A DNA stretch of 64,000 nucleotides from Adineta ricciae (Eukaryota > Rotifera > Eurotatoria > Adinetida > Adinetidae), in assembly GCA_905250025.1 (NCBI GenBank), contig CAJNOJ010000021.1, forward strand, positions 62,001 through 126,000, written 5' to 3'. Below are positions 1 to 64,000 of the stretch, piece after piece. How positions within the stretch are numbered: position 1 is the first letter of the stretch; every line of letters starts with the position of its first letter. The notes under the pieces are model-generated. The model saw nothing but the letters and a program-made list of their open reading frames with translations. It was not told the origin of the DNA and did no database searches. A program made the position numbers and the translations under genes.

Positions 1-84
1 ATTGGTTAGACGTTCATCTTTTTGTTATTATATCTTTCATACAGAAAATCATTTTTTCCTCAACCAATCTCAAACAATATAAGA

Positions 85-2494
85 ATGACAGATTCGAACC
101 CCGTGCCAGAGGAGAAAACCTCAATAAATCAATCTGAAACCTCTGAAAAGCAACCTGTTCAAACTGGTATGAACGAAACAATGCTTTTCTGAAATGCTCT
201 TCAACATTTCTTGTTTTCTTCTGTTCAGATGAAGCTGCACTTAATGCAACTGCTACTGCTGTTCCAGCAGAAAATACAAGTGAACAAACAAAATCTGAAC
301 GAATAGAACAAAAAATAGGTAAGCAGACAACAGCAACAAAATTGATCTTTAGCAAGTTGCCTTCTCTAGAAACATCCTCGGATGTAGAGACAAAAGAAAC
401 GGATCATGAATCAAGAGAACCTTCGAGTGAACCACAATTCAAAGATGCAGAAAAGCCAGCTGATGATGACAATAACGAAGAAGCTTGCGATGATGATAAT
501 GATTCCGAATACGAAGATGTTGATGATGAAGAAGATGAACGAGAAGGAGAAGTCGAACAGAAGAAAGAAACTTCGCCACCGAAGAAATCGCCAGTTAAAG
601 TAAAAACGTTTTGTTTTGAAATATCGTTTTGATTAGATTGCCCTTTTGACGTAGGATGACGATGAAGAACGTATCAATATAAAACCTCGCCGATTACCGA
701 AAAAACACGCAGAAGATGAGCATTCAGAAGAATGTGAAGATGAAGACAAACAAAAAGCGTCTTCGAATACAAAAGGAAAATCCAATCGAAAAGTACGATA
801 GCAAAACCGATTGATAGGTACAATTCGTATTGTTTTCTCATTCTTAGAAATCAGAGAAATCAGCCGAAGAACTCGATGGAGATAACGACACACGGAATCC
901 AGCGTATATTCCACGAAAAGGAAGATTCTATGAACATGATAATCGGACAGCAAATGAATCTGATCAACCAAAACAGTTTGTGTTTGAAAGGTTACTTTGA
1001 TACTTTAAAATAAATCGTTCTTTTTCATTCTAGAGAGAACAATAGAAATCGAAATCGTGCTTATAAAGACTTCGATGATAGATGGCAACATGATTTATAC
1101 CGTGGTGATGACGATGACAAGCCCAGTTCTGGCTATTCGAACTACCAAGGTCAAACATCACAACGGGGAGGTCGTGGTCGTTTCGGGTAAGTGTCAATAT
1201 TAAAAAAAATGAAATACTAATGTTGTCTGAATCAATGAAAGGCGTGGCCGTGGTCGTGGAGGTACTGATGGTGGTGGAGATCGAGATCAATTACATATAA
1301 ATGACTACATACCACCAACGTACCAAGGACGAGGCGGTCGTGGCGGCGGTTTTCGGCAAAAGCATCAATACTATGATGAGGGAAAAGATTATCGTCAACG
1401 ATCCGCACAAAACGACAAACCACGTAATGATCGTTCAAATAATTTTAATTTCGACGATTATAATCGTCAAACATCATCATCGTATCGAGGCAGAGGTGGC
1501 GGTGGTGGTCGAAATAATTTCAACGAATCTCAAGCACCACCTCGTCGGCAACGAAAAGAATTCGAACACTATCAAACTGACGAACAATCAGCACCACCTC
1601 GTCGACAACGAAAAGAATTCGAACATTATCAAATTGATGAACAAACAGCGCCACCTCGTTACAATCAACAGCAATCATCTGATCAGTCGTTCCATCGTGA
1701 AAGAAATTTTACTAATAGCCAGTATCAGAATCGTGGCGGACCAAGGGAAAATATTAGTAATAATCGAGACGATCAAAAACGAACAGACGAGCTGCACATT
1801 TCCACATATCAAGATGAGACTCAAGGCAAAAATCGAACACAACGACGAGATAACAACGAACCGCCTCGTCGACAAGGAGATAATAGTAATAATTATAATA
1901 ATCGAAATCAAACAGCAAACCAACAGCAGTATCAACAGTCAAGACACAATGATAATAATAGTTCTACGGGCGATCAATTCGGTCTCTCAGCTGATGCACA
2001 AAATTTTGAACGTCCTAAACGATATTCAAATATGCGTAACAATGCTCCTAATTCTGGACCACCATCACAACAACAACATCAGCAGCAGCAGCAGCAGCTA
2101 CAGCCTCAACTGCACCAGCAACAGCCCCAACATCGTCAGCAACAGCAGCAGCAGCAGCAACCACCACCACAAATACCAGTGCAAGCGTACCAAGACCAAC
2201 GCACTAATTTTTATGATCAAAGTTTGTTCTTTATGTAGATTTAAATTCAATGTCAAATCAAATAATTTAGATCGTTGGCAACCACCAACACAAACGCAGC
2301 CCCCGCCAGCATATATGCAGCAGCAACAACAGCAGCAGCAGCAGCCGATGATACCATCACAGATGTATCATCCCCAGCAGCCTATGCCACCTCAACAATA
2401 TTACGTTCCTACTCAATATTCTCAACCTACACAATTCGTTCCTATGAACTATCCGCCAGGCCACATGCCACAACAAGTAAACATGATACCGTAG
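85..2494 (+). CDS. CASC3: CASC3/Barentsz (MLN51), exon junction complex core subunit
   Basis: Exons read as 85-166, 229-318, 370-599, 655-792, 848-975, 1034-1186, 1242-2221 and 2271-2494: 2025 nt, in frame, about 674 aa, near the roughly 700 aa of vertebrate CASC3. After an acidic N-terminus comes the conserved SELOR region at residues about 135-260, with NPAYIPRKG (197-205) and RWQHDLY (239-245). In the family this segment wraps eIF4A3 and holds the exon junction complex on spliced mRNA. The remainder is RG/RGG-rich, carries a 19-residue tandem repeat, and ends in Q- and P-rich tracts. An alternative end is possible: a 57-nt GT-AG intron (2477-2533) would replace the last residues by a short exon ending at 2551. 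Family assignment is firm; the exact C-terminus is not. Confidence 0.85.
1534..1659 (+). repeat. 57-bp in-frame tandem repeat inside CASC3
   Basis: Two full copies (1534-1590, 1591-1647) and the start of a third encode APPRRQRKEFEHYQxDEQ plus one residue. The copies differ by only a few bases, so the expansion looks recent. Further on, CAG/CAA runs at about 2075-2160 and 2317-2345 encode polyglutamine. Confidence 0.85.
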
Positions 2495-2551
2495 CTATGT
2501 AAAGAAATACTTTTGAATATCGTTGTTTTACAGATGCAAGAAAACAAGTGA

Positions 2552-3694
2552 TCAACGGTCATCTGTTCGAAAAAATGAAGTATTAGTGAAGAAAATATAA
2601 TTGAACACAGTGAACAGAGAGGAACTAGCTCTCCGTTACAAAATGTTTGATGTATAATTGTAAGTCAATATTTGAAAAGTTTCCTCTAAACATGTCACTG
2701 ATCGATTTCCTCTTCGTCTATTTTTAGTTCACTACACTTCATCGCCATTATACACAGACTCTATTTTTCTTTTTCTTTCTCATTCATTTTGATTCCTGTT
2801 ACATGTAATTCATCTCGCTTTTCTTTGTTCATTTGATTTAATTTCAATGATCAGCATTATTAACTAAGAAACGAAACCTTCGGAAGTATAAAACGAACAA
2901 AAGAAGAAAACTATTCGATCGGGACGATTTAGTCGTTAATGAATACATCCGATTCAGTGCTTGCGTGTATTTGTATTATTTGTTTATTTAAAGTCTGTAT
3001 CTGTATGAACTCATTCTCCACTGGATTATTATTTTGTGTGTTTTACTTGCGCCAAGTCACATTGGCTGCTGTGTCATTCATTCATTCTCCTTTTTTTTTC
3101 TGTGTTCTGTTCGTTTGTTTTTCTTTATATATTCGTGCTTTATATATATATATATCTTTATTATGATGATCACCGACTATATAACTAAATAGTCCTTGTG
3201 ACTTTCTTTTTCGCTTGACCTTGTCTTTCTATTAGTCATATCAAATGGCATTTGCAGTTGGTAACACCATCAATGGTCGATTATCCTTTTCGAATAGCGG
3301 ACTATAGCAGTTGTTTCTCCCTCTCTCTCGCTCTTTGATCAACAAGAAGGCATTTGTGTTCTCTATTTTCACACGCAGAATAACGACATCATTTACTTTG
3401 GTCTAAATGTTTTTCGATTAGTGCATTGCCATTAATTCGAATTCATTTCGTTGACAAAAGAAGAGGTCTGCAACCGGCACTACTACAAACTTCATCGAAA
3501 AAGAGGAAGTACTTGAAATCGCATCTTATTATTCTCTTCTTCTTCTTCTCCTGATGTCAAGAAACAGGACAGCTGTTACATACAGTTTCAGCTTTTTTTC
3601 CTTGTCTACTCAGATAACTCTTTCGACAAGTCAATCGTCGACAGATAAACGACGAAGAGATCGATCTTATTTCTAAAAAAGCAAAACCCTATGG
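2552..3694. other. Intergenic/UTR, no gene seen
   Basis: The stretch holds the CASC3 3'UTR and the 5' flank of the nicotinic receptor. It is T-rich with a short TA run near 3140-3155. Open frames here are short and carry no family motif or consistent splice pattern. Confidence 0.6.
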
Positions 3695-6121
3695 ATGTTG
3701 CGTTCTAATCAAATGATCTGTATTATCATTCTGTTCTATTCCTTAAAATTTACAAGTAAGTCGAATATTCAAAGGAATGAAAGAGACGATTTCTCCCGTC
3801 GATCAAATTTAGTCGCAGGTGAGCATCAACGTAGGTTGTTAAAATATTTATTAGAAGAAAATCAACATAATCCATTGGAACGACCGGTTTATAATGATTC
3901 TCATACGTTGACGGTGACAATGAATTTAGCTCTGCAACAAATCATTGATTTCGTGAGTGAAAAATGTCTCGTCGATTGAAATCGTTATTCTTTGAAAACT
4001 CTTAGGATGAAAAGAATGAGATTCTGGTTTGTAGTGGTTGGTTAGTTCTTGTATGTATTTCTCTTGTTTCCATTCGAGGAACAACTTCTACATATGATCT
4101 TTCATTAAGACATGGTATGATTATAGTTTACAATGGAAACCGGAAGATTTTGGCAATATTCAAACTATTCGTTTGCCTAGTACACGAGTTTGGACACCGG
4201 ATATTATTCTTTACAACAGGTAATAACGAAAAAATGTTGAGAAGAACGTTTTTGAAATGACCATTCTTTCAAAGTGCGGATGATAATTTCGAAGGAACAA
4301 TAAAGACTAATTTAGTTGTTCAATCTAATGGTAGCATCCTTTTTGTTCCACCGGGCATCTTCAAATCGATTTGTACATTTAATATTGCTTCATTTCCGTT
4401 TGTAAGTGTAAACAGATGTCAAGTATAACCAGGTGGGTTAGTAATATACGCATACATTTGTCTTTTTTCGGATATCCAAAATTGTACATTAAAATTCGGT
4501 TCGTGGTCATTCGATGAATCTTGTAAGTAGGAAGAGAATCTGTTCTGACTGTGCTAATTCAATAATTCTCATTCACCATTGAAGATGTCAATTTAACTAC
4601 TGAACATAGCGAAGGCCAATTGGATGCTTATGTCAAGAATGGAGAATGGGATTTGCAAAGTATAAGATAATTTGACATCGAATCCTTTCATCGGAGATGT
4701 ACTTGATAGAATTTTTTGTCATACGAGAAGCAGTTGTGTACGAGTGTTGTCCAACTGTCTATCCGTTCGTTTTATTTACAATACAGATTCGTCGACGTAC
4801 TCTCTATTATGTTATCAATATTGTTGGTAAGAGAATTCTTTCTTTTACAACTGAATATCTCTTTGTGATTTAGTTCCATGTGTATTGATTAGCTTCATGA
4901 CTGTGCTTGGATTTCTCCTGCCACCGGACAGCGGTGAAAAACTGACACTTCGTATGAAACTAAACTAAACTAATGAGATGGATATTTCGTTTTCTGCTTC
5001 TAGAAATAACGATTCTTCTCTCGATTGTGATGTTTAGTCTGGTAATCTCAGGAATTATCCCAGCTAGTTCAACAGCGCTTCCAACTATTGTGACATATTT
5101 CACGACACTTATGTGTATGTGCACGATGTCTGTCGTAGCAACTGTTGTCGTGCTTGCACTTCATCATAGAAACGCCAAAAATCATACGATGCCGATATGG
5201 GTAAGGTAACTGCCTATGACAATCAGATATGTTTTGAGAAAACAAGAACAGTTGTATGACACATGGACAAATGTTGTTATCGCAAGAAACAATTATAAAT
5301 TGATATAGATTTTAATCTGTCATTTCAAGGCAATTTCAAAGAGATCTTGTGCCTATACTTATAAATAGATCGATTCTTTTTCATTTCTGAGCTCTTCTGT
5401 TTTCTTATGTGTGTTTGTGTAGCAATCTGATCTCAATGTAAGACGCACCGTTTTGGCAAGAAGGAACTCTCCAAAGACTAGTTTTCAAAAGCAATCTATC
5501 AGCTGCTGTCATAATCTATAATGTATTAAATGACATACCGATATAAATCTGTTTTTAAGTAGTTCTATTCTTTATTAAGAAATATTTCACCTTCTTTAGA
5601 TTCGTGTGTATATTAATCAATATTTAGCATGGTTTTTGCATATGAAACGTCCAGGTCATGATTTAAGTTGGCGCGCCATTCGTCATCGAAGGTTTCGTCA
5701 GAATGAAAAATTGAATACTAATCATAGTATGACTTTGAATAACAACTATAGACTCCCATCGACACCATTACTAGAAAATTCATCAAAATCTTTACTAGCT
5801 AATATAACGAACACCGATGATCAATTGTATGTGCCAATGTTCAATCATATTCGTCCTTGTACATCGGATTCTGATACGAAAGAACCGTTACAGCCATGTG
5901 ATATGAACTATATACGTTCGAATATTCATTCGATTCTGTCCGAGCTGAAATTCATGGCTGATTCTATCCGACGCGAAGAGGAAGAAGATGACATATCACA
6001 GGATTGGAAATTTTCAGCAATGGTCATCGATCGTTTATGTTTGATTTCGTTTACTATTATGACAACAATCTTCACCTATCTAACACTTTTCTCTGCGCCG
6101 AATTTTTTTCAACTTCGATAA
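3695..6121 (+). CDS. Nicotinic acetylcholine receptor alpha-type subunit (Cys-loop channel)
   Basis: Eleven exons: 3695-3755, 3819-3952, 4006-4050, 4110-4219, 4275-4401, 4471-4522, 4585-4659, 4710-4826, 4874-4951, 5004-5200 and 5600-6121, totalling 1518 nt or 505 aa. Visible parts are a hydrophobic leader, EHQRRL and NPLERPV, the 13-residue Cys loop (C150 to C164), a vicinal Cys pair in YECC (214-215) that marks an alpha subunit, [11 protein letters not shown] at the start of M2, M3, a cytoplasmic loop of about 120 residues and M4 near the C-terminus. The glutamate in GEK at the inner mouth of M2 predicts cation selectivity. One intron (4402-4470) ends in CG instead of AG, although the flanking codons rebuild the Cys loop exactly. 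The gene is either non-canonically spliced, slightly damaged, or miscalled at one base. Confidence 0.88.
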
Positions 6122-7327
6122 AGATTATATATATATATATATACGTCTATTATCGTGGTTCTTATCTTTTTCTTTTTGGTTTGTTTTATGTATAGTGTAT
6201 ATTTATAAACGTGTTTGTTTTTTTATATAAAAAAGAAAACTAGAGATTGATTCATATATGAATTGTTATTCTTGTCAGAGAATACTTTGGTATTTAAAAT
6301 GATGTGTAGGTAAGAAGAAGACAAAAAGATCGTATTACCTATTTTTTTCAGGTTTCATCAATGAATAGTTGATTGCTGATTCATCGTTTGCATGAATAAG
6401 AGTTCAATTTCCGTTTCAGCGGAGTATGTTAGCACTATTCTACCAAACAGTTGAGTAGTTCAATTCCCTCGAGAATGCGAAATGACTCAATATGGACGAA
6501 TGACTAATCGATGAGAAAGAAGTCAATGTCGTCTTTGGAGAAGAGCAACAGTGAGGATAGCGAGTTGTGCCTTTTTTTTAACAAGTTAATTCACTCTAGA
6601 TTGCTGACTCGGTCTTGAATTGAAAATGAATAGAACGAGTGATCTTGTCACGTCGTTAGACTATTCAAACGCATCATGCCGTTTTCCATTATCTTGATGT
6701 TGGTGAAAGGAAAATACAAAGAAAGACTTCGTTAGTCAACTAACTTCTCGTTTTTCCTTCTCCCTTCTTATTCATCATGCACCAATCATTAACGAGAGAA
6801 ATACTCTAAAGATGAAGAAGTCACTTTGACGGCACCGACAGTGAAATTAACTGAAAGAAGAGAATAATAACTCATTCATTGTTTTCCCTACGGCTGTTGT
6901 GACTCTTGTCGATTCACTATCTATGTAGTCTTTCATATTCATATTTATTGAGCTAAATAGAGGATCCCTTTGATTTAGAAAATTTGCAAATAGCAACATC
7001 ACGTTCTCGTTTTAATGAGTAAACTATCGACTTCATAATTCGTCATAATGAGAGTTATGCGCCGTTAAGAAGAAGAAAAAAGAAACTCTTGTTAACACAA
7101 CCGTGCTTTTTTTGCTTCATCACCACTGAAATATAAAAGTTTTTGTTATTCTATGGTATCTACATCTCGATTAGAATTCCGAGTTTCACATAAATTACAA
7201 ATCAAATCACTTTGAGGTAGAAAAAGAAACGAGACCTCCCGGTTGATTTGAATGCACATTTTCTCCTGTCCGATTGAACTAATGTACGTTGTGTAACAAT
7301 TGATCTGCTGCAACTTCTAGGTGATTT
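6122..7327. other. Intergenic, no gene seen
   Basis: AT-rich, with a TA run right after the receptor stop codon (about 6125-6141). No open frame with supporting splice sites or motifs was found on either strand. Confidence 0.55.
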
Positions 7328-7776
7328 ATGGCACGTCTTATCGACAATTTAATCCATTTTAACAATCGAACTGACGATGTAAGTAAAGAATAACATATTT
7401 GTTGTTTTCCTACATCAATAATCGACTTTCATTTCTATACACAGACTTCTACAATGAATCATAGGGTAAAAGACTTACAATACACATCTTCTCTCTTCTT
7501 TTAACGCTAACTAACTTTTCTCTCTCCTGATTCGATTTTACTAATGAACAGACGTCACATTTAATTAGTAATGTCTTCATTCGCATATGATTCTACCGAG
7601 ATAAAACTGATGTTTGCTATCATCTTATCGATTTGCATAAATTGTGCATCGAAGAAATCGATAGTTCAGAATGTCACTGATGCTAATCGTCTGATTGAAT
7701 TAGTTTAGCTTAGCGATGAATATGCATCAAATCAGTTGTCTTCGAGGAATTTCTATGCCATTTGAATATTTAGACA
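7328..7776 (+). other. Possible 5' exons or leader of the next gene
   Basis: An ATG at 7328 opens 17 codons ending at a good donor (7379). A 21-nt segment at 7445-7465 sits between an acceptor and a donor, and another acceptor (TTTAG) ends at 7773, three bases before the ATG at 7777. Joining 7328-7378, 7445-7465 and 7774 onward stays in frame and would lengthen the next protein by 25 residues. A purely untranslated leader is equally possible. Confidence 0.3.
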
Positions 7777-9119
7777 ATGTCATCATCGACCAAGATGGGT
7801 TTGGTTAATTTACGTGATTTGGTCGAATCTACTGCACATAAATGGTACAAAGAGAACGAAAAAGATTCGATGAAAGCCAAATGGGGTAGAACTTATAATT
7901 GGAAAGAACTTGTTAAAGAAATCGATTGGAGATCGTTAAAGTTTGCTATAGAGAAAAACAATCTTTCCTTCAAGTTACTTTTCTCTTTTAGAGTTAGACA
8001 CGATCCAGTTATATACAACGATCTTGCAATTCCTGGTGCACCGAAAAATCACATCTTATTTCGTTCCACATTCCTCAATGATACCAATCGTGAACAAGAA
8101 TATAACTTAAAGGCCGAACGACGTACCGTCTCGACATGCTCGTTTTCAATCTTCGAGGGATATACCACAGAACAATGTGTTTCATTAGAACTCGAAGTTC
8201 CTTTGCCCAAGTGTGTCTTGGAGGCGAGTACTGGTTTCCGTAGAGAATACACAATCGAGCAGTCTAAAGATAAGCAAATTGAAGAAGAATTGACATGGTC
8301 AGTGGAATCAAACATTAAAGTAAGTTACATCTAATAAACAAGATTTTAAGATTGTACTTAGAGTGTGCGAAATCGGGAGTGAGGATAGATTAACCGAGCG
8401 AGAGAATGAATATCCATTGTTGATTAGCATGATTATTTCAAAGAAAACCGCGATCGATTTGTGCCATTGTGCCAGTGATGGTATGGTTGATGTACCATCG
8501 ACATTTAGAGAAACGATTTTCCCGCGGAAATAAGTTTCATGTTCAATTACACATTCTCTAGGAATGCTAATGAAATCTTCCATTCCAAGATAAGTCGTAT
8601 ATGAAGAAATAGTTTGATTATCTGATGCATATTTTCGATTTCATCGGGCACTGTCAATTCATGAACATTAATTGGCAATTTTCTGTTGATTAGATTCCTT
8701 GTATGTCTCAAACAACAGCTGAATTACTTGTTCAAGAAGATGAATATCATGGCACATTCGAAATTAAATCGTACTTCTTCGGAGAAATTCACGTTAAAGT
8801 TTACAAAGATTCTCAAGAACTTCTCAACTTAGAATTTGGCGATCTGGAGGATTTGTTTCCACGTGAGAAAGGCTTTCGAAAGGACGCTCGAGGAATCTAT
8901 CGTATCACTCGTGGCGAATGTAAAGCACGTTTTGGTGTCTCACAAAAAGTTGAACTCCACGCCAAACCATTGCCCGGTGCCGATCTAGCTCTTCGTCAAT
9001 CACAGCGAAACTCTCTCGATCAGCAAAACGACTCGCGAAAGAACAGCGTAAGAGACAGTTCTGCATCAACAGCACCTAGCACCGCTCGCCGTGAACTAAT
9101 CAATGGCACAGATATTTAA
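7777..9119 (+). CDS. Aerolysin-fold (ETX/MTX2-like) protein, looks whole
   Basis: Two exons (7777-8319, 8694-9119) give 969 nt or 322 aa. The middle is a Ser/Thr-rich amphipathic beta region: an NDTNREQEYNL stretch, then alternating ERRTVSTCSFSIFEGY, then EEELTWSVESNIKIP and a TTAELLVQEDEYHGTFEIK strand. This order resembles the ETX/MTX2 branch of the aerolysin fold, known in bacteria and many eukaryotes as secreted or cytosolic defence, storage or membrane-acting proteins. No signal peptide is obvious at the chosen start. The C-terminal 50 residues are Ser/Arg/Gln-rich and probably disordered. The family call rests on pattern only and needs a profile search; the function here is not inferred. 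It converges with the minus-strand gene whose stop is at 9284. Confidence 0.45.
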
Positions 9120-9283
9120 AGAGAAAACAACTTCCTTTTTTTTTCATTAATATTTCCTTCTTATCTGTGTATTTTAAATCTAATCAATTTCGATTACAAA
9201 CAATGAACAAAAATATGACAATATACTGTGAGAGATTTCTCTTTCACCAAGGTATGGACTTATGTACAAACCAAATGACGTGC

Positions 9284-10345
9284 TCATCTTGATACTAAAG
9301 CAAAAGAAAAAACAAGTAGTGAGCCCTGGAAGAGTAAGAATGAAACAAACGGATTTTACCTTTAGAAAACTTTTTTTGTATTCAATGGGACCACGTAGTG
9401 GTTCTCGAGATGAGTATTCGAATTTCGTTTCATTTGACTTGTTCGGATGAAGAATGAATTCGAAATAAACCCGACTGAAACGACAAAATTACATTCACAT
9501 TAGAAGGAAAAAAAACGATCTAACGTACGTTCCATGATATGTTGCTTTTGTTATCACCCCATTCTTCGCTTCACGCGTCATCCGTCGCCAACTAAGACCG
9601 GTTTTCATTTCAGGAATTTTAATGATCAATCGAACATAGTGTTTCGAATAATCTTGATTAACACCTGAAAAATAAATAATGATCTTAGTTGACGTTCGAG
9701 TTTTTTCACGTTTATCATTTACTGGTATTCGCTTGTTTGATCGATTCATAGGTTAATTCATCTTCCTCGGGTTCAGCTTGACTTAATTCCATCGATTGAA
9801 TGTCAGACATTTGTGCCAAATCAGTCATATTATTTGCTTCATCAAAGAGTAATCTCGTCCAATTAAAATCGTGTTGCACGAGTGCAGACAGAAGGCAAAG
9901 TGAACACACAGATCTTGATACAAAATGTCGCTAGAAACTTGTTTTATCTACGATTATAGGGAAGAAGAACAAAAAAAGAGGAATGCGAACAATTCTGTTC
10001 AAAAAAACAGAAAAGAAAAAGCACGGATAGTTGGGCTATGAAGCAGAAATAATTGATGCTGATGCCATTCGAATCGAACAGAATTCTTCGGAATAGATCA
10101 AAATGTACCTATGCAAGAAAAAATTATCCGGATTTTCGATAATTGAATAGAATTGATCACAGAATTACTCCGACGAAGAGAGTCAACCGTGTAGACTGAT
10201 TATAAATGGCTTTGGTAAACTCAACTGTGACTTGATTTAATATAGCGAACGACTGGATATTTGATCGGTGCATGTCGGTGGCAGTTATCAGTCGTTGTGT
10301 CAACGATAGGGCACGTCGTGATGTTGTTTTTTCATGAGATGACAT
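9284..10345 (-). CDS. Hypothetical protein, p31comet (MAD2L1BP)-like candidate
   Basis: Five minus-strand exons are consistent in phase: 10345-10169, 9930-9723, 9664-9529, 9474-9360 and 9325-9284, 678 nt or 225 aa (human p31comet has 274). Resemblance is modest but ordered. A helix beginning SRRALSLTQRL leads to TRLTLFVG, comparable with the VLILLGG strand of p31comet; a later KHYVRLIIKIP strand precedes the C-terminal EPLRGPIEYKKSF, comparable with FQAPVTFKGFR. p31comet is a HORMA-fold adaptor that lets TRIP13 extract Mad2 from checkpoint complexes. I see gene structure clearly and homology only faintly; another HORMA protein or an unrelated gene is possible. It is divergent from the acid phosphatase, 552 bp away. 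Confidence 0.45.
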
Positions 10346-10897
10346 GTTGACAAATGAAAGTATTGTATATTTGAATTCAGTGAAGTATAATATTATCTAC
10401 ACGAGTAAAAGGAATTTCATGAAGATTCTATTAAAGTAGCGTGAAATCATATTTTGCATTCTGGTTTCTTAATGGAGAAAATTAGAAGTTGTCTAGATTG
10501 ATTAGGTCATCCAGGGTCAATGAATAAGTTTTGATTGATAAGTCGAGTCGCCTGATATTCAGAGAAGTCAGAAAAGAGCACGGATATAGTTAAACTATTC
10601 ATAGAAATCATCTTAAAACGAGCAAAAATGAATTGAAAATTCATTGAGTGAAGTTAGATGGCACTATGCGTCAATATTGATTATAGGTGGCGCTTCGGAG
10701 AAAAACTGTTCAGTTCGAAACATTGAAAACTGTTTTCTAGCTCGGAAAAACCTTACTCTCTGTGCGAAAAATTTCTTTTAAATCTTCCTATTGATAGGAT
10801 AATAGAGTCACACTTTTACCGTTTCCTTATCCAGCTGTTTGTTTTTTTGGTTGGTTACTTTTCGATATTTTGCAAAAGAAAACATTTCTCATAGAAC
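10346..10897. other. Divergent intergenic region
   Basis: Shared upstream region of the minus-strand p31comet-like candidate and the plus-strand acid phosphatase. Either or both promoters must lie here, but no recognisable element was seen. Confidence 0.5.
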
Positions 10898-12810
10898 ATG
10901 GTTCTTTTGAGTGCTGTTCTAATTTTTATCGTTTTTAATATTGTTTTGTCCAAACCAGTCGTTCCAAGAGATCCCATTTATGGTCAGCCAGAACAAATAC
11001 ATCTGTCGTATGGACGTAAGACTCAATTTGTCCACAAGAATCTGTCATTTTGCATGTAATCATTTTAGTGGATCCATCGTTAATGATTGTAACATGGGTT
11101 ACATTAGCGGAAGTCAATGATTCAATTGTGGAATACGGTCAACTTGATTCGTTTGATAAACGTGCAATAGGATCCGTAAGCATTTTTCAAGATAATGGTA
11201 CTGAAAAACGAATTGAATATATTCATCGTGTGGTTCTACGAGAGTTGATACCTGGTCAAAAATACTGTACGTACGAAAATCTTGTTCGTTGAAAGGATTC
11301 ATCATTAACTGTTTAGTCTACCATTGTGGAAGTGATGTTTATGGCTGGTCTCCACTGTTCTGGTTTACAGCAATGCGTAACGATTCGAATTTTGTTGTTC
11401 GCATGGCTGTTTATGGTGATATGGGAAAAGACAATGCTCAATCAATGGCTCGCCTTCAAGAAGAAACACAGACTGGAAATCTTGATCTTATCTTACATGT
11501 CGGTGAGTCTGTCTCAATTTTTCGAATTATTCGTGCTGACTCATCTCCTTTTTGGCGATTGTCTAGGTGATATGGCCTATGATATGAATACTGACAACGC
11601 ACGTTTTGGTGATCAATATATGAATTCGATCGAATCCATTGCTGGTTACATTCCTTATATGACTTGTCCAGGAAATCATGAGAATGCTTAGTAAATAAAT
11701 CCATTTTTCTCCTATGAACTTATTAATGATTGCATTTCGTTGACCTTTAGTAATTTTTCGCAATATGTCGCAAAGTTCAGCATGCCATGGCCGAATAATA
11801 CATATGGTGGGGATGCGAATCATTATTATAGGTATGATTAGACGACATGTCGATCGTAGTAAGATGTATTTGTTTTGTGTACTAGTTTTAATGTTGGTCC
11901 AGTTCATGTGATCGGATTTTCGACCGAGTTTTACTATTACTTGGAGTATGGTTTTGAACAAATTATCAATCAATACAAATGGATTGAAGAAGATTTGAAA
12001 GTAAGTAGAAATAAAAATTGCTTGAATAGTGAAGAATTTTATTTGAATTATTTAGGAGGCGAATAAACCTGAAAATCGAGCAAAACATCCGTGGATTGTT
12101 ACAATGGCACATAAGCCAATGTATTGTAGTAACAACAATGATGATGAATGTTTATATGCTAACGGTTACATATTCGTACGTATGACTGAATGGCAAAAAA
12201 ATGAAAGATTCAAATTTCTCTTGTCTTTCTTTACAATAGATCCGTGTTGGTCTTCCATTCATTCAAGCATTTGGTTTTGAAGACTTATTTGCTAAATACG
12301 GTGTGGACTTAGAGTTCTGGGCACATGAACATAGTTACGAACGTTTATGGCCAGTCTATAATTTGATGGTACGGCATGGAATATTTTTGCTTCGTTGATA
12401 TTTATGATGAATTATTTAGGTTCGTAACGGTACAAAAGGTGCTTATATCGATCCAGATGCTCCCGTTCATATTGTGACTGGTTCTGCTGTATGCTTTAAC
12501 TATCACCACATATTCTAATTCAAAGGAATTGTGTTCGTAGGGATGTAATGAACGTCACGATCCATTTGGTGTACCACGACCATGGACAGCATTTCAGAGC
12601 GATGATTACGGTTATACGCGTATGAATGTGTATAATTCTTCGCATTTATATTTAGAACAAGTATCAGATGATCAGGTAAAGTCCTCAAAAATTGCTATTC
12701 GTGTCATAAAAAATCTCCAATATCTCTTCTAGGGTGGCAAAGTTATTGATAGTATGTGGCTGATTAAATCTCAGCACGGTCCATATTCATATTTCAAAGA
12801 CAAATTTTAA
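10898..12810 (+). CDS. ACP7: Purple acid phosphatase (ACP7-type metallophosphoesterase)
   Basis: Eleven exons: 10898-11015, 11069-11266, 11317-11502, 11567-11690, 11751-11831, 11886-12000, 12056-12175, 12240-12368, 12420-12488, 12541-12675 and 12733-12810. Total 1353 nt, 450 aa. A signal peptide is followed by a fibronectin-like N-domain ([17 protein letters not shown]) and the dinuclear metal site in order: YGDMG, GDMAYD, PGNHENAY, AHKPMYC and [12 protein letters not shown]. The tail [14 protein letters not shown] matches animal ACP7. The family hydrolyses phosphomonoesters at acid pH with an Fe-containing metal pair, usually secreted or lysosomal. Nothing essential is missing. Its stop lies only 110 bp before the RPS26 start. 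Confidence 0.92.
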
Positions 12811-12882
12811 TAATATTTATATTTATCTATATTTCGTGATAATTATTTTTGTATTCGATCACAATTCAATAATGTCTTTCAA

Positions 12883-12896
12883 TTGATTTCTTTCAG
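12883..12896 (+). promoter_or_regulatory. Candidate trans-splice or 5'UTR acceptor before RPS26
   Basis: A pyrimidine-rich tract ends in TTTCAG at 12896, 24 bases before the RPS26 ATG and 86 bases after the ACP7 stop. No good donor lies in the short space upstream. Bdelloid rotifers are known to use spliced-leader trans-splicing, so this may be a leader acceptor; an ordinary 5'UTR intron starting inside ACP7 is less likely. Confidence 0.4.
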
Positions 12897-12920
12897 ATTT
12901 AATTAGTCTACCATCCGAAA

Positions 12921-13464
12921 ATGACAAAGAAACGTCGTAATAATGGTCGAAGCAAACACGGACGTGGTCGTGTTACCAACGTTAACTGTACCAATTGTCG
13001 TCGTTTAGTACCAAAGGACAAGGCCATTAAGAAGCTGATCATCCGAAATATTGTTGAACAAGCTGCCGTGAAAGATCTTACTGAAGCCAGTATTTATACA
13101 AAATACATTCTACCAAAGCTTTACACGAAATTACACTATTGTATTTCATGTGCTATTCACAGTAAAGTTGTTCGTAATCGATCACGAGAAGCACGACGTA
13201 TTCGTCAACCACTCTTGTAAGTAGTTTTCGTCCATGTGGAGAAACAAGTTTGCATTCTATGTTTGATCTTATTCTCTTCTAGACGACCACATCAAAATCG
13301 CCAACCAGGTACAGCTGGTGGTCAAGGCAACACTGGTGCAGGTGGTGGCAATCGTAGTGGAAACAAAGAACCTTTGCAACCCGCCAATATGCCTGTTGCT
13401 AAAAGTACGTCTTAGGAGATGAGTTTCTCTTCAAAAGAAACTTATTTGTGTTCTTTTAGCATAA
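12921..13464 (+). CDS. RPS26: 40S ribosomal protein eS26
   Basis: Exons 12921-13216, 13283-13404 and 13460-13464 give 423 nt or 140 aa, longer than the human 115 aa owing to a Gly/Asn-rich tail. The first 99 residues match eS26: basic N-terminus, then the zinc-binding Cys pairs C23/C26 (CTNC) and C74/C77 (CISC), with [12 protein letters not shown] after them. The protein sits at the mRNA exit channel of the small subunit. The last exon holds just two bases of a Thr codon and the stop. The strongly basic, low-complexity tail is the odd part. Confidence 0.95.
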
Positions 13465-13638
13465 ACATGTGGCACATGCTCAACGGCTCGCCATCGTTAA
13501 CAATGAATATTAGTCATCTTTGATTAGATCCATTTAGTATTCATTGCCGTTGTTGTTTTTGTTAATACGAAAGAGAAAAAAATTAAATAGTATAAACGAT
13601 TTGAGATTTATTAGAACAATCCAATCGTATGAAATTAT

Positions 13639-14088
13639 CTAATTCTTTATTTCTTTGCCTTGAACGAAAGTAGCCATCGCATAATAAAACACATTAGTCA
13701 TTTGTTCTGAAGTGTTTATACAATGGATACCTTCATTGCGTGCAATGCTTAGGTTTCTGACTCTCATCCGTTTAACATAAGTATTCATTGGATATACTTC
13801 AACTATAGAAAAAAAAGTACATTTCTCTTTCTATTCATATTGGACCAAAGTAAGTCATTTTCGTCACATTTAATTCCGCAGTATGATATGTCAGCGTCAA
13901 CATAACGAATCAATTCACAAATCCAGTCTCTCGACTCTCTTTTAGTCTCACAATAGTAGACATGGGCCTCGTTTACTCAAACGACCTACGATCAGCACAG
14001 ACATGATTGAATTGCGCTTGTCATAGTGGACTTCTATATGGCATAAAGTGTCATAAAACGTATTTGGAACAATCAAAGTAGACACTGA
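13639..14088 (-). CDS. Unrecognised gene, 3' exons only
   Basis: Three minus-strand exons chain in phase: 14088-13990, 13946-13868 and 13802-13639, with introns of 43 and 65 nt, encoding about 113 residues up to a TAG. The product includes PNTFYDTLCHIEVHYDKR, RDWICELIRYVDADISYC and, near the end, EVYPMNTYVKRMRVRNLSI. The residue mix and phase agreement argue for a real gene, but the 5' end could not be found and I recognise no family. One donor (GTGACG at 13867-13862) is non-optimal. It converges with RPS26, whose stop is 174 bp away. Confidence 0.4.
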
Positions 14089-14642
14089 CTTGTATCAATA
14101 TTCAAACTTGATGTGTACGTGTGATATCTAACGGTGCTTCATTGCGCAAACTATTTTTATGAGTTTACTATTCTATTGCAGCGAGTGGTCGTTGTAAAAC
14201 TCATAATAAAAAAGCACCTGAAACATGGATTGTATGCCGTTCTTTGGAAGACAACAGAAACAAAAGGGTATTGATCCAACTACCCACAAGAAGTAAAGAA
14301 GATGAAGTCTTATACATTTATAGACGACTACGTGAACAAACATAAAAGAAAAAAAACTACTACAGAATGAAGTTTTTCTTTTTTGTTTCTGACAATTTGA
14401 GAGATGAAATGTGACATAGCGTAGACAGAGATTTTTTGTTTTAAATCGATTAGATGAACGAGAGGTATGCTGCGTCTCATGTGTCATTCATTCCTCTTCC
14501 CTCCTTTCTTCGTGCATGTCCTTTTTCAGTCGCACTTTTTTCAAAATGTTTAATCATCTGAAAGAGAGTCAGTAAAGAAAAAGTTTGTCACGCCTGCTTC
14601 CATTGGTTAACGTAGCTGAAGTATTCTCACTCGATTGCTTCT

Positions 14643-14674
<32 letters not shown>

Positions 14675-14813
14675 TTCTTTTTCATTTCAAGTAGATACAT
14701 CCTTAGAAGAAACTATAGTAGTATCCATATATTGAATTGAAAACAAAGGAAGAAATTCAATTTAGTACTTTCTTCTTATAGGATTTCTCGTTTTCTGTGT
14801 TTGGTATTAATGA
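14089..14813. other. Intergenic, with a microsatellite
   Basis: Upstream exon(s) of the preceding minus-strand gene may be hidden here but none could be chained. The stretch also carries the 5' flank of the glycosyltransferase and a GCAA microsatellite. Confidence 0.5.
14643..14670. repeat. GCAA microsatellite, seven units
   Basis: Seven uninterrupted GCAA units lie about 145 bp upstream of the GT31 start codon. Confidence 0.9.
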
Positions 14814-15902
14814 ATGTGGTTTTTGCGCAAAAGTCGTCCGTCCACTACTTCTACGCTTTTATTTCTTGTCTTGGTTGTTGTTAGTCTATATCTTACATTC
14901 TATAAGAATGATTTTCCGACCAGTTTTATCAATACAATTCATCAGAACATTTCGACCGATTATCTCAATGTACGATTGAATCTCACTTCGAACACAGCGA
15001 TCTGTCATTCCGATGATATTCTCATTGTCTACGTTCTCTCGACAGCTCATAATTTCGATCGACGACATATGATTCGTTCGACATGGGGCACACCGCTGGT
15101 CGGCACTTGTTTTGTATTCATTCTTGGTAAATCCGACGGTGTCATTCAGCCACGTATCGACAAGGAAAAACGACGATACAAAGATATTGTTCAAATAGAG
15201 CACCCGGAATCGTATGCAAATGTTATCTATAAAGAAGTTGCCGCATTGCACTGGGCTGCGCATTTCCATCGTTCGATACCATTGCTATTCAAAACTGACG
15301 ATGATCTAATTCTTGACTCGTTGCTGGTATCATCCATAGCACAAACATTAACAAACTACAGGGCAAATGCAAGTTCTTATCTGTTGAAGCATCGGCCGAA
15401 ATTAGTTCGCGAACTGGCATCGATGGATCGATCGAAGTTATTTCGTGGCGGATGGTCTATGGCGTACCAACCGGCGTTACGCTCCGGAAAATTTGGAGTT
15501 AGCGAATATGTATGGCCTCATGCAACATTGCCTCTGTATTGTTCTGGTTTTGGTTGGTTTATGTCGAAAGATGTTCGTGATCGGCTCGTTAGTGCATCTT
15601 ATACATATCCGGTGAATAAAACAGCGTGGATAGGTGATGTTTTCGTGTCAGGATTCTTAGCAAAAGCAGCAAAAGTTTCGTGTCTGGGTATTGAACTAGA
15701 TTATGATCAGACATTTTCCGGAAAATGTGCATGCTCTATGACGCAACGTCCGATGCTAACCGTTTGTTCGTCCACATTACATGCAGGAGGCGGAGGAAAT
15801 GAAACAGCTAAATTTCACGAGTATGAAATGGCTTGGAAAGTCATTCAAGAACGTCATAATCATATTGATAATGCAAATTTTACAGGTATGAATGTTTGTT
15901 AA
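14814..15902 (+). CDS. Beta-1,3-galactosyltransferase-like (GT31), type II Golgi enzyme
   Basis: A single uninterrupted frame of 362 aa, in contrast to the intron-rich neighbours. A short basic N-terminus and one hydrophobic segment (about residues 13-30) form a type II signal anchor. The GT31 landmarks follow: RHMIRSTWG, DIVQIEHPESYANVIYKE, the metal- and nucleotide-sugar-binding FKTDDDLILD (DxD motif), PLYCSGFGWFMS and WIGDVFVSGFLA. Enzymes of this family add Gal or GlcNAc in beta-1,3 linkage to glycoproteins or glycolipids in the Golgi lumen. Donor and acceptor cannot be read from sequence. The invertebrate GT31 family is large, so I give no symbol. Confidence 0.88.
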   Translation: MWFLRKSRPSTTSTLLFLVLVVVSLYLTFYKNDFPTSFINTIHQNISTDYLNVRLNLTSNTAICHSDDILIVYVLSTAHNFDRRHMIRSTWGTPLVGTCFVFILGKSDGVIQPRIDKEKRRYKDIVQIEHPESYANVIYKEVAALHWAAHFHRSIPLLFKTDDDLILDSLLVSSIAQTLTNYRANASSYLLKHRPKLVRELASMDRSKLFRGGWSMAYQPALRSGKFGVSEYVWPHATLPLYCSGFGWFMSKDVRDRLVSASYTYPVNKTAWIGDVFVSGFLAKAAKVSCLGIELDYDQTFSGKCACSMTQRPMLTVCSSTLHAGGGGNETAKFHEYEMAWKVIQERHNHIDNANFTGMNVC

Positions 15903-17555
15903 GCTATAGAAAAAAGATTATTTCTTGTTATTGCTGTTTTTGTTAAATCTACATTGATTTATATTGTTGATTTCTTGAAATAAAATGGTGTATGGTTAGA
16001 CTTATAAATCTGACTTGAAGACATAATTATCCGACGAGGGCGCACTACACGTGTATTTACTTTCTAATTAGTTCCGTATGCGACAAACACACATGCGCGC
16101 AGGATTGTGCTCTAGGCAACCAAAGCCGGCAAAGAAAGAAATTACTTTGAAAATTATGAATTTGTTTTAAAAAAAAAGGACATTTTTGCTTGTTCTTTGC
16201 CTGTCTTAGTTACATTAAGCCATGAAAGCGCGTATCAAGACGACTACACTGTTTTCCTTTCAGTTTTTTTCTTCATTCACTTACGTTTGTTTGATTGATT
16301 AAAAGAAAAAATTCATCTGAAGAATCTGTTAACATATTAAAGTGTATCACGTGATAAAATACCGAATTGCACATAAATGATAGTAATTGAAACTCTAATT
16401 AGGTAGAGTGGTTATTCATAACCATTCGACTTTGGAGCATGCAACATTGAATAATAGCTGTATTCTTCATCGTAGCACAATATCGTATGTTTATAAAAAT
16501 ACCGGCTGAGATGTGTTTTGATAAAATTTGTTGTTGAATCTTTAGAAATGAATGCCACAGTATTGCCTTCGTCGTTGCATTATGTTCGATTCGTTTTGTT
16601 CTTTTCATCGTTTTATTTCGACTCTCTGAAGGAAAGAAACTGTTTGTAAACTACACTGTTCTGACGAATTTCTGTCTTGTTAATTATGTAGCTCATCATG
16701 TCGCGATAAACATTGTTTGACACAAATTGAAACGAATGACTATCGGCTATTTCCTGTTTCAAATTAAAATCTACACAATACTCGTTGAGGCGAGTTAGTT
16801 GATCTTTTAGTAAAAGATTGGAAAGAAATCTGTCTTTCTTCTTTTATTACATTTTATCAATCATTTGAGCACTGCAACAAAACTAAACGCTGAAATTGAA
16901 ATTACTAAAAGTACTCAAGATCGTAATGAAACAGATCAAAAACACGAGTTGTGACATGCTCTGCTCTCTACGTTATTAGAAGAAAGTCGTACAAACTTCT
17001 CATGCACAACATTGCTAAAAAGCATTAGAATCTGTCATAAATGACAAAAGCGTTCGTGTTACTATCGGATTTTGACAGTAACCAGAGTTCTTATTGATCC
17101 AGTTTTCAAGCAAGTTTTCTTTCCACCGTGGAAAGTTGTATGATGTTCCTCTTAGCCATCAGTATGTACTGTAAACAAACTCGCGGTGTGGTTTTTCTAC
17201 ATAAGTTACTACCGTTTCATATTCCCAGTTCCTTGAGATTTTCTTTCGAAAAGATGGTTAACTGATTAAAACTTATAAGAATCAACGATACATGAAATAA
17301 TCCGTTGTTAAAAACTTTCATGGCCATTAAGCTTCTGAAATCCAAAACTTAGTTCATAATAATAGTAATGTTTCGTAATTCGCATCCATGTTGTTTGTTC
17401 ATTCACATTACAATGTTTGAATAATGAAGAAGACAAAGAATGGGTACGATATTTTACGATTGAACATGAAAACGTAAGAAGAAGAATTATTTCTTTATTG
17501 TTTGGCTTTCAGAACGAACAGCTCAATGTGTGATTTCATTGATTTATGTTCACGT
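15903..17555. other. Gene-poor stretch
   Basis: AT-rich, with short open frames on both strands and no splice-consistent chain, family motif or RNA gene that I could recognise. Confidence 0.55.
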
Positions 17556-17761
17556 TGTAACGACAAACTGGTTGGGTAGCTGACCGCTTCTCACGGTATC
17601 GATGTTTATTGACTACTCTACATGACCAGAATCTACCTCTTTTACAATAAGACACGTGCTTATATAAAGAAGATGAAAGAGAGATATGACCCAGAGATAG
17701 TATGATACAGAGGTGAGAGAATAAAGAACAGAAAGAGATGAACGATATCATTATCGTTACA
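17556..17761. repeat. Left LTR-like repeat, 206 bp
   Basis: Direct partner of 18545-18750, with the same TG start and CA end. A TATATAA-like stretch (about 17661-17667) could be an old promoter. Confidence 0.7.
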
Positions 17762-18544
17762 CTCTCCTACTCAGCTTAGACGCGCTCCTGAGCGTCTTTA
17801 CAATATTAAGTCGAAGGCGAAAAAAAATGAAGATGAGTAGATAATGATCACGAGAAAGGTCATACGAATAAGAACAATATAAACTCATCGAATACACTAG
17901 AGATATCTCAACACAAAATGCGATTTATAAGCGTTTACACATAACGAAGTAGTTTTTAAAAAAATTGGGATCCAACAACTACGACGTTTCATACAAAAGA
18001 TTAACATAATGACAAACACACACGCATTAATACGAGATATTCCATACGACTTTTTCTCATCCTCTTGCTTAAACCGATTAGCTTGATGTATAAAATACAG
18101 CAAAAAATATAATGAGTCAATTAGTGCACTCCTCTGTATGCAGCTTTACTTGAACGAATCTTGTGCCAATAAAATGAATCGCCACGCAGTAGAAGTGGAA
18201 CACTTCCATGTCATTCTTCTCCCGGATAACTCGGCTGTTCAGTCGTTGGGTCGTTCTCGCAGCTGCAGACAAATAAAATTCTTCGATTTCTTTATTTCAA
18301 ATAATTCTTTCTGGATTAATATTCCTGCCAGTGCTTGCCTACCCGATTCTGGTGCCGCCCATGCCGTTAAGGAGGTTCCTCGTCACATTAATTCAAAATT
18401 CATCCTTGTTATTTTACATACATTGCAGTCACCAATTGCCCATTGAATTTCGATTTATCCATTGATTGATCTTCAGTGTTGTTTGTGTTTATTAGAGAAT
18501 CTACTTCGAGTGGATGTGCGAAGATTCACTAGCCAGAGTCGCCA

Positions 18545-18750
18545 TGTAACGACAAACTGATTGAGTAGCTGACCGCTTCTCACAGTATCGATGTTTATTG
18601 ACTACTCTACATGACCAGAATGTCTCTTTCACAATAAGACACGTGCTTATATAGAGAAGATGAGAGAGAGATATGACCCAGAGATAGTATATGATACAGA
18701 GGTGAGAGAATAAAGAACAGAAAGAGATGAACGATATCATTATCGTTACA
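18545..18750. repeat. Right LTR-like repeat, 206 bp
   Basis: Direct partner of 17556-17761 in the same orientation and nearly the same length and sequence. Confidence 0.7.
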
Positions 18751-19181
18751 GTATAGTGTTGCACTAACATTTCAAAATACAGTTCTGCACAGGTGCGGTA
18801 AAAAATTCGCAGTTACGCGCTAATGTGCCATAATTTTCCGCAATTACGGGCCATGGTGCGATAGTAGTTACGCCACAATTCGGTCACAGTAGAGCACATA
18901 GAAACTTGGATTGTTATTCAAAATCGTCACAACTGTAATACTCTGCTACGATTTATATATCGTTTGGATAAAATGAAACCTTTAAATTATTCTTGTCGAA
19001 AAGAGTTATAATCGTCGAAATAGAGACTATTTATTTTTTCAGTCACTATTTTCTTTTTTCTCTTCTTTGTTTTGTACAAACACAAATGTCGCATTTTTCT
19101 TTCTGCAATTGTATTTTTCACTTTCTCTCTCAGTTGATCATCAATTGTAACACATTCATTCTCTCCGATCAACATAATTTC
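18751..19181. other. 5' flank of the SLC35E3-like gene
   Basis: It contains repeats of a GTTACGC/AATTACGG-like word around 18810-18880. A pyrimidine tract ending in CTCTCAG (about 19123-19133) may be a leader acceptor about 50 bp before the chosen start. Confidence 0.4.
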
Positions 19182-20165
19182 ATGCAAGAAACTATGGCGC
19201 TGATAATCCGACAAAGTCGTTTTATTCGAAACTATTCATTGAATTTTGTATCAGCTATCGTGTTAGTTTTGCTGTCGAAATTTATCTTCCGTCAATATCC
19301 TATTTCAGGATTGACTTTGACGATTTTCAACTGTCTTCTATCATCGCTCGTTTCATTCATTGTTTTACGAATTTTTCACAAATCGTCGACGAGCAGCCAG
19401 ACGTCGGCTATTCGAATTCAATCATTCACTCGTACACTGATAATTTCAATATTGTTTGCAGGATCTGTCCTATTTAGCAATTTATCCTTACAACATAACA
19501 CTCTCGCGACGTATCAATTAATAAAACTTCAAGTTCCTTTAATGTTAATGGTAATTGAATATATTCAACTACGATCGAACATAAATTCCCCATCGTTAAC
19601 TGAAGAAAGATTTCATCGTGATTATTCGTTACCAGTTTTCGTTGCTTTTATTATCATCGCTTTCGGAACAATAGTGAATATTTCGTCCGATATACTTTTT
19701 CATCCATTTGGCGTCCTATTCGCGTGTCTTAGCGTTTTATTCAATGCATTCTATCAAGTATTAGTTCAAGAAGAGCAAGCATCAACAACATACGAACGAC
19801 TGCGTTTTCTACAAATTCAAACGTTAATTTCTGCATTCGTTCTGTTTCCTTTTTGGCCATTTCTCGACGAGACATTTCCATTTACCCTTATTGTTTTAGC
19901 ACACTGGGATGCACCAACTCTATTCTTCCTATGTGGTTTTCTTGCCTTTTTCGTTAATGTTAGTGCAGTTAGCTGTATCAAAGATGACACCGCTATTGGA
20001 TATAATATGGTTGGACAATTAAAAACTTTAATCATAGTATTTCTTGGTTCCGCCATATATCGCGAAGTAATAAATTCTCAACAAATCGTTTCTGTACTGT
20101 TGACAGCAATCGGCTCTGTGATTTACGTATACATAACATATCAAAAGAAACAACAACTAGGATAG
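19182..20165 (+). CDS. SLC35E3-like drug/metabolite-superfamily transporter
   Basis: Single-exon frame of 327 aa from the ATG at 19182; a second in-frame ATG lies at 19194. The frame is open further upstream, but that part lacks transmembrane character and lies before a possible leader acceptor. About ten hydrophobic segments are visible. Diagnostic matches to the SLC35E3/TPT branch are LFSNLSLQHNTLATYQL, FNAFYQVLVQ, the FFVNVSAVSCI stretch and IGYNMVGQLKTLI. The family carries nucleotide sugars or phosphorylated metabolites across Golgi or other endomembranes; the substrate of SLC35E3 is not established. No signs of damage. Confidence 0.85.
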   Translation: MQETMALIIRQSRFIRNYSLNFVSAIVLVLLSKFIFRQYPISGLTLTIFNCLLSSLVSFIVLRIFHKSSTSSQTSAIRIQSFTRTLIISILFAGSVLFSNLSLQHNTLATYQLIKLQVPLMLMVIEYIQLRSNINSPSLTEERFHRDYSLPVFVAFIIIAFGTIVNISSDILFHPFGVLFACLSVLFNAFYQVLVQEEQASTTYERLRFLQIQTLISAFVLFPFWPFLDETFPFTLIVLAHWDAPTLFFLCGFLAFFVNVSAVSCIKDDTAIGYNMVGQLKTLIIVFLGSAIYREVINSQQIVSVLLTAIGSVIYVYITYQKKQQLG

Positions 20166-20581
20166 AACAATGTCTAATGAACTATCAGATATTCAATAAG
20201 ATCAATAAACCATACCTACTATTTTAATTTTGATGTCATACAGACAACGACTATTTGAGCTACTCTGCTGCTATATATAAAAAATGACTTGGCGCGTGAC
20301 TCATCGTTTCTGAATGCCTTCTAAATTTTCATTGGTTGAAAAAATCTCGTTTTTTTTTTGTTCTTCATTTTACCTTTTTTTTATATTTTAGATCAATCAA
20401 AATAGAAAAACAAACGAGAAGACCGTTTGTAATTGTCGGATGAATGAAGAATAAGATATAAAGTAGACTTTGCTTGCGCGTAAAATCAAATAGTTTCACA
20501 TTAGCTGTTACTTAAACAGTCATGTTTACGTTTCGACTAATTTCACCAAGGTCAAATTGACTATTTTCAGATCGCTATTCC
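20166..20581. other. Short intergenic region
   Basis: AT-rich with T runs. It ends with a CTATTTTCAG acceptor at 20570, 11 bases before the next ATG, which looks like a 5'UTR or spliced-leader acceptor. Confidence 0.5.
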
Positions 20582-21954
20582 ATGTCTTACCAAAAAGTAC
20601 AGAATTTCAAATGTCGTTGTCCGCTTATCCGTCCAGGTAAGCTTATTCATTTGCTTCACATCCCGTTTATCTTTCCTCTTTATCAAGATGTTTATGGTTT
20701 GACTCAATCTCATCAGATTCCGAATACTCCATGTGATCGTTCATCAAACGATGTATTCCTCAATCAACATCTTCAGTGGTACCATAATTTTGATAGTGTA
20801 TCCGCACGCAAACTAGTTCGTGCAATTTGTAATAATACCAGTCCAAACGAACATTTATTTTCATCACATGAAACTGTTCTTAAACAGAATGTTTCAGTGG
20901 AGAATTACAAATGTAAATGTCCATTAACACAAGACGGTGTATTTGGTTTATCGGATGACCATGATGTAACGAATGTACCATGTGGTGAGTGTTGTTTTGA
21001 CTAAAATGAAGAATCGAGTTGTTTGACACAATGATTGTAGGACGAGCTGACAAAGAAGTGCTCTGTTTTCAACACTTACAGTTTCATCACAATTTATCAT
21101 CACGTGCAGCAAAGAAAATCGTTCTAGCTCTAGTTTCATACACGCCAAAAGTCACGCAACTTTTTCATAACACTGATCTTATCACACAATCAAAATGTGC
21201 AGTGAGAAAACTGAAGAGTAAATGTCCACTTCTCTCCCGACACATATATGGTAAAGCTATTCGTTTCCTTCGACGTTGATAATTTCCATCGACTTTTCCC
21301 AGGTTTACATGAACATCATCATGTACCAAATATTCCGTGTGATCGAGCCGATCAAGATATATTTTTATTTCATCATTTAACCTATTTTCATAAAATGAAC
21401 GCCAAAGCTGCAACCAAATTAATTCGAGCATTGCTAATGAATAAAGACCCGTTGGAACCAGTATTTCATTCCAGTGAAATTATCATTGCCTCGGATCAAC
21501 CCCGCGGTCATCAATCACAAGAACATCATCGAACCCAAGTCAAACAGAAATCCAATAATAAAAACTACTACGAGAATCTTATGGATTTCTCTACACATGT
21601 AAGAAACACGGCACTCGTTCAATAGACAAAACGTATTTTCTATTGTCTAGTACCAAACACTTCTTAATGCAATTCATACATCCAGTTTTGTACCATCAAC
21701 AGCTAAAAACTCAAGTGATAGTAAGTATTCATTCCATTACACTTTCCATCTAAAGATCTCTCTTTCCGATAGAATTCGATAAGAGTATGATGCCATTAGA
21801 TTGCAGCAAATGGAAGCAACACTCATGTCAAGTGAGTCCAATTCCGCATCCAATCAAACAATACCCGCCTCTTTTCCCTTAGATAACTTATCCGTACACA
21901 ACAGCAGAAATGGCACTTGCGCATGATATTGAAATCAACTCCTTTCTTACATAA
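20582..21954 (+). CDS. Protein with three tandem Cys/His (zinc-finger-like) modules
   Basis: Seven exons (20582-20636, 20688-20984, 21041-21250, 21303-21598, 21651-21720, 21773-21831, 21883-21954) total 1059 nt or 352 aa. Residues about 9-90, 92-172 and 175-250 are three diverged copies of one module: KCxCPL, then a Y/F-G-L turn with a nearby His, NxPC, about eleven residues, HLxxxH, and an amphipathic AxKLVRAL helix followed by LF. The spacing CPL...PC...HLxxxH suggests a Cys2His2 zinc site per copy; the additional Cys of KCKC is Ser in copy 3. Introns lie at equivalent places in the modules, which supports internal duplication. I do not know this domain. The C-terminal 100 residues are Gln/His/Asn-rich. 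Confidence 0.75.
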
Positions 21955-22225
21955 TTCCGTCGTTGACTGTACATACAAATTTGTAATTCTTTTCTCACGT
22001 TGTTCTTCTAGTTTAGTATCAATTCTCTTCTATATTGTCAAAAAAACAACAAATGCATAATAAACAATTCTGTTACAATGTCTTACAATGATGATCATCA
22101 CGAGAAAAATAAAAAAATTCCATACATTTCTATTTCTTGTCATTAGCGATATACTAGTCACACAAACAAAACAAAAAACAAAATAGAGATATACACACGC
22201 ACAGATACAAAAATCTTTGTCTCGT

Positions 22226-23423
22226 TCAAAAAGTTGGATCAGTATTTGATAGATCCAGATTATCCCATAGTTTGAAATCACCAAGTGCTTGAAGTTGATT
22301 GAAAAATGCTTCTTGTGTTTGAGGATCAGCTGAAGCTAACGCATCCAACAACATTGGATCAAATGCTTGCTGGGATAATGGATCATCGATTGCGAATAAA
22401 CTTTCATTTAGCAACGAATCATTTTCTTCATGCATTACTTCAAGTTTTGGAGTGCAAGTGTCCGAAGATGAGGCATCCGATGTGTCGATATGAACAGATG
22501 AATTACTTGGTAGAACACCTTTCTTTAGACGTTTACGTGGTTTGTATTTGTAATCTGGATATTCGCGAAGATGTAACATTTTCAGCCGTTCAGCTTCGTC
22601 GACGAATGGTCGGCGTTCAATTTCCGTTAGCCGTTTCCATCGCGCACCTAAGTATTTCGAGATCTCGGCGTTATGCATATCAGGTGCTAATTGTACGATT
22701 TTTCTCCGTTCAAGTTGAGAGAAGACCATGAATGCGTTCATCGGTCGTTTGATTCGATTAACACGTTTCTTTGATCGTGTTCGCGTTGCATCCGAATAAG
22801 GTGTTTGGGTTGATGGTTCGATTAAAGTCGAGCCAAAACTGGATGGTGGTTGAATGTTGGACGAAGTCAACAGATCGACCAGGACTTTCGTCTTATTAAA
22901 CACTTGTTCGTTTTGATTTTCTTTATTTGCTAAAACGAAAGAATAAGAAAGCTACTGGATGAGAATTGTCTACTAGATAGATCTTACTGTTTTGTGGAAG
23001 CGACTGCTGAGCCACATTGACAGGCGTTTCGAGAAGCTTTGAGATGCTGTTCTGTTGTGACGTAGGGTTGTTTTGTTGTAACAAAGCGATTTGGTTCAAG
23101 TTGTTCACTAATGTTGAAAGAGTTATTGTGTTTTGTCCATTGATCACCATCGAATTATTACTGGACAAGAGTAAACGATTGACAGTTACCGTTTGCTGTG
23201 TTGCTGATTCATTTTTTATGGGAAGATGATTATTTACAATGACGACAGTTGGTTTTGGATTAGGCGAGGTTTTGACAAGTGGTGTCGTCGTAATTGTACG
23301 TAACTTTTGAAGGGAAGCATCACCGATGTGCAATGGGTTTATAAGATTTTTACTCAGAGAAGAAGTCATTCTGTTAGCCGGTATGATGAGCGTACCGGAT
23401 GATGTCGATGTTGATAAATTCAT
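22226..23423 (-). CDS. SoxC-type HMG-box transcription factor
   Basis: Two exons (23423-22988, 22929-22226) total 1140 nt or 379 aa. The HMG box at about residues 203-282 carries [32 protein letters not shown] and [30 protein letters not shown] and PDYKYKPRK are SoxC (Sox4/11/12) signatures. In animals these factors bend DNA and drive neural and progenitor programmes. Oddities: the near-invariant Trp of MVWS is Phe, and RLGKRWK has become YLGARWK. The long Asn/Ser/Thr-rich N-terminus precedes the box, whereas vertebrate SoxC has the box near its N-terminus. An acidic C-terminus ([14 protein letters not shown]) could be the activation domain. Confidence 0.88.
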
Positions 23424-24321
23424 ATTGACAAACTTATGAACAATAAATGGTCAATATAAATAAATTCGCATTGTCATTGTATATGGCCGGCAGCGGTCAT
23501 TGTCTAATACGTTGACGGACGAATGGAAATTGATGTTTTTCTTTTTTCGTTGAATTTTTTGACCGATGTCTATTCCCGGAAATGACGTTGACTGTGTGTA
23601 TGCGCGAGTGTCTGTCTTTTTCTTCCTGTTCTTCTATTCGTGTGAATGACAGGCACAGCGGACAGACGTTCTTCTTGTTTTCCAAAATGAACGAAGGAGA
23701 AAAGGAGAAGAAAGTTTAGAATGCAGGTGTCGGTCAAATAGAAGACGAGGCCACGAGAGAGGGAAAAGTGTGAGAATAGCTATTCATACATTGATGATTT
23801 GAACATCTGGCTTTGTGTTTGTGGATTGATCGTGATCAATATCATGTTGATAAAAGCGAGAATCAAAACATGAAAGATAATAAAAAGAAGATCAAGATGT
23901 CCAGAAATTCATCAGAGCGAAATTAGTGACATATTAAAAGCAATGAAACAAGTTGACCGATTGGTTTCTGACAAATACGAAAACCGTTCAATTTGAGATC
24001 TTGCCCGAAATGGGAAGATTCTGAGGTACACGATTGAACGAAGTTTACATGTTTTATGACAGTTATAATTATAAGATGAGAAAATCTTGTGTGCGACATC
24101 TAACACCTATTCTCACTCTCACTTTTATGTTACACTTGTTCATTCATTTGCATCTTGTTGTTTAATGTCAGAACAAATGAATTTGTTTCGTATCATTAGA
24201 TTCGTTCTATCAATGATGATTTAATCGGGAAGCGAGAGGCATTGAAACGAAACAATGTCGTTTGGATCATATTTTTTTATGAAAATCTATTCGTTAACAA
24301 GAGAAAAACAAGATTTTACTT
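23424..24321. other. Upstream region of the SoxC gene
   Basis: Holds the SoxC promoter side and the AK3 3' side. No coding pattern was found; a purine-rich stretch lies at about 23690-23770. Confidence 0.5.
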
Positions 24322-25173
24322 TTAAGCAGCTACTTTTTGTGCACTAGGTTCTTTGAGAACATGATCGAGATATTTTTTCAATTCCGGCCATATTTTATCA
24401 CTTTCACGTCCATGAAATTCTTGTAGAACACCCAATTTTCTATTACAGATAACGAGAAGAAATCTTATTTTACATGTCCATCATCCTCAGAATAACTTAC
24501 TTGTAAAATTCCATGATTGGATTCGTGTTCTTATCATATGTATTTAAGCGATGGCGAATGATAGCAGGTTTATCGTCTTCACGCTGAGACAATGGTTCGC
24601 CGGTTTCATCGTCTTTGCCGGGCACTTTCGGCGGACTCCATAGAAGATTGTAAACACGTCCACTGGGTAGATGAACCCATCGATCTTTCAATCGATTGAT
24701 GATTTCGTCAGCAGGAACGTTCAAAGCAATGACATGATCAATTTTCATTTGACGATGTAACATCTCCGCTTGATTTAACGTTCGGGGGTAACCTGTTTCA
24801 ACGATTAATATTCGAATCGGTGTTCTAACTAGATAGTTGAGTCTTACCATCGAGTAGAAATCCTTGTTCACGAAATTTTTCCAATTCGTCAACAATTGAC
24901 TTCAGAACAAGATCATCAGGTAAGAGTACACCTTTGTCAATATGTTCTTTTATCGTTCTACTGTCCTCTAAAGAAAGAGGAAAAGAATTTAGGTCTCATT
25001 CATCAGTCAGTTAAAGACTAAGTACCAGATCGTTCCTGAATATGTCGACGAAATAGATCACCAACCACAATGTAAGGCATGCCATAGGTTTTTACTATTC
25101 GATTAGCAATTGTACCTTTACCTGATCCAGGAGCTCCCAAAATGATCAATCGACGAGCAATTTGAGAAGCCAT
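24322..25173 (-). CDS. AK3: Adenylate kinase, AK3-type (GTP:AMP phosphotransferase)
   Basis: Four exons (25173-25026, 24967-24848, 24792-24501, 24439-24322) total 678 nt or 225 aa, against 227 in human AK3. Visible are the P-loop GAPGSGKGT (13-21), GDLFRRH, LLDGYPRT in the NMP-binding part, DRWVHLPSGRVYN, and a LID segment with TGEPLSQREDDKP. The long LID without zinc cysteines and the close match to AK3/AK4 indicate the mitochondrial-matrix enzyme that converts GTP plus AMP to GDP plus ADP. As in AK3, the N-terminus can serve as an uncleaved import signal. Confidence 0.92.
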
Positions 25174-25327
25174 TCTCTCAGCTAGTATCTAGTGATTACT
25201 ATTGTACTGCTTACTTACAAACCACACACGAATAATGATTCGTTTTCTGAAGTGACTGTCTGCGCTAGCGACATCGTAGAGGTCGACAGGGCACAGTCTT
25301 TATTTATTACGTGTAGTAGAACTGATG

Positions 25328-25924
25328 CTAGCCTGAAAGATTAGTTACTATTAGATTCGTCTCGAGTTTTGCGATTTCTTGATGAGTTAAAATCCATTCG
25401 GCTAGTCGTACACTCGTTAAATAGTCAGTTGAACATGCAGAAACATCCCAGCATAAGTCATCGTGTGAAAACCTATCGAGTTCGGTCGGTTCATTTGGAG
25501 CACGTGCCAACGAGTCTGTTTCTATGGAGAAGTCTTTCAATAGATTATCGAATAAACTATCATCTTTATCTTCCTGTGGATTTATTGGCAGGTTCTTCTC
25601 GAGAAATCCGTTTGTTTTCGATGTTTGACACGAATAGTTCGTATTTCGATTTTGTTCAAGATAACGAAGTACAGCTGGATTGACAACAACTCGATGATTT
25701 CCATTGATATCACTAGGTGAACTTGTCGGAATCCAGTTATTGTCTTCTTCCAAAGAAACCTCAGTGTTCTTTGGTCGACTGCCCTTGTTGTTCATCATTG
25801 TTTTCATCCAGCTGAAGTCATCGTTCAGATTACATATAGCAGATGATTGTACGGGAGGAATAGAAGGTAACGATGCTAATTGGATTCTACTCGCATGATT
25901 CTTACTACCTTTTGGCCGTGGCAT
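25328..25924 (-). CDS. Hypothetical 198-aa protein with AT-hook-like N-terminus
   Basis: One exon. The start chosen is the ATG at 25924, giving MPRPKGSKNH, which resembles a PRP/RPKGSKN AT-hook and hints at DNA binding; the frame is open 23 codons further upstream. The rest is acidic and polar (SLEEDNNW, EDKDDSLFDNLLKDF), ending in a more hydrophobic WDVSACSTDYL to RLAEWILTHQEIAKLE segment. I recognise no family. Its start is 147 bp from the stop of another minus-strand candidate. Confidence 0.5.
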   Translation of the reverse strand: MPRPKGSKNHASRIQLASLPSIPPVQSSAICNLNDDFSWMKTMMNNKGSRPKNTEVSLEEDNNWIPTSSPSDINGNHRVVVNPAVLRYLEQNRNTNYSCQTSKTNGFLEKNLPINPQEDKDDSLFDNLLKDFSIETDSLARAPNEPTELDRFSHDDLCWDVSACSTDYLTSVRLAEWILTHQEIAKLETNLIVTNLSG

Positions 25925-26071
25925 TTGATTTAATGAAGTATTATTCGAAATAGAACGAATTTGATAAACACGGCGCCTTATAATGACAATCAATTTGAGA
26001 TTTTCTTGGAAAATAGGTCAATCTATGTAAATTTTAATCGTAATTGAGCAGAATTTCTAGTGAATAACCAA

Positions 26072-26961
26072 CTAGCTTTCTATCGCATCCAACATGGTCT
26101 TTCTTTTTAACAATTCTTCATTAAACACACCTGTAATCTCATTACTCGACACTTCAAATAACAATATGCCATCATTAAGCGTATCTATAATAAATTAAAG
26201 AGAATGAAATAGACATAAACAACATTTTCATTTCCGATATTATTCGCAGATGCGAAGACATACAACTTTGAAGTTCAAACTAATATAGTTTGACATTTGC
26301 CTAACTACTGCTTGCACAGTCCGATTTGGATATGCGGTTAATTTTGGTATTTATCATACTTTCACACGTTATTTCCTTGATCGACAAGAATAACTTTATG
26401 AGATCATTTCGAATGACCTTTCCTTTTTCTATTTCAAGCACCAATCGATGTACTTTAGAAACATTAAAATATTGACCTAAAGGTAATAAATTAGCATCGT
26501 TATATACATTTATATGCTTACATTCATGGTAAGTTAAACTATCTTTCCATCTACTTCATCACATATATAGATTTCCTCTGGTGTTTCTTAATAGAAAAAA
26601 AGGCATGCGAATGTTTGACATTGACTCTGATTACAACAAATGAGTTTTGTTCTTCTCGTGAGTTTTAAGAGTATCAGATTTAATTGAATAGACTTGATCC
26701 GATTCGAAGAAATTAAATTCAGTGAGCTTCATTTGCTTTTCGACGATGATATTCGCGACTTAATAGTCAAATGCGATGAACGATACGAGAGTTTTCCTTT
26801 CTATCAATCCATCGCGCTTGTTTCTTGTCGTCGATAATTATATATATCATCATAACTAAGGATGTTTTTGTATGGTTATTACTCAATTTCTAACAAATAT
26901 TAATGTCTTCAGTTACTGACCGAGACATTCTCTTCCCTTCAAACATAACTTCGAGTGACAT
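26072..26961 (-). CDS. Tentative hypothetical gene, five small exons
   Basis: A phase-consistent chain: 26961-26895, 26758-26635, 26550-26522, 26476-26360 and 26184-26072, together 450 nt or 149 aa. The last two exons are most convincing, encoding QYFNVSKVHRLVLEIEKGK and NDGILLFEVSSNEITGVF before a TAG. The 29-nt exon and the first donor (GTTAGA) are weaker. No family recognised. It may be a small nuclear or structural protein; that is a guess from charge only. Confidence 0.35.
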
Positions 26962-28802
26962 GTTATCGCATTTGTTTTTCTCATTCACTGTCTAGATGTT
27001 AGTAGTCGTGCGGTTGAGTCGTGCATACTCTACTGATTTCCGATCGTAATAAGTGTCGTTATTGTTTGAGCACATATGAAGTAAGGACGTCGTTTTTCAG
27101 ATTCTATGATCCATTTATAGACAACTGCGAATGTTATCTCGGTTGTATGAAGATCGATGAGTTTGATTAGACTTTGAATGTTTCTGCTGACAGCTAAGAT
27201 AGAGAAATTTGCCTGTCGCCTGCATACGGTTAACAAGCATTGTCTGCCGTAATCACCGATCGTTTCTTTTCTTTTCTCGAATGATATAAATTTCATTACA
27301 AGAAGAAAAAAAAAAGTCATCTCAATCAAAACGTAGATATAGACAGATAAGCAGCGATTAGTCATCAGAAGAAATCTATTTTACTAACGTCGACTAGACG
27401 ACGGAAGAGAAAAATGTGAATATTGGTATATATGTCTTTCGATTGCATGTGAAACTACTCCTTTTCTAACGTGATTGTTTAGTATCCTTTTTTTAACTTT
27501 CCTACTTCGTCTTCGGCTGATAAGCAATGAGGCGAAGCCAATCATGTATGTATATGCTCACATACATGTATATATAATGTCATAGTCGAGTTATATTTAG
27601 CCATTGAAAGTTATTAACGAGAAATATTCTTCAGCGTGTTGCTTTACACTTCAGGTAAAATCTTCATTTCGAAAAGATCTGCGCTTGCTAGCTAAACAAG
27701 ACATACTATTCATATTTTACGAACATTTCTTTTTGAAGAAAATTTTCTTTTGTTATTTGATATGAATAAGAATGTACTGATAATATGAATCGAAACCATA
27801 ATAGACTATTGAAATATAGGGTTACGTCAATATGTGGGCATATGCAAGAGGAAAAAAGAGACGAGGTTCTAGTTTTTGTATCTCTTTTTTCTTGCGTTCT
27901 CATCGACTACTGATGAAAAGGGAAAAAGTGCTGTGCTATTGATACAAACAGGTAATAGAATTAGTTCGTTTAGATCATTTTACCATGTTGATTCTCTGAC
28001 CAACTCTCGCATTCATTTGCTTTCTTCTGTATGTTAATTAAGTTCGATGAGACAAAACAATGAACTGATATTTGAAAGGTTTTCTAATTAGATCGAATCA
28101 TTAGAGAGAAGAAAAAGTCGTCAACGTACGATTTGTTTTATCAATAGCAGCCATTTGCACGCGACGATTTGTTTCTCATTCTCATAGAAAGAGAAAAAGA
28201 AACCAAAAATTATACTCATTCGGTAAGTCTGATCGATATCGATGAATTAGCCCGCCAAGATGCGTGATCGTAATTAGATTGTCAGAAGCGAAAAATCTTG
28301 AAGATAAAAGTCTAAAACAAAGATAAAAACGGAAGGAAGTCCATTTAAATTTCTGACACATTAGTTTAAAGTCGAGCGATTTTGTATTCATTTGCTTCTA
28401 TATTATCTATTCAAGCATAAAATTACCCTTCGCATAATCACATGACGGTGACTCGAAGAAAGATGAATATTTTACAGATGTTTATAGTAAAATATACCAG
28501 TTGTCATCACTGTAAGAACGACTCAAGTCTAATTTTGTTATTTTCTTCTGAGTAAAGATGATCTCTGTATTGATTATATCGATTTATCTATGCATCGAAG
28601 TAATCTATTCAAGTAACAAATTAGTCCGATAAGAGCGAAAAAAAAAACAGGTTTTGTAGTTGTTTTTTTCTTCACATCGACGAATATGTTGACACGCGAG
28701 ATAGAATGCGTACGACGAAACTCATCTTTCTTTTAGTATTTCCTGCCATTGACAATGTTATGATAATCTCTTCTTGAGTATGAACATTGAAACAATGTGA
28801 TC
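26962..28802. other. Gene-poor stretch before the amine GPCR
   Basis: AT-rich with many short frames. No coding chain seen. It should contain the promoter and leader of the GPCR gene. Confidence 0.55.
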
Positions 28803-30798
28803 ATGTCGAATGGAATCATATTTAACGTACCTGAAGTCATTCGAACTTATAATGTCTCACGAACAATTAGCACGACAACGAATTACTACACAGAATCGAT
28901 TGTTACCGGAACGATCTCTTCAGATCCGATCAATCCTGATATTTCACCTTTGCAATGCATCGGTTTTGCGGTATTAATATTAACTACGGTTGTTGGTAAT
29001 ACACTTGTCCTTGGAGCGCTCTTTCTTGATAAACGTTTGCACACACCATCGTTTTTTCTCATTGCAAATATGGCGATTGCTGATTTATTACTCGGTATGA
29101 ATATTTGTTTTCTTCTTTGTTAGAAAACGGATAAATCAATCAAAATAAATCTTCATTTAGGGTTATCGGTTCTTCCGTTTTCTTCCGTACTCGAACTTCT
29201 CAATGATCGATGGATATTTGGTCAAAGTCTCTGCACTGCATGGCTCGCACTTGACGTACTCTGTTGTACAGCATCGATTATCGCTCTAATGGCTGTCTCG
29301 ATTGATCGATACATTGGTGTGACACGACCGCTTACCTACAGTTTGATAATGACAACACGTCGGACGATTTATTTGATTCTTATCGTATGGGCAGTGTCGA
29401 TTCTAACGTCGGTTGTACCCTTGTTCGGTTTAACTGATCGCGGAGAAATCTGGAAAAATTCGAAATCTTCACGCGAGCGCGCAGAAACATGTAAAGTGAA
29501 TAAAAACACGTTCTATACAATATTCTCATCAGCCATATCATTCTATATTCCGGTTATTATTCTTCTCATACTCTACTCTCGTGTTTATCAAGAAGCGAAA
29601 ACGCAGAGCAAGAAATTGGAACAAGAAAAGCGCCGTATCTATGAAATCGATTATCAATTAGCAGCTGAACAAGCTCGACAACGACAGAGCCATACGAATG
29701 GATATGTCACAAAAACTCGAACACCGTCGTATCAATCGAATGATAATAAACATGGTGCGTCAAGCAAACTTTCCAATCAAGATGCTCCTCCCGATGAGAA
29801 CGTCAGTCCGGATCACACTTTGACGGGCAACGATGGTGTAAATTTGAAAAAAGATTATGAAAAGTTTAAAGTAATTGATTGATATGGTGACGCAACAATA
29901 CCCTATAGTTTCTTTTTAGTCGCAGAAAGTTTTCGATGATGATATATCCCATTCAGGATCATCCATAACAGGTCATCGCAAATCGAAACATCGACACGGC
30001 GGAAAACGCTTCTTCTCTATGCTGAAACGTAATTCTCTTCTTCACACGCCTCAAGCACCACATTACAATCGAGAAATGCCACCGAATAATGAATTATTAC
30101 TAATTAAACGTAAATTGCATAATCTCAAACGTGAACAAAAAGCTTTCCGTACAGTTGGTTTAATCCTGGGTGCTCTACTTATTTGTTGGTTACCTTTCTT
30201 TGTTATATTACCTGTCATGTCAATCCATGAACAACACAATGCAAGTAAAATTAGTAGCGCGGAAAATACCTGGTTTAAAATTGCATTTTGGCTTGGCTAT
30301 TGTAACTCAGCGGTAAGTTAGATAAACGATCGTTGCGAATAACTGATCCTCTTTTCATCGTCGTCTGTTCAAATATAGCTCAATCCATTTGTATATGCCT
30401 TCTCCAATCGAGCTATTCGTCGAGCATTTCGTCAGGTCATATTTCGTCGATGTTGTTGTTGTTTCTGTCGAACTTCATCAGATCAATTCGATGATCAGTT
30501 TACTCGCCGACGAGCGCGTGCTTACAGTGGATCATTAACAACAGACGTATCTCAGTCAGTTTTCAAAGGAGTTCAATCGACTTCGTTCGATGTCGATCGG
30601 ACAGCTTCCAAAATTGAGAAAGATCTAGATTCGTCATCTTTTCGAGCAGTAGAAGCTCCTGTTGTTTCATTTAAAGAGTTTCTCGCCGAGAAAACCGACG
30701 ACGATGAGGATCGTTCACCTCAAGCTGATAAACAACCAAATCAAGAATGCGAGACTACGTTATTGAAAGAGCAACAAACGTCACCGTTGATTTCCTGA
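28803..30798 (+). CDS. Biogenic-amine GPCR, alpha-1-adrenergic-like
   Basis: Four exons (28803-29094, 29161-29870, 29920-30312, 30379-30798) total 1815 nt or 604 aa. All seven helices are visible: GNTLVLGALF (TM1), NMAIADLLLGLS (TM2), TM3 with Asp129 (the amine-binding D3.32) and DRY at 146-148, TM5 FSSAISFY with serines suited to catechols, TM6 CWLPFF and TM7 LNPFVYAFSN. ALDVLCCTAS and FKIAFWLGYCNSALNP are closest to alpha-1-adrenergic or invertebrate octopamine receptors. The third cytoplasmic loop is long and polar. A CCCC run in the tail suits palmitoylation. Ligand cannot be settled by eye; octopamine, tyramine or noradrenaline are candidates, with probable Gq coupling. Confidence 0.88.
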
Positions 30799-32063
30799 GA
30801 ACTAATTCGCCTTGCGTAGCTCTATATACATATACCGGTGATCTGATGTTTTCTTTTCTGTATAGATTAATTGATTGTTTTCTCGCTTCTGCTATGACTG
30901 CTTTTGTCCATTCCAGTTACAATTTTCTTTGTTCTTTTCATTGGTCGTTTACACAAAGAGTGATTTATTTTGTTGTACAAAATAAATTGCTTGACACCAT
31001 ATTGTCAATGCGCACTAGAAATCCAAATACATGTCACTAGTCAACACGAATCCAATTGACCCAATACATCATTTCGGTCGATTGCTTTCACAGCTGAATT
31101 CTAATCAGGCATTTGTTGTTGTGGTAACAACCAGATGTCTCAGATTTTGATCATGCTCGACTTTGCACAAGACGCGTGATTTATATTGGATTTGTTCGTG
31201 ACGTGTTCAGAAGAAAGAGGATTCTTTTAATTCAGTCAATTGTTATTTTAAAATTTTCATCTAGTCAAGTTTAGATCAGAGTATTTTAATGCGAAAATAA
31301 ATGGAGGAAAAGAAGAAGAAGAAAAAAACTAGAACAAAAGTGAACTGCAAAGAAAGGAATTTTGTCCAGGACACCCACCAAAGAGTCAGGACTTGCACGT
31401 CTGTTGTTGCAAAATGACGATGAAAGAAAGTAAAACCGTTTTAAATAATCAAAAAGACTGACAATTACAAAGTGAGAGAGAGAAGAGGAAAATACACACA
31501 CACTGCACAGATTGGACACCTGATAGCGTTGCGCTGATGAACGCCTATCTGATTCTCGTATATGGATCGAACATGAATGGCATATTGCAGTGCGCAGATG
31601 AACTTTCATGAATAGGAAAAAGAATTCGGTGAAACAATTACATTTAAAAGAAGAAAAGAGAAAATGGAGGAGGAAAAAAAGAAGGAATACTCTTCTATTC
31701 AACGCACAAGGTGTTTCTCAAGTAATAACGCCACATATGTTTTTCATTAGGTTAGCTAAAATATAAGTGCAAAATAGACTATTTGAAAAAAAGAAAAAAA
31801 AACAAACAAAAATGAAAAGAACGAACAACACAGAGATAGTACTCTCGACACAGACATTTTTTTTGCTAATGACTATAAAGCAATGAAAGCACGTGCATTT
31901 GAATACACTTATTTGGAAATATGCACGGACTATTCAATACACACAAATAGGAAACATACAGTACACAAACAGACCAAACAATGAATTTGAGAATTAGTCT
32001 AAGATTAAAAAGAAACAAAGATTTTGACGCACACACACATTCATGCGCGCTTGGACGCATGAG
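30799..32063. other. 3'UTRs of GPCR and ATPase genes, convergent
   Basis: Between two converging genes. Purine-rich A/G tracts lie near 31290-31330, 31640-31690 and 31780-31820. Sequence from 31945 onward is repeated after the ambiguous base at 60358. No gene seen. Confidence 0.6.
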
Positions 32064-35000
32064 TTAATAGTATGTTTCTTGTTCAACCCAACCACCTGGA
32101 TTTCGGCGTATAAGGTATTTTCGTACTTCATCATAGATGAAGATTGCTAAGGAAAACGGCATAGCAGGTATCCACCATCGAAGTCTGAATAAATATTATG
32201 TTCAATTAATCCTGTGGTCAGTTTCGAAGAGACAAAACTTACTTAAGTGGGTACATATTGAGACCTTTGTCAAGATATGGTGTATAACATAAAGCAGCAG
32301 CGAGAACTGTTTCGAAAACCAGACCGAAGTTAAGCATCCAATTTCTAGAAGATAGCAAATGTTGATGGACGCTACGAAGAAAAACCGAAACGTTCACTTA
32401 CTTCATTCCTTGGTGGGCTAATGAATTTCGTCGTGTTTTACAGATGATCAAATCAGCCCATTGTACAACGACAATGGAAACGAAAAAAGCTGTATGACAT
32501 GTATATTCAAGTGTTTTTCGTTGGTTATATGTCTGAACAGAAATCAATATCACGAATAAATGTATCCAATATGGCACAATTTTCTTCTTACCCATTCTTG
32601 ACCGTATGAATCTTCAAGATCGTTAAGACCTTTGGATTCCCACGATTTACGTAAGCCGAGTAAACGACTGGGCCAGAACCCATTGTCAGCCATGATGACA
32701 AGATAGGTAAAGAAGCCAGCCGACGCTTGAATCATACCAATTTGACCATAAGCCATTGAAATTAAACTAGAAACAAGCGAAGGTTTGATAGAGAAAAAGA
32801 AAATTTTCATTGGCGATGTGTTCTTACCGTTCGTTGACAAGTCGATCATGTTGAGGATCTCGTGGTCGTCGTTTCATGATATCTGATTCTGCTTTTTCGT
32901 AAGCCAATGAAATAGCCGGTACCATGTCAGTACCCAAATCAATACATAAAATAGTGATTGTACCAAGTGGTAATGGAATATCCGTAATTAAATACATTAA
33001 AAATGGCGTGATTTCAGGAATATTCGATGTTAATGTATAAGCAATGGATTTTTTCAAGTTATCAAAAATCAAACGACCTTCTTCAACACCCGTGACAATC
33101 GAAGCGAAGTTGTCATCAAGTAAGATCATATCTGCTGCTTGTTTACTGACATCAGAACCCGCAATACCCATGGCAACACCAATGTCGGCTTTCTTCAAAG
33201 CTGGTGAATCGTTGACACCGTCACCTGTGACAGCGACAATTGCACCTTGACGTTGACAACCTTCAACAATAATTAGTTTCTGTTGTGGTGATGTACGAGC
33301 AAAGACGATTTCCGAATGATCACGTAATAGTGCATCGATTTCACTTGGTGACATATTCTTCAAATCATTACCATGGACAACGCAAGCTTTAGCATCGGCG
33401 CCATTGACTTGTTCTATTGGAATATTTAAACGTTGCGAAATATCTTCAACAGTTTCCTGTCCCTCAGAAATAATACCAACAGCCTTAGCAATGGCTTTGG
33501 CTGTGATTGGATGATCACCAGTAACCATAATGACTTTAATACCAGCAGAGCGGCATTTAGCAACGCTAAAACGAGAGACTTATTTTCGAGAATAGTCGTT
33601 ATTCTGGTGAAATACATACGCTTCAGGTACAGCAGCACGAGGGGGATCAATCATAGACATAAGACCAAGAAAACGTAAGTTTCCTGTTGGAAAGTTTCCT
33701 GCATCTGCATCGAATTCATAACCACGTGGAAACTCGCTGGTTGGTAAACGTAAATCGCAGAAACCTAAGACACGTTCACCGAGACCACCTAATTCGAGAT
33801 AAGCGCGATTGAATGCTGCTCGCCAATCTGCAAAGCAAAACGTCAGAATAGTTCTTGTTAGTCTTGATTTTTCTTACAATCATTCAATTCGATGTCCGTG
33901 CCATCAATGTAAATCGTCGACGATCGTTCAAGAATACGTTCCGGTGCACCTTTCATCACTAATAGATATCGATCATCACCATCTTGGGTTTCGTGAATTG
34001 AAACTTGATATTTGTTTGTTGAATTGAATGGTAATTCACAGATTTTTCGATTTTGTTCACGAAATTTAATTACATTACCAATCTACGGTAGAAAATAGTC
34101 GAATATATCATTCAACCAGTCTATTCTAATCGAGCTTACGGATAATTCGACGCATTTCAGTAAAGCTGATTCTGAAGCGTCACCATTACATTCTCGTTGA
34201 AGTACAGGTTTCTTTAAATTTTCTTGATCCTGTTTAAAATCAGCTCGGTTACACAACATAGCACATCGACTGAGAGCGAGCTAGAGAAAAGTCAACAATT
34301 GAAATATTTATTACGGTCGTCGTCTTGTCTTACCCATCCCGGTGCACTTTTATCGTAGGTAGCATCTGAAATCCGGCAAAGAAATTATAATTTACGAAAG
34401 TCTTGCCGAGAATAACGAATTTACTTTGTTGATTTTCAGTTGTATCGGCTTCAACAATGCGATTGTCAAACCACATGTGTGCGACAGTCATACGGTTTTG
34501 TGTCAGTGTTCCAGTTTTATCTGAGCAAATTGTTGATGTTGAACCGAGTGTTTCGACAGCTTCCAGATTTTTAACCAAGCAATTTTTCTTTGCCATACGT
34601 TTAGCTGTTAGGGTTAAACAGACCTGAAATGGTATTAAAATTTGAGATGAGCTTTTCTCGTTGATGAATCGCATCCAATACGAAACTTACAGTGACTGTT
34701 GCAAGAAGACCTTCAGGTACATTAGCTACAATAATACCAATTAAGAAGATGACTGCTTCAAGCCATGGGTATCCAAGAATGAAAGCAATAACAAAGAATG
34801 AAACACCAAGGAATACGGCGACACCAGTGATTATATGAATAAAATGTTCAATTTCACGTGCAATTGGTGTTTGACCCGTTTCCAAACCTAAATAAAAGAT
34901 GAGCCATTCGCGATTGATCACGAAGAGATGGTTCTTACTCGATGCTAAATTGGCAATACGACCCATAACAGTTCGATCACCAGTACGAACAACCAAGCCA

Positions 35001-36109
35001 GAACATGTACCTGAATAAACCCAATGTTCATCGAGGTCATGTCGCTGATTTTCTTTTACTCACCTTCGACAGCAAATGTACTGAAAAATGCTAAGTTTTT
35101 GGTTTCAAGTGGGTTATCGTTGGTACATTCCGGTGCACGTGATTGCGGTTCGGATTCTCCAGTTAACGATGAGTTGTCTACTTTAAAGCCATGTGCACGC
35201 AAGATACGGATGTCTGCTGGAACACGATCTCCAAATTTAACCTCGACAAGATCGCCGACAACTAATTCTTCGGCTTTCAAGTTTCGTTTTTCACCATTAC
35301 GAATAGCCAGTGCTTGCTAAAAATAGACAACAGGATTCGATCTATGCGACCGTTTTTTTATTGGATACATACAGGCGGCACCCTGAAAATAACAGGAAAA
35401 GAGAAAGTCAATATTTTAATGGCCTTTAAAAACAACAACGTACATGTTTTTAAATGATTCCATAATTCTCGAACTTTTTGCTTCTTGAAAATACGAAAAG
35501 CAACCAGTAACAAACACGACAACTGTTAAAGCGACACCAAGCCAAAGCTACAAATGAAAATCATATCAATTCAAGTCATTTACATATTCCATTCACTTAC
35601 ATTGTCATTAGGTGCTTCTTCATATGTCGCAACACTGATACCATGGGCAATAAAACATAGAACGGCACCAAGCCATAAGAGCATAGCGAAACCACCGAAC
35701 ATTTGACGGCAAAATTTGACCCATTCAGGTGTTGTTTTCGGTGGTGTCAATGCATTCGGACCATCACGTGCGAAAATTTCAGCAGCTTTGGCATCCGTTA
35801 GACCCTGAAACAGATCTTTCGAAATCGAGATTTGAAAACGATGAAACTAAAGCTTACTCTCTCTGGATGAGTTCCATATCGTTTGAAAAGTTCTTCGACT
35901 GGTACTTTGTGATCATCCTATCGATAGAAAATGCCAATTTATGATCAAACAAATGATAAAGAAAGATGAACATACGATTTCGAGTTCACGTTTGAGATCG
36001 TCCAGATCTTGGTCACCTTTTTTTCCTGCTTTAGCTTTCTTCTCGTTAGTCTAAAGGAAAATCAATAGGAAACGTCGTATGTCGAGTAAACAACTTCTAT
36101 TTTTACCAT
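32064..36109 (-). CDS. ATP1A: Na+/K+-ATPase alpha subunit, complete copy
   Basis: Nineteen minus-strand exons: 36109-36107, 36050-35976, 35917-35858, 35804-35601, 35547-35444, 35382-35373, 35316-35064, 35010-34939, 34887-34691, 34623-34425, 34365-34334, 34280-34140, 34082-33878, 33827-33620, 33565-32828, 32766-32592, 32532-32402, 32344-32243 and 32184-32064. Total 3030 nt, 1009 aa. Landmarks: [21 protein letters not shown], the phosphorylated Asp361 in [56 protein letters not shown] and the C-terminal [10 protein letters not shown] that shapes the third Na+ site. The pump exports three Na+ and imports two K+ per ATP at the plasma membrane. The first M1-M2 loop position linked to ouabain binding is Ser instead of Gln, while Asn at the other end is kept. 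The ATG exon of three bases is the least certain part. Confidence 0.93.
35373..35382 (-). other. ATP1A: 10-nt microexon of the ATPase gene
   Basis: Ten bases between an AG acceptor and a GTATGT donor complete Met and add Val-Pro-Pro in FKNMVPPQAL, matching the family's FKNMVPQQAL exactly in position and phase. The same exon exists in the second copy at 63792-63801. Confidence 0.9.
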
Positions 36110-39100
36110 AATTCATTGAGATAAAATATAATATTTCCAAAAAAGAAGGCTTTACTATCGATGCAGATCTAAAAAATACTTGATGTGACCAAATATCTAG
36201 AAGAGAAAAGCAAAAAAAAAAAGTAATTATATATTCTTTTCTTCCATAGCTGATTTTAGATGATGACGGTGGTATTGCTGTTGATGCGATCAGTCGTATG
36301 CAAACGACGAAAGAGAAAAGGAAAATCGAGAACAACAAGAGAGAAAAAAGAGCACTGTCGAGGAATAATCTATAGCTTTTTTTTTTGTTGCTACGAGCGA
36401 AAGAAAATCGATAAATGACGTCACCATGTACAGAAGTGAAGCTGACATGAAAAATCTCTAGTGAATTGTAATCAAGTAAAAATTTTTGTTTTTTTAACTG
36501 ACAAATATTTATTAAACAAATATATAGCTGTGAGCAGAGAATAGATCTTACTCGTTTTCTTCTTTAGTTTCTCTCGTTACTCAGCTGGATCGATCATTAT
36601 CAGGAGAAACGCGCGCGCACACAATCCATCGAACGATCTATTTTTTTTCTGTAACTACGAGGATTATTAAGGAAACATAAAAAAGCCGGAGAAGGAAGAA
36701 TTCAAATTGACTAACCTATTCGTATGCTTTCAGACGAACGTTCTCCTTTTTATTGGACTAATTCTCGTTTGATTCTTATTAATGATTACATGGCAAATAC
36801 AAAGTTCGATGAAGAGAAAAAAAAACAATACTGATTAACCAGTAACGTAGAAAAAACAATGTCAACGGGAAATATTTTTCGTTAACATTTTCCCGTGGGT
36901 AGCCGATACATCGATGAAATAAGAAGAGTACAACGATAAAATTTGAATGCTGATTATATATACGATCACAAAACAAAAAAAAACCTGGCAAGGCATTTTT
37001 TTTATTTCGTCTTCACTAAAAAAAAATGTAATCTTGCTCGTAAAATATATCACGCTCGTGTTATTTTATGATCTTTATAACCATCGTTTTTTTTTAACGA
37101 TCGATACTTCTGATTTGGATAGAAGTTTTCGATCTTTACAAATACATATATGTGCATGTTTGTTGCATATAGTCAATTTTACCTTCTTCAAGATAGATAA
37201 ACGCGTCGCTATAATAATAAATGTCGGCAAAAAAAACCGAGAGAAATGAGGAGACTACGAGGCCAATGCACGCATCAACATGCATATGTCATTTCTTCGA
37301 CTCGTAAACGTGCAAGTACTCCGCATAGAGAATAGAGGAAATAGAGTTTTTGTTCTCAATCGAAAGTCATCATATTCGATAACGAATGAGGCAAGAGGAG
37401 AAAAAAAACGATACAGAAAGCAAGAACAAGACTTTTTTTTTCTATGAAATGACTTTTGATCCTCTCTTTTTTTGTTCCTTGATAATAACATAATTCTAAG
37501 ATGGATTGATAAAAGGAAACTTATCCACTCAGCGATTGACAGATCACAATCAACAGTCAACTCTCGCCTTGTACTCGGAGAACTCACTGATAATAATGCT
37601 TTTTTTATTACAAATAAACTAGTTGAATATTACCTTGACTTAAAGAGAAACAACGAACTTATTCTACCTGTTGTATCAACATATAAGTACAATTATTTCT
37701 TTCTTAAAGTGCAAACATTCTCATTCCCAATGAGATAAACAGAAGACAAAACCGCAAATAAACTTACTACGTTCAAAACTACGCAATCTATTTTCTAAAT
37801 ATCTGTTAAACACGATGACTGTCAATATATTTACCATGTAAATTGCAGTTTGGGGATAATTAAAAAGATGTTGTATATCCTCTTTTTGATGACAGTTTAT
37901 TTTTCCTTGTCTATCTGTCTATCTGTCACTGTCTATTGCCAATAGGACTGGTAAGAAGAAAAAAAAAACTATCTGAGAGAGAGAGGGAGAAGAAAAAAAA
38001 AACGTAGAAGACGACGATGAAACAGGAACACACGATCATGTCACACTAGATGAATTCATTACTGCTGTTATTCGTCTAACTAACCAACAGAAATATGAAG
38101 ACGATAATGTAGAACTAAACATATGTGAAAGACAGTCAAAATGATGCGCAAGTGCACTCGTCTCCCACACATATACATGGCGGTTTACATCATTGCCAAC
38201 ATACTAGATGCAACTTCTCTCATTTCTTGTGTTCTGTGTTCTGCCACCGACAATAGTGTGCATTCGACGACGGCGACAACGACGACCAATCTTTGCGCAC
38301 GCACACATTTAGTTTTTTTTTGCTTGTGCCGCTCGGCACTACTCCGCAATAGCAAAGCGAAAAAAAAAGCCACCATCACATACCAAAGTGTTTTTATCAA
38401 TAGGAAAGCGAAGAACTGTGATGATGGTGTGATAGTGGCATTAGAGTAGAGAAAAAAAGCAGAAGAAAAAGAGAGAAGAAAACCGGAGAGAAGGAATCGG
38501 AAGCAAAAAAAAAAAGAAACCCAAAGAAAGGAGAAAAATAAGAAATCCACCCTACAAATTTTATAATATCAAACGCACAAAAAAAGACAAGTGTTGATAG
38601 TAAAGAAAAGAAACGAGCGCGAGAGAGTGAATAAGATAAAAAAAAAAAACTGATTGCAAAAAAAGGACCTTGAAAAGAATCAAGTAATTCAGTAATCTGA
38701 TATTTCAAAGCGAAGTATATGTTTGACGAGGCATTAATATACAGCACAATAAAAAAAGAAAGAAAGAAAGAAAGAAAGATAAGCATCGATTTAAATAAGA
38801 TCAAAGTATATTTCAATTAGAAAGTAAATCGATAAAACATTTAATACAGAAAAAAACACGAACGATTCTGATTACACCAGACAAAAAAAGCTCATCTGTT
38901 ACTGTTAATCGAAACAGGAATCGATTATTCCGAGTAAACAGTACAATCTGTACGATGTCAACCGGGAACTATTAGAGTTAGTTGAGCTCCTGCAGATGAC
39001 CATCTATCTCTCGAACTAAGTACAAACTTCTGTTTCGTGTAATCGATTAATTTCATAACGATAAATATGATATTTATTCATATTTAAATAGAATGGTATA

Positions 39101-40119
39101 TGTAATACCTTAACGCAAATATATACTCAATTAGCATAGAAAAAGCAAAACTGTGAATATGTTGTTTTTATGGTCTAATCATTCACACATCTATTCATAG
39201 TTGTAGACCTTAATAAGAGAAAAACTGGCGTAATTGTGTCATGATATAAAAAGCTGAATGTTTTTCTTTTCTTTGACTAATTATCGTCTCAATCGTAATC
39301 ATCAGGTGAAGAATGGTAGAATAATAGCACGATACTCACAATGTCAAAGAACATTTGAACTAAATTAATTCGTTCACGAAGCAATAGGATCGGTCTGATC
39401 TGTGCTGAGTTTTTCCAAACAACACATCAGTTGCAAGTAAGGATGCGATACATCATCTATGCGCATATGTTAATCGCGTCACTAATAGCAAAGTCCGCCA
39501 CTTAGTACTTTTTAAAAATTAACGCAAATCGAGATTCTTTTTTTTTGCATATGACAGATAATCTCGTATTACAATGACATTTTTACAATTCTCTAAATGC
39601 AAGATAATAACTATGCGAACATGACCTTATCGTTCGTGCTGATCGGCGTTTCGGTATTTTCGTTGGTGAAATTTATTATATACGTTACAAAAAAAGTTTT
39701 ATACTTTTTTCACAATATTGACGTCAGTAGCGATTTTGTTGTTCTGAGCAAGAAACCTTGCAGATGAATTACACGTCGGAGCTTTTTTCCTTCTCACCAT
39801 ACGTCGATGCTATTATTGCTTGCGAGAGTATACCGAGTACTCTGCTATGAAAGTGATGAGAAAAAACGTCCATCTGCTATAGAATCGATTTCGATGCATC
39901 CAATAAACTAAATTAATTCCAACTGACTTCATAGAAAAGGATCGTTGAGGTAATTTCAAGCGAAAGAACTTCTTCACTTATGTGCGAAGTCCTTTGACTG
40001 GAAAATCAGCATCTTCTGTCAAGAGCTGCAAGAACAATGGCTTGATTAGAAATTCTTCTTTTTTTTTTGTCAATGACTTGTTTATTTATCAAAAAGAAAA
40101 ACACACAAACGTCTAAGAA
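36110..40119. other. 4-kb gene-poor, low-complexity region
   Basis: Many A and T homopolymers, AG-rich tracts (about 37970-38000, 38450-38660) and a GAAA microsatellite. It should include the ATPase promoter. Open frames here are products of low complexity, without motifs or splice chains. Confidence 0.6.
38757..38779. repeat. GAAA microsatellite
   Basis: Five to six GAAA units inside an A-rich tract. Confidence 0.85.
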
Positions 40120-40684
40120 TTATTCAGAATACCATTCGGATTTACGTAGGTCACTTCGACACATTGGACATTTGGAATTTTTCTAAAATTTAGCGAAACG
40201 TTCGTGTTGAAACTTGAAAGCTAAAAATTCCGTCTTACCTTAAGCCATTTATCGATACATTTGTGATGGAATTGATGTAAACATGGAATCGTTCGTAGTT
40301 TATCATCTGCTTTGTATTCATTCAAGCAAATATCGCATAGTTTACCGACTGCAGAGGCTTTGTCTGCAGTTGTTGTTGGATAACAATCGATTAGTTGTTT
40401 AGCCAAACCGATATCAGCAAAACTTTCGTCATCGTCGTTATCATCGTCGAATTGTTCAACGTGTGCATCCTCAGAATAGAAATCACCTTCGTCGTCCGTT
40501 TCCCAACTGAAAATTTCTAGAAAAATAAGATTTCGATATTGGATTGACTCTCTTACCTATCACTTTCACCAGCATGGGCTTCATCGACTTCCTCAATGTG
40601 TTCGGAGGATGATGAAGCAGCAGCAGCAGCTTGTTGATCAGTTGAAAATGGAATTACTTGATCATCTTGATTACTCGAAGCCAT
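40120..40684 (-). CDS. RING-H2 E3 ubiquitin ligase, 152 aa
   Basis: Three exons (40684-40557, 40506-40239, 40182-40120) total 459 nt. A Ser/Ala-rich and very acidic N-terminal half (DDEGDFYSED, DDDNDDDE) leads to a C-terminal RING-H2: CDICLNEY, then PCLHQFHHKCIDKW, then CPMC, the full C3H2C3 zinc ligand set. Such proteins recruit E2 enzymes and ubiquitinate targets. No transmembrane segment is seen, so it is probably soluble. A start 17 codons upstream (40735) is possible. Resembles the RNF38/44/ARK2C style of RING, but the exact orthologue is unclear. Confidence 0.82.
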
Positions 40685-41199
40685 TGTAGCACTTATTCGC
40701 ACTGAGTTAGTATTGCCGAAATATTCGAATATCATGACTCACAAGCGTTGATAATGAATGGATATCTCCTCTAGTATTTGCCTGTATAACAGATATTTTC
40801 AATAGATGTCGATGATTTGCAATGCTCGATCACGATTTTCATTTCTTTTTTTGATTAGCGAGTTTTCCCAAATTGTTTCCTGTATGATAAACTGTCGACG
40901 GTATTCGAATTCATTGTTGTGTGATTAGAAAAACTCTCATCGGCGTGCTGTGATCGAAAATAGATAATTACTTATTCTCTAAGGACACGAAATAAACGAA
41001 GTGGAACAATAAAAAATAGCTCGTTTTCAACCAGTAGCAAGATTTATGACGTGATGTAGATCTTACATAGAAGAAGACACAAAAACATAACAATTTTTAT
41101 TCGTGTGTAAAACATCATTGGGCGACAGTGAATTGATTAACAAATAGGTTGTTTTTCTTCATGCAAAACATTATTGTGGAAGGAAAAAAGTCATATATA
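40685..41199. other. Intergenic between two RING genes
   Basis: No coding signal seen; promoter side of the 40120-40684 gene. Confidence 0.5.
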
Positions 41200-42301
41200 T
41201 TATACAATAGGAGGTATACGACAGATTGGACATTGATTTTTGTCCTAAACAAAGATCAATTTGATTCGATATACTGAAATCGGATCTTATCTTACTTGTA
41301 ACCATTTATCTATGCACTCTTTATGATATAGATGAAAACAACGTAGTCGACGTAATGTTTGATTCTGTTCGAAGTCATCCCAACACACACTACACTTATT
41401 TTCTTCGTCATTTTTATTCTTCGCACCTTGAAATACTTCAGTTGGTAGAACATTAATCTGTTCCGAAGTTAATTTTTTGGTTGGAACATTTCTATCGAGG
41501 TCAAGTAATCTCTGCGTAAAAATATACATAATAAAGATAAAGGAGCTTCTTCGAAAAACTTGCTTCATAATCATCAGGACCAAAGTCATCTGCAGTACCC
41601 TGAATATCATGATTTCGTCGTCCTGGAAAACGCTGTCGATTAGCCGCTGCGACGGAACTGAAAAGGTTGGTGATATTGCCAGTAAGATCATTACTTCTTG
41701 CCGGACGACGAACTGTCGGTCTTTCTATTGGTCTTGGCATTGATATTATCTCAGGTTCAGTAGGTTCAAGCCTTGCACTTTGTTGTCGTCGTGCGTAATG
41801 GTTAGGTCGTTGTTGATGTCTTTGTCCTCGTTGGTTTTCTTCAGCTTGTAAATGTTCAGCTAATTGCGCATCACTGAGGATCGATGCAACATGCGAAGGT
41901 GTTCTTTTAGTAGTTGATGAACCTCTGTATGATCGAGAGGGATCGAGACTTCGTCGAGAATATTCTTCTCGTTGAAGTTCGCGAGCATAAGCTTCGTCAG
42001 CATCAGTATCAAATCGTTGACGAAGATTAAACGGAAGACGAATGTATTCGACTGGTTCTGAAATGTCCATGGGTTCAGTTTCGTAAAGATTTGCTTGTTG
42101 TTGTCGAGCAATTTCTTCGTCACTCATCGTCTCTAGTGCAGGTGCGGGATTCAATAGTGGCTAAATAAACGGAAATGTTAGTTGCTTTCAATTAGGAAAA
42201 TAACTTACAAGAATCGGATCGAACAGATCGAATCCGACTATCTCTTGTCGTTCACTCACACCACGTGTTTGTGGCGAAAAAAACCTTCGGTTATCTGTCA
42301 T
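41200..42301 (-). CDS. RING-H2 E3 ubiquitin ligase, 316 aa, with a GC-AG intron
   Basis: Four exons (42301-42209, 42160-41564, 41511-41296, 41244-41200) total 951 nt. A long Arg/Gln/Ser-rich N-terminal region (AYARELQREEYSRRSL, HLQAEENQRGQRHQQ) could be partly helical. Before the RING is the DYERLLDLD motif, as in many RNF proteins, then CSVCWDDF, RCFHLYHKECIDKW and CPIC. To obtain DYE|RLLDLD the third intron must begin GCAAGT (41563-41558) and end in AG, the typical form of the rare GC-AG class. The gene lies on the same strand as the smaller RING gene, but the RING domains are not close duplicates. Confidence 0.83.
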
Positions 42302-42403
42302 TGTATCTCAAAACAAGTGAAAACCTTCTTACTTGTCGTAAACAAGTGACTCACAGCGTTTTCTTTCTTTTAATAACGTAAAAAACAACATCAACATGGA
42401 CAA

Positions 42404-42788
42404 TTAAGTAACGAAGAAAAGGAAAAAACCCAGCATGGAAGTCGACACTGAAGCAAAAAAAAAAAGAAGAACACCTACCATTTCGCAACGATTAGGATTC
42501 GATGCATTGATAGACGCAGTGTTTGCTCGGAAAGAGCGCATACCGTATTTGACGATTATAATCAAGTGATGTTTATCTGAAAGAATTATCCGGTTCGCTA
42601 CTCTACTCACAAATTTGAATTTGAAATAAATTTAACAAAACATTGATGCATATGTACTCAGTAGGAAGAAGATGATATCTTTGCCTTATGGTTTGAAAAG
42701 ATCTACTTAACAGAAAAAAGAAACCATGGCTTCTTATGAGTCCGAGAAAAAGAAGAATGCAAACGACAGTAAATATTACAAAGGCCAT
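42404..42788 (-). CDS. Tentative small membrane protein
   Basis: Joining 42788-42611 and 42576-42404 across a very short 34-nt GT-AG gap gives 116 aa with a hydrophobic N-terminus (FTVVCILLFLGLI) and a hydrophobic C-terminus. The intron would be the shortest in the window and composition is close to that of random AT-rich DNA, so support is weak. Confidence 0.2.
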
Positions 42789-42947
42789 AAAGAAGAATTT
42801 TTCAAATGACGCGATTGGTAGTAGATTTAAAGAATAACATGTCAGCAGTACGAAGATTCGACAAAATCAGATGGCGTTCTTACGCAATAAAAATTTAGTT
42901 TTCCATCACAAAAACTACATTTAATTTACACACAAACTGCACGTCTC

Positions 42948-43481
42948 TCATTGATGTTCACGCAAAGAAGCAGTGTCCATGCTATTCAACAACGTTAGCA
43001 AGTCCTGTGATAATTGATCTCCACCGACCAAAGAAGAATTCAATAACGATACAAATTCATCATCCATGATAAGAGGAATCAATGATGTATGCTGCATATT
43101 ATACAGTTCTCTCCGTGATTTCGCCGTCTCTCGGTCAGTAGATTCTTGCTGATATCTTGTAATTTCATCCACTATATCCGTATCGATTTTGATTCGTTTA
43201 CTAGCAGATGAATCTTCTATCAATTGAAGTTTACGTTGTATTTCTTGTTGGTATTGACGAATTACAGCTGCTTTTTGTAATCTGTGAATGCGATCTCCTA
43301 AGGGCGTTCTTGATGATTCATGTTCCGAGCTAGTATTCGTACTATCACCTAAGACCTACAATGAATTCATAAAATAGAACAATCAGCGGAGAAGACATGC
43401 TCATACATGTTTCAATGTCGCATGAAGTGTTTGGCATTGATCGGTTTGTCCTGCTCCTGACGGAATATAATCAAACGGCAT
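42948..43481 (-). CDS. Hypothetical 160-aa protein, coiled-coil-like
   Basis: Exons 43481-43407 and 43355-42948 total 483 nt. Charged helical stretches (RIHRLQKAAVIRQYQQE, VDEITRYQQESTDRETAK) include a KRIKID basic patch, and a C-terminal leucine-rich segment (FVSLLNSSLV, LLTLLNSMD) follows. It may be a small nuclear cofactor subunit, but I recognise no family. Confidence 0.6.
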
Positions 43482-44010
43482 ATCAATGATTGTAACGATA
43501 ACAACAACGCAAAATAAGATTGTGACGACAATTGACCGATTTTATACATAGGTGAGTGCAAATACAATAAACAGAACACTCATTGTAGACAGATTCTACA
43601 ATAGGGGATAATGTCAAGATAACATCATCTGTAATACAGTCAATTTTTAGTAGGTAGCTGACTGTGAAATATGAAAACGCTGACGTATTTTCTTCTGACG
43701 AATGACATGACACTCAAATCATGCCCAATGTGTCGATTAAACTGCGTTGGAGACAAAATCAAAGCGAGCGAAAAACAATACATTATGATCAACAAGAATC
43801 ATCACAGTTTATTATTGTTATGAAAGAGATTGCTGAAAGCAACGTAGCGTAAAGGAACAGGTCAAACAAGTAGAAATCGCCTTGAAAAGTACAAGAACCC
43901 AAAGTAAATGCAAATGAATTGATATTCTTATTATTTTTATTTGTTTTTACAATAGATCCATGAATTATATATATTATTTGTCAAGTTAACAAAGAAAGTA
44001 AAGTTTTTAT
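43482..44010. other. Intergenic, ORC3 3' side
   Basis: No supported coding sequence. Confidence 0.5.
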
Positions 44011-46071
44011 TTAAGTGTCCCATGTTAATTTAGTGGCGTGGTACGAACGTTGTAATGACGTTTTTGTAAAGCCAAGGTAGTCGAGTTCGGCAAGGCCGTG
44101 AACAAATCGTGCTCTGAAATGAGTTCAAATGGACTTTGTTTTTAAAAGTTTCGATACATTATCGTTCTTACAAGATCGATTTATCAGCATCATTGTCCAG
44201 AACTTCTCGCTCTTCGACCATAGTTGCGAACGACTGAAAAACAAGATGATTTGAAGAATACGGTCATTCGATTGCCGAACGAATCTTACTTCAAACCAAT
44301 CGCTCAATGGTATCTTCGTACCCGATTCTGTGTAGATGCGAAAGAGCAAAGCTAAATCTGGTGTTTGTGCTTGTTTGCAATTATTCGTTTCTGTTAATTC
44401 TCGAATGAATGTGGCTCTTGTCATTGGAGTCAGTCGTTCTTGCAAGAGATAGTCAGTGATTTTCGTTGTTGAATGAGCATTGGAAGAAATAAATTCTTCG
44501 CAGATTTGTTTCAACCAGATGAACACTTGTTCTCGATATCGATTTAGTTTTCGATCTCCAACCGATCTTAATGTGTTACTCAACGCTTGAGAATCATCGG
44601 CAATTTGTTGTTGTTGTTCAATCAAAATCTTCTTTGCCAACTGACTATATTTTTTACATAAAGAATTTTCATTACAGCTATGCTCAATGAATGAATTCAA
44701 GCACGTTTCAAGCTGATAAGTAGTCGAGGAATTGACTGATAATGTTAATTCATTAAAAACTGGACTGTTGGAAAGATAAGATCCGTAGAATGATGAACGA
44801 TAACGACCGAGTGGATAGTTAGGTAGTTGATTGCACGAAACATACACAGCATTGAAGAGACAAATGTTCAGTGAATGTGTTGGTGGAGTATTTGTTTCAG
44901 AAAAGGCGATGAACTAAAATTAGGAAGTCAAATTATGTTTATCGATCTTCTTCACTAACCTTGAGTGCATGTTCGAGCCATGCCAATGAAAATGTTTCGA
45001 AATAGCCGTTATCAACGAACTGAAGTTGTTCAGCTGTGATTGGAAATTGTTTCTTTGGATCATTGTCCGATAGAAATAACTAGATCGAATCGAAAATATG
45101 CATCGAAGTTTTGCTTCGAACGAACAACCTACTGATTTAATAATATATTCATAGTATTTTCTTGCGCTCGAGTCGTAGATGGTATCGATGGATAGTTTTG
45201 ATGCGATACGACTTGAGACTAGCCGTTGTAATGAATGTTCACCACCAGACAAACCCAAGATGAATGATATCGAGATGAATTTAATTTGTAGACTAAAAAA
45301 AAATAAGTCAAATTTACTTTTCGTGATTGTTTTTGTCATACCTGAGTAAAGTGATCAAATTTTCAAATATGGATATGTTAATTGATTCGAATTCTGGAAT
45401 TATGAAAATTAACGAACGCTTTTCACTTTCTTTTAACTAAATAAATGTGAAACTATCAATGAACGTTCTGTCGGTAAGGCATGTTATTCAAACCTCATTG
45501 TAGTTACTGACGAATTTGCTCAATTGGAAGAAAACGTTCTTATTCTCGTTGTCTTTGTCTGGATAAAACTAAATGAAATATAATCAGAGGAACGAATCGA
45601 CTCTTTACAATTTACGATACTTTATTTAGTTCTGTCTTTGCCATTTTTAATATATTATGAATAGATGAATATTGTTCTGGATTCCGTAGTTTAACGATGA
45701 TTGAATGGAATTTTCCAGCTACTTGCTCCTGAAGTTCATCGAACAGATGACTGTGCTCCGAGATATTCGAATCTGAAGGTATACGGAGATGTTCGAAACT
45801 ATTGAAGTTATTATCGAGAGTACAAACCCATGCATAAGGCCATGACAGGAATATGCTCAAAGCATCGTTGGGTAATCCGACGAAATTTTTCATTCTTTTT
45901 CATAATATCCAGCACACTGGTAACAAGACGAGCGTGCAATTGAGATTTAACATTCGTAATCACATTCGTAATGTGATCAATACGAGTCAGATCAAGTTTT
46001 TCATGTGGTTTCTTGCTTGTTGATCGTTGCGTAGAACGAGTGATAGAATGAACTTCAACAGTAGTATCCAT
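44011..46071 (-). CDS. ORC3: Origin recognition complex subunit 3, apparent frameshift in exon 1
   Basis: Eight exons: 46071-45621, 45568-45494, 45436-45342, 45292-45133, 45079-44960, 44913-44290, 44233-44172 and 44113-44011, about 563 aa (human 711). Family landmarks: FEHIPVMALCMG near the N-terminus (human EIPTAALVLG), SLIFIIPEFE and FISISFILGLSGGEHSL of the AAA+-like core, NQLPNYPLGR, and the winged-helix end ALLFRIYTESG, LSDWFESFATM and LARFVHGLAELDYLGF. ORC3 is a core subunit that binds ORC2 and helps load MCM at replication origins. Exons 2-8 are phase-consistent, but exon 1 (451 nt) needs a change of frame near 45830-45845, between MALCMG and VCTLDNNF. It may be a sequence error or a damaged copy. 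Confidence 0.85.
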
Positions 46072-46482
46072 ATTCAGATGTAATATTGATTTTCCGCACG
46101 TTTCGCTGTTTCCTTTGTTCAGTTCGATCGAGAATCGAGATATGCCATTATTGTCAAGTGCACTTTCTCGTTCGAATGGAGGATAAGTAAGAAGATGGTG
46201 CTCGATAACATATAGTCAGCTTATTAGAGAACGCGTTCTTTTGTATCAAGTAGCTGCCGGATACAATTTTCCGATTCCGTTTTATTAAGATGAGAAAAAA
46301 AAATATGTAGAAAAATATGATTCAATTGAAACCTATTGCTTCCGAATGAAACGAAAGGTTTAAAGAATTAAGAAATAAGTAACAAAAAAAAGCCCGAATG
46401 ACAATTTAGACAAACTTTCTATAGCGGTTACGAACTGCTATCAGTCATTTCATCTTGATTACTGAATACCAAAACTGCTTGT
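46072..46482. other. Intergenic between ORC3 and HypX-FolD
   Basis: 411 bp between two genes on the same strand. No motif recognised. Confidence 0.5.
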
Positions 46483-49348
46483 TTAAATCATATATTGTAA
46501 CAAATTTGTGTGAGTATGTTCCAAATGATGTTCTGAGGATAGTTTTTCTTGTGCTAAGTACGCTTGAAAGAGATTATGAGCCAATGCTGCAATTGTCACG
46601 GGTCCAACAGCACCAACAGGTGGTGTGATGAGAATACATTTGTCGCGAACAGAGTCCATGTGCACATCACCACGTATGTGTGGTGGATCGTGACTAACTC
46701 CAGCATCGACAATGACCAATGGTCGGTTTTCGGGAAGGAGATCACCATGAATGAGATGTGCCGAACCTGTTGCTGTGATGATGATATCAGCGTGACTGAA
46801 AGCTTCGCGAAGATCTTGTGTATGTATTGAACAAATCGTCACTGTAGCACCACGAGCCTTACAGAGAAGACTAACTGGTTCTCCTGTTTCAAGAAAGGAA
46901 TGTCAATGTTCGTTTATCTTGCTTTAAAATAATATACGTACCAACTAGTTTTGAAGAGCCAACAACAACGACATTCTTACCATTCAACTTAACATCATAC
47001 CAATCGAGTAGCCAAATGATGGCTTGAGCAGCACATGGAACAAACGATGAGTTCGGGTAGAGCAGACCATCAATATCTTTTTGTGGATGAATCAGTTTGA
47101 GTACACCACTTTGATATTGTTTCAAATGTTCAGGGAAAGGTAATTGAACAAGAATGCCATGAATATTTGGATCTGCATTCCATTCACGAATAACACGTTC
47201 TAATTTCAGTCCAAACAAATTATCATTTTCACCTGGTTGCAGTTGAACGATATGTGTTTTAAAATTAACTTTTTCTCGAAGATTTTTTTCCTTCATTCTC
47301 ACGTACAATTCACTTTCAGGTTTCGAGCCAGCTAATAAACATCCCAGAGCTGGTACATTTCTATCGTCTAAATAGATGAACATTGAGATTCCACTTTCCA
47401 TCGATACAAAGCTACCTACTCGGTTCGTATTTACTCTTGATTTCATTGTAGATATGTGCTGCGCATGCTTGGCCTTTCATCATAGTTGCTTGTTTGCTGC
47501 CAATTGAAAGTAAATGAAAAGGCGTTGTATTCGTAGGTACCTTTCGAACAAATTGGTAACGAGCACGAATGTATTCAAAAGAAGCGAAGTTATCATTCAT
47601 GATCTTGATTTCACGATGGCGACAAGCTTCCGGATGGCCAAATTTCGTGATGTTTTCTTGACGTTTATGCGCCTTCCATTTTAAATGTTCACTGAGATTA
47701 GGAAGAATATCATTCGTGATCTTCTCCTCCACTTCATTCCATGCTGAATACGTAAAATCAGCAAAACCTGAAGTTACTGCTTGTTGAGCATTCATTGGTT
47801 GCAGATGATTGACAAGTGAGTTCGCCTGTGCAACTGATCCAAGACGAGATGGTAAATTGAACGTCCAATATTCTGAACCAAATAATCCCATCGTTCTGTA
47901 ATGTGCATTGATAATTGAGTTTTCATGAATAAAGATAAAGTCACTTGCGAGAGACATCATTGCACCACCTGCTCCTGCATGTCCTCGTAAGACCGACACA
48001 ACAATTTTATCCGAAAGATCTATCATAAGATATCGAATTAGATCATTAATAGCATGAATATATTTTTGCGATTGTTCAACAGGATTGTCCGATGCTTCAA
48101 TTGTATTCAAATCAATTCCATTGGAAAAATATCGAAGGCTACCCAGGAGAACAACTACTTTCACACTAGCATTGATATTCTGCCTAATCGCTTGTTTTAA
48201 CCGATAACAGTGATCATCACGCATAGCTCCATTGTAGAAATCCCATTGAACATAACATACATCATCTTCTACATCCACATGAATATCTTCAAATGAGAGA
48301 TAGTTTTGTAAGAGAGCAGACGTCGACGGTAAGACTTGAGCTGCTGGTAGTTTGAATGGATTCTTCTTATCCAATGCGTTTTTCAAATGTGTTATCCATA
48401 GAGCACTGGTACTATCTGCACAGCTGATAAGGAAAGCATTTTTGTCTTTCGCCAGAATGGTTTTTGGAGGTGTGTGGATAGGTTTGTTCAATGGCTGAAC
48501 ATGGGCACCGAAGAGATACAACGGAATATTACAGATAGAATCGAGGAGACCTGGTTGAGAGTCACGAGACTGAATTTTACGTGCGATTGTACTCGCTGAA
48601 TCCGAAGACCAATCAATGGCGCAGTCACGTTGTTTCAGTGTATTTAATGGTAAACTTTTTAATGAAGCTAAAGAGAAACAGACAAGTGAGTTAAGTTTGT
48701 CTCTGTAAATGAATGGATGAACTGGTCATTACCTGGTTGTTCAACACCTGGATAATGTCCAAGGAAGATTTTATGATAAATTTCTCGTAATCCTTTCATT
48801 GCGAGTGTTGTCAAAATATTGTAAGCATCGCTCTTTGTTGCTGTTTGTGGTAAATGTTGTTCTGTATCAAGTTTTTCTTCCGCCCATACAGGTCCAGCGT
48901 CCATTTCCTCAACCGCTTCGAGTATTGTTACTCCCCATTCTTTCGGTCTTTCCAACACCCACCGATCGACTGAATGGCGACCGCGATCGCCTACTGGGCC
49001 AGGGTGGACGATCAATGTGATGTAATCGCGGTAGATTTGATTCGGAATTGTCCGAGTTAAAAATGGACAAATGATCAAATCAGGTTTATGCATTTGAACA
49101 CGCTCGACCAGTTTCTCGTTGGAATGCAACTCAACCATTACTCGACATTGAAGTGTGGAAGACAGAAGACATAAAGCCTTCTGTGACATCGTATTATGAC
49201 TTGTAACAATGAACAAGATGTCGAGCGATTGTCGACCATTCTTTATCTCACGTTCAAGTGTTGACCATGCTGAATGAACAAAGCGTTTCGAATAACAATT
49301 GCGAAATAGTCGCCAATTCAATAAACGAATAGCGTTACTCGCGTGCAT
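46483..49348 (-). CDS. HypX-FolD fusion: formyltransferase + enoyl-CoA-hydratase-like + methylene-THF dehydrogenase/cyclohydrolase
   Basis: Four exons (49348-48733, 48667-47435, 47367-46942, 46883-46483) total 2676 nt or 891 aa. The first 30 residues are Arg-rich without acidic residues, as in a mitochondrial presequence. Residues about 45-200 form a formyltransferase domain (IVHPGPVGDRG, EWGVTILEAVEEMDAGPVW); 215-270 a C-terminal formyltransferase-like part (RDCAIDWSSD); about 330-590 a crotonase-fold domain with the HypX-specific GHAGAGG, FGSEYWTFNLPSRLG and YQFVRKVP. From about 599 follows FolD: MMKGQACAAHIYNEIK, YVRMK with Tyr638 and Lys642, DPNIHGILVQLPFP, DIDGL, VVVVGSSKLVGEP and ITPPVGAVGPVT. 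The fusion joint lies inside exon 2, so splicing or misassembly cannot create it. Bacterial HypX makes CO from N10-formyl-THF via formyl-CoA for NiFe-hydrogenase assembly; FolD makes N10-formyl-THF. Activity and target in an animal are inference. Confidence 0.9.
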
Positions 49349-50526
49349 TTTGAATTGTGTCGTCTGCAATGGAAAAGCATTTCTTTACATCCTTTCATAA
49401 TTAATAATATTAGGACGAGTGACGAAAATTGCTCTGCGGGATATGAAATTTTTCTCTTATGTTGATTTATCATAACCAAAAGTGATTTAGACATAGTACA
49501 TTACACAACGATCGATTTTTGTACTTTACTAGCCTCGATGGAAATAGATAGTGCTAGGTCGACACCTCAAACTGTCGCATTCTGAAAGATATGAAGGTTG
49601 AAGGTAGGTAAAAGAGTAAATGGGGAAAGTTTAAACAAATCAAAGCATCTTTCATTCAATATATGGGCCTTTTATATTACATAATGTAAACTCGCAATTG
49701 AAAATAAACTAGGTCAGCAGTAACTATCCAAATATTGACCTACATTCATAAGAAAAGAAGAAAAGCTAGTACATTAAAAGATCATCTGTAAAAATCATGC
49801 ATATGAACTGTATCATACAACGAAAGAAAAGAAGAATAGCCTATTTGTACTATATTATAGATACTTTTCTTTGTTCTTACACAGTGCTCGTTCAAGAACT
49901 CATAGAAGATCGCAAGAAACAACTGTACTACATATCGATGGTTGCGTTTCACTGAAAGTAATCACGCGACCTTTTGTTTGACTTCATATTCGGTAGAATG
50001 TTTTTGTCACATTCAAATACTTCGCACTCGAAAGCTGCGCAATTATACTAGAGCCTGCGCTGATTCAGGCAAATTCAATTGACAGCACTATGAATAGGAT
50101 CACAAAAACACTTTTGATGAATTGAAAGAAGTACTTTGTATAAATTGCACATTCATTTAATAGAATTACATTTCACCTTTTGAAGAAATAATCGCACAGT
50201 TGGATACTTGTACGAAACTGTACTTCGAAGAGAAGGATCCTTGAAAAGTACGAAAATGACAAAACTCAAAAGCATGAGTGCAAACGCTGACAAAAACAGA
50301 GCTTTTGGTTTACACTCAAAAGTACACGTTTGAGCGAATATTTTCTCTGCTCCTAAAGTTCTTTTCTATCTTGTTCAATCGTGCAAGGAGCGGCCTCTTT
50401 CTCACTCTCATTTTCATTGGTTTAGATGATGTCACGAATGAATCAATCGATTGACAGCTTGTAAAGTAAAAAGACGAAAGTGGCATCTAAGTTCATTTGC
50501 TAATTTCTCGAGAGAATCTCGTCAAA
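49349..50526. other. Divergent intergenic region, HypX-FolD and VPS45
   Basis: The two genes are transcribed away from each other across 1.2 kb. A TTGCAG acceptor lies 18 bases upstream of the HypX-FolD ATG (minus strand, ending at 49367), suggesting a leader intron or trans-splice site. No other gene seen. Confidence 0.5.
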
Positions 50527-52856
50527 ATGACAAATATCAATGTTATCGAAGCGGTTCGCTCGTATATCAATCGAATGATTGAAGATTGCGGCTCAACGAT
50601 AAAAGGGCTTGTCATGGACAAAGAAACGGTTTCGAATTCTTCTCTCGTCATAGTGCTTTCTGGAGACCTTTTCTTTTCTAGGCTTCGATTGTTAGCATGG
50701 TATATGCTCAATCGGAAATTCTTCAAAAAGAAGTGTTCCTTTTCGAACGTATTGACATTGCTGGACAGAAATCATTGAAAAATCTGAGCGCAATTTGTTT
50801 TCTCCGACCAACGGATGAGAACATTCAAGCACTAGTACGCGAGTTACGTGAGCCAAAGTATGGAAGTTATTTTATCTGTAAGTCTATTTATTGATCGCAA
50901 TTACCTTTCGAAGCAAAACGTTGTTCGATTTAGATTTTACAAACTTTGTTGAAATGAGTGACATCAAAACGTTAGCTGAAGCTGATGAATTCGAATGTGT
51001 TCGAGTTGTACAAGAATTTTACGCAGATTACTTAGCCATCAATCCGCATTTATATTCTCTCAACATTCCGAGTACTTATCAAGTGAGTAGAGCAACTTTA
51101 GAGAAGATTTTTATCAAAGTTTTTATACTAGAGAAATTATGAATGGAATGAAAATCTTCTCCGTCGTACCGTACAAGGTTTAATGTCATTATTACTTTCA
51201 CTACGAAAGAAAAGTGCAACAATTCGGTATCAGAAGTCATCAACAATGGCTAGATCGTTAGCTGATAAACTTTTCGTAAGTTTTCTCTGCAAAAAAAATT
51301 CCCTTTTCCAAACTTCGCAAATCTTCCCAGAGCACATTGAAACGTCAAGTGGACTTTACCACACCGAATCCAAATGATATCAATCAAACAATCGTATTGA
51401 TCGTTGATCGACGTGAGGACGCAATTACTCCACTGTTGAATCAGGTTTGCTTTGCGGATAAATGTAACAAAAAGAACGAATTTTTCTAGTGGACATACCA
51501 AGCCATGGTTCATGAATTGATTGGAATCAAAAATAATCGGGTTAATCTTAGTCAAGTGCCGGGTATTACGAAAGAATTGGAAGAAGTTGTGATGAATGCT
51601 GAATATGATGAGTTCTACGGCAATGTAAGACAAACAGAAAACATTGGATCATACTCACCATGTATCTGTATAGAATCTCTATAGTAATTTTGGTGAAATT
51701 GCTACAAATATCAAAGGACTGATGGAACATTTTCAAGAGAAACATAAGAGTCAATCAAAAATCGAATCGATTGGTGATATGAAGGTGAGCATTCAAATGT
51801 TCACTCTAATCTAATCATATTTCTTCTTATCTCAAAATAGGTCTTCATCGAAAACTATCCGCAATTCAAGAAACTCTCTGGCACTGTGTCTAAACATGTG
51901 ACCATTGTCAGCGAATTGTCACGTTTAGTTGGTCAATATCATTTGCTTGAAGTCAGTGAAACTGAGCAACATTTAGTTTGTCAAGGTGATCATAATGAAG
52001 TTGTTCAAGTATGCAAAAGTTGTCTTTAGTTTTTCAACTTTCATTTTTCTTTTTCTAATTTCTAGAAAATTAAACGTTTGATTAAAGACGAGAAAATTCG
52101 CGACGTCGATGTCCTTCGTCTGTTATCTCTCTATGCATTACGTTATGAACGGCATGCAAGCAATGAATTCAATACATTGAAATATGAAGCACAAAAACAT
52201 CGACGATTGTCCGACAAGCATCTTCATGTATGGAAATCGAATTTGTCTCACCTAGAAAATGTTCATAGTTGACTTGTAGTTTCTCCAAGCTATACTCGAA
52301 TACGGTGGCTCGAAATTTCGACAAGCCGATCTGTTCAATACTCAAACACCGATGGCTATAACCAGACAATTCATTCGCGGATTACGAGTGCGTGAAAATC
52401 AGGAGACTATATCTATTTATAGAATATTTACTGATATACATAGGGAGTAGATAATGTCTATGCGCAGCATGTCCCATTAATAAAAGATTTAATTGATCAA
52501 TTACTACGCGGCAAATTGAAGGACACATCCTATCCAAATGTAAGTTCGAAAGAACAAGCTACACAACAAAATTTATTACAACAAGGTCAAACTGTCAAGT
52601 ACGAAAACCGATTATTTTCGTCTATAATCGTCTTCTATTTGTCTGTAGGCCAAGTGAAATTATTGTCTATGTCATCGGTGGTGTGACTTATGAAGAATCG
52701 TATCATATTCAGATGATGAACAAACAGAGTGCACGCATTTTACTAGGTGGTTCTTATATCCACAATTTCACGTCATTTATCGATGAAGTACTCGATGGAG
52801 CACCGTCGTCATTATCGGCTGCGTCCAATGAACTTCTCTCATCAAAACGTCGTTAA
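50527..52856 (+). CDS. VPS45: VPS45, Sec1/Munc18-family vacuolar sorting protein
   Basis: Twelve exons: 50527-50628, 50682-50877, 50934-51082, 51132-51275, 51331-51444, 51490-51624, 51674-51784, 51841-52008, 52066-52227, 52280-52387, 52444-52598 and 52649-52856. Total 1752 nt, 583 aa (human 570). It aligns from end to end with VPS45: [101 protein letters not shown] and [14 protein letters not shown]45 clasps the SNARE syntaxin-16/Tlg2 type and acts in endosome-to-TGN traffic with Rab5 effectors. The gene looks intact. Confidence 0.95.
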
Positions 52857-53754
52857 TTTTCATTTATTTTGCTTTTCTTTCAATGTTGTAACAAATAAAA
52901 TACAGAATAATTATATCCGTGTAGAACAAACATCTTCCAACCAAAGCTATTTATTGTTTTAAGCTTCCGTCGATGAATTATCTTATGCGAATCGCTGTGG
53001 AGATTCATACATCATTTCTATCGACATTTGTTTTGTATTTTCACACCAGGCCATATTCTCCTCTCGATTCTCTCCGATTTCCCACAGATAACAGTTGTTT
53101 TTAGACTTATCCGATTGGAAATATAGAATAGCAATCAATCGACAGGCGAGTTTTCTGTTTGAATTCAATACATAATTGATAACAGAACTAGCGTTGACTT
53201 GTACGATAAATTTGAGTAAGTCTTTCAGTTAGTCTATCCAGAAAAATTGCAAATCTGTCGAGATCATATACCAAAGTTATAAATCGTCACATTCGTTCTT
53301 CCAGAACAAATTATTTCGAGAAGCAGGACGATTTTATTGCTTTCTCCATTATTGTCGATATCAATCTTTGTATGTTACAGAACATACATTTGACATCTCA
53401 TATGGGCTTGAATGATACACACAATTACTTCCTGTACAAAGAAAAATTTTCAACAAGTAATGAACAATCATTATTCTTACTCGTACAAAAAATTTCATCT
53501 TTTGACAGAAGTGAAATAAAGGCGTATTGCACAATATCGAGTAGTTGTAATTAGATGTACTTCTTGCGTTCGTTGATCAATCTAGACAATTAGCGTTTGA
53601 CAGAATTAAAACAGATCGTGTACTGTACTATTGTTTTTCTGCTAGGTATTAATGTATTCATCAAACACATCTTCTCGGACAAGTCAACTATTCATTCGAG
53701 TAATGTATTTGGTTGAACTATTTCGTAAATCATGAATGCTCTTGTTCTATTCAG
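52857..53754. other. Region 3' of VPS45
   Basis: Contains an open segment at 53381-53551 just after a GTTACAG acceptor (IHLTSHMGLNDTHNYFLY...), possibly an exon, but it could not be chained to others. Confidence 0.4.
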
Positions 53755-54322
53755 ATCATTTCGAATGAAACATTTTCGCATTTGATAAATCGCAGACATC
53801 TTCTAGGAAGGTTTCACCTCTGCATTTATTTTCCATTAGTTTATCAACATCCTTGGCTGATAGTTAAAGGTAAACGAATAATTCTTATCTAAATATCAAC
53901 TTAGGGTGAAAATGTATAATATCATCAATTGCGGGGAGAAAGTATCTTTTTCGATATCTCAAATGTCGTACTTGTTTTTGAGTTCCATGATAAAGAAACA
54001 GATAGATAAGTAATAATTGTGACATTCTGTCCTGTGTTTTTCTTTCTCGATTCGTAGAATTCATTTACCACGCCTATTTAACGTTACTCCGGTTGACGTT
54101 ATCATAATTTATCTTGACATAGGCAAAGAAACTCTTCGCTTGCCACACATCTTCATTAACCGAAAAAGGAAACAAACCTACGAATTTCTATCAAGTAGAA
54201 GCGTCTTTGTTTTCGAGAGGAAAAGTACCTGCTACGGTTGTTCATTTAGGAGTAGAAGCGAGATCTTCTTTACAGACTTCATTGAGGACACATTCTATCG
54301 ATTAGTTAGGGGATCTCGATAG
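53755..54322 (+). CDS. Tentative exons of an unrecognised gene
   Basis: Two long open segments follow good acceptors: 53755-53869, ending at a GTAAAC donor, with HLCIYFPLVYQHPWLIV, and 54059-54322 with HLPRLFNVTPVDVIIIYLDI up to a TAG. A middle exon near 53939-54000 (FFDISNVVLVFEF) would link them, but no choice of splice sites keeps the frame. It may be a decaying gene or chance open AT-rich frames. Confidence 0.25.
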
Positions 54323-55346
54323 TTTGCAATCATTGGGCGTTTCTTTCTTTCTATTATTTCTTTTTCTATCTGCAGGAAAAAAAAGAGAAGCAAAGAGAGG
54401 AAATCACTTGTTAGAGCTTTCTTAGATGAGAAAAAAAAGAGAAAACTATCAGGATATATAACGACATTCAATACAAGTCCGCGCAAGTGTTTAGTTAACA
54501 TATCTCTCGACTCTCGATTTATACCCACAAATGTCTTTTGATTAATTGTTGAAATGACTAATACAGCAAAACAAAATCGCAATCATGCAACCATCTTGTT
54601 TTTGATCATTTCTTTTGGCGAAATCATCGTTGAATACGGTAAGCTATTTCAATTTTCAATCAATAACGACTATTCAACTGAAGTTGAAATAAGGAGAAAA
54701 AACCAATAGCCAAGTACACTTGACTCAGTCGTCTTCTTGGATATAGATGTGATAAGGTTCTTTCGATTCTCGCTTCCATATGTGAGACCTTATCTCAAGG
54801 TTAGATTGTTTATATCTTTCTAATGGGAATTAACTTCTTCGCTGTCTATGTACTAAATTACAACCATCTTTGAGAAATCTCCTCTTATGCAATTGGATGT
54901 CTACCTTGAGACCTCCAACACACATTAGTCCCTCGATGTCGATTCATCGGCTAGTTCGGAATTTTCAGGAAATCAACAATAATTGAAAGCGACACATTCA
55001 TCGAGCAAGATATTTTTCTTCTTGTATAACTTCAACATACATCCTACTTTTCGTTTGCACATTTTTCTGTTCAATATATACATTGAATATCTTATCCTTC
55101 ATTACATGATTTAAGCCTTTGACCTTGTTCACTGACCAATCGTTCATATAATTATCAATTGATTTTTTTTGCTCGTTCTCCCTTCTTTTCCTCTCATCTT
55201 TACAGACGAGGATACGTTTTGACGTAGCTATTTATGTATGGTGAAAAGAAATGAGTGCATACGCCATCACCGCGTTTGGTCGATACACAAACATATACAT
55301 GCATATGTGCATCCTCGTCGATACGTTTATTTCATGATATAACTAG
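54323..55346. other. Intergenic or hidden exons
   Basis: An ATG at 54554 opens 27 codons with a hydrophobic stretch (ATILFLIISFGEIIVEY) and ends at a GTAAGC donor (54637). It could be the first exon of the following membrane-protein candidate, but no intervening exon could be fixed. Confidence 0.3.
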
Positions 55347-55817
55347 TGTCTATAGTTGCAGAAAGCAAAATTGGCGGACGGTTATTCTTCACCTCGTGTA
55401 TGCTGAGCTTCTGTGTTTTTACCTTTTTCTGCTTATTAGCCGTTTTTCTCGGCAATATTTTCTTAAGAAATACATTTTCGTATATTGTTTTGCTAATGGA
55501 TATTTTCAATGATTCACTAAATGGTAAGTTAATCTCTCTACAGCAGAAAAAAAATCAATAATGACAAACCTTGTAGAAACGATTGATTAGTTTAATTTCT
55601 TCCAGTGTGCCTTGTTTTATTCTATTCCGCATATCACTCCTGCGTAAGCGTACTAGGTTTCATAGGATATTCCATTTGTTTATATCTCTTGTTTAACTAT
55701 TGCCGATCGAATAAAGGTCGTGAATATCTGTTTATGTTCAAACAGAAAAACTGTTCACTGTCTCTTCGTAATAGAAGAAAGAAAAGAGTATCCTTTTCAA
55801 GATGGTTGATACGATGA
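55347..55817 (+). CDS. Tentative membrane protein, 3' exons
   Basis: Exons 55347-55523 and 55606-55817 join in phase across an 82-nt intron and encode about 129 residues with three hydrophobic segments (FCVFTFFCLLAVFLG, FSYIVLLMDIF, VLGFIGYSICLYLLF) and a strongly basic tail (RNRRKKRVSFSRWLIR). The 5' end is unknown. It might be the end of a divergent multi-pass receptor; no motif such as NPxxY supports that. Confidence 0.35.
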
Positions 55818-56120
55818 AGCTTACCAAAATAGCCCGAACACTATCATGAAGAAAGAAAGCTGATGTCCTGCAGTATTTAGATATCTTCTGACCGACATAA
55901 AAGCATGAGTGAGTGAATGAACTACTTGAAATTCTTCGAACGAAGTACGATGATTATGCATGTTGCGTTGTTATTAGTTATTTAATCTGTTTGGAATTGC
56001 TCGTTTCTCGTCAGATTTTCTCGACGTATGGGGTCAAGAGGTAATACAAGTCACAGAGAGGGACACATGATATCGTTTGAATTGATAATAGCATATTTGT
56101 TTTTCTTTGAAAGTAATCAA

Positions 56121-57197
56121 ATGATTTCGTCTTTTCTAGTCCGTCGTAATGAAACGGTTTGTTGTCTGATTGGTTTTGGTATTGGTGTTGGTTGCTGTAT
56201 TCTATATCGATTGATATCAAATTTTTTGACGCCTTCGATCAATAGTATCCCAAGTCAGAATGTAAATAATCTTTATGTGTATCGAATGCTAGAGTTCTCG
56301 GTTGTTGTTATTATATTTAGGTCAAAACGTCGATGTCATCGGTTGCCGAGCGCAAACGCGAACGTTCGCTAAGTATTAAATATGAAGAAGAGAATCGTGA
56401 ACGAAGTAACACGAATGCAGACGAAATGACTTGGTCAGAAATGTCATCATCATTGAGTACTGTCAATCTACTTCATGATTCGTATCATTCCAATTCATTG
56501 ACGGGAGATTCGGGCGTAGATTGTCCGGAAATTCCAATACGAAATCACCATGTACACCACGATGATGAAACACGAAAATATGATTCCGATTCCGGAATTC
56601 ATCATGATACACGTAAGAAGAAATGCTTTGCACAGATGTATTCGACGCATCTGTTTCTTTCAGAGAAAGTTACTGAAACTCAAATGATGTCCTACATATC
56701 GACAGAAAAAGGCTTAGAACGTGCATTGGAACAAACGAGTCGATTCTACACTGATCTAGAACATATTGCACTCGATCTTGGCACATTAACAAAACGATAT
56801 TCACATTCAGAATCATCGTTAGCTCATCCATCGATCGATGCATTAGACTGGGATTGGCTTGATGATATGCATTCACCAACAGTTCAGTCACCTAAAACTA
56901 TCTCTCGTAAGCATCATTGTCTTCGTTCAAGTAATAAATCGAAACTCCGGCGAAGGATCAACATGAATATGAATCAAACAGAGTACAACGAATCCGATCA
57001 AGAAAATCGTTCGTTCGATCTTTCAACTTCACCGCTAAGACGAAGTACGAACAAATTGTTACGCTTATTTCTTGTACTGATTATTTTTCGTTCTATTTCT
57101 CTCTCTCGAAGGACACAGCTCAGTCTACTTTGGTTCAACAGATAATTCAAGTGATGAAGATAACGGCGGAAATGAAACCTTACAAATCAAATCCTAG
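56121..57197 (+). CDS. TM-anchored 316-aa protein, function unknown
   Basis: Exons 56121-56261, 56321-57044 and 57112-57197 total 951 nt. Residues about 14-35 form one transmembrane segment (VCCLIGFGIGVGCCILY) after a short N-terminus, with a long soluble part behind it. The soluble part is Ser/Asp/His-rich, with two repeats of a D-SG motif (TGDSGVDCPE, DSDSGIHHD) and a more ordered SEKVTETQMMSYISTEKGL to LEHIALDLGTL segment. The layout suggests a tail facing the cytosol from an organelle membrane. I recognise no family. Confidence 0.6.
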
Positions 57198-57671
57198 ATA
57201 AGTTCAGTCTTATCTTTCATTTCCGGTGTGCTGAACATCGATCGAAGAGTTAAACAAACAAAAAACTGCTCTCGAGTTGTAGCGAGTTGATTATATCTTT
57301 CGATGTGTCAGATTTCGATATGTCTATAACTGATGACACGTTGATGTACATGTAAATTTTCTTTTCTCTCTCTCTCTCTATGTTCTTTGCTTCTTTCTTT
57401 TCGGTTCAAATTGCATTTGATTATTCTGATAAACAAAAAACAAAGCATCACTTGATAGATATTTGGCTTCATTGCCAGTCTATAGATTTCTATCTTTAAT
57501 ATTGTTTTACATCAACTAAAACTACTCTAAGCTTCTACGATATATTTTGAAATAAAATGTCAAACAAGTGAAGATACTTTTAAAGATAATTTATTTCAAG
57601 AGGAAAAAAAGAGAATAATTTATTTGTAATTGATATTAAGATCGTTCGTCTTTGGCACCAAGGATTGACAC
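57198..57671. other. Convergent 3' region
   Basis: A CT-rich microsatellite-like run lies at about 57363-57380. No gene seen. Confidence 0.55.
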
Positions 57672-57953
57672 CTATTTTGCAGCTTCAGTCGCCGGTGAGG
57701 AATTATCTGTATTGAAAAGAAGTCGGTTACTATCTTCGTTAAAGAATGGTACTGATGGACCCTGGACGTCTTTGAATAATAATTTCTTTCCATCTTCAAT
57801 TGGAATTCCAGTTGTTTTTTCCGTTTGGTCAAAAGATTTCTCTGTTGTTTCATGAAATTTCTCTTTGTCATCGTCGACAGGAGCAGATGAAATGGTCAAG
57901 GCCATAGCCAAAAGTAATGTCGCCAAGACGAAAATACAACGATTTGAAACCAT
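57672..57953 (-). CDS. Small secreted peptide or prohormone-like protein, 93 aa
   Basis: One exon. A clear signal peptide (CIFVLATLLLAMALTISSAP, residues 6-25) precedes about 68 polar residues (DDDKEKFHETTEKS, IEDGKKLLF, NEDSNRLLF). The two KLLF/RLLF stretches with basic residues before them could be processing sites, but no amidation signal is evident. The family is unknown. Upstream a compact promoter region follows. Confidence 0.6.
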   Translation of the reverse strand: MVSNRCIFVLATLLLAMALTISSAPVDDDKEKFHETTEKSFDQTEKTTGIPIEDGKKLLFKDVQGPSVPFFNEDSNRLLFNTDNSSPATEAAK

Positions 57954-58804
57954 GTTGATAATTGAAGATAATTATAAGACGTATGAAACTTTACCGAAGA
58001 AGATCGATGCTTTTATAGTCAATCGAAACTTCATCGTTCGTTCTTTGTGTGCGTTCTTTGTTTGCCGTTGACGACTTTACTTCTATAGTCCATATCTTTG
58101 TGAACATAGACCTATTATTAAGACATATACGTCGACCGAAGTGGTGTCACCATGATCGTGCGCGCGACTGGATAGAACGAAAAGAAAAGATCTGCCTTGA
58201 CACAAGTAAATTGGAAGATTCACAAGATTAATCTTTGAGAACATGTAGGTTGAACTACGAACGTCAAGATTAGGCATTTATATTCTCTGTCTTGTCGACT
58301 GACTGATTGAAAAAGAACCATTCACAGAGGAATTATCCATAATATTCCGACAGTGAGATTGTTCATGAATACAATTGGAATGTTACGATTACCGAATTCC
58401 ATGATGGATAACTATGTAGATTCTATCTGATTGTTTCTTCGCTCGCGAATGTGTTTCTCACAGATGTGATATACAAACACAATGTCTACGATTACGTTTG
58501 CATGTGAATTTTATATGCACAAGAACAAAAAAAACAACAAGTGTTTTCTCGTTTGATGAACTGTGTAAGCAAAGAAGAGCAAAACAAACATTCTATATTT
58601 ATCAAATTTAAATCATACATAATTATCACAAATAAATTTTAAAAAAAACAGATCTCGTGAAAAGTTTCATGTATTAATTGTTTTTTGTCAACGAAGTAAA
58701 CAACAGCAACAACAACAAGAAGAAGAAGAAGACTATTCATATACGATAAGATGAGAGATGAACAAAAACGAACTGTATTATTAGTATTATTTGCATAAAA
58801 TACA
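57954..58804. other. Intergenic region
   Basis: Promoter side of the secreted peptide and 3' side of the RNF11-like gene, with AAC/AAG triplet runs near 58700-58732. No gene seen. Confidence 0.5.
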
Positions 58805-59371
58805 CTAATCATCATCGTGATCATTTGAATTAGGAATAAATTTGAGAAGAAGCGCTGCGTCAACATTGGTCGAACAATGCGGACATGTCAGACTCTTTTC
58901 TAACCATCCATCTATACACGATGGATGAAATACGTGTGCACCATCGCATGGTAATTGTCGGACCTGTTCATTAGGTAGAAAATCAATTAAACAAATAGCG
59001 CAACTAAAAACAAACGGATAGAGAAAAAGCTTTCTAGATGAGATCTTCATCTTACTCAGTTTGTTTGATTAATTTTTCATTGTAGTATACTAAGGGTAAA
59101 TGTTCGAAGAGATTTCGACACTGTGCAGCTTTGATGGCATTCATATCTGTTAGAATTGTTGACTGATTTAACGGACGATTTAATGTGACTAACTAAAACC
59201 AGAAGAAATTCAAATAGGTTCGATCAATAGAGGAGATTTTACCTTTGGCATAGATGTTTCCGATACGTTTGAAGTTGGATGCGAATTTGATGACGATGTT
59301 GACGTACGATGAGTGGATGGGAGGGGAAGAAGACTCGCATGATCTTCAGGTACACGCCAGCAATTTCCCAT
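58805..59371 (-). CDS. RNF11: RNF11-like RING-H2 E3 ligase
   Basis: Exons 59371-59243, 59192-59056 and 59003-58805 total 465 nt or 154 aa, the same length as human RNF11. The N-terminus MGNCWRVPEDHASLL matches RNF11's MGNCLKSPTSDDISLL and signals N-myristoylation on Gly2 with palmitoylation on Cys4, placing it on endosomal or plasma membrane. The RING is CAICLIDF, LPCDGAHVFHPSCIDGWLEKS and CPHC, followed by VDAALL as in RNF11. RNF11 works with Nedd4-family ligases and A20 in receptor traffic and NF-kB control. The PPxY motif of vertebrate RNF11 is not seen here. Confidence 0.87.
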
Positions 59372-59852
59372 TTTTACAGGAAAAAATCAAGCCTGGAAAT
59401 CAAGGACGAAACATGTATGTTTACATGTATCAATAACGAATAAGGCGAGCGTAAGAATATGTAAAAGATCAGCTGGTTTGTCTTACCACTCAGATTCTCT
59501 TCCATGTGATTGATTGATTGAAAATTGATTATATATGACATCCAATCTCAAAACAATTTCGTTTTGTAGAAAATGATTTTTTTAAAATAAAGATTTGGAA
59601 AAATAAACGCAAGAAAATATTCGTTAGCATAGATTCGTCAAAAAGCAGATGTCGCTAATTGTCTTCAGTAGAGAAACTCACTTCGTTAAAGATGCACACA
59701 AACACTTGTCTAATATGGCTGTTCTGTCGTCGTCGTATGATTTATTTTCTATTTCCATTAATCATTCTGATTAATTACTTTTCTAGATTTATTATTTTAT
59801 CCCAACTCCCCGACGATTAATATCCCGTTACGCTAACAAAACACCGAATACG
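59372..59852. other. Divergent region, RNF11-like and Rab5
   Basis: Divergent start region of 481 bp. No promoter motif recognised. Confidence 0.5.
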
Positions 59853-60357
59853 ATGAGTAATACGAATCGTCAAGCAGCAAACGGTCAAACAGCACGAACA
59901 TGTCAGTTCAAAATGGTTCTACTAGGTGAATCAGCTGTTGGAAAGTCATCCCTGGTTCTTCGATTTGTTAAAGGACAGTTTCATGAGTATCAAGAGTCAA
60001 CTATTGGTGCAGCCTTTCTTACACAAACCGTATCTGTCGATGATACAACCGTTAAACTCGAATTATGGGATACAGCTGGGCAAGAACGGTAGAACCGAAT
60101 GATCTTTTCTGAAAACTTTCACTCTATTTTTAACGCTTTCCTAGATATCATTCACTAGCTCCGATGTATTATCGTGGTGCTCAAGCAGCTATTGTTGTCT
60201 ATGATATTACTAATGCGGACACATTCAGTCGTGCAAAAGTTTGGGTCAAAGAATTACAACGGCAAGCTGCGCCGAACATTGTTATTGCCCTAGCTGGCAA
60301 CAAAGCTGATCTAGCTCCTAAACGACAAGTGGAAGTCAATGAAGCACAAGCCTACGC
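59853..60357 (+). CDS. RAB5: Rab5 GTPase, truncated at the assembly junction
   Basis: Exons 59853-60088 and 60145-60357 encode about 149 residues. Present: the P-loop GESAVGKSS, switch [34 protein letters not shown] and AGNKADLA. The first parts are typical Rab5, the early-endosome Rab that recruits EEA1, rabenosyn and VPS45-linked fusion machinery. Reading ends at NEAQAYA, at the ambiguous base 60358. The last guanine-binding loop (ETSAK), the C-terminal helix and the prenylated cysteines are absent. This is a break in the sequence, not a natural end: the next base onward is ATPase 3' sequence on the other strand. Confidence 0.92.
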
Positions 60358-60358
60358 N
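60358..60358. other. Ambiguous base N at a likely false join
   Basis: The only non-ACGT base in the window. Sequence from 60359 onward matches 31945 onward (offset 28414), while sequence to the left is Rab5 coding sequence. Confidence 0.85.
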
Positions 60359-60478
60359 AAATAGGAAACATACAGTACACAAACAGACCAAACAATGAAT
60401 TTGAGAATTAGTCTAAGATTAAAAAAGAAACAAAGATTTTGACGCACACACACAATCATGCGCGCTTGGACGCATGAG

Positions 60479-63968
<3,490 letters not shown>

Positions 63969-64000
63969 CTACAAATGAAAATCATACCAGTTCAAGTTAT

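Follow-up and report, generated by a model that had tools for sequence, protein, structure and literature searches.

The gene at positions 46483 to 49348 of the analysed DNA is concluded to encode a fused HypX-FolD enzyme, probably mitochondrial, that would make carbon monoxide (CO) from the folate one-carbon pool; a probability of roughly 60% was assigned to this reading, which leans on the analogy with the bacterial enzymes. The window, i.e. the whole stretch of 64,000 nucleotides that was analysed, covers C21:62001-126000, part of a 738-kb contig (737,983 bp) of the 130.5 Mb Adineta ricciae assembly. The start ATG was located at 49348 and the stop at 46483 on the minus strand, as the sequence-only reading had placed them. 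The following features were assigned.

46483..49348, minus strand: HypX-FolD fusion gene; 4 inferred exons (49348-48733, 48667-47420, 47367-46942, 46883-46483); 896 amino acids
49226..49348, minus strand: N-terminal extension, residues 1-41, mitochondrial-leader-like by composition (no acidic residue in the first 30)
48733..49225, minus strand: formyl-transferase N domain in exon 1, residues 42-205 (Pfam, phmmer)
49006-49004, 48988-48986 and 48901-48899, minus strand: H115, D121 and D150, equivalent to Aquifex H74, D80 and D109
48668..48732, minus strand: intron 1, 65 bp, GT-AG, inferred
48375..48638, minus strand: formyl-transferase C domain, residues 216-303 (Pfam)
47511..48311, minus strand: predicted crotonase-fold decarbonylase domain, residues ~325-591 (phmmer, AlphaFold model)
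47900-47898 and 47873-47871, minus strand: Y462 and E471, equivalent to Aquifex Y416 and E426
46534..47492, minus strand: FolD domain, residues 598-880, cut by introns 2 and 3 (Pfam, AlphaFold model)
47368..47419, minus strand: intron 2, inside the FolD part, 52 bp, GT-AG, inferred; alternative donor at 47434
47305-47303 and 47293-47291, minus strand: FolD Y643 and K647; Q696 and D721 were also assigned (alignment)
46884..46941, minus strand: intron 3, 58 bp, GT-AG, inferred

The 896-residue model equals the A. ricciae database protein P0002 in length (97% identity), and the GT and AG of all three introns are kept in the second genomic copy of the gene. Earlier, a single product of 891 amino acids had been proposed: that it is one protein was upheld, but the size resulted from the other intron 2 donor, 47434 (GTAAAT, a 67 bp intron), which is open in frame, as are various further GT/GC-AG pairs near this intron. 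The crotonase-to-FolD junction lies within exon 2 and contains no stop, which bears out the claim that HypX runs into FolD inside one exon; the FolD part spans introns 2 and 3.

The Pfam families Formyl_trans_N, Formyl_trans_C, ECH_1, THF_DHG_CYH and THF_DHG_CYH_C were each matched above their cut-offs, and in the AlphaFold model of P0002 539 residues align to HypX and 272 to FolD, confirming that HypX and a complete FolD are present in one protein. In the phmmer comparison residues 1-603 matched Aquifex HypX with 304.9 bits over 42-591, against 33.2 bits for the best enoyl-CoA hydratase match of the HypX part, and the profile check suggested earlier gave matches to the HypX, formyl_trans and THF_DHG_CYH families alike.

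Five catalytic residues have been proposed for bacterial HypX (PMC6802093), the triad H74, D80 and D109 together with Y416 and E426. All five are kept in the fusion (H115, D121, D150, Y462 and E471). Among the CoA-binding residues of the Aquifex enzyme S194, Q195 and N306 correspond to S242, Q243 and N351, and Q15 is kept too. Arg131 contacts the CoA diphosphate and is conserved as Arg in 110 of 120 homologs, but the A. ricciae fusion has an alignment gap at this position; R9 and R542 are replaced, as in most homologs. The R9/Q15/R131/R542 variant of Aquifex HypX retained CoA binding (PMC6802093).

Both the catalytic and the NAD(P)-binding domains of FolD were found in the fusion. The Tyr/Lys pair and the GxVGP motif noticed before were recovered as Y643/K647 and GAVGP; Y643, K647, Q696 and D721 correspond to active-site residues of the FolD family. 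The fused FolD has Ser at the position of the GRS motif that usually holds Arg; Arg is usual there in NADP-using FolDs, and one may guess from this residue that the fused domain uses NAD. The NCBIfam FolD models, mostly narrow equivalog models, gave values far below their cut-offs (189.9 vs 437; none was reached among the best 25 of 70 models). The fused FolD is the third in A. ricciae, besides two genes on contigs C16 and C29. Judged by eye, C16 is MTHFD1, with FTHFS-like exons, and C29 is MTHFD2-like; FTHFS-like exons beside MTHFD1 were also read by eye in L115. Among the fused relatives P0063 is without the FolD Tyr and Gln, and Phe replaces the Tyr in P0006 and P0259.

FolD makes 10-formyl-THF from methylene-THF. 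By analogy with the bacterial enzyme, the FolD part would oxidise 5,10-methylene-THF and then hydrolyse the product to 10-formyl-THF, which would be handed over between the halves, as the fusion itself suggests. By analogy with bacterial HypX, the N-terminal part of the other half would pass the formyl group to tightly bound CoA, and the crotonase part would split formyl-CoA into CO and CoA, so that the overall reaction would be methylene-THF + NAD(P)+ -> THF + CO. Each step is likely, the bacterial HypX and FolD serving as the models.

The formyl-transferase and FolD parts would suffice for the conversion of methylene-THF to formyl-CoA, and the true product might thus be formyl-CoA or formate. 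In such a disposal of one-carbon units formyl-CoA would be hydrolysed by the crotonase part or handed on by it, with CO as a by-product at best. The Ka/Ks of the crotonase part between the two A. ricciae copies (0.125) is the highest of the three enzyme domains, the formyltransferase having 0.066 and FolD 0.043, and no hydrogenase that could receive CO was found in the assembly. Against this, the Tyr and Glu linked with CO formation in the bacterial enzyme are conserved in 95 of the 96 sequences of the eukaryotic HypX clade described below, the other cell being a gap, and disposal is considered rather unlikely as the main role. For the preferred CO-forming reaction, the product would most likely serve as a signal that acts on heme sensors or on respiration; disposal of one-carbon overflow would be the alternative.

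Judging from its N-terminus, the rotifer protein probably resides in the mitochondria. The model of copy 2 has a low-confidence helix at 2-17 in this extension. In all 13 bdelloid, copepod, placozoan, amphioxus, cnidarian and tardigrade proteins examined 25-95 residues precede the HypX start, and their first 30 residues contain 4-7 basic and 0-2 acidic ones; no N-terminal extension was present in the bacterial HypX proteins examined (0 of 4). Since the N-termini of the Bradysia, Calypogeia and Plasmodiophora HypX are short or acidic, a mitochondrial location is not general.

The fusion gene is part of the animal's own genome, because of its inferred introns, the 738-kb contig and the two copies, and in this respect the sequence-only reading was correct. 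Elsewhere in the window there are open frames resembling Galactosyl_T, EamA and a cation ATPase. When the assembly was searched at the protein level, the complete fusion was recovered at two sites and FolD by itself at two more; a further HypX was not found at E ≤ 0.001. Comparison of the two A. ricciae copies gave a Ks of 0.146 and an overall Ka/Ks of 0.106; the first 41 residues, with few sites, have 0.369, i.e. weak constraint. Since two copies keep the frame at a Ka/Ks of 0.106, the fusion is far beyond chance; it is under purifying selection and neither enzyme half is decaying.

The second copy belongs to a direct repeat with an offset of ~28.4 kb, which includes the HypX-FolD gene together with a fragment of a cation ATPase. 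As judged from two stretches of the unit, window 31945-35576 is 95.2% identical to 60359-63997 (offset 28414), and window 43575-52154 is 93-94% identical to C21:134004-142500. The repeat is either a real tandem duplication or the result of two haplotypes merged by the assembler.

This arrangement, with copies ~28.4 kb apart in repeated DNA that the assembler may have joined from two haplotypes, together with a gene model built on genomic DNA, would be compatible with two neighbouring genes or a contaminant contig having been read as one. The uninterrupted junction in exon 2 speaks against it, as do the introns, an ORC-like open frame ~1.6 kb from the fusion gene (a sub-threshold ORC_WH_C match of 26.1 bits, cut-off 26.4), and the occurrence of fused proteins in A. 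vaga, A. steineri, Rotaria and Didymodactylos as well as among transcript-like entries from other eukaryotes, so that such an artefact has a very slight chance of being the explanation. Contamination was rejected on the introns, the contig, the two copies and the fused relatives.

The fusion was looked for in other organisms, as had been advised, and was found in other bdelloids and in a copepod. In the first protein search 7998 candidates were scored and the best 120 of 1805 matches considered; 25 of these 120 carry HypX and FolD Pfam domains together, 12 of them of the Chloroflexota type and 13 not, including 5 named Adineta, Rotaria or Didymodactylos. The second search, with seven standalone HypX queries and covering the best 120 of 7932 matches, added at least five more fusions, including Rotaria socialis and a GFUD transcript. 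The GFUD entries come from the transcriptome of a copepod, Neocalanus flemingeri (PMC6105596). Fused open frames occur in the entries P0009, P0063, P0259 and P0313, transcript-like by their names, of which P0313 is from the Neocalanus transcriptome.

Among the matches listed in the second search HypX was present in Bradysia, Hypsibius, Trichoplax, Branchiostoma, Oculina, Montipora and Nematostella, and also in Calypogeia, Ceratodon, Chara and Plasmodiophora. Since the contigs with the Trichoplax, Branchiostoma, Oculina, Montipora and Nematostella genes are 8 to 53 Mb long, a contaminant origin is unlikely for these five animal entries. The earlier statement that the enzyme occurs in an animal is true but understated, as the HypX clade spans several animal phyla, plants and protists. 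The standalone eukaryotic HypX proteins have the clade and the catalytic residues in common with the fusion, and many have leader-like N-termini, but they lack the FolD part; they are often labelled 'hydrogenase maturation factor HoxX-like'. In open-licence PMC literature (titles and abstract starts) no description of HypX in animals or other eukaryotes was found, PMC2216082 containing the word in a reference only; for 'hydrogenase maturation factor HoxX' nothing was found.

In the FastTree analysis of 219 HypX sequences one clade of 96, with support 1.0, holds all 22 named eukaryotes and none of the 18 named bacteria; it also takes in some metagenome entries with automatic names only. The 6 transcriptome entries checked all fall in this clade, which includes amphioxus, corals, Trichoplax, a tardigrade, a fungus gnat, moss and Chara, and 19 of its 96 members are fused to FolD, among them the bdelloids and a copepod. 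The IQ-TREE analysis used 67 hand-chosen rows, 35 of them from the 96-member clade (21 with a eukaryotic name or from EukProt, 14 placed by FastTree clade membership). The eukaryotic clade was recovered at 100/99 and the Chloroflexota fusions elsewhere at 100/100; the rows nearest to the A. ricciae fusion are eukaryotic, and no bacterial sister of the eukaryotic clade is singled out by these 67 rows. These trees thus place the rotifer gene in a broad and little-noticed eukaryotic HypX family, as one of its FolD-fused members; the family has a scattered distribution among animals, plants and protists.

A single fusion origin shared with the bacteria was rejected (one clade of all 19 fused rows, AU p 3.4e-7). 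Uniting the 14 eukaryotic fusions in one clade was not rejected (p 0.198), nor was a single bdelloid clade (p 0.555), for which the constrained tree was 2.9 log units better. The FolD tree (63 rows) was made by a quick method with long branches flagged, and its standalone FolDs were 32 drawn randomly from 119 hits listed and 4 from PDB; there a single change accounts for the eukaryotic fused FolDs (support 72) and the Chloroflexota fused group is separate at 100. Since the Chloroflexota and the eukaryotic fusions are separate in both the HypX and the FolD trees, the fusion arose at least twice.

The origin proposed before, bacterial transfer followed by intron gain as an event in the rotifers, is not supported by the eukaryotic nearest rows and the composition of the clade. 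Bdelloids are known for many transferred genes, and HypX and FolD are both common in bacteria, which would favour a recent bacterial transfer into bdelloids, possibly with the bacterial chemistry still in place; moreover, an A. ricciae type held outside the other eukaryotes was not rejected (lnL 11.4 lower, AU p 0.296). This result and the long A. ricciae branch count against a firm placement. Nevertheless, the clade of named eukaryotes without named bacteria is strongly supported in both HypX trees, the bacterial fusions are a different lineage, a single prokaryotic locus, L001 of a Chloroflexota MAG, covers the whole fusion among the 80 kept from 117 confirmed, and no NiFe-hydrogenase or HypD match was obtained in the rotifer assembly; a recent transfer is therefore judged improbable. 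For the eukaryotic family as a whole, an early bacterial transfer to eukaryotes, or transfers between eukaryotes, may have taken place.

Two types of HypX-FolD, with ~37% identity, occur in bdelloids: P0002 and P0003 (A. ricciae and A. vaga), and P0005, P0007, P0011 and P0286, the type of A. steineri, Rotaria and Didymodactylos. The A. steineri fusion thus groups with other genera and not with its own. The two types may go back to an old duplication with differential loss, or to transfer. P0066 and about ten near relatives form a tight standalone HypX group around Bradysia coprophila, near a few sequences and away from the cnidarian-amphioxus group; a transfer between eukaryotes is possible for this group, given its position.

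The Chloroflexota fusion (L001; P0010-P0025 type) has the same domain order as that of the rotifer but differs in its independent origin, the lack of an N-terminal extension (P0013), the NiFe hydrogenase in its MAG and the replacement of the catalytic FolD Lys by Ile. This replacement was found in 12 of 12 rows (P0010, P0012-P0016, P0018, P0019, P0021, P0022, P0024, P0025), so that cyclohydrolase activity cannot be taken for granted in a fused FolD; the Chloroflexota domain may have dehydrogenase activity alone, or serve as a partner without catalysis. The idea that FolD feeds HypX gains from an independent fusion in a MAG with NiFe hydrogenase, but is weakened by the loss of the Lys. The contig that carries L001 is 4 kb long; by eye, a dehydrogenase-like piece was recognised upstream of the locus, and hyp genes were not seen beside it on this contig.

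The rotifer protein differs from the known HypX/HoxX (Aquifex aeolicus 6J0P; Cupriavidus necator HypX) by the FolD fusion and the leader-like extension, and also in its host. In the A. ricciae assembly the NiFe-hydrogenase family PF00374 gave 0 matches and HypD, PF01924, gave 0, while the same searches were positive in 5 and 4 of 14 control genomes, respectively; this agrees with the expected absence of NiFe-hydrogenase, and a role in NiFe-hydrogenase maturation finds no partner among these families in the rotifer. Heme oxygenase (PF01126) had 0 matches in one exon-wise search of the assembly, 3 of the 14 controls, all prokaryotes, being positive, and nothing relevant on heme oxygenase in bdelloids was found in the open-licence literature. 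The HNOB heme-sensor family PF07700 gave 22 exon-level matches. The sensitivity of the exon-wise search is fair, because HNOB, FolD and formyltransferase exons were found by the same search.

In the prokaryotes a NiFe large-subunit match, sought with one query protein, was present in the flanks (up to 10 kb) of 28 of the 80 HypX loci. PF00374 was matched over the cut-off in 16 of 24 whole genomes, some of them MAGs, chosen from these loci, and in 8 it was not; some of the matches may be complex I subunits. The one genome with a Chloroflexota fusion that was tested, the L001 MAG, has a NiFe hydrogenase. HypX without a NiFe-hydrogenase match over the cut-off was observed in L003, L004 and L012 (Lysobacter isolates), L009 (Lysobacter MAG), L002 (Paenibacillus) and L017 (Nocardia cyriacigeorgica); one of the three Lysobacter isolates has a sub-threshold match. 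Such genomes hint at a role of bacterial HypX outside hydrogenase maturation. Independence from hydrogenase may not be special to eukaryotes, and the maturation role may not define the family.

In animals, CO is generally accepted to come from heme oxygenase. The CO of siphonophore floats comes from serine and its formation is blocked by a folate antagonist; to our knowledge the enzyme behind it is not known. CO is secreted by the gas-gland cells of Physalia, and a 1962 paper dealt, by its title, with folate derivatives in this gland (PMC6820529). The HypX clade has three named cnidarians, Nematostella, Oculina and Montipora; by analogy the same chemistry could be the source of siphonophore float CO, a candidate link drawn from non-siphonophore cnidarians.

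Taken together, and tentatively, at somewhat less than even odds, eukaryotes would have in HypX a CO synthase, patchily kept and often mitochondrial, that turns folate one-carbon units into CO without heme oxygenase. Fused to FolD in bdelloids, copepods and several protists, it would be a one-protein route from methylene-THF to CO; it would supply CO to heme sensors in animals without heme oxygenase, and in cnidarians it would be the enzyme behind the float CO of siphonophores. Because FolD was fused to HypX twice, the supply of 10-formyl-THF is suggested to matter for CO synthesis. If this is true, a folate-dependent enzyme would be a second source of CO in animals, with its own substrate and compartment, and the old puzzle of the siphonophore float CO would have a candidate gene.
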